From: Synergistales bacterium 58_81
GTDB taxonomy: Bacteria; Synergistota; Synergistia; Synergistales; Thermovirgaceae
Reading direction: 5' to 3'
Length of the DNA: 32,104 nucleotides
NCBI GenBank assembly: GCA_001509095.1
Contig: LGGV01000008.1
Coordinates: 1 to 32,104 of the forward strand
Part shown: positions 1 to 32,104 of the stretch, one piece after another
How the letters are laid out: every line of letters begins with the position of its first letter
Position numbering within the stretch: position 1 is the first letter of the stretch
The notes under the pieces: model-generated
The model's input: only the letters and a program-made list of their open reading frames with translations
Database searches by the model: none
Told to the model about the DNA's origin: nothing
Translations under genes and position numbers: made by a program

Positions 1-2
1 AG

Positions 3-500
3 GCCGGTCTATGCGATCGCCTATGGGTGGCCCCATCGTCCATGACAGTTTCCCAGTGGGTGAGGATGAAGTGCATGTTCGGGTGTCCGGATTACGGGAA
101 GAACGCCTCCTGCCCTCCCCATGTCCCCTCCGTGCAGGAGTGCAGGGAGCTGCTGGGCGAGTATTCCCATGCCGTTCTGATCCACCTGGCCTGTGATGTA
201 CACCCTGAAGAGAGAGGATCGTGGTCCGCAAGTTACCAGAAACTGCTCGTGGAGGCGGAGAGGCAGATCTTCCTGGCGGGACATGAAAAGGCTTTCCTTC
301 TCTCCTTCGACAACTGCAACCTCTGCGGAGAGTGCACGGCCGATCCCAGGGACTGCAGGCTCCCCTACATGAGGAGACCGACCATGGAGGCCTTCGCAAT
401 AGACGTCTATTCCAGTGTCAGTAGGTTGGGGTACTCCATTTCGGTCAAGAGGGACAGGGAGGAGAAGCCCGACCGTTTCGCCCTTATGCTGGTGGAATAG
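3..500 (+). CDS. DUF2284 family cysteine-rich metal-binding protein, 5' end outside the window
   Basis: The reading frame is open to the left edge, so the N-terminus is missing; a GTG at 27 is only an internal candidate. The visible part matches the DUF2284 layout. A WVRMKC segment is followed by a Cys-rich stretch ending YGKNASCPP, and a second cluster, CNLCGEC, then precedes the family-typical run with RPTMEAFAIDV. These cysteines are expected to bind a metal or Fe-S centre. The biochemical role of the family is not settled and I assign none. The stop lies 8 bases before the tex start, so the two are probably co-transcribed. Family membership is fairly sure; function is unknown. Confidence 0.8.
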   Translation, partial: AGLCDRLWVAPSSMTVSQWVRMKCMFGCPDYGKNASCPPHVPSVQECRELLGEYSHAVLIHLACDVHPEERGSWSASYQKLLVEAERQIFLAGHEKAFLLSFDNCNLCGECTADPRDCRLPYMRRPTMEAFAIDVYSSVSRLGYSISVKRDREEKPDRFALMLVE

Positions 501-508
501 GCTACCAT

Positions 509-2989
509 ATGGCTGACCCCCGTCATGCATCATTAATTGCGGCAGAGCTCGGGATAAGTGAGGAGAAGGTCCTTGATACGGGCGTCCTCCTGCAGGAGGG
601 GTGTTCCGTACCCTTCATCGCCCGTTACCGCAAGGAGGCCACCGGCTCGCTGGACGAGGTGGCGGTACTCGCCATAAGGGACAGATTTGCACAGCTGGAG
701 GAGCTGGACAGGAGAAAAGCTGCCGTGATCAGATCCCTGAGGGAAAGGGACCTTCTCACAGAGGAGCTCGAGAGTGCCGTTGCAGGAGCTCCGAACACGA
801 CAGCCCTGGAGGATATCTATCTTCCCTTCCGTCCGAAGAGAAGGACCAGGGCGTCCATCGCACTGGAAAAGGGGCTGAAGGGTCTGGCAGACGCCCTCGT
901 AGATGCCGCCGCAGGAGAGAGGACTGACTTTGATCCCCTCTCAGAGGCAGCCAGGTTCATCGACGGAGGCAAGGGTGTGAGGTCGGCTGATGATGCCCTC
1001 TCTGGAGCAAGGGACATAATTGGGGAGAGGGCCAGCGAGGACAGAAGGGTCAGGGTTGCACTCAGGGCGGTTTTTGCTCGCAACGGAAGGCTATCGTCGA
1101 AGGTCGTCAGGGGCAGGGAAGAGGAGGGTCTGAAGTACAGAGACTACTTCGATCTCGAAGAGCCAGCCAGATCCACTCCCTCACACAGGATCCTGGCCGT
1201 CTTCCGAGGGGAGAGAGAGGGTTTTCTCACCGTATCGGCCAGGCCGCCCTCCGAACTTGCCTTCCTGGAGATGGAGAGGGTGTTCATCAAGGCCGAAGGT
1301 CGGGCAGCCGATGAAGTCAGAAAGGCCATCAGGGATGGCTACGTTCGGCTCGCGGGACCCTCAATGGAGACAGAGCTAAAGAATGCCCTGAAGATAAGGG
1401 CCGACCGGGAGGCCATAGGGGTCTTCTCCTCCAACGCAAGGGAGGTCCTGATGGCTCCCCCGCTCGGAGCCTTTCCTGTGATGGCCATCGACCCGGGCGT
1501 ACGGACCGGGTGCAAGCTGGTGATCCTCGATGCCAGGGGGCTGCTCGTTCTTGATGATGTGATATTCCCCTTTTCGGGAAGAAAGGCCGAGGAGGAGGCC
1601 AGGAGAAAGGTATGCCGCATTCTCGAAGAACACCCGGTAGAGGCCGTCGCCGTGGGTAACGGTACTGCGGGAAGGGAGACCATGGCCTTCCTGCAGGGGA
1701 TGGAACTTCCGGGCAACCCCAGGGCGATCCTTGTGAACGAGAGCGGTGCCTCGATCTACTCGGCTTCGAAAACCGCTCGGGAGGAGTTCCCTGACAGGGA
1801 CGTAACAGTCAGGGGGGCCGTATCGATAGGAAGGCGTCTCCAGGATCCTCTGGCCGAGCTGGTCAAGATCGACCCCAAATCCATTGGCGTCGGTCAGTAC
1901 CAGCACGATGTGGACCAGAAGAAGCTGACGCTCCCAAGACTTGGGCCGAAGGCCTTTGAACAGTCTGCGGGGTTCCTCAGGATCAGAGGGAGCGTGAACC
2001 CTCTCGACGCAAGCGCTGTACACCCCGATCATTACGTTATTGTCGAGCGGATGGCCGCCGACCTGGGGTGTTCCGTCGAGGACCTCCTTGAGAACGAGAG
2101 CACGAGAGAGAGGATAAATATAACTCATTATGTCTGTGAAGAGGCGGGCATACCTACCCTGAGAGATATCATGTCCGAATTGGCCAAGCCTGGCCGGGAC
2201 CCCAGGAAGGACTTTGAAAGCGTGGAGTTCTCTCCTTCCGTACATGGTATAGAGGACCTGAACCCAGGGATGGAGCTGGCGGGGGTGGTCTCCAACGTAA
2301 CCGCCTTCGGCGTCTTCGTGGATGTAGGCGTACACCAGGATGGACTGGTACATGTCAGCCAGATGTCGGACCGTTTCGTGAAAAACCCCTTGGATCTGGT
2401 TAAGGCAGGGAGTCCGCCAGGAACCTTCCTGATGGGTACCCTCAAGAGGGTCTTAACGTTCCTTAACATTTCTCAACCTCACCTTCAGCCTCCCGATAGT
2501 AAACTTCTTGAAACCATGAATGGATCGGGTGAAGTCAAGTGCCGACGATCAAAAAGTCCCTCAAGTCCATCTGCTTTCTTGTCCTGTTCTCTCTTGGTAC
2601 TGTCGCTTACGCTTCAGAGGCGCCACCGGGGTCGGTTGTCCTCACCCTGGAAGATTGCATCGATACGGCGATCTCTGGTCATCCCGACCTGGCTGCTGGG
2701 AGGGCGGATCTCCAAGCCTCCGAGGCCAGGGTTGGACAGGCCCAGTCGAGTCGGTATCCTTCCCTGGGGTTTTCCACGGGTTACTCTGAAGGGTCCTCCG
2801 GAGTTGCTGGATCGTCAGAAGGTTCCTGGTCGAGCGGGATCACGCTGTCACAGCTGGTCACCGACTGGGGGAGGACGCACGCGACGGTCAGAAGGAGCCT
2901 GCTGGACGTTGACAATAGGACCCTGGCCCTTGAGGCGAAACGGTCTGATGTGGTGTTCGAGGTCACGAGGGCCTATTTCCAGCTTTTAA
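509..2989 (+). CDS. tex: Tex-type S1 RNA-binding protein, internally deleted and truncated (probable decaying gene)
   Basis: Tex is a cytoplasmic nucleic-acid-binding transcription accessory factor. The N-terminal helical domain is intact, as is a YqgF/RuvC-like domain around residues 322-440 (AIDPGVRTG, VAVGNGTAGRET). Two parts are abnormal. At residue 473 (about 1925-1931) the sequence goes from QYQHDVDQKKL straight to LPRLGPKAFEQSAGF, whereas Tex proteins carry roughly 58 residues here that form the first helix-hairpin-helix unit. The S1 domain starts near residue 590 but loses homology after LVKAG (about 2408). The open frame then runs as unrelated sequence to 2989, overlapping the next gene by about 450 bases in another frame. 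The genuine Tex part therefore ends near 2408. Start: ATG at 509. Either a real pseudogene or an assembly error; the identity is certain. Confidence 0.85.
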   Translation: MADPRHASLIAAELGISEEKVLDTGVLLQEGCSVPFIARYRKEATGSLDEVAVLAIRDRFAQLEELDRRKAAVIRSLRERDLLTEELESAVAGAPNTTALEDIYLPFRPKRRTRASIALEKGLKGLADALVDAAAGERTDFDPLSEAARFIDGGKGVRSADDALSGARDIIGERASEDRRVRVALRAVFARNGRLSSKVVRGREEEGLKYRDYFDLEEPARSTPSHRILAVFRGEREGFLTVSARPPSELAFLEMERVFIKAEGRAADEVRKAIRDGYVRLAGPSMETELKNALKIRADREAIGVFSSNAREVLMAPPLGAFPVMAIDPGVRTGCKLVILDARGLLVLDDVIFPFSGRKAEEEARRKVCRILEEHPVEAVAVGNGTAGRETMAFLQGMELPGNPRAILVNESGASIYSASKTAREEFPDRDVTVRGAVSIGRRLQDPLAELVKIDPKSIGVGQYQHDVDQKKLTLPRLGPKAFEQSAGFLRIRGSVNPLDASAVHPDHYVIVERMAADLGCSVEDLLENESTRERINITHYVCEEAGIPTLRDIMSELAKPGRDPRKDFESVEFSPSVHGIEDLNPGMELAGVVSNVTAFGVFVDVGVHQDGLVHVSQMSDRFVKNPLDLVKAGSPPGTFLMGTLKRVLTFLNISQPHLQPPDSKLLETMNGSGEVKCRRSKSPSSPSAFLSCSLLVLSLTLQRRHRGRLSSPWKIASIRRSLVIPTWLLGGRISKPPRPGLDRPSRVGILPWGFPRVTLKGPPELLDRQKVPGRAGSRCHSWSPTGGGRTRRSEGACWTLTIGPWPLRRNGLMWCSRSRGPISSF
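2452..2471. repeat. 10-bp direct repeat upstream of the efflux operon
   Basis: Two adjacent decamers, CTTAACGTTC and CTTAACATTT, lie about 70 bases before the TolC-like gene. A small hairpin (ACCCT-CAAG-AGGGT, about 2438-2451) comes just before them. This stretch is not Tex-like sequence. It may be the native upstream region of the efflux operon and could hold a regulator site; I see no convincing -35/-10 pair. Confidence 0.35.
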
Positions 2990-3837
2990 GATCCGGGAAG
3001 GACCTGGAGGTCGCCGAGGAGACCCTGGCGTTGAACCAGGTCAGGCTGGAGCAGGCAGAAGCCTTTTTCAAGGTCGGGAAGGTTTCGAAGTATGATGTGA
3101 CAGCGGCCCAGGTGTCCAAAAGCAATGCAGACCTCGCACTGATACGCGCGCGCACCTCCAGGAAGGAGGCCATGACCGCTCTGAAGGCGGCCATGGGCCT
3201 GGCGGGAGCCCCTGACTTCAGAGTACTGGATGTGGAAGGTTACGAAGCAGACACCAGGGACGACGATGTCCCCTCCCTTGATGAGGCGATAGGCATCGCC
3301 CTGGAGAACAGGCCCGACCTCCTGGCTTACCAGGTAGCCCTTCAGTCCGCCGAGACCTCCTTCACCCTGGCCAGGCTGGATAACGTCCCCCAGCTGAATC
3401 TTTCCGGGAACTACGGGTGGGGGGATTCCGGTTTCCGGGGCGGTGACAGCTGGAGGGCGGGAGTGACCCTTTCTTTCCCCCTCTATGATGGAGGACTGCA
3501 GAGAGAGAAGACAAGAGAAGCCCTGGCCGACCTGGAGGGGGCCGAGGCCAGACTGGAGGCTTACAGGCAGATCGTGGTCAGCGACGTGACCCAGGCTGTT
3601 CTAACAGCCTCAGACGCTTCTGAGGCCGTCTCGGCAGCCTCAGAGGGCCTGCGAATGGCAACGGAGAACCTTGAGATCGCAACCGGGAGATACAGGGTAG
3701 GCGTAGGATCACCACTGGAGGTCTCTGATGCCACCAGAAACTACACCGAGGCCAAAGCTGCCTGGTACGCCGCTTTATACGATCGTCTTACGGCCCGGGC
3801 GGCCCTGGAAAAGGCCATGGGAGTGACAGGAAGATGA
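2539..3837 (+). CDS. TolC-family outer membrane efflux channel
   Basis: This 432-residue protein has the length and repeat structure of an outer membrane factor. It starts with a signal peptide (MPTIKKSLKS, a hydrophobic core, then a likely cut after AYA near residue 25). Long Ala/Glu/Leu-rich helical segments follow, in two homologous halves that include DLEVAEETLALNQVRLEQAE and ARLEAYRQIVVSDVTQAV. The GTG start is chosen because the signal peptide begins there, and GGGTGA precedes it. It would form the trans-periplasmic tunnel for the adaptor and ABC transporter encoded next. Its stop overlaps the adaptor start (ATGA at 3834). Its presence implies a double-membrane cell. The upstream part lies inside the run-on frame of the damaged tex gene. 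Confidence 0.9.
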   Translation: MPTIKKSLKSICFLVLFSLGTVAYASEAPPGSVVLTLEDCIDTAISGHPDLAAGRADLQASEARVGQAQSSRYPSLGFSTGYSEGSSGVAGSSEGSWSSGITLSQLVTDWGRTHATVRRSLLDVDNRTLALEAKRSDVVFEVTRAYFQLLRSGKDLEVAEETLALNQVRLEQAEAFFKVGKVSKYDVTAAQVSKSNADLALIRARTSRKEAMTALKAAMGLAGAPDFRVLDVEGYEADTRDDDVPSLDEAIGIALENRPDLLAYQVALQSAETSFTLARLDNVPQLNLSGNYGWGDSGFRGGDSWRAGVTLSFPLYDGGLQREKTREALADLEGAEARLEAYRQIVVSDVTQAVLTASDASEAVSAASEGLRMATENLEIATGRYRVGVGSPLEVSDATRNYTEAKAAWYAALYDRLTARAALEKAMGVTGR

Positions 3838-5003
3838 AGAAGAACAGGAAGGTCCTGGCAGCTTTTCTGGTTATTGTGGCAGCGGCCGGTATCTGGTACT
3901 ACCGGTCACGTTCTTCCGACGTGCCCCTTGTCCAGACCACCACCGTCGTTCGGGGAGGTATCGTCAAGACCGTCTCTGCGACGGGATCACTGAACGCCGT
4001 CAACACTGTGAACGTCGGAGCCCAGGTATCGGGGACGATCAGGAAGATACACGTGAATTACAACTCCCTGGTCCAGAGAGGGGATCTTCTTGCAGAGATA
4101 GACCCCTCCCTTCTGGAGGCCAACATCAGGCAGTCAGAGGCCGGCGTACTCTCCGCCCTGGCCTCCCTCCAGGAGGCCAGGGCAAACCTGGCCGAGGCAA
4201 AAAAGAACCTGGAACGGAACAGAGAGCTCTTCTCCAGGGGTTATATAGCGGCAATGGAGCTGGATCAGTCACAGACAGCCTACGAGACAGCACTTTCCCG
4301 AACCAGGAGCTCTGAAGCATCCCTTTCCCAGGCCAGGGCAGATCTCGATTACAGGAGGATCAACCTGGGGCACACCAGGATAGTCTCCCCCATCGACGGG
4401 GTGATCATTAACCAGGAGGTCGATGAAGGGCAGACGGTCAACGCAAGCCAGTCGGCCCCGACGCTCTTCACCATCGCCGAGGATCTGTCCAGGATGCAGG
4501 TCGAAGCCAACATCGACGAAGCGGATATCGGTCTGATCAGGCAGGGTCAAGCTGTACAGTTCACCGTTGACGCTTTCCCCGATGAGTCTTTCGTGGGTTC
4601 CGTCAAGGAGGTCCGACTTGCCGCCGCAACCACCGACAACGTGGTGTCCTACACGGTCATCATTTCAGTGGAAAACGAGAAGAAGATCCTGATGCCGGGC
4701 ATGACCGCCAACGTATCGGTGATAGTGGAGAAGAAGGATGACATACTGAAAGTCGCCAGTTCCGCCCTGAGATTCCGACCTTCAGCGGACTCCGGCGGAT
4801 CAGAGTTCAGGGGGACGGCCCTCTGGACCCTTGAAAAGGGTGAACTGGTCCCTCATCGTGTCAAGACGGGGATCTACGACGGAATGTTCACCGAGGTAGA
4901 GGGGGAGGGGCTGGTCGAGGGCATGGAGGTAGTCACCTACATGTCCAGCACCTCGGAGGGAAGGCCATCCAGCGCTTTCGGGTTCGGAGGCCGGCCCAGG
5001 TGA
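3834..5003 (+). CDS. macA: MacA-like periplasmic adaptor (HlyD/RND membrane fusion family)
   Basis: A 389-residue membrane fusion protein linking an inner-membrane ABC exporter to the TolC-like channel. An N-terminal membrane anchor (about residues 6-23) precedes a biotinyl-lipoyl-like half (VNVGAQVSGTIRKIHV). A coiled-coil hairpin rich in Ala/Glu/Arg follows at about residues 95-175. The second lipoyl half contains SPIDGVIINQEVDEGQTV, and a beta-barrel and membrane-proximal domain complete the protein. This is the usual MacA order and length. The start overlaps the TolC-like stop by four bases, indicating translational coupling. The gene ends 14 bases before the ATPase start. I see no lesion in it. 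Confidence 0.9.
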   Translation: MKKNRKVLAAFLVIVAAAGIWYYRSRSSDVPLVQTTTVVRGGIVKTVSATGSLNAVNTVNVGAQVSGTIRKIHVNYNSLVQRGDLLAEIDPSLLEANIRQSEAGVLSALASLQEARANLAEAKKNLERNRELFSRGYIAAMELDQSQTAYETALSRTRSSEASLSQARADLDYRRINLGHTRIVSPIDGVIINQEVDEGQTVNASQSAPTLFTIAEDLSRMQVEANIDEADIGLIRQGQAVQFTVDAFPDESFVGSVKEVRLAAATTDNVVSYTVIISVENEKKILMPGMTANVSVIVEKKDDILKVASSALRFRPSADSGGSEFRGTALWTLEKGELVPHRVKTGIYDGMFTEVEGEGLVEGMEVVTYMSSTSEGRPSSAFGFGGRPR

Positions 5004-5017
5004 CGGGGTGACGGAAG

Positions 5018-5703
5018 ATGGCGATGAACGGAATAGTCAGGGTAGAAAGCATCACCAAGATATACAGCCTGGGCGACGTCAAGGTGGAAGCCCTGCGGGA
5101 GGTCAGTTTCTCGGTGGAGGCAGGAGAGTTCCTATCCATCATGGGGGCTTCAGGTTCAGGAAAGTCGACAATGATGAACATCCTGGGGTGCCTTGATACG
5201 CCGACCGGGGGACAGTATTTCCTTGAGGGTCATAACGTCAGCAGCCTGTCGGGAGACGAACTGGCGGACATACGCAAGCACAAGATCGGTTTCGTCTTCC
5301 AGGGGTTCAACCTTCTCCCGCGGATGACGGCCCTTGAGAATGTAAAACTGCCGATGCTCTACAACGGCGTACACCCCTCCGTGAGGGACAGGAAGGCCTT
5401 GGATGCCCTTGAACTGGTGGGGTTGGGCGACAGGGCTCATCATCAGCCCCAGCAGCTCTCAGGGGGGCAGCAGCAGAGAGTGGCGTGAACGACGCCTCGA
5501 TCATCCTGGCCGATGAGCCGACGGGGAACCTGGACAGCAGGACCAGCAAGGATATCATGGAACTTTTTACTGATCTTAATAGGGAGTACGGAAGGACCAT
5601 AATACAGGTCACCCACGAGGCGGAAATGGCCTCCTACGGCAAGAGGGTCCTCACCTTCCGGGACGGAATGGTGCTGAAGGACGAAAGGACGGGACGGCCG
5701 TGA
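5018..5703 (+). pseudogene. macB: MacB/LolD-type ABC ATPase, split by a small frameshifting deletion
   Basis: The first frame (5018-5488, 156 residues) carries Walker A GASGSGKST (43-51), the Q-loop Q95 and the signature LSGGQQQR (147-154), then stops two codons later. The second frame (5485-5703) resumes with [16 protein letters not shown] (Walker B) and the H-loop VTHE. In this family the signature is followed by a short conserved segment (typically VAIARALVND). About 16 bases encoding its middle are absent at 5483-5486, which both removes residues and shifts the frame. A ribosomal slip could not restore the missing residues. The two halves are otherwise well conserved, so the lesion is recent or a sequence error. 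The end overlaps the permease start (GTGA at 5700). Confidence 0.88.
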
Positions 5704-6926
5704 TATCCCTGTGGGAAACGTCAAGGATATCCTTCAGGGCCCTGACGGCCAACAAGATGCGCTCAGCCCTTACCATGCTCGGGATAATAATCGGCGTTAT
5801 GGCCGTCATCATGATGTTCGCCATCGGCTCCGGCGCAAACAGGGAGATCTCCGACAGGTTTTCCAGCATGGGGAGCAACATGCTTACCGTGAGACCCGGG
5901 GCAAGCCAGGGCCCCGGAGGGGTCCGTAGCGGGACGGTGAACACCCTTACCGTGGATGACGCCAGGGCCATATCGGAGGAGTGCATGGCCGTGGCATACG
6001 CTGCCCCCGTCTACGGAGGCAGCGCCCAGGTCGTTTACGGCAACCAGAATTGGTCCACATCGGTCACAGGTACCACGCCCGATTACCTCTTCGTCCAGGA
6101 CTGGACCGTTGGATCGGGTATCGTATTCACAGAGCAGGACGTCAGAAGCGCGACCAAGGTCAGCGTTATCGGAAAGACGATAGTGGAGAACCTCTTCGGG
6201 GGGGAGGACCCCGTGGGGAAGACCATCAGGATCAGGAACGTCCCGGTGGTAGTGGTTGGGGTCCTTGGTGAGATCGGGGCCAATCATATGGGCAGGGACC
6301 AGGACGATATAATCCTTGTGCCTGTGACGACAGCCCAGAGAAGGCTTTTCAGCTCTTCCAGGTCCGGGTCGGTCTCAACCATTATGGTCAAGGCCCGGAG
6401 CTCCGAACTTCTCGATGCGGCACAGGATCAGGTCGAGTCGCTCCTGAGAATGAGACACCGCATCCGTCAAGGTGAAGAGGACGACTTCTCCGTAAGGAAC
6501 ATGGCACAGATGGTTGAGAACGCCAAGGCCACAACGAGGACGATGACCATGCTTCTCACGGCAGTGGCGGGGGTCTCCCTTCTCGTGGGCGGGATAGGGA
6601 TAATGAACATCATGCTGGTATCCGTCACCGAGAGGACCCGGGAGATAGGCATCCGGATGGCCCTCGGGGCGAAGACCATCGATATAAGGCTTCAGTTCCT
6701 GGTCGAGGCTTTGATGCTATCCCTGCTGGGGGGGACGACGGGGATCCTTCTCGGGGTGGCGGGTGCCCTTTCCATATCAAGGGCCCTCGGCTGGGCGGTG
6801 GAGGTATCGCTGTTCTCGATCTCACTGGCTTTCGGTTTTTCGGCCTTCGTGGGGGTCTTTTTCGGGTACTACCCCGCATGGAAAGCATCGCTGCTGAATC
6901 CCATAGAAGCGCTCCGGTACGAATAA
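5700..6926 (+). CDS. macB: MacB-like ABC permease (FtsX/MacB_PCD family)
   Basis: A 408-residue permease with the MacB topology. There is one N-terminal membrane helix ([20 protein letters not shown]), a large periplasmic domain to about residue 270, then three C-terminal helices with the family segment [20 protein letters not shown]. The C-terminus shows the usual [17 protein letters not shown]. In this operon type the ATPase and permease are separate polypeptides, and the transporter works with the adaptor and TolC-like channel to export compounds or lipopeptides. The substrate cannot be told from sequence. GTG start overlapping the ATPase stop. The gene looks intact, although its partner ATPase is broken. 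Confidence 0.9.
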
Positions 6927-6961
6927 GGCAGCGGTGAGAACCTCCACCGCTGCCTTTCTTT
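6925..6961 (+). terminator. Rho-independent terminator of the efflux operon
   Basis: A 10-bp perfect stem, GGCAGCGGTG with CACCGCTGCC (6927-6936 and 6945-6954), encloses an 8-base loop and is followed by TTTCTTT. It begins at the macB stop codon. On the minus strand the same stem is followed by TTATT, so it may also serve the small convergent gene at 6999-7145. Confidence 0.9.
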
Positions 6962-6998
6962 CCTGAATGATCCGATGCCAACTCTGACGATATGTGCC

Positions 6999-7145
6999 CT
7001 ACCAGGGGCAGTTCGCGTTCTTGAGCCTTACGTTCGGTTCCACGATATTTCCATCGCGGAGATCGGCCTTCAGGAAGGCTCCCTCAGGGAGGCGCCAGTG
7101 TGCTACGCCGTCCTTGAAGACGAGCCGTACAGGCAAATCTCGCAT
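6999..7145 (-). CDS. Small 48-residue protein of unknown function with a near-consensus promoter
   Basis: I do not recognise this protein. The minus-strand frame starts at ATG 7145 with GAGG eight bases upstream and ends at TAG 6999-7001. Its promoter (7180-7208) has a TTGACT box, a 17-base spacer and a perfect TATAAT, placing the expected transcript start about 28 bases before the start codon. The product is hydrophilic and basic, with no membrane segment. It has two tryptophans (17 and 48), a single cysteine (46) and a likely beta-rich centre (KADLRDGNIVEPNVRLKN). The efflux-operon terminator lies just past its stop codon. The promoter and ribosome binding site, rather than homology, are the reasons for calling it. 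Confidence 0.6.
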   Translation of the reverse strand: MRDLPVRLVFKDGVAHWRLPEGAFLKADLRDGNIVEPNVRLKNANCPW

Positions 7146-7179
7146 ATTTCCAACCTCGTTCCTTTCTTAATCTTCATGC

Positions 7180-7208
7180 ATTATAGCACCTCCAGAAAAG
7201 CCAGTCAA
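7180..7208 (-). promoter_or_regulatory. Sigma70-type promoter for the 48-residue gene
   Basis: Read on the minus strand, TTGACT (7203-7208), a 17-base spacer and TATAAT (7180-7185) form one of the best-matching promoters in the window. It points at the small gene at 6999-7145. Confidence 0.75.
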
Positions 7209-7293
7209 ACAGACTAACAAGAGTGTTTTGGCATACTCTTCGTTATCCATTGTATGTTTCACTCCCTTGTGATCCCTTGACAGTATCCAAGGA

Positions 7294-7361
7294 TGGACCC
7301 TGTCCAAAAATGGAACCTGTCCAAAAGTGGACCCTGTCCGGGGGTGGATTTGGTCCAAGGG
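7294..7361. repeat. Four tandem 17-bp units, each containing an imperfect palindrome
   Basis: Units start at 7294, 7311, 7328 and 7345. Units 1 and 3 begin TGGACCCTGTCC, unit 2 has one change (TGGAACCTGTCC), and unit 4 is diverged (TGGATTTGGTCC). Each is followed by an A- or G-rich tail of 4-5 bases. With the next base, unit 1 is the inverted repeat TGGAC-CCT-GTCCA. A further small palindrome, ATCC-AA-GGAT, lies directly before unit 1. The array occupies most of the 277-base gap between the divergent small gene and the ferredoxin-flavodoxin gene, ending about 22 bases before a TATAAT box. It could be an operator array or a REP-like element; sequence alone does not decide. Confidence 0.75.
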
Positions 7362-7383
7362 GTGCAAGATCCGTGCCAGACAT

Positions 7384-7389
7384 TATAAT
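7384..7389 (+). promoter_or_regulatory. Possible -10 box for the EFR1-type gene
   Basis: A perfect TATAAT lies 39 bases before the chosen GTG start. The -35 position falls at the end of the 17-bp repeat array and matches the consensus poorly, as expected if an activator contributes. Confidence 0.35.
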
Positions 7390-7422
7390 CAGTCAGTGTT
7401 GACGGACAGGAGTGATGTTCTG

Positions 7423-8220
7423 GTGTTGAAGGAACCTGTTCTGATCTACGTTTTTTCAGGGTCTGGGAACACCCTTTCCCTGGCTGAAAGGGTCGCCGAC
7501 GTGCTGCTTGAGGATGGGATCGCTGCCCAGTTGAGACCCCTTGAGAGGAGTGACCCAGGGGACACCCGTCGGGCCGGGACCATCGGGCTTGCCTTCCCCG
7601 TGGCCATGTTCTCGACCTACCCCTTCGTCTGGGATTTTGTAGAGAACCTACCCGACGGGCACAACAAGGACATTTTCATGCTCGACACCCTCGCCGGGTT
7701 CAGCGGCGGTATCGTCGGTCCCCTGAAAAGAGCCGTATCGACCAGGGGATACTGTCCCATAGGTGCTACGGAGATACGTATGCCTTCAAACTATGCAAGG
7801 ACCGATCGTGAGAAGCCCGAAGACGGGCGCCTTCGCTCAAGAGGCAGTGAAAAGGCGGCATCCTTTGCGAAGGATCTCGCTTCGGGAAGGGCTTCATGGC
7901 CGTCCATACCCCTTTTGCCGGACCTTGTGAAAAGGCTGGGCAGGGATCCCCGAAGTTCTGCATGGAGGGCGATGCGCAGGAAATTCCCTCTCTCGGTCGA
8001 CGTCCAGAAGTGCTCGAGATGCGGCTTGTGCTCGAAGGTATGCCCAGTGGGGAACATTATCATGGAGGCCTTTCCCGGTTTCGGAGATAGCTGCCTCTTC
8101 TGCCAGAGATGCATCTCTCTCTGTCCAGGGGAGGCTATCGGAGTACGGGGAAGGTCTTTCGTACCCTACCGGGGGGCAGACCTCGAAAAGATGCTCGATA
8201 TGGCTTGCAACGGCCGCTAG
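7423..8220 (+). CDS. EFR1-type ferredoxin with N-terminal flavodoxin-like domain
   Basis: This 265-residue cytoplasmic redox protein has a flavodoxin-like N-terminal domain. The FSGSGNT phosphate-binding motif is at residues 11-17, and the C-terminal domain is a bacterial ferredoxin. The two Fe-S motifs are CSRCGLCSKVCP (from residue 197) and CLFCQRCISLCP (from residue 224), each CxxCxxCxxxCP for one [4Fe-4S] cluster. This is the EFR1 family arrangement, and it should transfer electrons between a flavin and low-potential carriers. The GTG at 7423 is chosen because AGGAG lies ten bases upstream. The frame is open further upstream, but that part crosses the repeat array and is not protein-like. 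The partner enzyme is unknown. Confidence 0.85.
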   Translation: MLKEPVLIYVFSGSGNTLSLAERVADVLLEDGIAAQLRPLERSDPGDTRRAGTIGLAFPVAMFSTYPFVWDFVENLPDGHNKDIFMLDTLAGFSGGIVGPLKRAVSTRGYCPIGATEIRMPSNYARTDREKPEDGRLRSRGSEKAASFAKDLASGRASWPSIPLLPDLVKRLGRDPRSSAWRAMRRKFPLSVDVQKCSRCGLCSKVCPVGNIIMEAFPGFGDSCLFCQRCISLCPGEAIGVRGRSFVPYRGADLEKMLDMACNGR

Positions 8221-8276
8221 TTCGGAAGGTCCTGAAACCTGCAACGCACTCTGATGCGCTGATCGGTCATGAGTGC

Positions 8277-8282
8277 TATAAT
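8277..8282 (+). promoter_or_regulatory. Possible -10 box for the YerC-like regulator
   Basis: A perfect TATAAT lies about 120 bases before the gene, without a good -35. The resulting leader of roughly 110 bases would contain a hairpin with a UUCG-type loop at about 8335-8353 (GGTTCCCC-TTCG-GGAAACC, one bulge). Confidence 0.3.
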
Positions 8283-8400
8283 TCCGCCTGTTGGTGTCCT
8301 TTTTCAGGTCAGAAAGTTCAGTGCTGTCTCCTGGGGTTCCCCTTCGGGAAACCGTTTAGGAGCGGCAGATATCAGAGGAAACGAAGGGGGGGAACCTGGC

Positions 8401-8685
8401 GTGTCTGAAAAGTGGAAGGACGAACTTACCGAACAGCTGGCAAAAGCGATCCTGTCCCTCGAGACAGTCGAGGAAGTCTACGATTTCCTCGAGGACGTGG
8501 CGACCATCGGGGAGATACGGGCTTTGGCCCAGAGGCTAGAAGTGGCCAGAAGGCTCAACGAAGGCGAGACATATCCCGTAATTGCCCAGCAGACCGGTGC
8601 CAGTACTGCTACGATCAGTCGTGTGAAAAAGTGCCTTGACTATGGGGCTGACGGGTACAAGTTGGTCCTTGAAAAGATGCAATAG
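8401..8685 (+). CDS. YerC/YecD family TrpR-like transcriptional regulator
   Basis: The 94-residue protein matches the small TrpR-fold family. An N-terminal helical part (LAKAILSLETVEEVYDFLED) precedes the helix-turn-helix RLEVARRLNEGETYPVIAQQ and the recognition helix TGASTATISRVKKCLDYG. It binds DNA as a dimer; the ligand and target genes are unknown in this family, and there are no tryptophan genes nearby. The GTG start follows AAGGGGGGAACC with good spacing and gives the usual family length. Longer upstream starts in the same frame are not supported by family length. Confidence 0.88.
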   Translation: MSEKWKDELTEQLAKAILSLETVEEVYDFLEDVATIGEIRALAQRLEVARRLNEGETYPVIAQQTGASTATISRVKKCLDYGADGYKLVLEKMQ

Positions 8686-8713
8686 TGCAGGCCGGATCAA
8701 CAGGCCTTACCGG

Positions 8714-8750
8714 GGCGGGCATCCCGCCTTTGCAGCGGAGTGCCCGCTCT
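8714..8750 (+). promoter_or_regulatory. Two mutually exclusive hairpins between the regulator and the unknown gene
   Basis: Hairpin A pairs GGCGGG (8714-8719) with CCCGCC (8723-8728) and is followed by TTT. Hairpin B pairs GCGGGCA (8715-8721) with TGCCCGC (8741-8747) and is followed by TCTTT. They share the same left arm, so only one can form. This could be a weak terminator or an attenuator. Confidence 0.4.
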
Positions 8751-8772
8751 TTGCAAGGGGGTGATCTGAGCC

Positions 8773-9663
8773 GTGGCAAGTCTCTACAGGTTCTTCGGAT
8801 TCGCTCTTCTGGCCATTATGACCTTGATAGTCTGGGCCTACATAGATCACCGCAGGAACAGGAAGAAGGCCACCAGATACGTTAAAGAGAAGCTCCAGAT
8901 GCCTGGGGTGGATTTCGAAATGACGCGGTTCGTGAACATGGCAAGGATCATCAGGAGCGCTTCCGACAGCCTTTTGCTCGTTTTCTTCCTGAAGGACAGG
9001 CATATCGAGATCCCCGGGTTCAGGCCGGAAGAAGTGGTGAATATACCTCCTGACGGGGTCCTCCTGGCTGATGGAGAGAGGTCAAGGTCCCTTGTCTGCG
9101 TGGAAAGGGGTAAAAATATATTCTTCCTGGATATGAAGGATTTTGTCCCAGAAACAATATGCTACGTGAAAAGAGGAACAGGAGGCGTCAAGTTCGGTGA
9201 AAAGGAGATACCCTCCAGCAACCGGGACTGGTTCCTGATCGACAGGACGAGAGGCAGGACCCTCTGTCCACCTCTCAGGGAACTTGAACGGCACCCCGGC
9301 GATGGCTTCTTCCACCTGCAGGGAATCGCCCCCACTGAAGGTTTTCTGCTGGACGAGGAGGGAGGACTTCTTCTCGTAGACGAGCAGAGAGGTACTTTCG
9401 CATTCCGCAAGAGCGGCAGAGATCCGCTCGAGGTCTTCTCACCCGGTGACATTATCTCCGTGGAGACAAACGACGAAGACCCCGACCTTCTCGATTTCGA
9501 AGTCGGTAGAAAGAGCAAGACCGCCTTCACCTTCGAGTTCAACGACGCCGGGGAAGCGGCCCACTGGAAAGCATGGTTCGAAAAGACAAAAAAAGAGAAG
9601 ACCGGGAGCGGGGAGGATGCCCGGTCGGTCTTCCTGAAACTCCCCCTTCTCAAGGGTATTTAA
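8773..9663 (+). CDS. Membrane-anchored protein of unknown function
   Basis: I do not recognise the family. The 296-residue product has one N-terminal membrane segment (FFGFALLAIMTLIVWAYI, residues 7-24), followed by a basic stretch (DHRRNRKKATRYVKEK) that would keep the rest in the cytoplasm. The body is rich in predicted beta strands. The last third (DPLEVFSPGDIISVE, then FTFEFNDAGEAAHWKAWFEK) reads like a small PH-like module ending in a helix, which is an inference only. The GTG start has AAGGGGGTGAT just upstream. It follows the YerC-like regulator after two competing hairpins, and its stop lies 10 bases from the end of the convergent NYN gene. Confidence 0.7.
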   Translation: MASLYRFFGFALLAIMTLIVWAYIDHRRNRKKATRYVKEKLQMPGVDFEMTRFVNMARIIRSASDSLLLVFFLKDRHIEIPGFRPEEVVNIPPDGVLLADGERSRSLVCVERGKNIFFLDMKDFVPETICYVKRGTGGVKFGEKEIPSSNRDWFLIDRTRGRTLCPPLRELERHPGDGFFHLQGIAPTEGFLLDEEGGLLLVDEQRGTFAFRKSGRDPLEVFSPGDIISVETNDEDPDLLDFEVGRKSKTAFTFEFNDAGEAAHWKAWFEKTKKEKTGSGEDARSVFLKLPLLKGI

Positions 9664-9673
9664 GTTCCAACGA

Positions 9674-10471
9674 TCAATTCCCTGGTTTTTTCCCCTTGCG
9701 CTGCTTGTGGCGGATGAATATGGCCCTGTTGCCTGACTCGCCCCCGACGGCCCGGGATTCCATCTCGAAAAGCCCCGTTGCCTTGACCAGGGAGCTCAGC
9801 TTCCTGAAGCCGTAGTTCCTGGAATCAAAAGAAGGGGACTGGTTTGAAATATGCTGCCCCACGTTCCCGAGGGCGGCCCAGCCGTCCTCGTCTGCAACGG
9901 CGTCCACGCTGTTCCGGAGGAGGTTGGCCAGTTTGGTGTCTCCCCTGAGCATTTTCGGGGCCTGTTTCTTCTTCGCGGCCAGGTCTTCACCAGCAGTTTG
10001 CTCCGATCCGTCCTCCGCTGACTCCTTTTCAAGGATCTCCGTGTAAATGAACTTGTCGCAGGCGCTTACAAAGGCGTTGGGAGTGTTCTTCTTGCCGAAC
10101 CCGTAAACAGTGATGCCGCCCTCCCTGATGCGTGTGGCAAGGCGGGTGAAGTCGCTGTCGCTGGAGACCAGGCAGAAGCCGTCAAAGCGGTTGGAGTAGA
10201 GCAGGTCCATGGCGTCAATGATCATGGCGCTGTCGGTGGCGTTCTTCCCTACTGTGTAGTGGAACTGCTGGATCGGGTGGATCGCATAAGTAAGGAGGAC
10301 CTCCTTCCAACCCTTCAGGTAGGGAGAGGTCCAGTCTCCGTATATCCTCTTTACGCTTGCTATGCCGTACTTGGCGATCTCGGCGAAAAGGTTCTCGACC
10401 ACCGAGGGGGAAGTATTGTCGGCATCGATCAGTACCGCGAGGTTCTGTTGTCTTTCGGGTTCCGGGACCAT
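9674..10471 (-). CDS. NYN (PIN-like) domain protein with C-terminal LOTUS/OST-HTH domain
   Basis: A 265-residue LabA/DUF88-type protein. The NYN nuclease fold occupies about residues 10-145 and keeps the acidic residues expected at a metal-dependent RNase site: D16 in LIDADN, D80 in NATDSAMIIDAMDL and the SSDSDF motif at 103-108. After a charged linker, residues about 175-262 resemble a LOTUS/OST-HTH RNA-binding domain. The product is therefore a likely RNA-processing enzyme; its target is unknown. The start at 10471 is preferred because GGGAGGA lies just upstream, whereas an earlier in-frame ATG at 10492 has no ribosome binding site. It follows the ABC importer genes on the same strand but seems to have its own promoter. 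Confidence 0.85.
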   Translation of the reverse strand: MVPEPERQQNLAVLIDADNTSPSVVENLFAEIAKYGIASVKRIYGDWTSPYLKGWKEVLLTYAIHPIQQFHYTVGKNATDSAMIIDAMDLLYSNRFDGFCLVSSDSDFTRLATRIREGGITVYGFGKKNTPNAFVSACDKFIYTEILEKESAEDGSEQTAGEDLAAKKKQAPKMLRGDTKLANLLRNSVDAVADEDGWAALGNVGQHISNQSPSFDSRNYGFRKLSSLVKATGLFEMESRAVGGESGNRAIFIRHKQRKGKKPGN

Positions 10472-10509
10472 TTTTCTTCCTCCCTGGTTCATCTTGGCGT
10501 GCCGATACG

Positions 10510-10538
10510 ATTATAAGGCATTAGCGACCTCTCATCAG
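10510..10538 (-). promoter_or_regulatory. Possible promoter of the NYN gene
   Basis: On the minus strand a perfect TATAAT (10510-10515) is preceded at 17 bases by CTGATG, a weak -35. The box lies beyond the permease stop, while the -35 is inside the permease gene. The expected leader is about 30 bases. Confidence 0.35.
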
Positions 10539-11264
10539 GGCGACTTCGATCTCTCCGAGCACCTTGTCCACAACAACCGCCATAAGAGCAGCCGGGATAG
10601 CACCCTGAAGGACCACAGCGGGGTTATTGGAGATCAGCCCCGATATTATCGGGGCACCCAGTCCGCCGGCACCTATAGTCGCTCCAATGGTGGCCGTCCC
10701 GACGGAGATCACCGTGGATGTTCTGATCCCTCCCATTATTACCGGTATAGCCACTGGGAGTTCAACCCTGAACAGCGACTGCAAGGGGCGCATACCCATA
10801 CCCTCAGCGGCATCGAGCACCTCAGGTGGTACCGACATCAGTCCTGTTACGGTATTGTGCAGCACGGGCATGAGCCCGTAAAGGAAGAGAGCAAAAAGAG
10901 CCGGAGTGAAGCCGAAACCGAGGAGGGGTACGGCGAGTGCAAGGACCGCAACAGGCGGGAAGGTCTGCCCGATGGAGGCCAGGTTATCGATAACGGGGAT
11001 AAAGTCCCTGCCCCCCGTTCTCGTCACAAGAACTCCCCCCGTAACTCCCAGCAGGGTGGACAAAAGTGACGCTAACCCCACAAGGAAGAAGTGCTCCCAC
11101 GCCAGTCCCGCCAGGCTCGAACGCTCGTAGAGCACCGTTCTCTGGCCGGGGAAAAGGTACCGAAGGGACCACTCCCAGGCCGGTTCGGCCAGCAGTATGA
11201 CCAGCAAGGTAACAACCATGGCCGTAACAAGTGCCCACCTTGAGAGGACCTTGCCGGACCTCAT
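10521..11264 (-). CDS. Osmoprotectant-type ABC transporter permease (OpuBB/OpuCB/YehW-like)
   Basis: A 247-residue inner-membrane permease with about six hydrophobic segments. The conserved cytoplasmic loop for ATPase contact, EVLDAAEGMGMRPLQSLFRV, is followed by ELPVAIPVIMGGIRTS and IGAGGLG, as in betaine/choline/carnitine importers. It starts with ATGA overlapping the stop of the longer permease, so the two are coupled. No ATP-binding subunit is encoded before or after it, so the importer must borrow one or have it elsewhere. Substrate is unknown. Confidence 0.88.
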   Translation of the reverse strand: MRSGKVLSRWALVTAMVVTLLVILLAEPAWEWSLRYLFPGQRTVLYERSSLAGLAWEHFFLVGLASLLSTLLGVTGGVLVTRTGGRDFIPVIDNLASIGQTFPPVAVLALAVPLLGFGFTPALFALFLYGLMPVLHNTVTGLMSVPPEVLDAAEGMGMRPLQSLFRVELPVAIPVIMGGIRTSTVISVGTATIGATIGAGGLGAPIISGLISNNPAVVLQGAIPAALMAVVVDKVLGEIEVALMRGR

Positions 11265-12427
11265 GATGCACCTCCAGGCCTGAGTGCTACGGACAGCCTC
11301 CTGAGAAGCCCGTCCGCCGAGAGCGCAAGAACCACCGTCGGGATGGCACCGAGCAGGATAAGGTCAGGAGCTGCCTCTCCCAGACCCTGGAAGATGAACT
11401 GACCCAGTCCCCCTGCGCCTATCAGGGCTGCTACGGCGGTATTCCCGATGGCCTGGACTCCTGAGATCCGGACTCCCGTTACAACCACGGGTAGAGCGAT
11501 CGGCAGTTCCACTTTGAGGAAAAGTTGCAGAGAATCCATTCCCATACCTCTTCCTGACTCGATCACGCTGGGGTCTATCATGGAGAAGGCCGAAAGGGTG
11601 TTGCGAATTATAGGGAGAAGAGAGTAGACCGTCAGGGCGATCAGGGCTGGAGCCCATCCTATCCCCCCTATCCCCATGGAGGCCAGCAGCGGGATCTTTC
11701 TTGATGCGACAGCAAGGGGTGCTATCAAGAGCCCGAAAAGCGCGAGACTGGGTATGGTCTGGAGGGTGTTGGCAACGGAAAGGATGATGGCTCTGATCCT
11801 CCTTTTCCTGAAAGCTGCAATTCCCAGCGGAAATCCTATGACCGTCCCCAGGAATACTGCCGAAAGAGACAGGGTCAAATGACGTGAGAGTTCCTGCCAG
11901 AAACGGGAGCTCCTGTTGAAGAACTCCACCATGAAGGAGAGGCTGTCGAGCTGCCCTGAAAGAAAGAGCATCAACAGGGCGGCATAGAAACTGAAGCAAA
12001 TGAAGGTGAAAGATCTCTCCTTCAGCGAGGCGATACGGCAGGAGGACATGATCATATAGGCGCCGAGAAGGGAGATCCAGGCTCCCGAACCCAACGATAC
12101 CCTGGCGAAGGGAAGATCTCCCTCGAGGATCTTTGATGACGAAGCACCGGCCTGCCAGAGGATCAGAAGGATCAGGATCATTGACAGAAAGGCTGCCGCT
12201 GCTGATCTCCGGCGGCCCGCACCGATCATCGCCGATACAAAAGAAGCCAGTACCAGAACCACAATGGCTGAAATGGGGGCGGAACCAAGAGCCCGGTAGA
12301 CAGGAAGAGCCGTAGGAGGCGATATCCTGGTCTCCCTGACCACCAGAAAGGGGAGAAAGGACAGCGCAAAGACAATTATCAGGGAACCGGCGATCATTAC
12401 CCTGTCGCGGCGAGGTGCGTTCTCCAT
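11261..12427 (-). CDS. Osmoprotectant-type ABC transporter permease, long YehY-like form
   Basis: This 388-residue permease has an N-terminal extension of about 170 residues carrying several extra membrane helices. The standard permease domain follows, with ESGRGMGMDSLQLFLKVELP, then IALPVVVTGVRISGVQAIGN and IGAGGLGQFIFQGLG. This long form is typical of YehY in the OsmF system, where long and short permeases pair up. The start at 12427 is preferred because GGGAAGG lies six bases upstream; an in-frame ATG at 12454 is the alternative. It lies just downstream of the binding-protein gene and overlaps the short permease by four bases. Confidence 0.87.
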   Translation of the reverse strand: MENAPRRDRVMIAGSLIIVFALSFLPFLVVRETRISPPTALPVYRALGSAPISAIVVLVLASFVSAMIGAGRRRSAAAAFLSMILILLILWQAGASSSKILEGDLPFARVSLGSGAWISLLGAYMIMSSCRIASLKERSFTFICFSFYAALLMLFLSGQLDSLSFMVEFFNRSSRFWQELSRHLTLSLSAVFLGTVIGFPLGIAAFRKRRIRAIILSVANTLQTIPSLALFGLLIAPLAVASRKIPLLASMGIGGIGWAPALIALTVYSLLPIIRNTLSAFSMIDPSVIESGRGMGMDSLQLFLKVELPIALPVVVTGVRISGVQAIGNTAVAALIGAGGLGQFIFQGLGEAAPDLILLGAIPTVVLALSADGLLRRLSVALRPGGAS

Positions 12428-12467
12428 GGCAGCCTTCCCGGTCTCTTCACGCATATCCCGGTGGTAT

Positions 12468-13427
12468 CTAGTCTATGAACCCCTGGGAACGGAGGAATTC
12501 TCCTGCAACCCTCGCCGGATCCTGACCTTCCACGGCGATCTTGCCGTTCAAGGTCTGAAGCGTTACGAGGTCCAGCTTTTCAAATACAGGGTCCATAATG
12601 TCGGCGATCTCGGGATATGCTTCGAGGATCTCCTTCCTGATTATCGGGGCAGGCTCGTAGACGGGCTGTACCCCAAGGGTGTCCTCCAGGACCAGAAGAT
12701 CAAGGATGGCGATACCTCCATCGGTGCCGTAGGCCATGGCGGCGTTTACCCCATCCCGGCCGAGGGATGCGGCCTGTTCTGTCTGGGCCGTGTTCCCTCC
12801 GGAGAGTATCAGCAGGCTTGCACTGTCAAGCTTGAAACCGTAGGCATCCTCAAAGGCCGGTAAGGCGTCGGGCCTCGTAGCGAACTCCTCGGAACAGGCG
12901 AGTCTTATCCTACTGCCACTGTTTACGAAAGCTGCAAGGTCTTCAAGGGTCGCCAACCCTTCCTTTTGGGCAAGGTCCTTTCTTACGGCAATGGCCCAGG
13001 TGTTGTTCGCCGGAGCCGGACTTAGCCAGACGATGCCGTTCTTTTCCAGGTCCAAAGCGGACACTCTCTGGTGGGCTCTTTTCGGGTCCTTCCATGCCTC
13101 GGCGTCGCTGTCCTCGAAAAAGTAGTAGCCGTTCCCGGTGTATTCAGGGTATATATCGATCTCTCCGGCGATGATAGCTTGCCTGACCACGCTGGTCGCT
13201 CCCAGGCCTGTTCTGTCAATGACCTTGAAACCCTTTGACCTTAGCAGTATAACTATCATCTGTCCCAACAGGCTTCCCTCGGTATCTATCTTTGAACCCA
13301 CAGTCAGAGTACCCTGGGCGGAAAGTCCAGGGTGAGCCGAAAGGGCAAGAAAGGATACCATCAGGAAAACCGAAAGGATAGAGGCGGCTATCCTTGGTCG
13401 TATGCCGGGTTTTTTTAATGTCAACAT
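12468..13427 (-). CDS. Osmoprotectant-type ABC substrate-binding protein (OpuCC/OsmF-like)
   Basis: This 319-residue secreted binding protein has a signal peptide (basic MLTLKKPGIRPR, a hydrophobic core, likely cut after LSA at residue 37). No lipobox is visible, so it should be a free periplasmic protein in a diderm. Family landmarks are VGSKIDTEGSLLGQM, IIAGEIDIYPEYTGNGY, WLSPAPANNTWAIAVR and an AMAYGTDGGI segment. The family binds quaternary amines such as glycine betaine or choline; the exact ligand is not predictable. GGAGGTGACGTC directly before the ATG is an excellent ribosome binding site, and a strong promoter lies upstream. It is the first gene of the importer operon. Confidence 0.9.
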   Translation of the reverse strand: MLTLKKPGIRPRIAASILSVFLMVSFLALSAHPGLSAQGTLTVGSKIDTEGSLLGQMIVILLRSKGFKVIDRTGLGATSVVRQAIIAGEIDIYPEYTGNGYYFFEDSDAEAWKDPKRAHQRVSALDLEKNGIVWLSPAPANNTWAIAVRKDLAQKEGLATLEDLAAFVNSGSRIRLACSEEFATRPDALPAFEDAYGFKLDSASLLILSGGNTAQTEQAASLGRDGVNAAMAYGTDGGIAILDLLVLEDTLGVQPVYEPAPIIRKEILEAYPEIADIMDPVFEKLDLVTLQTLNGKIAVEGQDPARVAGEFLRSQGFID

Positions 13428-13468
13428 GACGTCACCTCCGGTTCGATTTTGTTCATCACTTTACAACA

Positions 13469-13497
13469 ATGATAGTCCGTCGCTCAAATCCTGTCAA
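13469..13497 (-). promoter_or_regulatory. Promoter of the osmoprotectant importer operon
   Basis: On the minus strand a perfect TTGACA (13492-13497), a 17-base spacer and TATCAT (13469-13474) lie about 40 bases before the binding-protein start. Confidence 0.78.
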
Positions 13498-13554
13498 AAT
13501 TACTGCGCGGATCGTGTGGCCGGCAGGTTTGACGGGATCCTTCGTTCTGGAGCC

Positions 13555-13583
13555 TTGAATCCGGAGCGAGGGACATTGATAAT
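13555..13583 (+). promoter_or_regulatory. Promoter of the ArsB/NhaD-type transporter gene
   Basis: TTGAAT (13555-13560), a 17-base spacer and GATAAT (13578-13583) face away from the importer promoter, giving a divergent intergenic region (13428-13646) with nothing else recognisable in it. Confidence 0.6.
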
Positions 13584-13646
13584 ACGGGAAAAGCCGTGAT
13601 CTTCCACTGCCTGCCGGGACCGGATGCAGGAGAAAGGGCCTTCTTT

Positions 13647-14930
13647 ATGTCATTTCAGGCAACAGCGGCATCTGCAGTATTTGTGCTGACAATAATAGCA
13701 ATAGCATCGGGAAGGATGCGCAGGAGTGTCGCGGCCCTTTTGGGCGCAAGCCTGCTCATGGCCTTCAACATCATCCCTGCCCACAGGGCTGTTGCCTACA
13801 TCGACTTCAACACCATCGGCCTGCTCATGGGGATGATGATAATTGTGGGCGTTATCTCCAGAACAGGCCTGTTCCAGTATATCGCCGTCATGACAGTCAA
13901 GGCCACCGGGGGCAGGCCCCATCTCACCTTCATCTCCGTCCTGACCGTCACGGCCCTTCTTTCAGCCTTTCTTGACAATGTGACCACGGTCCTTCTGGTC
14001 AGCCCGGTGGTGATCTCCCTGGTGGACCTGATGGATGTAAACCCCATCCCCTTCCTTATCGGGGAGGCCTTTGCCTCCAATATCGGAGGGACGGCCACCC
14101 TTGTGGGAGATCCGCCTAACATAATCATAGGTTCCTTCGCGAACTTCTCCTTCATGGATTTCATTTTCAACCTGACCCCTGCCGCCATACTGGTCCTGGC
14201 CGTGGTCACCGCCTGGCTCACCTATCACTTTCGTAAGGATCTTGCTGGCGGGGAAAAGGCAGCCGAGAGAATAGCCCAGGTAGATGAATCAAGATTGATA
14301 AAGGACAGGTATCTCATGGTCCGTGCCTCGGCCGCCATGATCCTTGTGGTGGCCGGTTTCGGAGTGCACCATTTGCTGGATCTGCCCGCCTCGGTCATAG
14401 CCCTCCTGGGCGCGGCCCTGCTCCTTGCCGCAGTACCAGTAAACGGCGACGAGATCATTCACAGGGATATCGAGTGGCCCACCATACTGTTCTTTGCTTC
14501 CCTCTTCATAATCGTCGGAGCGCTCAACGATACGGGTGTCATAGCCGCCACGTCGGGCCTGTTCGGTTCACTCTTCGGCGGAAGGCCTATTCTGGCCGCC
14601 ATAGCCGTACTGTGGTTCTCCGGTCTTGTCTGTGCCTTCGTCAACAACGTGGCATTCTCGGCCACCTTCGTATACGTGGTCCGTGACATGGCAACAGCGA
14701 CAGGAATGGATCCGGATCCGCTGTTCTGGGCTCTGGCTTTGGGTGCCTGCCTGGGTGGGAACGGGACCTTCCTTGGATCTGCGGCGAACGTCATCGTGGC
14801 GGACATTGCAGAAAAAAGCGGTAACCGGATCCAATTCAGGACATTCATGAGGACGGGGCTGAAAGTGGTAGCGATATCACTGACCACTGCAAGCCTTTAT
14901 GTTGTTGTTCGATGGGGAGGTCTTTTCTGA
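13647..14930 (+). CDS. ArsB/NhaD-family ion transporter
   Basis: A 427-residue integral membrane protein of the ion transporter superfamily, with about eleven hydrophobic segments. Family signatures are FLDNVTTVLLVSPVVISL, the pore-loop segment EAFASNIGGTATLVGDPPN and the second-half repeat FVNNVAFSATFVYV with CLGGNGTFLGSAANVIVADI. Such proteins move sodium, arsenite or organic anions across the inner membrane; the substrate is open, and no arsenic genes are nearby. The ATG at 13647 is preferred over an upstream GTG (13596) because the intervening residues are not family-like and AAAGGG precedes it. It lies upstream of the CBS-MoaD-AOR genes, separated by a hairpin. Confidence 0.87.
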   Translation: MSFQATAASAVFVLTIIAIASGRMRRSVAALLGASLLMAFNIIPAHRAVAYIDFNTIGLLMGMMIIVGVISRTGLFQYIAVMTVKATGGRPHLTFISVLTVTALLSAFLDNVTTVLLVSPVVISLVDLMDVNPIPFLIGEAFASNIGGTATLVGDPPNIIIGSFANFSFMDFIFNLTPAAILVLAVVTAWLTYHFRKDLAGGEKAAERIAQVDESRLIKDRYLMVRASAAMILVVAGFGVHHLLDLPASVIALLGAALLLAAVPVNGDEIIHRDIEWPTILFFASLFIIVGALNDTGVIAATSGLFGSLFGGRPILAAIAVLWFSGLVCAFVNNVAFSATFVYVVRDMATATGMDPDPLFWALALGACLGGNGTFLGSAANVIVADIAEKSGNRIQFRTFMRTGLKVVAISLTTASLYVVVRWGGLF

Positions 14931-14949
14931 AAGGCATAGCCCTGCTTTA

Positions 14950-14969
14950 CCTCTTTATCCGTAAAGAGG
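14950..14969 (+). other. Perfect 8-bp hairpin between transporter and CBS gene
   Basis: CCTCTTTA, a four-base TCCG loop and TAAAGAGG form a perfect stem. No U-run follows, so it is not a classical terminator. It could be an RNA-processing or stability element within a transporter-CBS-MoaD-AOR transcript, or a protein site. Confidence 0.5.
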
Positions 14970-15003
14970 ATACTTGTAGGGATCTAAGAAAGGAGGTTCC
15001 CTG

Positions 15004-15459
15004 ATGCTTGTGGGAGATCTTATGGACAGGGACCTTACGGCCGTATCCCCTGAAACGACCGTTGCAGAGGCCGTGGAGATAATGGCCGGTCACAGGATCT
15101 CGGGAGTTCCGGTGGTCGATGAAGAGGGCAGGGTGCTGGGCTTCCTGAGTGAGAAGGACGTTATCAGGGCGGCCCTTCCGGGGTATTTCGACCTCCTGCA
15201 GGACTCCTCCTTTCTACCGGATTACGGCCAGTTCAGGAAAAGGCTACAGAGGATCAGTCTTGAAAGAGTAGACAAGTACATGAAAGGCGATGTTATCGTC
15301 TTCGAAGAGCAGGATACGGACCTGCACGCGGCGATGGTCCTTATCTCCAGAAACCTGAAGAGGGCACCAGTCGTGAGAGACGGCGTCTTTTCAGGGGTCA
15401 TCAGCAGGGCCGATCTCCTTGACTACATTCTTCACTCCAGGGAGGAGCCTTCGGACTGA
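15004..15459 (+). CDS. Protein with two CBS domains
   Basis: This 151-residue cytoplasmic protein consists almost entirely of a pair of CBS domains: residues about 1-60 ([40 protein letters not shown]) and about 90-147 ([40 protein letters not shown]). Such pairs bind adenine nucleotides or SAM and act as energy or ligand sensors. A near-ideal AAGGAGG precedes the ATG. Its stop overlaps the start of the MoaD-like gene (TGATG), so it belongs to the AOR cluster; regulation of AOR or its cofactor supply is an inference. Confidence 0.88.
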
Positions 15460-15728
15460 TGTCGCGTAATGGCGTAACGCTGAAATTCTACGGCCCATGG
15501 CAGCGGGCGGCCGGTGTTGAAGAGCTCTTCATGCCCCAGGATGGTGTCACGACCGTTCGGTGTCTTCTCAAGAAGCTGGAAGCCCGGTTCGGAGAGGAGT
15601 TCTCCTCCCACGGGGAGGGGTTGGTCTGTCTTTATGACAGCGGAAAGGGTCCCAGGGCCCTTGATCTGGACGAAGAGATCCTTCCGGGCTCCACCATTCT
15701 CTTCCTGGGGATCGTGGAGAGCGGTTAA
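15459..15728 (+). CDS. MoaD/ThiS-like beta-grasp protein with an atypical C-terminus
   Basis: An 89-residue ubiquitin-like protein with the MoaD pattern: an initial strand VTLKFYGPW, then TTVRCLLKKLEARFGEEF, and ILPGSTILFLGIVESG at the end. MoaD proteins donate sulfur for pterin cofactor synthesis through a C-terminal Gly-Gly thiocarboxylate. This one ends Ser-Gly, so its ability to be activated is uncertain. The start overlaps the CBS gene stop, and the AOR gene begins 21 bases downstream. MoaD-like genes next to AOR genes are a known arrangement, fitting a dedicated role in the tungsten/molybdenum pterin site. Confidence 0.82.
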   Translation: MSRNGVTLKFYGPWQRAAGVEELFMPQDGVTTVRCLLKKLEARFGEEFSSHGEGLVCLYDSGKGPRALDLDEEILPGSTILFLGIVESG

Positions 15729-15749
15729 ACAAGGCAGGGAGGGAAAGGT

Positions 15750-17591
15750 ATGGATGGGTATCAGGGAAGAGTTGCAATGATCGACCTGGGGAAGAGAAGG
15801 TACAGGGATATCCCCCTCGACGAGGGTCTTGTCAGAAAGTATATAGGGGGGTCGGGGCTTGGGACCTACTTCCTGATGAAGTTCTGCACCCCCGGGACCA
15901 AACCCCTTTCTCCGGAGAACCCTTTGATCTTCACCACAGGCCCCTTCCAGGGCACAGGCATACCGACTTCCGGGAGGCACCAGGTGGTAACCAGGTCGCC
16001 TCTTACAGGGGTATTCCTGGAGTCCGATGCAGGAGGCAGCTTCGGGTTCCATCTCAAGAGAGCAGGCTACGACGGCCTTATCATTACCGGAAGGTCTGAA
16101 AGGCCGGTTTATCTGAAGGTGCTGGACGGCCAGATAGGCTTTGAGGACGGCCAGGACCTTTGGGGGCTGGACACCATGGAGACCGATGCGATGCTCAAAT
16201 CCATCTTCGGCGAGAAGATCGGTGTCTCCTGCATCGGCCCGGCAGGCGAAAAACAGATACCCCTTGCAGGGATCTTCCACGACGGAACAGACGCCAGGGC
16301 CGCAGGGAGAGGAGGGGCGGGGGCCGTAATGGGCAGCAAGAACCTCAAGGCCATCGTTGCCGGTGGGAGCTCCGGAACGGAAGTTCATGACAGAGAGGCC
16401 CTCACGGCCCTGATATCCGAAAAGAACGCCATCCTCAAAGAGAAGGGAGCGGGAATGACCCTCTACGGGACCGCCGGCGGAATGGGGATGGCGGAGGAGC
16501 TGGGGGACCTTCCCATCAGGAACTGGAAACAGGGATCCTGGAAGGAAGAGGTCAGGGAGATAACAGGCCAGAGGATGGCCGAGACGATACTCACAGGCAA
16601 TTACGGATGTGTTGCATGCCCTGTCAGGTGCGGCAGGGTAGTCAATATCGGCGGGGGGAATATCGGTGGCCCGGAATACGAGACCATGGCCATGCTGGGG
16701 AGCAACTGCCTGGTCAACGACCTGGAGGCCATAGCCAGGGCCAACGAACAGTGCAACCGTCTCGGGATAGACACCATATCCACCGGTTCGGTTATCGCCT
16801 TCGCGATGGAGTGTTACGAACATGGGATCCTCACCGGTGAACAGGCAGGAATGCCCCTTCACTGGGGAAGCGGTGAGGCCGTCAACTACCTGGTGACCAA
16901 GATAGGAAATGGTGAAGGGATCGGGGGGCTCCTCGGAATGGGGACGCGGGCGGCTGCGCAAGAGCTTGGGAGAGGGGCGGAAAGGTTCGCCATCCACTCC
17001 AAGGGGCTGGAATTCCCTGCCCATGACCCGCGATGTTTCAAAAGCCTTGCAGCTGGCTACGCAACGTCAGTGAGAGGGGCTTGCCATCTGAACGGATACT
17101 CCTATGCATGGGAGAGGTCCGCCACTTTCCCCGAGTTCGGGTACCCTGAGAAGCAGGACAGGACCGCCGACCAAGGCAAGGGGGTCATGAACGCCCGGTT
17201 CCAGAACCTTTCCAGCCTTGTCGATTCGCTCAAGATATGCAAATTCATCCTCCTTATGGGGGTGAACCTTTCCGACATCTCACGGTGGCTGAAGTGTGTG
17301 ACCGGTTGGGAGTATTCGATCGAGGAGCTGGAGGAGACGGGAGAACGCATCTATAATATGAAACGGATCTTTAATGCTGCCCTGGGACTTGACAGTAGGC
17401 ACGACACACTCCCCCAGAGGATCCTTGAAGAACCCAGGGGTAGCGGAGGTTCTGCCGATACGCTTCCGGACCTGAATATGCAGCTCGATGAGTATTACAG
17501 CTACAGGGGTTGGAGCAACGATGGGATCCCCCTTAAGGAAAAGCTTGAAGGGTTGGGTTTAAGAGAGTTCATGAACTGGATACCCTCCTGA
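15750..17591 (+). CDS. Tungsten/molybdenum-dependent aldehyde:ferredoxin oxidoreductase (AOR family)
   Basis: This 613-residue enzyme has the standard AOR length. It oxidises aldehydes to acids with ferredoxin as acceptor, using a bis-pterin tungsten (or molybdenum) centre and one [4Fe-4S] cluster. The cluster ligands are visible as C287, C290 and C294 (CVACPVRC) plus C497 (SLKICKF), matching the known spacing. N-terminal pterin-contact segments include YIGGSGLGTYFL and TTGPFQGTGIPTSGRHQV, and SFGFHLKRAGYDGLIITG follows. The subclass (AOR, FOR, WOR-like) and substrate are not certain. GGGAGGGAAAGGT precedes the ATG. It is the last gene of the CBS-MoaD-AOR cluster and is followed by a terminator. 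Confidence 0.93.
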   Translation: MDGYQGRVAMIDLGKRRYRDIPLDEGLVRKYIGGSGLGTYFLMKFCTPGTKPLSPENPLIFTTGPFQGTGIPTSGRHQVVTRSPLTGVFLESDAGGSFGFHLKRAGYDGLIITGRSERPVYLKVLDGQIGFEDGQDLWGLDTMETDAMLKSIFGEKIGVSCIGPAGEKQIPLAGIFHDGTDARAAGRGGAGAVMGSKNLKAIVAGGSSGTEVHDREALTALISEKNAILKEKGAGMTLYGTAGGMGMAEELGDLPIRNWKQGSWKEEVREITGQRMAETILTGNYGCVACPVRCGRVVNIGGGNIGGPEYETMAMLGSNCLVNDLEAIARANEQCNRLGIDTISTGSVIAFAMECYEHGILTGEQAGMPLHWGSGEAVNYLVTKIGNGEGIGGLLGMGTRAAAQELGRGAERFAIHSKGLEFPAHDPRCFKSLAAGYATSVRGACHLNGYSYAWERSATFPEFGYPEKQDRTADQGKGVMNARFQNLSSLVDSLKICKFILLMGVNLSDISRWLKCVTGWEYSIEELEETGERIYNMKRIFNAALGLDSRHDTLPQRILEEPRGSGGSADTLPDLNMQLDEYYSYRGWSNDGIPLKEKLEGLGLREFMNWIPS

Positions 17592-17599
17592 GAGGCATG

Positions 17600-17624
17600 G
17601 GTTTCATTTTATTGAAATCTTTTT
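17600..17624 (+). terminator. AT-rich terminator after the AOR gene
   Basis: GGTTTCA and TGAAATC form a 7-bp stem (one G-T pair) with a six-base loop, followed directly by TTTTT. Confidence 0.7.
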
Positions 17625-17635
17625 GGGTAGGGGTA

Positions 17636-17664
17636 TTGTTGACAAGGAAAAATAAAGGTATACT
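17636..17664 (+). promoter_or_regulatory. Candidate promoter of spoVS
   Basis: A TATACT box (17659-17664) lies 17 bases after TTGTTG (17636-17641). An overlapping perfect TTGACA (17639-17644) would give a short 14-base spacing. An A-rich spacer supports a promoter here, but the -35 choice is uncertain. Confidence 0.45.
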
Positions 17665-17751
17665 TATCGTTACAGATGCGTAATGCGGTAAAGAGTGGAT
17701 CGAAGGTGACAGCGGAGAAGAATCGTGGAATACAGGGGAGGGCGATATTCT

Positions 17752-18012
17752 ATGGAAGTACTCAAGGTCTCTGCAAACTCTCAGCCAAAGTCTGTCGCCG
17801 GTGCGATCGCGGCTGTGGTAAGAGAGAGCGGTGCGGTCGAGATCCAGGCGGTAGGAGCGGGTGCCGTTAACCAGACGGTCAAGTCTATTGCTATCGCGAG
17901 GGGGTATGTCTCGCCCAACGGGATCGATCTTGTCTGTATCCCTTCCTTCGCCAAGATCGAAATTGACGGCGAGGAAAGAACGGCAATGAAGTTCCAGCTC
18001 GAGAACCGCTGA
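17752..18012 (+). CDS. spoVS: SpoVS-like protein
   Basis: The 86-residue product has exactly the usual SpoVS length and conserved core. The visible landmarks are MEVLKVSANSQPKSVAGAIA, EIQAVGAGAVNQTVKSIAIA, RGYVSPNGIDLVCIP and IDGEERTAMKF. In Bacillus SpoVS affects late sporulation, and related Alba-like proteins are thought to bind nucleic acid. Here it sits in a diderm-type genome with no sporulation genes in view, so a general nucleic-acid-binding role is more likely; this is inference. The ATG at 17752 is chosen for length and because GGGGAGGG lies nine bases upstream. It forms its own unit with a promoter and a strong terminator. Confidence 0.93.
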   Translation: MEVLKVSANSQPKSVAGAIAAVVRESGAVEIQAVGAGAVNQTVKSIAIARGYVSPNGIDLVCIPSFAKIEIDGEERTAMKFQLENR

Positions 18013-18045
18013 GCCGTTGTCGATCCGATCCATATCCTAAAACCC

Positions 18046-18073
18046 GCGGGCCCTCAGGGCCCGCACTTTTTTT
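18046..18073 (+). terminator. Strong rho-independent terminator of spoVS
   Basis: GCGGGCCC, loop TCA, GGGCCCGC, then AC and seven T. The 8-bp stem is perfect and GC-only. Confidence 0.93.
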
Positions 18074-18133
18074 GGTCACCTGTAGCTGACCGCTCTCTTT
18101 CGAGGTTTACACCTCTTTTGGAGGATCACCGGT

Positions 18134-18162
18134 TTCATGGCTACTGCAACTAGTGCTACAAT
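18134..18162 (+). promoter_or_regulatory. Weak candidate promoter of hisS-aspS
   Basis: TACAAT (18157-18162) is preceded at 17 bases by TTCATG (18134-18139). Only the -10 is convincing. It lies 45 bases before the hisS start. Confidence 0.35.
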
Positions 18163-18206
18163 CTAACGATTCCGATCAGGCAAACTGCAGCAGGGAGGGT
18201 TTTTAC

Positions 18207-19472
18207 ATGTCCAGCATCAAGGCCCCGCGGGGAGTCCGGGATATACTTCCCGACGAATCGTGGAAGTGGGAGTATGTCTTTGCCGTAACGAGAAAGGCTG
18301 CTAGTGATTTCGGCTACAGGGAGGTCCACCTCCCCGTGTTCGAACATACCGAGCTTTTCTCAAGGGGAGTCGGAGAGACCACCGATGTGGTCGAGAAGGA
18401 GATGTACACTTTCGAGGACCGTGCCGGGAGAAGCCTTACCCTCCGCCCGGAGCTCTCGGCGTCGATGGTGCGATCCTACCTTGAGAACAGGATGGACAGG
18501 CAGCATCAGCCGGCAAAACTCTGGAGCGCAGGGCCGATGTTCCGCTACGAGCGACCCCAGAAAGGGCGATACCGTCAATTCTGGCAGATAGACTTCGAGG
18601 CCATCGGAAGCCAGGATCCCTTTGTGGACGTTGAGTCCGTGGAGCTTTCCCTGGAGATCTTCAAGAGACTCGGGCTTTCCAACCTGGAGGTGGTGGTCAA
18701 TTCCGTGGGCTGTCCCGTCTGCAGGCCAGTCCACAAGAAGGCCCTCCAGGATTTCCTGAGGCCGAGACTGAACGATCTCTGTGAGACCTGCCAGGCAAGG
18801 TTCGACCGTAACCCACTGAGGATCCTGGACTGCAAGAACCCGTCCTGTCGGGCCCTGACCGATGACGCTCCGGGGACCATATCCTGCCTCTGCGAAGAGT
18901 GTTCAGAACACTTTGAGGTGGTAAAGAAGGGGCTCGAGATGATCGGGGCCTCTTTCAGAATAGACAACAGGCTTGTTCGTGGACTGGACTACTACACCAA
19001 GACCGCCTACGAGGTCCTTTCAGGAGATCTCGGTGCCCAGAACGCAGTCTGCGGCGGGGGGCGCTACGATAACCTGGCCGAATCCATAGGGGGTCCCCAT
19101 ACGCCTGGAGTGGGATTTGCGACGGGCGTGGAGAGGATAGTCCTCACCATGGAACAGCAGGGGTGTTCTTTCGGGGAAGCCCCGAACATTGAAGTTTTCG
19201 TGATCTCTGCCGACGGACCCTCCAGGGAGGAGGCCGTTAGGGCTCTCTACGACATGCGAAGAGCCGGGATATCCGCCGATATCGACTACACGGGCAGGAG
19301 CTTCAAGGCGCAGTTCAAGGCTGCCGGTGGTAGCGGCGCTGTTTTTGCCTGCATTCTCGGGCCTGAGGAAGTAGCGTCGGGACAAGTCACCCTGAAGGAC
19401 CTGCGCACCGGTGAACAGAAGTCGGTCAGAAGGGCTGAACTGACGGACTTCCTGAAGACACGGCTGAGATGA
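18207..19472 (+). CDS. hisS: Histidyl-tRNA synthetase
   Basis: A complete 421-residue class II synthetase that charges tRNA-His. Visible motifs are KAPRGVRDILPDE at the N-terminus, motif 2 FRYERPQKGRYRQFWQIDFE, the histidine-binding RGLDYYTKT, motif 3 GVGFATGVERI and a C-terminal anticodon-binding domain from about residue 330. The histidine-site segment usually written RPEGT in bacteria reads RPELS here (residues 80-84), with Ser in place of Thr. The ATG at 18207 has GGGAGGG upstream and begins at the conserved N-terminus; a longer frame from 18153 is not needed. Its stop overlaps a potential aspS start. Confidence 0.96.
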   Translation: MSSIKAPRGVRDILPDESWKWEYVFAVTRKAASDFGYREVHLPVFEHTELFSRGVGETTDVVEKEMYTFEDRAGRSLTLRPELSASMVRSYLENRMDRQHQPAKLWSAGPMFRYERPQKGRYRQFWQIDFEAIGSQDPFVDVESVELSLEIFKRLGLSNLEVVVNSVGCPVCRPVHKKALQDFLRPRLNDLCETCQARFDRNPLRILDCKNPSCRALTDDAPGTISCLCEECSEHFEVVKKGLEMIGASFRIDNRLVRGLDYYTKTAYEVLSGDLGAQNAVCGGGRYDNLAESIGGPHTPGVGFATGVERIVLTMEQQGCSFGEAPNIEVFVISADGPSREEAVRALYDMRRAGISADIDYTGRSFKAQFKAAGGSGAVFACILGPEEVASGQVTLKDLRTGEQKSVRRAELTDFLKTRLR

Positions 19473-19492
19473 GACAGGAAGAAGGGACCCCT

Positions 19493-21316
19493 ATGAAAAG
19501 CCAGTTCTTCGACAGCAGCTGGAAGAGGACTTCCTACTGCGGTTACGTGCCTTTGCCGGGAGAGAACGGAGCCGAAGTGGTACTCAACGGATGGCTCCGA
19601 CGGAGAAGGGACCTGGGCGGCATCATCTTCATCGAACTCTGGGACCACACCGGCACGGTCCAGGTGGTCTTCGGCCCCGACATTGGGAGCCTCTATGAAA
19701 AAGCCAAGGGCCTGAGGAATGAGTTCGTCCTGGCTGTCAGGGGGAGGGTCAGGAAGAGGCCTGAAGGTACGGAGAACCCTTCCATGCAGACCGGTGACAG
19801 GGAGGTCGTCGTTGAAGATTTCATTGTCCTTTCGCCATCACGGCCTCTTCCCTTCGAGATATCCGAAGCCGACAGGGTCGACGAGAACCTCCGCCTGAGA
19901 TCCAGATATCTTGATCTCAGGCGTCCCTTCATGCAGAACAACCTGAGGATCAGGAGCAAGGCTGCGGAGTTCACCCGGTCCTACCTCACCGGGAAGGGGT
20001 TCGTCGAGATCGAGACGCCCATGCTGACCAAATCCACCCCGGAGGGGGCCAGGGATTACCTAGTACCGGCAAGGGTGACTCCCGGCCGTTTCTTCGCCCT
20101 TCCCCAGTCACCGCAGATATTCAAACAGATCCTCATGGTGGGGGGCATTGACCGCTACTTCCAGATAGTCAAATGTTTCAGGGACGAGGATCTTCGGGCC
20201 GACCGGCAGCCGGAGTTCACCCAGATAGATATCGAGATGAGCTTCATCACCGAGGAGGACATTATGCTCCTTATGGAAGGGTATATGAAAGGGCTTTTCC
20301 AGAGCGTCCTTGGCGGGTCCCTTGAAGATCCCTTCCCGGTGCTTTCATGGCATGAGGCCATCGACCGTTTCGGCAGCGACAAACCGGACATGAGGATAGG
20401 GTCTGAGATCCTGGACCTGGACAGTAGTTTCAGGGAGTGCGCCTTCGAAGGCTTCCGTAAGGTACTTGGAGACGGCGGCGTCGTCAGGGGGCTTCTGATA
20501 CCGGGAGGCGCGGCCATGTCACGCAAGGAGATGTCCGATCTCGAGGTCAGGGCCAGGGGACTGGGAGCCTCGGGTCTTGCCTCATTCGTGATCCGTGACG
20601 GTGCCCTCAAGGGGCCGCTGGTCAAGTTCCTCTCCGATGGAGCTCAGCAAGACCTGGTAAAGAGGACCGGTCTTACTGAGAAAGACGCCCTGGTTGTTGC
20701 TGCAGGCCCCTGGAGGGAGACCTGCGAGATCCTGGGTCATCTGCGTCTTGAGACAGCGACCAGGTCCTCCCAGGTATCGGAGGGGACCTGGAGGTTCCTC
20801 TGGGTAACGGATTTCCCGCTCCTTGAGTGGGACGAGGAGGAATCACGATGGTCGGCGGTCCACCACCCCTTTACCTCTCCCAATCTCGAGGACCTCGATC
20901 TCCTCGAGAAGGATCCGGGCAGGGTAAGGTCGAGGGCTTACGACCTGGTCCTGAACGGTACCGAGATCGGTGGAGGCTCCATCAGGATCCACGACCCTTC
21001 GGTCCAGCAGAAAGTGTTCGAGGTAATGGACTTCACCCCTGAAAGGGCCAGGGAGAGGTTCGGTTTCCTGATCGACGCCCTTGCCTCGGGGACCCCACCA
21101 CACGGCGGTATTGCCATCGGGTTCGACAGGCTGGTCATGTTCCTGTGCGGGGTTCATTCGATACGGGATGTGATCGCTTTCCCGAAGACCCAGAAGGCCC
21201 AGTGCCTGATGTCGGGGGCGCCTTCAGGCGTTGACCAGGCGCAGCTGGAGGAACTTCACATCTCGCTGGACCTTGCCGGGGAGGGTGGAGAGTGCGGATC
21301 AGGGGGCGGGGAGTAA
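19493..21316 (+). CDS. aspS: Aspartyl-tRNA synthetase, bacterial type
   Basis: A complete 607-residue class II synthetase. An N-terminal OB-fold anticodon-binding domain (VVLNGWLRRRRDLGGIIFIE) precedes catalytic motifs that include ETPMLTKSTPEGARDYLV, the motif 2 segment FQIVKCFRDEDLRADRQPEF and motif 3 GGIAIGFDRLVM. The bacterial GAD insertion lies between them. It charges tRNA-Asp, and whether it also charges tRNA-Asn cannot be judged here. ATG 19493 is preferred because AGGAAGAAGGG lies upstream; ATG 19469, overlapping the hisS stop as ATGA, is the alternative. The hisS-aspS pairing is common in bacteria. The last 15 residues are a Gly/Glu-rich tail. Confidence 0.96.
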   Translation: MKSQFFDSSWKRTSYCGYVPLPGENGAEVVLNGWLRRRRDLGGIIFIELWDHTGTVQVVFGPDIGSLYEKAKGLRNEFVLAVRGRVRKRPEGTENPSMQTGDREVVVEDFIVLSPSRPLPFEISEADRVDENLRLRSRYLDLRRPFMQNNLRIRSKAAEFTRSYLTGKGFVEIETPMLTKSTPEGARDYLVPARVTPGRFFALPQSPQIFKQILMVGGIDRYFQIVKCFRDEDLRADRQPEFTQIDIEMSFITEEDIMLLMEGYMKGLFQSVLGGSLEDPFPVLSWHEAIDRFGSDKPDMRIGSEILDLDSSFRECAFEGFRKVLGDGGVVRGLLIPGGAAMSRKEMSDLEVRARGLGASGLASFVIRDGALKGPLVKFLSDGAQQDLVKRTGLTEKDALVVAAGPWRETCEILGHLRLETATRSSQVSEGTWRFLWVTDFPLLEWDEEESRWSAVHHPFTSPNLEDLDLLEKDPGRVRSRAYDLVLNGTEIGGGSIRIHDPSVQQKVFEVMDFTPERARERFGFLIDALASGTPPHGGIAIGFDRLVMFLCGVHSIRDVIAFPKTQKAQCLMSGAPSGVDQAQLEELHISLDLAGEGGECGSGGGE

Positions 21317-21606
21317 GGATAAGTAAGAAGACCATGGCCTGGCACTTTCATCTGGACGAGGAAGGCGGTTCCCTGAAAGGGGAGCTCCAGGTGGACGGCT
21401 GGGAAAGATCGGGAGAGATGAACCAGTGGTTCGAAAAGAACCACGGGGAAGAGGTCGAGATGGTGCTCGAGGGCCTGGGGAGAGTCCGGCTGACCCCCAG
21501 GGGGATCCATATCCATGAATCAGGTCATCATAACGAGAGCATCGTAAAGGTTGAGGGCTTCCTTCTCGAGACACTGAAGGAGGATGAGGATCCCCGGCTG
21601 ATATAA
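21292..21606 (+). CDS. Small acidic protein of unknown function
   Basis: I do not recognise this 104-residue protein. It is hydrophilic, with a beta-strand-like first half (MAWHFHLDEEGGSLKGELQV) and a central segment around RVRLTPRGIHIHESGHH. The GTG at 21292 follows GGGAGGGTGGAGA inside the end of aspS, giving a 25-base overlap. A later ATG at 21334 would give 90 residues, but its best ribosome binding site is too far away. It is probably the third gene of the hisS-aspS transcript. Its last codons overlap the -10 boxes that seem to serve the next gene. Confidence 0.65.
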   Translation: MRIRGRGVRISKKTMAWHFHLDEEGGSLKGELQVDGWERSGEMNQWFEKNHGEEVEMVLEGLGRVRLTPRGIHIHESGHHNESIVKVEGFLLETLKEDEDPRLI

Positions 21607-21612
21607 TATAAT
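21602..21612 (+). promoter_or_regulatory. Overlapping double TATAAT before the UPF0173 gene
   Basis: Two perfect TATAAT boxes overlap by one base (21602-21607 and 21607-21612). No good -35 is seen at 16-18 bases, so this is a partial promoter call. Confidence 0.35.
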
Positions 21613-21643
21613 GGAGTAAATCAGACAAAGGGGAGGCAGGAAA

Positions 21644-22327
21644 ATGGCCAGGTTGACATTTCTTGGACATGCGGCTTTCCATCTGGAAGGGCGAGGCCTC
21701 GATGCCCTGATCGATCCCTTCCTCACGGGGAATGATATGACACACTACTCTCCCGGGGATTTCCCAGATGTCAATTACATTTTCGTAACCCATGGACACG
21801 GGGACCATCTCGGAGACACCCCCGAGATAGCAAAGAAGACTGGGGCGACGGTGGTCGCGACGGTAGAGATGTGCAGCGAACTGGCGAAGGCAGAGGTCAA
21901 GAGCCACCCTCTACAGATAGGAGGAGCGTTCACTTTCCCCTTCGGAAGGGTGAAAATGACGCCCGCCTGGCACGGTTCGGGGATCCAGCATGAGAAGGGC
22001 ATGCTATACGGGGGTGTGGCCGGCGGGTTCCTGATCGAGGTCGACGGACACAAGATCTACCACGCCGGCGACACGGGGCTCACCGTCGAGATGGGGCTGC
22101 TCGCCGACGATGGTGTCGATGTCGCACTTCTTCCTATCGGTGGGAATTACACCATGGATATCGACGATGCAGTTCGGGCCGTCAGAATGGTCAAACCCCG
22201 CATCGCTGTACCCATGCACTTCGATACTTTTCCGGTGATCAAGGCCTCTCCCGAGGAGTTTGCCTCCAAGGCCTCAGGGCTCGCAGAGATAAAGGTTCTG
22301 AAGGTGGGGGAGAGCCTGGAGATCTGA
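21644..22327 (+). CDS. UPF0173 family metal-dependent hydrolase (metallo-beta-lactamase fold)
   Basis: The 227-residue protein has the YtkL/UPF0173 layout. The N-terminal MARLTFLGHAAF leads to the metal-binding THGHGDHLGD (H50, H52, D54, H55). Further features are PAWHGSG, the central IYHAGDTGL and the late GGNYTMDIDDA followed by PMHFDTFPVI. It should bind two metal ions and hydrolyse an unidentified substrate in the cytoplasm. AAGGGGAGGCAGG precedes the ATG. Its stop lies only six bases from the stop of the convergent RpiR gene, with no terminator between them. Confidence 0.92.
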   Translation: MARLTFLGHAAFHLEGRGLDALIDPFLTGNDMTHYSPGDFPDVNYIFVTHGHGDHLGDTPEIAKKTGATVVATVEMCSELAKAEVKSHPLQIGGAFTFPFGRVKMTPAWHGSGIQHEKGMLYGGVAGGFLIEVDGHKIYHAGDTGLTVEMGLLADDGVDVALLPIGGNYTMDIDDAVRAVRMVKPRIAVPMHFDTFPVIKASPEEFASKASGLAEIKVLKVGESLEI

Positions 22328-22333
22328 ACCATA

Positions 22334-23203
22334 TCAGGAGTACTTCAACCCGAAAACGGGGTGGAAGATCCTTTCGTCGTGAAGGAACTGGGCCTGCTCC
22401 TCCAGTGCCATCCTTGCCGAGTCACCCATATTTACTGCAAGTACCGATGTCAGGATATGGACCAGGAAGAGGGGGCCGATAATGCTGCTCCCGAACATCG
22501 GGCTGGTGGCGCTGACAAAGAAGGAGAGGTCCGAGAACCTGCAGATAGGGGCCGCGGGGCTGTCGGTAATGGTGGCTATCCCGGCCCCATTCCTTTTGGC
22601 TATCTCCACCGCTTCCGTGACCTCGATCACGAAACTGGGGAGTTCGCAGACCACCACCAGGTCGCCCCCTTTGACCGCTCTGGCCTGTTCCTGAAGGGTC
22701 ATTCCGGACCTGGTCATGAGGACGGCCCGCAACCCCATGGTCCTGAGCCTGATGAAGAGCGATTCAGCCACCAGGGATGAGATGCCCCACCCGGCACAGT
22801 AGACCGCTTCCGCTTCCTGGATCTTTGAACAAAAGAGTGAGACATCGTCAGGTTTGATCTGGGTCCACGTATCATCCAGGTTCGCGTGCTCCAGCCGGTG
22901 AATGGTCACCGGGAGGTCCTGCCGGTTGTCCAAGACCCTCGCAAGCATAGCGGCCGGGTTGACCTGCCCCAGTACAGCGGATTTTAGCGCGTCCTTAAGC
23001 TGTGAGTAGCCGTCAAAACCCAGCATCCTTGAAACCCTTACCAGCTGAGCCTTGGATACCCCCAGTTCATCGGCCACATCCCCAATGGACCGGAAGGCCG
23101 CTTCCCTCATGTTCATAAGAAGATATTCGACGACCCGCCTGGCCTTTCTTGGCATGCCCTGCATCTTTTCCCTTAGAAGCTCCTGCAACTGTCCGGCTTC
23201 CAC
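22334..23203 (-). CDS. RpiR/MurR-family transcriptional regulator
   Basis: A 289-residue regulator. An N-terminal helix-turn-helix domain (about residues 15-80, with FRSIGDVADELGVSKAQLVR and MLGFDGYSQLKDAL) is joined to a SIS sugar-phosphate-binding domain (about residues 115-255, with AVYCAGWGISSLVAESLF and KGGDLVVVCELPSFVIEV). Family members sense phosphorylated sugars or related metabolites; no sugar genes are adjacent, so the target is unknown. The GTG at 23203 is preferred because GGGAGGT lies eight bases upstream and the protein starts at the usual place; an ATG at 23242 lacks such a site. It has its own promoter, set in an inverted repeat. Confidence 0.9.
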   Translation of the reverse strand: MEAGQLQELLREKMQGMPRKARRVVEYLLMNMREAAFRSIGDVADELGVSKAQLVRVSRMLGFDGYSQLKDALKSAVLGQVNPAAMLARVLDNRQDLPVTIHRLEHANLDDTWTQIKPDDVSLFCSKIQEAEAVYCAGWGISSLVAESLFIRLRTMGLRAVLMTRSGMTLQEQARAVKGGDLVVVCELPSFVIEVTEAVEIAKRNGAGIATITDSPAAPICRFSDLSFFVSATSPMFGSSIIGPLFLVHILTSVLAVNMGDSARMALEEQAQFLHDERIFHPVFGLKYS

Positions 23204-23262
23204 CTGAAACGACCTCCCGAAAACCCGCAGAAAATGAACCATTCGGGCAAAAAGTTGACTTT

Positions 23263-23291
23263 AGTATACTTTGGGTACTGGTGGAAGTCAA
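23263..23291 (-). promoter_or_regulatory. Promoter of the RpiR gene, flanked by an inverted repeat
   Basis: On the minus strand TTGACT (23286-23291), a 17-base spacer and TATACT (23263-23268) form a strong promoter. TTGACTT (23255-23261) and AAGTCAA (23285-23291) are inverted copies bracketing it, and the -10 lies in the palindrome AGTATACT. This could be an autoregulatory operator. Confidence 0.7.
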
Positions 23292-23330
23292 TGGCAGGGA
23301 AACATAAAGAGCGTTGGACGAAAAGCCGTA

Positions 23331-23365
23331 AACCGTGAACCGTGAACCGTGAAACGTGAACCACG
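23331..23365. repeat. Heptamer tandem repeat (AACCGTG) next to the MATE stop codon
   Basis: Three perfect AACCGTG units (23331-23351) are followed by two variants (AAACGTG, AACCACG). An inverted GTTCACG copy lies at 23387-23393 inside the MATE C-terminal codons, and a small hairpin AACGG-GTTT-CCGTT (23369-23382) lies between. The array starts two bases from the MATE stop. It may form a compound hairpin at the end of the MATE transcript or be one copy of a dispersed family. Confidence 0.8.
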
Positions 23366-23366
23366 A

Positions 23367-24767
23367 TTAACGGGTTTCCGTTGACCGTTCACGCCTTTGA
23401 ACCTCTCCATTCTCCGATGACGGTTCCATCGCTACCCTGATCTTGTCCATTACCTTGAATATGAAGTAGGTCGACAGGAGGAAGGAGATAAAGGCCGAGA
23501 TGGGCTGGCACCACCAAACCCCCGAAAGGCCGAAGGACCTGGAGAGAATGGCTGCGGCCGGAATGCGCACCGCCAGGGTCCTCATTACCTGGGCGATCAT
23601 CCCGTAGACGGGGTAGCCGCTTCCCTGGAAGACACCCCAGAAAGAGATGTCCGCTGCTGCAAAAAGATAGGCCGTCGCCGAAGCCCTGATCGACGAGACG
23701 GCCATATCCATAACCTGGGCTGATGGTTTGAAGAGGGCCAGCACAAGGTGGGGCCACATGTAGACCATGGTCCCGATGGCACCGATCATTACCGTCGAGG
23801 AGAGAAGGACCACTCTCAACGCCTCCCGGATCCGGGGGTAATCGCCTTTCCCGATGTTGTAGCCGATGAAGGGAATAAGAGCAGAGTTGAAGCCGAATAC
23901 GGGGAGGAAGACGAACGTCTCGACCCTGTTGCCCAGCATGAAGGCACCTATGGCTGCTGGACCATAGCCTGAAAGGATCTTGTTCAGCATGGCGCCCGCA
24001 ACGGCCATGCTGCCCTGGGATACTGCCACCGGGAGACCTATACTGCCTATGCTGATCCATCTGCCGAGGTAGTCGGGTCTCCAGGTAACGGCAGGAATGA
24101 TGGCACTCCGTTCTTTCAGCCTCGACCACAGGTACAGGCAAGATGCCAGCCGGCCGATGAAGGTGGCTATCGACGCGCCGGCTATCCCCCATCCGAAGGT
24201 GAAGATCAGAAGGGGGTCAAGCAGGACATTGATCCCGTTGCCTAGGATCATGCTCTTCATGGGGGTCACCGTGTCACCCTGACTCCTGAAGATGGAGTCG
24301 GCTACCAGGGAGAAGGACATCAGCGGGGTTGCAAGGACCATCCAGAAAGCATAACGGTGGCTTTCAACGAGGACCTCTCCGGAACCGCCGAGGAGGGAGA
24401 AAAAGGCATTTGAAGATTGACGGAAGAGCAGAGGCAACACCGGTGTCGAAAGGACCAGAACAAGGACAAGAGCTGCGTCGGCATACTCCCTTGCTTCACC
24501 TCGCCTCCCCTTGCCCAGGGAGTTGCTCATTCTGGTGGTCGCCCCGACGGCCATACCGTTAACCAGGGCGAAGATCACGAAGACAAGGGGGAAGGTAAGC
24601 GACATGGCGGCCAGGGAGAACTCTCCCAGCCATGATACGAAGACCGTATCGACCAGGTGGAACAGGGTATGGAAGAGCATGGAGAACATCGATGGCAAGG
24701 CAAGCTGCCAGAGTGAACCGGCGACGCTTCCGGCTCCCATGTCCACGTTCCTCTTGAGGATGGCCAT
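23367..24767 (-). CDS. MATE-family multidrug/metabolite exporter
   Basis: A 466-residue inner-membrane protein with about twelve hydrophobic segments in two related halves, the MATE length and fold. Landmarks are GSLWQLALPSMFSMLFHTLF, LVDTVFVSWLGEFSLAAMSL and FVIFALVNGMAVGATTRMSN in the first half. The second half shows FMLGNRVETFVFLPVFGFN and ALIPFIGYNIGKGDY. Such proteins export cationic compounds in exchange for sodium or protons. GGAGGGATCA precedes the ATG, and a good promoter lies upstream. The last codons run into a repeat region with an inverted heptamer copy, so the extreme C-terminus (RRERSTETR) may be repeat-derived. Confidence 0.92.
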   Translation of the reverse strand: MAILKRNVDMGAGSVAGSLWQLALPSMFSMLFHTLFHLVDTVFVSWLGEFSLAAMSLTFPLVFVIFALVNGMAVGATTRMSNSLGKGRRGEAREYADAALVLVLVLSTPVLPLLFRQSSNAFFSLLGGSGEVLVESHRYAFWMVLATPLMSFSLVADSIFRSQGDTVTPMKSMILGNGINVLLDPLLIFTFGWGIAGASIATFIGRLASCLYLWSRLKERSAIIPAVTWRPDYLGRWISIGSIGLPVAVSQGSMAVAGAMLNKILSGYGPAAIGAFMLGNRVETFVFLPVFGFNSALIPFIGYNIGKGDYPRIREALRVVLLSSTVMIGAIGTMVYMWPHLVLALFKPSAQVMDMAVSSIRASATAYLFAAADISFWGVFQGSGYPVYGMIAQVMRTLAVRIPAAAILSRSFGLSGVWWCQPISAFISFLLSTYFIFKVMDKIRVAMEPSSENGEVQRRERSTETR

Positions 24768-24796
24768 TGATCCCTCCGCAGTGAAAGACTCAGAGC

Positions 24797-24825
24797 ATTG
24801 TATGTAAAAAAGGCGACGGGGGCAA
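24797..24825 (-). promoter_or_regulatory. Promoter of the MATE gene
   Basis: On the minus strand TTGCCC (24820-24825), a 17-base spacer and TACAAT (24797-24802) lie about 30 bases before the MATE start. Confidence 0.6.
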
Positions 24826-24842
24826 ATGTTCCCGCGAAGGTG

Positions 24843-25784
24843 TCATCTGGTCCACTTGACCAGGTGTTTCACCTCATCGACGGCCATTCCCGACAGGGAC
24901 GCCAGCTCCCTGAAACCCCAATCACCGTGTCCCGAGAGAAGAGACCGGGAACTGAAAGGGACGGGCCACGGACCTGAACCGGCCAGATCGACCAGGGAAA
25001 GGGCCAGGGCGTAAGAGCGTGCCAACTCGCCGAGGGCTGGGTGGTGAGGTCCGGCCACGACGCCTTCGCCAAGGGAGGCCGTCTCCTGGAGGCCGACCCG
25101 GAGGAGTTCGAAACCCGACCTAAGTGCTTCCCGGATCATCCTCCCTGCCCAACGGGCACTTTCATCTATCCCGGGAGGGGTATAACTTCCGGAGAGGAAG
25201 AGCTCCTCCAGCTGGGTGCCCCTGAGGACCAGGCAGGGGTATATCCTCAGCTGCATGGCTCTGTCTCCCTTAATTTCAGCGAGAACCCTTAAGTCCTCCA
25301 GCGATGATGACAGATCCTGGCCCGGAAGGCCTGTCATGAGCTGTACTCCAGGAACGAGCCGGGTACTGCCGGCTGCCAGGGAGATCCTCTCCACGGCCGC
25401 GGACCCGGTGTAACCCCTGTTGCACATTTCCAGCACCTTGTCATCGAGGGAAGATATTCCCAGCTCCAGAAATCTCACCGGGAACCGTGAAAGAAAGTCG
25501 AGGATCCCGGGATCTACGCAAAGTGGGTGGGTGGAGATCCTGATCCGGCTGCATGCGGGAGCCTGGGCTGCAGCTTCCAGGTATTCCTCCTGACGGTCCA
25601 GGGGCTGGCATGTGAAGCTGCCACCGAAAAAGCACGTCTCTACCGGTTCGCTGGCCTCCTGAAGGGCTCTCTTGACTTCACCCGGACCGGGTTGGTACTC
25701 ATGGCCGGTAATGGTCCTCTGGTCGCAGTATATGCACCTGTCGGGGCAGTTCTTCATGGGAAGGAAGAAGGGTATGCGCCTCAC
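24843..25784 (-). CDS. Radical SAM protein (Elp3/YhcC-like)
   Basis: A 313-residue cytoplasmic enzyme with the radical SAM [4Fe-4S] motif near its N-terminus: C13, C17 and C20 in CPDRCIYC. Elp3-like landmarks follow: CFFGGSFTCQPLDRQEEYLE, RISTHPLCVD, FLELGISSLDDKVLEMCNRG and VQLMTGLPGQ. It should cleave SAM to start radical chemistry; the substrate is unknown. The start at 25784 overlaps the metallopeptidase stop (GTGA) and has AAGGGGG upstream; a GTG at 25805 in the same frame has no such site. It is the third gene of an XRE-ImmA-radical SAM operon. Confidence 0.88.
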   Translation of the reverse strand: MRRIPFFLPMKNCPDRCIYCDQRTITGHEYQPGPGEVKRALQEASEPVETCFFGGSFTCQPLDRQEEYLEAAAQAPACSRIRISTHPLCVDPGILDFLSRFPVRFLELGISSLDDKVLEMCNRGYTGSAAVERISLAAGSTRLVPGVQLMTGLPGQDLSSSLEDLRVLAEIKGDRAMQLRIYPCLVLRGTQLEELFLSGSYTPPGIDESARWAGRMIREALRSGFELLRVGLQETASLGEGVVAGPHHPALGELARSYALALSLVDLAGSGPWPVPFSSRSLLSGHGDWGFRELASLSGMAVDEVKHLVKWTR

Positions 25785-26209
25785 CAGGAGCCCCCTTCGG
25801 TCCACTCATCGAACACCGCGGCCCAGGCGAACATGTCCGCCTGGTATTCAAAGCTGGTCATTGGGGTGGCCGTTCCCGACCAGAAGTCTTCACCCCTTGT
25901 ATGATGGACCAGATGGTATATCTCGTGGAAGACGGCAAAGCGCTTCCATATTTCGGGGAGGAGACCGTTAAGATAGATACGTGCCCTTTCCCCCCTTGCC
26001 ACGTGCAGGCCCCAGATCGATATCGGCAACGGCAGAGTTACTATCTCGACGGACCTTCCGCAGGCCTCCTCGGCTTTAGCCAGAAGGTCAAGGTCGTCAA
26101 GACCCTTCCACTGACAGGCCTCTTCGAAGGCCCAATCCGGGATCCTCTCGGGCGGGGATGGCCATTCGAACCCGTCGGTGCGAGCGTCTCCCAGGGCTGT
26201 TTCAGCCAT
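25781..26209 (-). CDS. ImmA/IrrE-type zinc metallopeptidase
   Basis: A 142-residue protein with the zinc-binding HEIYH motif (H95, E96, H99), then HHTRGEDFW and EYQADMFAWAA, where the later Glu is the probable third ligand. This is the DUF955/ImmA-IrrE pattern. Such peptidases often cleave a partner XRE repressor after a stress signal; the XRE gene directly upstream would be that partner. ATG 26209 overlaps the XRE stop by eight bases and has AGGAAAG upstream; a longer frame from 26257 lies deeper in the XRE gene and is less likely. Its own stop overlaps the radical SAM start. Confidence 0.85.
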   Translation of the reverse strand: MAETALGDARTDGFEWPSPPERIPDWAFEEACQWKGLDDLDLLAKAEEACGRSVEIVTLPLPISIWGLHVARGERARIYLNGLLPEIWKRFAVFHEIYHLVHHTRGEDFWSGTATPMTSFEYQADMFAWAAVFDEWTEGGSW

Positions 26210-26558
26210 CTTTCCTGTCCCAGTCGGAGAGAGCCGCCTCAACGAGCTTCTGGACAAGCTGCACCTCGCTCCTGGAAAGCTTCCTGCTTCGATACCAGAT
26301 CTCCACCGGTTCCCGGCCGTTAAGCACCTCTTCGAGCATGAGCCTTCCCGTGCTGTCCCTGTAGGGGTCCTGCACCAGGTCGACCACGTCCACGTCGAGG
26401 GCCTCGGCCAGGCGTTTCAGCAGTTTCATCGAAGGGAGTCTCCTGTTGCTCTCCAGGGACTGGATGTATATTCGGCTCACATCCACCATTTCGGAAAGTT
26501 TCTTCTGGGTGAGTCCCTTCGACTTGCGAAGGGTCTTGATCCTCAGTCCAAGGCTCAT
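26202..26558 (-). CDS. XRE-family helix-turn-helix repressor
   Basis: A 118-residue regulator with a classical Cro/CI-type helix-turn-helix at residues about 5-60 (GLRIKTLRKSKGLTQKKLSE, MVDVSRIYIQSLESNRRLPS, LLKRLAEALDVDVVDL). A C-terminal part with EEVLNGREPVEIWYRSRKLS probably serves dimerisation or peptidase recognition. CGGAGG lies eight bases before ATG 26558. The promoter carries an 8-bp inverted repeat overlapping the -35, a good candidate autorepression site. Together with the next gene it forms a repressor/antirepressor-peptidase pair of the kind known from ICEs and prophages, yet no mobile genes are in view. Confidence 0.9.
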   Translation of the reverse strand: MSLGLRIKTLRKSKGLTQKKLSEMVDVSRIYIQSLESNRRLPSMKLLKRLAEALDVDVVDLVQDPYRDSTGRLMLEEVLNGREPVEIWYRSRKLSRSEVQLVQKLVEAALSDWDRKDG

Positions 26559-26589
26559 GGGGTACACCTCCGGTCATTATGTTACATAT

Positions 26590-26618
26590 ATTATACCTGT
26601 AGTATTAAATGTTGACAA
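26590..26618 (-). promoter_or_regulatory. Strong promoter of the XRE-ImmA-radical SAM operon
   Basis: On the minus strand TTGTCA (26613-26618), a 17-base spacer and a perfect TATAAT (26590-26595) lie about 30 bases before the XRE start. The -35 overlaps the end of the CitG-like gene. Confidence 0.8.
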
Positions 26619-26625
26619 CTACAGG
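26596..26625. promoter_or_regulatory. Candidate operator: 8-bp perfect inverted repeat
   Basis: CCTGTAGT (26596-26603) and ACTACAGG (26618-26625) are perfect inverted copies separated by 14 bases. Their centres are 22 bp apart, about two helical turns. The site abuts the -10 and covers the -35, so a bound dimer would block the promoter. Confidence 0.65.
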
Positions 26626-27483
26626 GAATAGAGTGTCACAGTCGTGAAGGAAGAGGGTGCAGCTCAGGAGATCGGCCGCCCCTCCCGGGCTGATCCTGTG
26701 AATGCTGAAGAACTCGTCCATCTTTCTTATCGACCCCAGGGACACTGTATCATAGGGGACTTCATGGGCCAAAAGGTCCTCCACCAGGCGAAGGTAGTCG
26801 GCTTTCCAGAAGGCATAACCCTTCCTGGCTACGATGTTGGTGTCCTCTCCGTGCTTCATGAGGTTGAAGAGTGCGTAGAGGGCGCTGTCATGCCTGGTCG
26901 CCCCCCTGTCCAGGGCCATCCTGAAGTGGGGTATTCCGTGTTCCAGGACGGTAGGGAACCCTCTCTCGGCCTCACCCCTGATACCAGTGATACCGTGTTC
27001 CAGGTAGATTCTCTCGCCGCTCGTCAGCGGCCTCGCAGGAAGCTCGCTCTCAAGGGATCCAAGCTCCCTTTCGCAGCATCCTTTGACCGCAGCGGCGGCT
27101 GCGGCGGCCACTTTTCCCGGCCGGAGACCTTCTCCAAGAAAAAAACAGCGCCCTGTCCCGTAGAGGAGGAGCGACAGGGCAAAGATCAGACCCTTGTGAG
27201 TATTGATCCCAGAAGTGGCTTCGAACATGGCCCTGTCCATCTCTATCCCGGTCCTCCGCAGTATATCGAGCGCCTCTGCTGGGGGGACTCCTCTCAGACC
27301 CTGAAGGGCCTGCTTTTGCCAGAAGGGAGCCAGGGCTGAAGCGCTCAGGAGGAAGGTGACAAAATCCATATCCCGATGCGATCCGGGGCCAAAACGGTCG
27401 ACCAGGCCGGGTTTCGGGGCAATAAAAACTTCCCACAGGGTTGCAGAGACAGCAATTGCTCCAAGGACGGTATGAAGGGGCAT
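26605..27483 (-). CDS. CitG-like protein (triphosphoribosyl-dephospho-CoA synthase family)
   Basis: A 292-residue protein of the CitG/MdcB family. The substrate-binding start VFIAPKPGLVDRFGPGSHRD is clear, as are TSGINTHKGLIFALSLLLYG and the late DTNIVARKGYAF. Family enzymes make the prosthetic-group precursor of citrate or malonate lyase/decarboxylase acyl carrier proteins, and some relatives have other or unknown roles. No lyase genes are present here, so a different substrate is possible. The start at 27483 has AAGGGAGAT upstream and fits the family; a longer frame to 27567 overlaps the divergent regulator start. Its 3' end overlaps the XRE promoter. A moderate promoter (TTATCA, 17 bases, TTTATT) lies upstream. 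Confidence 0.82.
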   Translation of the reverse strand: MPLHTVLGAIAVSATLWEVFIAPKPGLVDRFGPGSHRDMDFVTFLLSASALAPFWQKQALQGLRGVPPAEALDILRRTGIEMDRAMFEATSGINTHKGLIFALSLLLYGTGRCFFLGEGLRPGKVAAAAAAAVKGCCERELGSLESELPARPLTSGERIYLEHGITGIRGEAERGFPTVLEHGIPHFRMALDRGATRHDSALYALFNLMKHGEDTNIVARKGYAFWKADYLRLVEDLLAHEVPYDTVSLGSIRKMDEFFSIHRISPGGAADLLSCTLFLHDCDTLFPVVVNI

Positions 27484-27495
27484 TCCAGATCTCCC

Positions 27496-27524
27496 TTGAC
27501 TGAATGTTGAATAAAGCGGATACT
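27496..27524 (+). promoter_or_regulatory. Promoter of the DtxR-type regulator operon
   Basis: TTGACT (27496-27501), a 17-base spacer and GATACT (27519-27524) lie before the DtxR-family start. A TTAG-N6-CTAT half-palindrome on the minus strand overlaps the ribosome binding site (about 27542-27556) and is a weak candidate for self-regulation. Confidence 0.5.
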
Positions 27525-27559
27525 GAAACGGATGATAACAAAAATAGGCGAGGCTAACA

Positions 27560-28060
27560 ATGTCCAACCTCAGCGCAAGAAGCGAAGATTACCTTAAGGC
27601 CATATTCAAGCTCCAGGAGGAGAAGAAAGTGGTCCGGGTCAAGGACCTGGCCCAGTGTCTCGATGTGAGATCACCCACCGTCGTGGGTGTCATATCCGGC
27701 CTCAAGGAGAGCGGGCTGGTCGACCAGGAACATTACGGGTACATCTCCCTGACCTCTGAAGGGGACGCCCTTGCAAGATCCCTGGTCCAGAACGAGGATA
27801 TCCTGCGCTCCTTCTTCGAGGAGGTCTTCAGCCTGGACAGCGAGGAGGCAGGACTTAACGCCTGCAACATCGAGCATTATATTACCCCTACTTGCAGGGA
27901 ACGGCTGGTTTCCTTCATTAAATTCCTGGAGATATGCGGGAGAGGATCCCCAAAGTGGCTCGGCCATTTCCGGCACTTTGTCCTGACTGGAGAGCCACCT
28001 CCCTGCGACAGGTGCAGCGAGATTTTGCCAGTGGACGAAAAGGCATGCGAAAAGGACTGA
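27560..28060 (+). CDS. DtxR/MntR-family metal-dependent regulator
   Basis: A 166-residue regulator. The N-terminal winged helix (SARSEDYLKAIFKLQEEKK, LAQCLDVRSPTVVGVISGLK, ESGLVDQEHYGYISLTSEG) binds DNA. The metal-binding dimerisation domain holds C102, E105 and H106 in NACNIEHYITP, matching the DtxR C/E-x-x-E-H pattern. A C-terminal cysteine pair (C149, C152) with C163 may bind an extra metal. It should repress metal uptake genes when iron or manganese is plentiful; no such genes are in the window. It is divergent from the CitG-like gene and overlaps the lytic transglycosylase start by 16 bases, an unusual operon partner. Confidence 0.9.
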   Translation: MSNLSARSEDYLKAIFKLQEEKKVVRVKDLAQCLDVRSPTVVGVISGLKESGLVDQEHYGYISLTSEGDALARSLVQNEDILRSFFEEVFSLDSEEAGLNACNIEHYITPTCRERLVSFIKFLEICGRGSPKWLGHFRHFVLTGEPPPCDRCSEILPVDEKACEKD

Positions 28061-30039
28061 CGCTTCTAGTCATTACCCTTTTGTTGCCCCTTCTTGCGTT
28101 GACGCCGGGGTCGGAGGCTTCGGAGATCGAGGACCTTTTCTGGTCAAGGCAGTGGTCTGCCCTTGAGAGTAGGGTCCTTTCTCCTGGAACCCAGTTATCC
28201 CCAAAAGACCGGGTGATCTATGCAAACTCGCTCTGGCTTCAGGGGAGATGGGCACCTGCCCTGGAGATCTTCCTCGAGGAGAGAGATTCAGTACCTGAAG
28301 ACATTCAACCCTTCGTGGACATGCTTATCCTGCTGGGCTTCGAAAGGACGGGATCTCCCCGGAAAGCGATGGATGTGGCCCTTTCTCTCTGGAGCGAAGA
28401 GGACTGGGTACTTGCGCCTTATGTTGCCTACGCCCTGGGGAGGCTTTATCTGAATGAGGGGCAGGCTGCAGAGGCAGGGAGATGGTTCAGGGCGATGGCA
28501 GAGAGGGCCAAGGACACGTCACTACGCAAACAGGCCCTGGAGGCCCTTCTCAAGCTTTCCGACCCCGATCCTGGGTTTGCCCTGGCCCTCCTTGAGATCG
28601 ATCCATTCCACAGAGGGGCCCTCTCAATGATCAGGCAGGATCCGGGACCGGAGGATCCAAGTACCGCCTTCCCCCTGGGTTATGCTGCTTTCTTCTCCGG
28701 CGACTACCAGGGAGCTCTGACCCACCTCGAACGGGTTCCTCTCGAGGACCCCAGGGCGGAGAGGGCTGCCTTCTTCAGGGCAAGAACCCTTTCGAACCTT
28801 GGAAGGGGTGACGAGGCCCTGCAGCTCTGGAAGGACCTGGCCCTGAAGGCTTCAAGGTACTCGCAGTCCTCGATCGAGTCCATTTCCGGAATGGCCCGGG
28901 AAAATGGGGGAGAAGCTACTGAAGCGCTGATGGAGATCGCCGATACAGGAACCGGCGATCCTGCCGCCTCGGCACTGGCCGAACTTGCAAACCTCTTCGC
29001 CAGGATCGGGGAAGAGGATAAGGCTTCGCGATTCGAGGAGATACTCCTGGAGAAGCATTCCTCGAGCCGGTTCGCTGCGGCAGCTCTGTGGGAAAAGGGA
29101 TGGTCTGCCTGGAAGAGGGGGGATATCAGGGCTGCCGATGCAGCCTGGACTCGGGCCCTAGATGCAGGTAACGACCGAAGGCAGGAATCCCGTCTTTTGT
29201 ACTGGACCGCAAGGGCGAACGAGAGGCTGGGTGATTCAAGGACCGCGACAGAACTCCTTGAGAGGCTCCGAAAGAGCTATCCGACGGACTACTACACGTA
29301 CCTTGCCTTTCCCTCCGGCCCTGGGAAAGTGCAGAACCTCGTCCCCGACCAACTGGCCGGTGGAGGCGGCAAACTGGCCGAATGGGGGTTCGTCATATAC
29401 GCGAGAATGCAGCTCTCTTCATCGGAAGACCCCGCATCCAGGTTTGCCTCTGCAAGGCTTGCGCTTTGGCTGGGTGACGCCAGAAGCGCGCTTTTGGACT
29501 CCATTCCCCTGGTCCCGCTGCTGACCCGGTATGATAACATACCCCTCCCCCTTCTGGAGACTCTCTATCCACGGGCCAGGGAGAGAGAGGTGATGGCGGC
29601 CTCCTCGAGGTTCGGCATCGACCCGGTCGACATTTGGGCCATCATGCGCCGTGAGAGCGCCTTCGACGAAGAGGCTGTCAGCAGCGCTGGTGCCATGGGG
29701 CTGATGCAGCTGATGCCTCCCACGGCGAGAGAGAACGCACTGATGCTCGGGGAGAAGGAGGGGGATTACTTCGATCCTGCGAAGAACATCCTGCTGGGGG
29801 TACATCACTTCTCGAGGCTGATGAAGATGTTTGACCGGATAGAGTTCGCCGTGGCCGCTTACAACGCAGGCCAGGGTGCTGTCGGAAGATGGCTCCCGCC
29901 AAAGAGGTCAGTAGAGGAGTGGGTCGAGGATATACCTTACGGCGAGACGAGGGAGTTCGTTCGTCAGGTCATGGCGAACAGGTACATCTACAGGATCACC
30001 TACCCGGAGACAGGGCTGAAGGGGGATCAGCAGAAATGA
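28045..30039 (+). CDS. Soluble lytic murein transglycosylase (Slt70-like)
   Basis: A 664-residue exported enzyme that cleaves peptidoglycan glycan strands to 1,6-anhydro products. A signal peptide occupies residues 1 to about 25 (hydrophobic LLVITLLLPLLAL, cut near SEA). A long helical, TPR-like superhelical region runs to about residue 520, followed by the SLT domain. The catalytic Glu is E537 in MRRESAFD, followed by AGAMGLMQLMPPTAR and FAVAAYNAGQGAVGRWL. ATG 28045 is chosen because the signal peptide starts there; it overlaps the DtxR-type gene by 16 bases. The stop overlaps a possible start of the YbaK-type gene (ATGA at 30036). It acts in the periplasm, supporting a diderm cell. Confidence 0.93.
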   Translation: MRKGLTLLVITLLLPLLALTPGSEASEIEDLFWSRQWSALESRVLSPGTQLSPKDRVIYANSLWLQGRWAPALEIFLEERDSVPEDIQPFVDMLILLGFERTGSPRKAMDVALSLWSEEDWVLAPYVAYALGRLYLNEGQAAEAGRWFRAMAERAKDTSLRKQALEALLKLSDPDPGFALALLEIDPFHRGALSMIRQDPGPEDPSTAFPLGYAAFFSGDYQGALTHLERVPLEDPRAERAAFFRARTLSNLGRGDEALQLWKDLALKASRYSQSSIESISGMARENGGEATEALMEIADTGTGDPAASALAELANLFARIGEEDKASRFEEILLEKHSSSRFAAAALWEKGWSAWKRGDIRAADAAWTRALDAGNDRRQESRLLYWTARANERLGDSRTATELLERLRKSYPTDYYTYLAFPSGPGKVQNLVPDQLAGGGGKLAEWGFVIYARMQLSSSEDPASRFASARLALWLGDARSALLDSIPLVPLLTRYDNIPLPLLETLYPRAREREVMAASSRFGIDPVDIWAIMRRESAFDEEAVSSAGAMGLMQLMPPTARENALMLGEKEGDYFDPAKNILLGVHHFSRLMKMFDRIEFAVAAYNAGQGAVGRWLPPKRSVEEWVEDIPYGETREFVRQVMANRYIYRITYPETGLKGDQQK

Positions 30040-30542
30040 GGGAACGAACGCCGCTCCCGGAGCAGACCGTCATGAATCCCGTAGAAAAGGTAAGGGCTTT
30101 CCTGGAGGAAGCAGGCTATGAAGGGGAGATCCATTTCAGCGAGGAGACGATAAGGACCGTCGATGATGCCTCCAGAAGCGTGGGAGCTCCCCCGGAGGAG
30201 ATCCTGAAGACCCTTGTCCTTTTGGCTGACGGAAGACCTGTCATTGCACTGATGTCGGGGCCTAACAGGATCGACCTGAAAAAGGTCAAAGCCCTTTTGG
30301 GTGCCAGGAAGGTCTCCATGGCAAGGCCGGAGTGGGTCCTGGAGTATTCCGGGTTCGAGGTGGGCGGGGTACCCCCGGTCGGTTTCCCCTCGAGACCCTG
30401 TGCCTTGATCGACAGGGACCTTTTCCGGTTCGAGTTGGTATGGGCGGCGGCAGGAACCGACCACGCATTCTTCCCTGTAAGTCCACGAATGCTGGAGGTC
30501 TACACAGGTGGTGTCGAGGCGGACATAAAGAAGGAGAGTTAA
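30036..30542 (+). CDS. YbaK/EbsC-type aminoacyl-tRNA deacylase-like protein
   Basis: A 168-residue protein with the YbaK/prolyl-tRNA-editing fold. Landmarks are VRAFLEEAGYEGEIHFSEET, APPEEILKTLVLLADGRPV, the conserved lysine region DLKKVKALLGARKVSMARPE and GGVPPVGFPSRPCALIDRDL. Relatives hydrolyse mischarged tRNA such as Cys-tRNA-Pro; specificity is unknown here. ATG 30036 overlaps the transglycosylase stop and has GGGGGAT upstream. ATG 30072 (156 residues, GGAG upstream) fits the family length equally well. Its TAA stop shares the sequence TTAA with the stop of the convergent PPC-domain gene. Confidence 0.87.
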   Translation: MRERTPLPEQTVMNPVEKVRAFLEEAGYEGEIHFSEETIRTVDDASRSVGAPPEEILKTLVLLADGRPVIALMSGPNRIDLKKVKALLGARKVSMARPEWVLEYSGFEVGGVPPVGFPSRPCALIDRDLFRFELVWAAAGTDHAFFPVSPRMLEVYTGGVEADIKKES

Positions 30543-30961
30543 CGCTTCTCGGGTACTATAGCTTCCATCCAGCCGTCGAATTCCCTGTTGAGGCGGATCG
30601 ACCTCAGAGGACGTATGAAGACCTCCAGGTTATGGAAGGTAACGACCTTCAGGACGTGCCCACCCAGCGAAGCGTGATCCATTCCGTTGAAAACGGCATG
30701 AACATGGGGGTAGAGAGCCCCCTCCCTCATGCTTACGTCGCCGCTCAGGGAAGCAACTTCGAAAGTCCCTTCGAACCGCTCCCGGATGTACTCCTTCCCG
30801 GTGTACCATCCGAAGATGATCTCCCGGGCCATCCCCAACCCTCCGACAATGATCGCAGAGTCCAGGGAGTACTCCTCGCAGGCCGCTGATATTGAGCGAT
30901 GCAGTTCCTCGCCGTCGCTCAATCGAACAAAGGCCATGTCCTCAGTTACGGAGTAGCGCAA
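30539..30961 (-). CDS. PPC/DUF296 domain protein
   Basis: The 140-residue product is a single PPC (DUF296) domain. It starts with a strand FVRLSDGEEL, then SAIIVGGLGMAREIIFGWY and GDVSMREGALYPHVHAVFNG with the metal-binding histidines, followed by ASLGGHVL. Bacterial members form trimers that bind a metal; their function is poorly defined, although a DNA-binding role is assigned to plant AT-hook relatives. The start is a TTG at 30961, supported by AGGGAGG seven bases upstream; an ATG at 30937 is the alternative. A TAAAAT box (30991-30996, minus strand) may be the -10. Convergent with the YbaK-type gene, overlapping by four bases. Confidence 0.86.
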   Translation of the reverse strand: MRYSVTEDMAFVRLSDGEELHRSISAACEEYSLDSAIIVGGLGMAREIIFGWYTGKEYIRERFEGTFEVASLSGDVSMREGALYPHVHAVFNGMDHASLGGHVLKVVTFHNLEVFIRPLRSIRLNREFDGWMEAIVPEKR

Positions 30962-31079
30962 AGGGTATTCCTCCCTTCCTAAACAACATCATTTTACCAT
31001 ATCATAGCGGTGTTGTTGGAGGATCGTGTGTTAGAATATCGCCTGTCCTTTATCCGGTATTTTCATGGAGGAGTCAGAT

Positions 31080-31832
31080 TTGAGCTTTTTCATGCTTGTT
31101 CTTGCTACCCTGCTGGGAGGGGTGACGGGTTTCCTGAACGTTGTCGCCGGGGGCGGTTCGCTCCTTAGCCTTCCATTCCTCATCTTCCTAGGTCTTGACG
31201 CTTCTTCCGCCAATGCCACTAACCGGGTAGGAATACTCCTTCAGAATGTAGTGGCCGTGTGGCAGTTCCGAAGGGACAAGGTGCTGTCGTTGAGAGAGTC
31301 CCTCTCCCTGGGCATTCCGGCATCCATCGGTGCGGTTGGGGGGACCCTCCTGGCCGTACAGCTTGACGAACGATTCCTGAAGATAACCATAGCCCTTCTG
31401 ATCTCATTCATGGCGATCCTCCTTGTTGCCAAACCTCGGATGTGGGAGACCTACCGGGAGACCTCGTGGCCTACCTGGGCCAAGTGGTGTCTCTTCATCG
31501 CCATAGGTGCCTATGGAGGGTTCATCCAGGCAGGGGTGGGTTTCCTGCTGATCTGGGCCCTTGCAGGGGCTGTCGGAAAGGACCTCGTAAGGGCCAATGC
31601 CCTGAAGGCGGCGATCGTTCTCTGCTTTACGGTGGTCAGCCTCATGATCTTCTTCTCAAAGGGGCTCATCAACATGCAGTACGGTCTTGCCCTGGCTTTC
31701 GGCAGTATGGCCGGGGGATGGATAGGGACCCGCTTCTCGGTGGTGAAGGGGAACAAATGGATAAGGTACATTCTTGTTGTAATGGTGGTCATCAGTGCCC
31801 TGAGGATGATCTTCGGGGCCTTTGGGAGCTGA
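31080..31832 (+). CDS. TauE/SafE-family sulfite/anion exporter-like permease
   Basis: A 250-residue membrane protein with about eight hydrophobic segments and the two-half TauE/SafE layout. The first half has TGFLNVVAGGGSLLSLPFLI and ANATNRVGILLQNVVAVWQF. The second has AYGGFIQAGVGFLLIWALAG, VRANALKAAIVLCFTVVSLM and AGGWIGTRFSV. Family members move sulfite, sulfoacetate or other organic anions; the substrate is unknown. The TTG at 31080 is preferred because GGAGGAG lies six bases upstream; an ATG at 31065 in the same frame lacks a site. A TAGAAT box at 31032-31037 may be the -10. A strong terminator follows. Confidence 0.88.
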   Translation: MSFFMLVLATLLGGVTGFLNVVAGGGSLLSLPFLIFLGLDASSANATNRVGILLQNVVAVWQFRRDKVLSLRESLSLGIPASIGAVGGTLLAVQLDERFLKITIALLISFMAILLVAKPRMWETYRETSWPTWAKWCLFIAIGAYGGFIQAGVGFLLIWALAGAVGKDLVRANALKAAIVLCFTVVSLMIFFSKGLINMQYGLALAFGSMAGGWIGTRFSVVKGNKWIRYILVVMVVISALRMIFGAFGS

Positions 31833-31836
31833 CGGG

Positions 31837-31875
31837 AAAACCCGGCCGGAGGTCTATCCCCCGGCCGGGTTTTTC
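31837..31875. terminator. Bidirectional terminator between permease and asparaginase genes
   Basis: AAAACCCGGCCGG (31837-31849) and CCGGCCGGGTTTT (31861-31873) form a 13-bp perfect stem with an 11-base loop. A T-run follows on both strands, so it serves both convergent genes. Confidence 0.92.
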
Positions 31876-32104
31876 ATTTTTTACCCAGAAGGTAAAGCTG
31901 AAGATCTTCCCTTGAGAAGTTCGCTCCCAGACCTACGGCGAGCCTCAGCCTGGCCTGCTCCGGCCTCAGCCCTCCTCCGTCCATCACGCCCATTTCGAGC
32001 AGTCTCCTTGCGCTCCCCTCGTAGCCGTAGAGAGTGTTGGTGTGACCTCTCCGGCATCGGGTGGTTATGACAACGGCCGTATCGTTCTTGATCAGAGGTT
32101 TGAG
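31874..32104 (-). CDS. L-asparaginase family protein, C-terminal part only
   Basis: A 76-residue C-terminal fragment whose N-terminus lies beyond the right edge. The minus-strand frame reads TAVVITTRCRRGHTNTLYGY, then LLEMGVMDGGGLRPEQARLR and a final LYLLGKK. The VITTRC segment, the Gly-rich Gxx-GGxLxPEQAR region and the ArLrL ending are characteristic of the C-terminal domain of bacterial L-asparaginases, which hydrolyse asparagine to aspartate and ammonia. The stop codon lies in the shared bidirectional terminator. The active-site threonines of the N-terminal domain are outside the window. Confidence 0.85.
   Translation of the reverse strand, partial: LKPLIKNDTAVVITTRCRRGHTNTLYGYEGSARRLLEMGVMDGGGLRPEQARLRLAVGLGANFSREDLQLYLLGKK

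Follow-up and report, generated by a model that had tools for sequence, protein, structure and literature searches.

We found an array of five head-to-tail 17-bp units, each containing an imperfect dyad, between two promoters of Synergistales bacterium 58_81, and read it, at a probability of roughly 0.48, as a possible local multi-site operator for the promoter of an EFR1-family ferredoxin gene. The array is located at 7277..7361 on the plus strand of the window, by which we mean the entire 32,104-bp stretch (contig LGGV01000008.1) that was analyzed. The operator reading, which is suggested by the arrangement of the sequence, was favored over that of a neutral or nearly neutral minisatellite, a strong competitor that we consider somewhat less probable.

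The array measures exactly 5 × 17 bp, as checked letter for letter, and each unit is composed of a 13-bp imperfect dyad, TGGAC-N3-GTCCA, followed by a 4-bp purine spacer. The sequence-only reading had reported four units with TGGAC/GTCCA-type arms at 7294-7361, all of which were recovered on the plus strand: unit 1 (7294..7310; TGGAC-CCT-GTCCA-AAAA) with five of five arm pairs, and unit 2 (7311..7327; TGGAA-CCT-GTCCA-AAAG), unit 3 (7328..7344; TGGAC-CCT-GTCCG-GGGG) and unit 4 (7345..7361; TGGAT-TTG-GTCCA-AGGG) with four of five each. Its count was one short, since these are preceded by a degenerate unit 0 (7277..7293, plus strand; TTGAC-AGT-ATCCA-AGGA) with three of five arm pairs. The ATCC-AA-GGAT palindrome that it had noted ahead of them (ATCCAAGGAT, 7285-7294) is present as sequence, but it represents the junction of unit 0 with the first base of unit 1 rather than a separate small palindrome. 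Half-sites in the array alternate in direction at 8/9-bp steps, and a second dyad register, GTCCA-N4-TGGAC, exists because the units are tandem and so adds no evidence of its own.

As a tandem array, the repeat is genuine and exceeds chance expectation. Its Tandem Repeats Finder score of 80 was the highest of the 10 rows in the window and was reached by none of 150 dinucleotide shuffles of the window, for which the largest score was 64. A two-unit pattern occurred three times in the window and never in the 150 dinucleotide shuffles. The dyad itself is less striking once the tandem origin is granted: arms as long as those of the array dyad were present in 10.8% of shuffled 17-mers, which counts against the operator reading. 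No Rfam match that would indicate an RNA element was obtained in 6900-8420 up to E = 1.

The genes on this part of the contig are arranged in the order of a macB-type gene, a small minus-strand gene, the array, the EFR1 gene and yerC. The MacB-type permease gene (5700-6926, plus strand) is followed by a terminator-like hairpin of 12 pairs (6925..6956, plus strand) that would insulate the array from read-through from the macB side, where two terminator-like sites were found in a scan of 6900-8420 against a shuffle average of 1.6. The small gene (6999..7145, minus strand) encodes 48 aa with no Pfam or NCBIfam match at E 0.001. A sigma-70 promoter positioned for this gene, TTGACT-17-TATAAT, matches 11 of 12 letters on the minus strand (7180..7208) and was the sole promoter-like site reported in 6900-8420 (7208-7180), where shuffles averaged 0.6. 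On the other side of the array, the EFR1-family gene (7423..8220, plus strand), with flavodoxin-like and 4Fe-4S parts, matched NF038196 at 122.8 bits against a cut-off of 75. Its GTG start at 7423 was preferred over a longer open frame from 7327 because of a Shine-Dalgarno-like sequence and the orthologues. The YerC/HisR (TrpR-family) gene (8401..8685, plus strand) is the second gene downstream of the array.

Both promoter elements named in the sequence-only reading, the small-gene promoter and the TATAAT before the EFR1 gene, were located where it had put them. The latter −10 element (7384..7389, plus strand) is also TATAAT in two congeners (G001 and G002) and TATTAT in a third (G003). No −35 element was recognizable by eye for the EFR1 promoter, and the scan of 6900-8420 reported no promoter there. 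The dyad center of unit 4 lies ∼45 bp before the EFR1 transcription start predicted from the −10 element, and the unit reaches towards the −35 region. Repeated dyads adjoining or overlapping a promoter are thus seen in the sequence, and their location, with a divergent promoter on one side and a −10 element lacking a −35 partner on the other, argues for an operator.

We then counted copies of the array elsewhere. In the source genome (G000; 1.33 Mb, 93% complete), no second copy was found, and the next-best BLAST matches were 15–20 bp long at E 0.46. An exact one-and-a-half-unit pattern had three matches inside the array and two elsewhere, and with one mismatch its counts (34 + 38) were below those of the backwards control (43 + 55). 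The genome-wide count of units, proposed earlier as the check between an operator and dispersed repeats, therefore yielded one locus only, a result on the operator side, although occurrence at a single locus is no proof of an operator. Among 180 genomes of the class, five matched a three-unit pattern with up to two mismatches. Only the source genome and G003 contain the true array, in the same place, which also speaks for an operator, and the two-mismatch matches in G019, G020 and G091 were dismissed as chance, with no repeated unit visible.

The same three-unit pattern was searched in one genome per species for 84,980 species, using contigs of at least 3 kb, and 37 stretches were detected, one of which was that of G003. 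The other 36 were different sequences in other organisms, mostly plain tandem repeats, and their common period follows from the pattern, which itself demands a period of 17 bp. The nearest of these in letters, in Longilinea arvoryzae, has an 11-bp core, GGACCCTGTCC, in common with the array. It covers the last part of a gene and the brief interval separating this gene from its same-strand neighbor. We read the two genes as probable hydrogenase subunits, and no promoter would be expected there. No phage or plasmid relatives of the array were detected up to E = 1, and viral contigs had no match to the exact three-unit pattern. Among the literature matches listed on YerC/TrpR repressors, EFR1 ferredoxins, promoter or intergenic tandem repeats and tandem-palindrome operators, which present their sources in part, none described the array.

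REP/BIME elements associated with RAYT (Y1) transposases are intergenic, palindromic and dispersed in many copies. The array is likewise intergenic and palindromic, and one Y1_Tnp match was found in the source genome, as would suit a REP-like element spread or mobilized by a Y1/IS200-type transposase. This alternative of the sequence-only reading was nevertheless rejected as hardly credible on copy number in a 93% complete assembly, where the array occupies one locus without dispersed copies and has no phage or plasmid match. Nor did the single-strand DNA fold of the array stand out (z = −1.11), as 27 of 200 shuffles did equally well. A resemblance to what we take to be IS21-type transposon ends was also considered and dropped because the order of macB, the small gene, EFR1 and yerC is undisturbed around the array.

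Single sites outside the array were searched in the same genome. Exact TGGANNNNGTCCA counts (19 + 15, array included) were near the backwards control (17 + 11), so that no single-site regulon was visible by this measure, which weighs against an operator. Exact TGGANCCTGTCC occurred six times, of which three were inside the array, and its one-mismatch count was 91 against 51 for the control with coding and intergenic sites pooled. Scattered single sites outside the array are possible.

The array is present in two of the four genomes of the genus, at equivalent positions. G003 has four units where the source genome has five, unit 2 being the one without a counterpart, and the alignment of the two arrays differs by this whole unit only, with no partial-unit gaps inside the array. 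Neither the small gene nor the array is found at this place in G001 or G002, where EFR1 comes immediately after the macB-type gene and has an identical −10 element (TATAATC), so the same promoter element precedes the same gene in the absence of the proposed operator. Relatives of the small gene were found in 31 of the 180 genomes of the class and not in these two congeners. Three relatives in the family keep the small gene without the array: G178, with EFR1 present; G179, with yerC present and no EFR1 between; and G177, as judged by pattern scans. By this distribution, the array originated within the genus, or earlier with losses, and predates the split of the source species and G003. The earlier description of the array as old agrees with this history, and its retention since before the split with only a whole-unit length difference is in favor of an operator.

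The same comparison bears on whether the divergent small gene, rather than EFR1, is what the array acts on, from a distant position ∼104–188 bp before the predicted start of that gene. G001 and G002 lack the array and the small gene together, and in G003 both are intact while the EFR1 orthologue (G003:C38:15624-16384) is disrupted by two frameshifts and one in-frame stop as assembled. This disruption may reflect decay or an assembly error, and it also counts against an operator for EFR1. On the other hand, the three family relatives retain the small gene without any array, the small gene has its own near-perfect promoter and the array is nearer to the other −10 element. We therefore consider service to the small gene very improbable.

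We measured the divergence of the array between the source genome and G003. Changes were found at 8 of 68 array positions (0.118), compared with 14 of 131 (0.107) and 6 of 61 (0.098) in the flanks. At fourfold sites, the changes amounted to 39 of 223 in macB, 2 of 22 in the small gene, 38 of 120 in EFR1, 7 of 42 in yerC and 28 of 123 in the next gene. The intergenic stretch as a whole has changed more slowly than most silent sites have, and the array does not stand out from the rest of it. This flank-like substitution rate fits a minisatellite and runs against an operator, from which slower change than in the flanks would have been anticipated.

Variation among units had a different pattern. 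In the source genome, unit-to-unit variation was confined to 5 of 50 arm positions and 12 of 35 center and spacer positions (column permutation p = 0.0037), and without the degenerate unit to 3 of 40 and 9 of 28 (p = 0.0099). The corresponding values were 6 of 40 and 10 of 28 in G003 alone (p = 0.039) and 11 of 90 and 23 of 63 with both genomes pooled (p = 0.0044). Arms that vary less than centers and spacers in this permutation argue for an operator and against a drifting minisatellite, but a rotation control in which neighboring columns were kept together was not significant, with 3 to 4 of 17 rotations as good when the true register is included. Of the eight interspecies changes, four fell in left arms (20 positions), none in right arms (20), one in centers (12) and three in spacers (16). 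The changes in left arms weigh against an operator, and the right arms compared with the other aligned array positions (0 of 20 against 8 of 48) gave a one-sided p = 0.051 in a comparison chosen after seeing the data. Taken together, the column and interspecies patterns lean towards half-site constraint, short of proof.

Promoter-proximal minisatellites, or variable-number tandem repeats, consist of head-to-tail units that differ in copy number by whole units. The array resembles them in its head-to-tail units beside a promoter, five here and four in G003, and differs in that its units are short and diverged, with dyad arms better kept than the rest. A neutral or nearly neutral origin of this kind would involve a 17-bp stretch that was tandemly duplicated in the ancestor of the two species and has been drifting since, where whole units were gained or lost by slippage and the dyad is incidental, inherited from a founding unit that happened to be palindromic. 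The plain tandem repeats that dominated the other 36 stretches of the wide scan, and the GGACCCTGTCC case of Longilinea arvoryzae, are in line with such an origin. Survival of the array beyond the species split without a partial-unit indel is not.

We examined whether arrays adjoin other promoters in a tandem-repeat sample of 431 kb (32%) of the source genome, considering arrays of at least 2.5 copies. Six were tagged as intergenic by a crude definition, namely that no 130-aa open frame was present: the 17-bp array, two with 7-bp units and one each with units of 9, 12 and 13/14 bp. The 12-bp array (4.2 copies; L179:11337-11387, contig G000:C17) ends 2 bp before the promoter TTGACG-17-TAGAAT of a ferredoxin-like gene, and the 13/14-bp array (4.4 copies; L180:15191-15248, G000:C17:35191-35248) abuts the −35 element of TTGACT-17-TATACT before a fapR-like gene, both gene names being read from the sequence. 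In G003, both promoter cores are conserved and both arrays are absent, leaving at most a single unit-like stretch at the 12-bp locus, whose promoter core is conserved in all four genomes of the genus. These unrelated arrays at −35 boxes, which are not arrays in G003, support a minisatellite origin. They weaken the step from position to operator because promoter-adjoining arrays arise here without such dyads. Neither contains a comparable dyad by eye, however, and both are younger than the 17-bp array, which speaks against a minisatellite at the EFR1 locus.

Smaller samples of the congeners contained no intergenic array of at least 2.5 copies except for 7-bp units in G003 (256 kb) and none in G001 (136 kb), where the scan is insensitive to diverged arrays, as it missed the 17-bp array of G003 itself. 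Two further repeats were observed in these surveys. A 7-bp unit, CCGTGAA, is repeated 5.3 times at 23326-23362 of the window upstream of an RpiR-type gene, and degenerate heptads of this type, reminiscent of cyanobacterial heptamer repeats, recur in the samples of the source genome and G003. A stretch of ∼88 bp (L180:15096-15190), whose inverted arms are of the GGAGGACCTCC/GGAGGTCCTCC type, has a further copy in the source genome (C126) and one in G003 (C57), and is possibly a small dispersed element.

The end of the array could alternatively belong to a sigma-54-type promoter, with TTGGTCCAAGGGGTGCAAG (7350-7368) as its core and the other units as upstream activator sites. GG and GC elements 12 bp apart in TTGGTCCAAGGGGTGCAAG resemble those of the sigma-54 consensus, their spacing is kept in G003 and unit 4 departs from the other units just there. 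Against this, TTGGTCCAAGGGGTGCAAG matches only 9 of the 13 letters of that consensus, and G001 and G002 lack the TTGGTCCAAGGGGTGCAAG stretch but retain the sigma-70-like −10 element that follows it. A sigma-54 promoter is therefore highly unlikely.

For the operator reading, candidate regulators were sought among known systems. The HisR (YerC) motif has been described in Synergistetes as a palindrome of 20 bp, cacTTTAnnnnnnTAAAgtg, located ahead of histidine genes (PMC9413887, as available in part). The array likewise has a YerC/HisR gene nearby, but its unit does not match the cacTTTAnnnnnnTAAAgtg motif as given in that part of the source (PMC9413887), and HisR/YerC was rejected as its binder on this comparison by eye. 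IclR-family regulators, according to the available part of a second source, bind tandem palindromes and three-box sites as cooperative dimers with centers 18–22 bp apart, at a consensus of GKTYCRYW3-4RYGRAMC or TGRAACAN1-2TGTTYCA (PMC8222616). The array resembles such multi-site operators in its tandem dyads near a promoter, its alternating half-sites and its two dimer registers (TGGAC-N3-GTCCA and GTCCA-N4-TGGAC), and differs from the sites described in that part (PMC8222616) in its center spacing of 17 bp, a consensus unmatched by eye and the absence of a linked regulator.

Three IclR-type genes were found in the source genome, two in G003, one in G001 and none in G002, the drafts being 87–96% complete. 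One pair (G000 C75 and G003 C105) is unmatched in G001 and G002 and thus shares the distribution of the array, but no array-like dyad was found upstream of it. In the 350 bp before the six IclR genes of the genus, the only dyad was GGACCTTGGTCC/GGACCTCGGTCC, present before three of them, and this GGAC..GTCC dyad was set aside as part of a terminator-like hairpin. The lack of a regulator among the HisR and IclR candidates counts against an operator, as do the arrays without a comparable dyad that adjoin −35 boxes elsewhere in the genome. The operator proposed in the sequence-only reading thus retains its single genomic locus but is weakened by the absence of the array in congeners and relatives, by the failure to find a regulator or regulon and by the non-dyad arrays at other promoters.

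If the array is an operator, we infer that a dimeric putative regulator would bind the 13-bp dyads side by side, and that the spacing of 17 bp and the alternation of half-sites would allow cooperative occupation of the ∼85 bp by several dimers. With the last dyad reaching towards the −35 region, the bound protein might obstruct RNA polymerase, or it might activate transcription by substituting for the missing −35 element. A repressor would be suited by the overlap and an activator by the missing −35.

A broader and rather unlikely scenario is that new promoter architecture in this genus repeatedly arises through tandem duplication immediately ahead of −35 boxes. Arrays of 12-, 13/14- and 17-bp units would then have grown in place from local sequence, a unit that happened to hold a dyad would have been kept as a multi-site operator and the EFR1 array would represent one such operator at an early stage of its existence.

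The array is ordinary in kind. As a minisatellite, it would warn against calling an operator from nothing more than a dyad array between divergent promoters. As an operator, it would be one of datable origin, found in two sister species but not at the equivalent position in close relatives. The promoters with and without the array provide a useful natural comparison, which in that case would be one for what a newly grown multi-site operator adds.

Follow-up and report, generated by a model that had tools for sequence, protein, structure and literature searches.

Most known XRE–ImmA pairs come from mobile elements, and the related DdrO–IrrE and CapH–CapP pairs have other outputs. ImmR–ImmA belongs to ICEBs1 and related ICEs and prophages, DdrO–IrrE governs the radiation and desiccation response of Deinococcus, and CapH–CapP controls immune operons next to it, CBASS among them. 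In the Deinococcus system the cut falls in the C-terminal domain of DdrO, and the signal for IrrE is zinc release (PMC8072749); CapP is activated by ssDNA (PMC13373217). Both systems are described repressor–protease controllers of non-mobile operons (PMC8072749, PMC13373217).

The locus considered here lies in a 32,104-nt stretch of contig LGGV01000008.1 (the window), from the 1.33-Mb MAG of Synergistales bacterium 58_81 (Synergistota), and joins an XRE repressor and an ImmA-type peptidase to a radical SAM enzyme (rSAM; Table 1). Like DdrO–IrrE, it combines in the chromosome an XRE protein that has a separate C-terminal domain with an M78 protease, and the autoregulation of DdrO–IrrE has a candidate counterpart here. 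Unlike IrrE, which has a GAF-like domain, the ImmA protein is a single peptidase domain without GAF, and whereas DdrO runs a scattered DNA-repair regulon, only one match to operator plus promoter occurs in this genome. The adjacent genes, the small GAF-less protease and the ImmR-similar HTH recall ImmR–ImmA, from which the locus differs in having no excision or transfer genes and in being fixed in the core chromosome of the order rather than carried by an ICE or prophage. As in CapH–CapP, the pair heads the operon that it would control, but no immune genes follow and the cargo is an optional radical SAM enzyme; PADLOC found no convincing defence protein downstream, where the neighbours are rSAM, MATE and RpiR genes and not an anti-phage operon. 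The original prediction did not know this arrangement as a described system. No description of the operon was found among open-licence papers, but controllers of this type are known; what is new here is the setting, the switch itself being of a familiar kind.

Table 1. Features of the locus, in window coordinates
Feature	Coordinates	Strand	Remarks
XRE-family repressor, 118 aa	26202..26558	(-)	HTH domain, linker, hairpin EIWYRSRKL, long C-terminal helix
ImmA/IrrE-type (M78) zinc metallopeptidase, 142 aa	25781..26209	(-)	HEIYH 95-99 and E121
Radical SAM enzyme (rSAM)	24843..25784	(-)	Elp3/MnmL-like core and Radical_SAM_C; CX3CX2C
CitG-like triphosphoribosyl-dephospho-CoA synthase	26605..27483	(-)	upstream neighbour
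MATE transporter	23367..24767	(-)	downstream of rSAM
RpiR/SIS regulator	22334..23242	(-)	the downstream neighbour of XRE that varies least across the order
Sigma-70-type promoter TTGTCA-17-TATAAT	26590..26618	(-)	-35 within the last codons of citG
8-bp inverted repeat	26596..26625	(-)	judged a chance repeat
Proposed XRE operator TTGTCAACA	26610..26618	(-)	over the -35; conserved across families
Possible second repressor site TATGTAACATA	26578..26588	(-)	directly follows the -10; its GTAACA core is kept throughout the family

Operon organisation

Pfam searches assign HTH_3 to XRE (E 5e-16), Peptidase_M78 to ImmA (E 3e-7), and both Radical_SAM (E 8e-17) and Radical_SAM_C (E 5e-13) to rSAM; the adjacency of an XRE-type HTH protein and an M78 peptidase that holds HEXXH (H95-E96-x-x-H99) and a downstream glutamate (E121) places the first two genes among the XRE–ImmA/IrrE (COG2856, M78) pairs. 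The ORF coordinates bear out the predicted 8-nt overlap of XRE and ImmA. The overlap predicted between ImmA and rSAM is 4 nt (GTGA) when rSAM is read from GTG 25784 but 25 nt from GTG 25805, and the former start is preferred; the 4-nt overlap recurs in several other genera, and tight overlaps within the operon recur across families. Judged from their sequence, XRE, ImmA and rSAM are real genes making up one operon.

The promoter ahead of the three genes is as strong as had been claimed, matching 11 of the 12 consensus bases, and the promoter scan gave no further consensus promoter before rSAM that would separate this gene from the pair. Transcription may also enter the operon by read-through from citG, the start of which was set at the ATG common to its relatives. 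At the other end, the MATE gene is a possible distal member of the operon, with a weak promoter-like site of its own at 24825-24797.

Distribution and genomic setting

Orthologues were followed in 61 genomes, comprising this one and relatives of the same order (Synergistales). With XRE counted above a threshold of 75 bits, 41 of the 61 genomes hold XRE, 29 hold ImmA and about 27 hold rSAM. The expected synteny stands for the pair, as ImmA adjoins XRE in 29/29 genomes carrying it, but not for the three-gene order, the rSAM orthologue being missing in 11 of these 29. Across most of the order the neighbourhood of XRE is constant, running DtxR/CitG – XRE – MATE or RpiR, and this fixed place indicates a gene set inherited with the core chromosome, with ImmA, rSAM and MATE varying in presence around XRE. 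Among named records, the closest come from a Synergistaceae MAG (JAAYDT010000008, 87% identity in rSAM) and a Thermovirgaceae MAG (JAUSOU010000043, 62%). One genome of the same genus, G002, has none of these genes and no CitG either, though with 330 contigs a true loss is ambiguous. In two further genomes (loci L091 and L100), the ImmA ORF has no usual start, a genome search covers query residues 9-138, and the gene has either an unusual start or a damaged 5' end.

The claim that no integrase, excisionase or phage genes lie nearby agrees with the Pfam scan of the window genes, none of which proved to be an integrase, a recombinase or a phage gene. Other genes of the window are ordinary chromosomal ones (HisS, AspS, SpoVS, ABC transporters, DtxR, SLT transglycosylase). 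Searches of phage, plasmid and viral-contig collections gave no relative of ImmA, the viral contigs yielding pattern matches only. An origin in a mobile element is ruled out by the conserved core neighbourhood together with these null results, and the prediction of a chromosomal operon enclosed in no ICE or prophage holds, with vertical inheritance and a neighbourhood conserved across the order; by its setting, the XRE–ImmA locus is part of the core chromosome.

The same distribution bears on whether the pair could be a toxin–antitoxin module kept in the chromosome, with ImmA as the toxin. Xre-COG2856 pairs have been predicted as such modules (PMC2701414), and one has been studied as a toxin–antitoxin system in Brucella (PMC10538038). 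Nearly every genome that has the locus, however, has it only once, its place is fixed across the order, and plasmids, phages and viral contigs gave no ImmA matches; we consider this reading very unlikely. The repeated loss of ImmA with retention of XRE is compatible with a toxin–antitoxin module and with a switch alike.

XRE occurs without ImmA in 12 genomes, from which it follows that XRE has a protease-independent role. In such genomes it persists beside MATE in family f10 (5 genomes) or beside RpiR in genus g15 (3 genomes), as would be expected of a housekeeping operon in which XRE constitutively regulates MATE- or RpiR-type neighbours, ImmA is a minor accessory and gene order reflects vertical inheritance. 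We regard this as a very unlikely account, given that the ImmA catalytic residues, a tryptophan of the XRE C-terminus and the candidate operator are mostly kept where ImmA is present.

Two observations concern other parts of the window. A MacB-type ABC ATPase at 5018-5700 (+) ends after SGGQQQRVA (stop 5488) and resumes in another frame, reflecting either an assembly error or a pseudogene. Long ORFs of 530 and 613 aa overlap on opposite strands at 15432-17024 (-) and 15750-17591 (+), the minus-strand one matching no Pfam family at E 1e-8.

The XRE–ImmA pair

Where ImmA is present, its zinc-site residues are conserved almost throughout, with E96, H99 and E121 kept in 25/25 aligned sequences and H95 in 24/25. 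In the genome G044 the orthologue (L093:5744-6187) reads FYEVYH in place of the usual FHExxH, and the exchange of the first zinc-ligand histidine for tyrosine probably leaves this protein inactive, making it a natural test case. The tryptophan near the XRE C-terminus (ALSDW) is found in 29/29 loci with ImmA compared with 1/12 loci without it. On a tree built from neighbouring proteins and the XRE HTH domain (40 rows, L086 left out), the state of ImmA changes at least 3-4 times, and of 3 independent pairs, 2-3 show the tryptophan following ImmA and none shows the opposite. The associations of ImmA with the tryptophan and with the operator depend on few independent events (sign test p 0.25-1); for the tryptophan the result is not significant (p 0.25-0.5), and the apparent covariation of tryptophan and ImmA is best taken as a lead.

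The predicted model of XRE (pLDDT 87, pTM 0.54) places this tryptophan in the long C-terminal helix and matches DdrO, SinR, ImmR and CapH, chiefly via the HTH domain. The solved folds closest to the predicted model of ImmA (pLDDT 84, pTM 0.80) are those of IrrE/PprI, the matches being weak (E 0.004-0.03, TM ~0.5), and a sequence search against solved structures gave no match, even with a profile. The PADLOC capH profile matches XRE over residues 1-103 (E 3e-13), and capP matches ImmA (E 2e-5). The pair most likely works like ImmR–ImmA, DdrO–IrrE or CapH–CapP.

In this order of anaerobes, the XRE–ImmA pair occupies one place in the core chromosome, and the protease has been lost naturally more than once. 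Orthologues with and without ImmA allow repressors that need inactivation by ImmA to be compared with ones that do not, and the locus lets one ask what purpose such a switch serves apart from mobile elements and immune operons.

Promoter and candidate operator

The operator was originally placed at a perfect 8-bp inverted repeat with 22-bp spacing. The repeat exists, its arms at 26596-26603 and 26618-26625 lying 22 nt apart from start to start, but the gap between them is 14 nt. When the 121-bp stretch around it is shuffled (first order), such a repeat turns up in ~4% of cases, the upstream arm reads CCGACGTG in the same-genus sister G001 versus CCTGTAGT here, and both arms are altered in G003-G008. 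With a frequency near chance and arms that change among relatives, the repeat is rejected as the likely operator, and the -35 is overlapped by another site that is conserved.

This site, TTGTCAACA, is our proposal for the operator of XRE. With at most one mismatch, it stands 55-69 nt before the XRE start in 22/29 loci with ImmA and 0/12 loci without it, against a chance expectation of ~0.03 per locus. In the sister genome G001 the site differs at 2 positions, and in G010 (L071) it lies before XRE in the opposite orientation as TTGTTGACAA, which is expected of a palindrome, TTGT-NN-ACAA. As TTGTCA is also the -35 hexamer, part of the conservation of the site may reflect promoter function. Just past the -10, TATGTAACATA may be a second repressor site.

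The genome contains 11 copies of TTGTCAACA, of which the one at the XRE promoter alone has a correctly spaced -10, a combination found at this promoter in 15/61 genomes; a wider regulon is ruled out by the lack of such a -10 at the other copies. One reverse-oriented copy, TTGTTGACAA, lies at window positions 17636-17645, ~107 nt before the spoVS start (17752-18012, +), where it may be merely a -35 TTGACA. In G049 and G053 the RpiR promoters hold TGTTGACA, with TGTTGACAA ~60 nt before the RpiR start (L082:4337-4345 and L084:9526-9534), and both genomes also carry TTGTCAACAA before XRE.

Proposed switch

Taken together, these features, established by comparing sequences, point to a chromosomal, autoregulated repressor–protease switch, which we consider the probable reading, with XRE and ImmA as its functional unit and rSAM as a frequent but optional part. 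XRE would repress its own promoter at TTGTCAACA, overlapping the -35, until a signal causes ImmA to cut or otherwise inactivate it through the C-terminal region, the region at which ImmA is expected to act by comparison with the cleavage of DdrO (PMC8072749). Inactivation of XRE would then derepress the XRE–ImmA–rSAM transcript, possibly with read-through into MATE. The signal may be zinc release, as for IrrE, or equally ssDNA, as for CapP, and the radical SAM enzyme would be one possible output.

The radical SAM enzyme

The original prediction saw in the locus a stress switch controlling radical chemistry, that is, one dedicated to inducing the radical SAM enzyme. Wherever XRE and rSAM co-occur, they adjoin on the same strand, with 4-nt overlaps in several genera, and in G013 the two stay joined where the usual neighbours are not detected and a gyrB-like gene lies upstream. 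Yet besides its absence from over a third of the XRE–ImmA genomes, rSAM occurs without XRE in four (G015, G032, G048, G059), and on the tree its presence shows no trend with ImmA, the two not changing together. A dedicated purpose of this kind is therefore unlikely, and the prediction was half right, in that the locus would be a chromosomal switch but not one specifically for radical chemistry.

The protein belongs to the radical SAM superfamily, C13, C17 and C20 of CX3CX2C being invariant in 15 orthologues. Like Elp3 and MnmL (YtqA), it has Radical_SAM and Radical_SAM_C domains, with sub-threshold matches to TIGR01211 (Elp3; 56.6 bits, cut-off 350) and TIGR01212 (MnmL; 49.3 bits, cut-off 180); naming it after either is ruled out, both scores being far under the curated cut-offs. 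Its nearest PDB chains are solved Elp3, from which it differs in its length of ~313 aa and in having no acetyltransferase domain. Elsewhere the genome encodes another radical SAM protein, of only distant similarity (28% identity).

Action on tRNA can be guessed at, the idea being slightly helped by the neighbours AspS, HisS and a YbaK-type editing protein; open-licence papers yielded nothing that treats MnmL together with radical SAM and tRNA. In a broader scenario, the whole order would induce this Elp3/MnmL-like enzyme under stress through a fixed, non-mobile switch, amounting to a tRNA wobble modification, or a comparable radical reaction, set off by the protease, and lineages that lost the protease would have rewired the XRE C-terminus and operator; we hold this to be quite unlikely. 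The locus also gives genetic access to a family of Elp3-like radical SAM enzymes.
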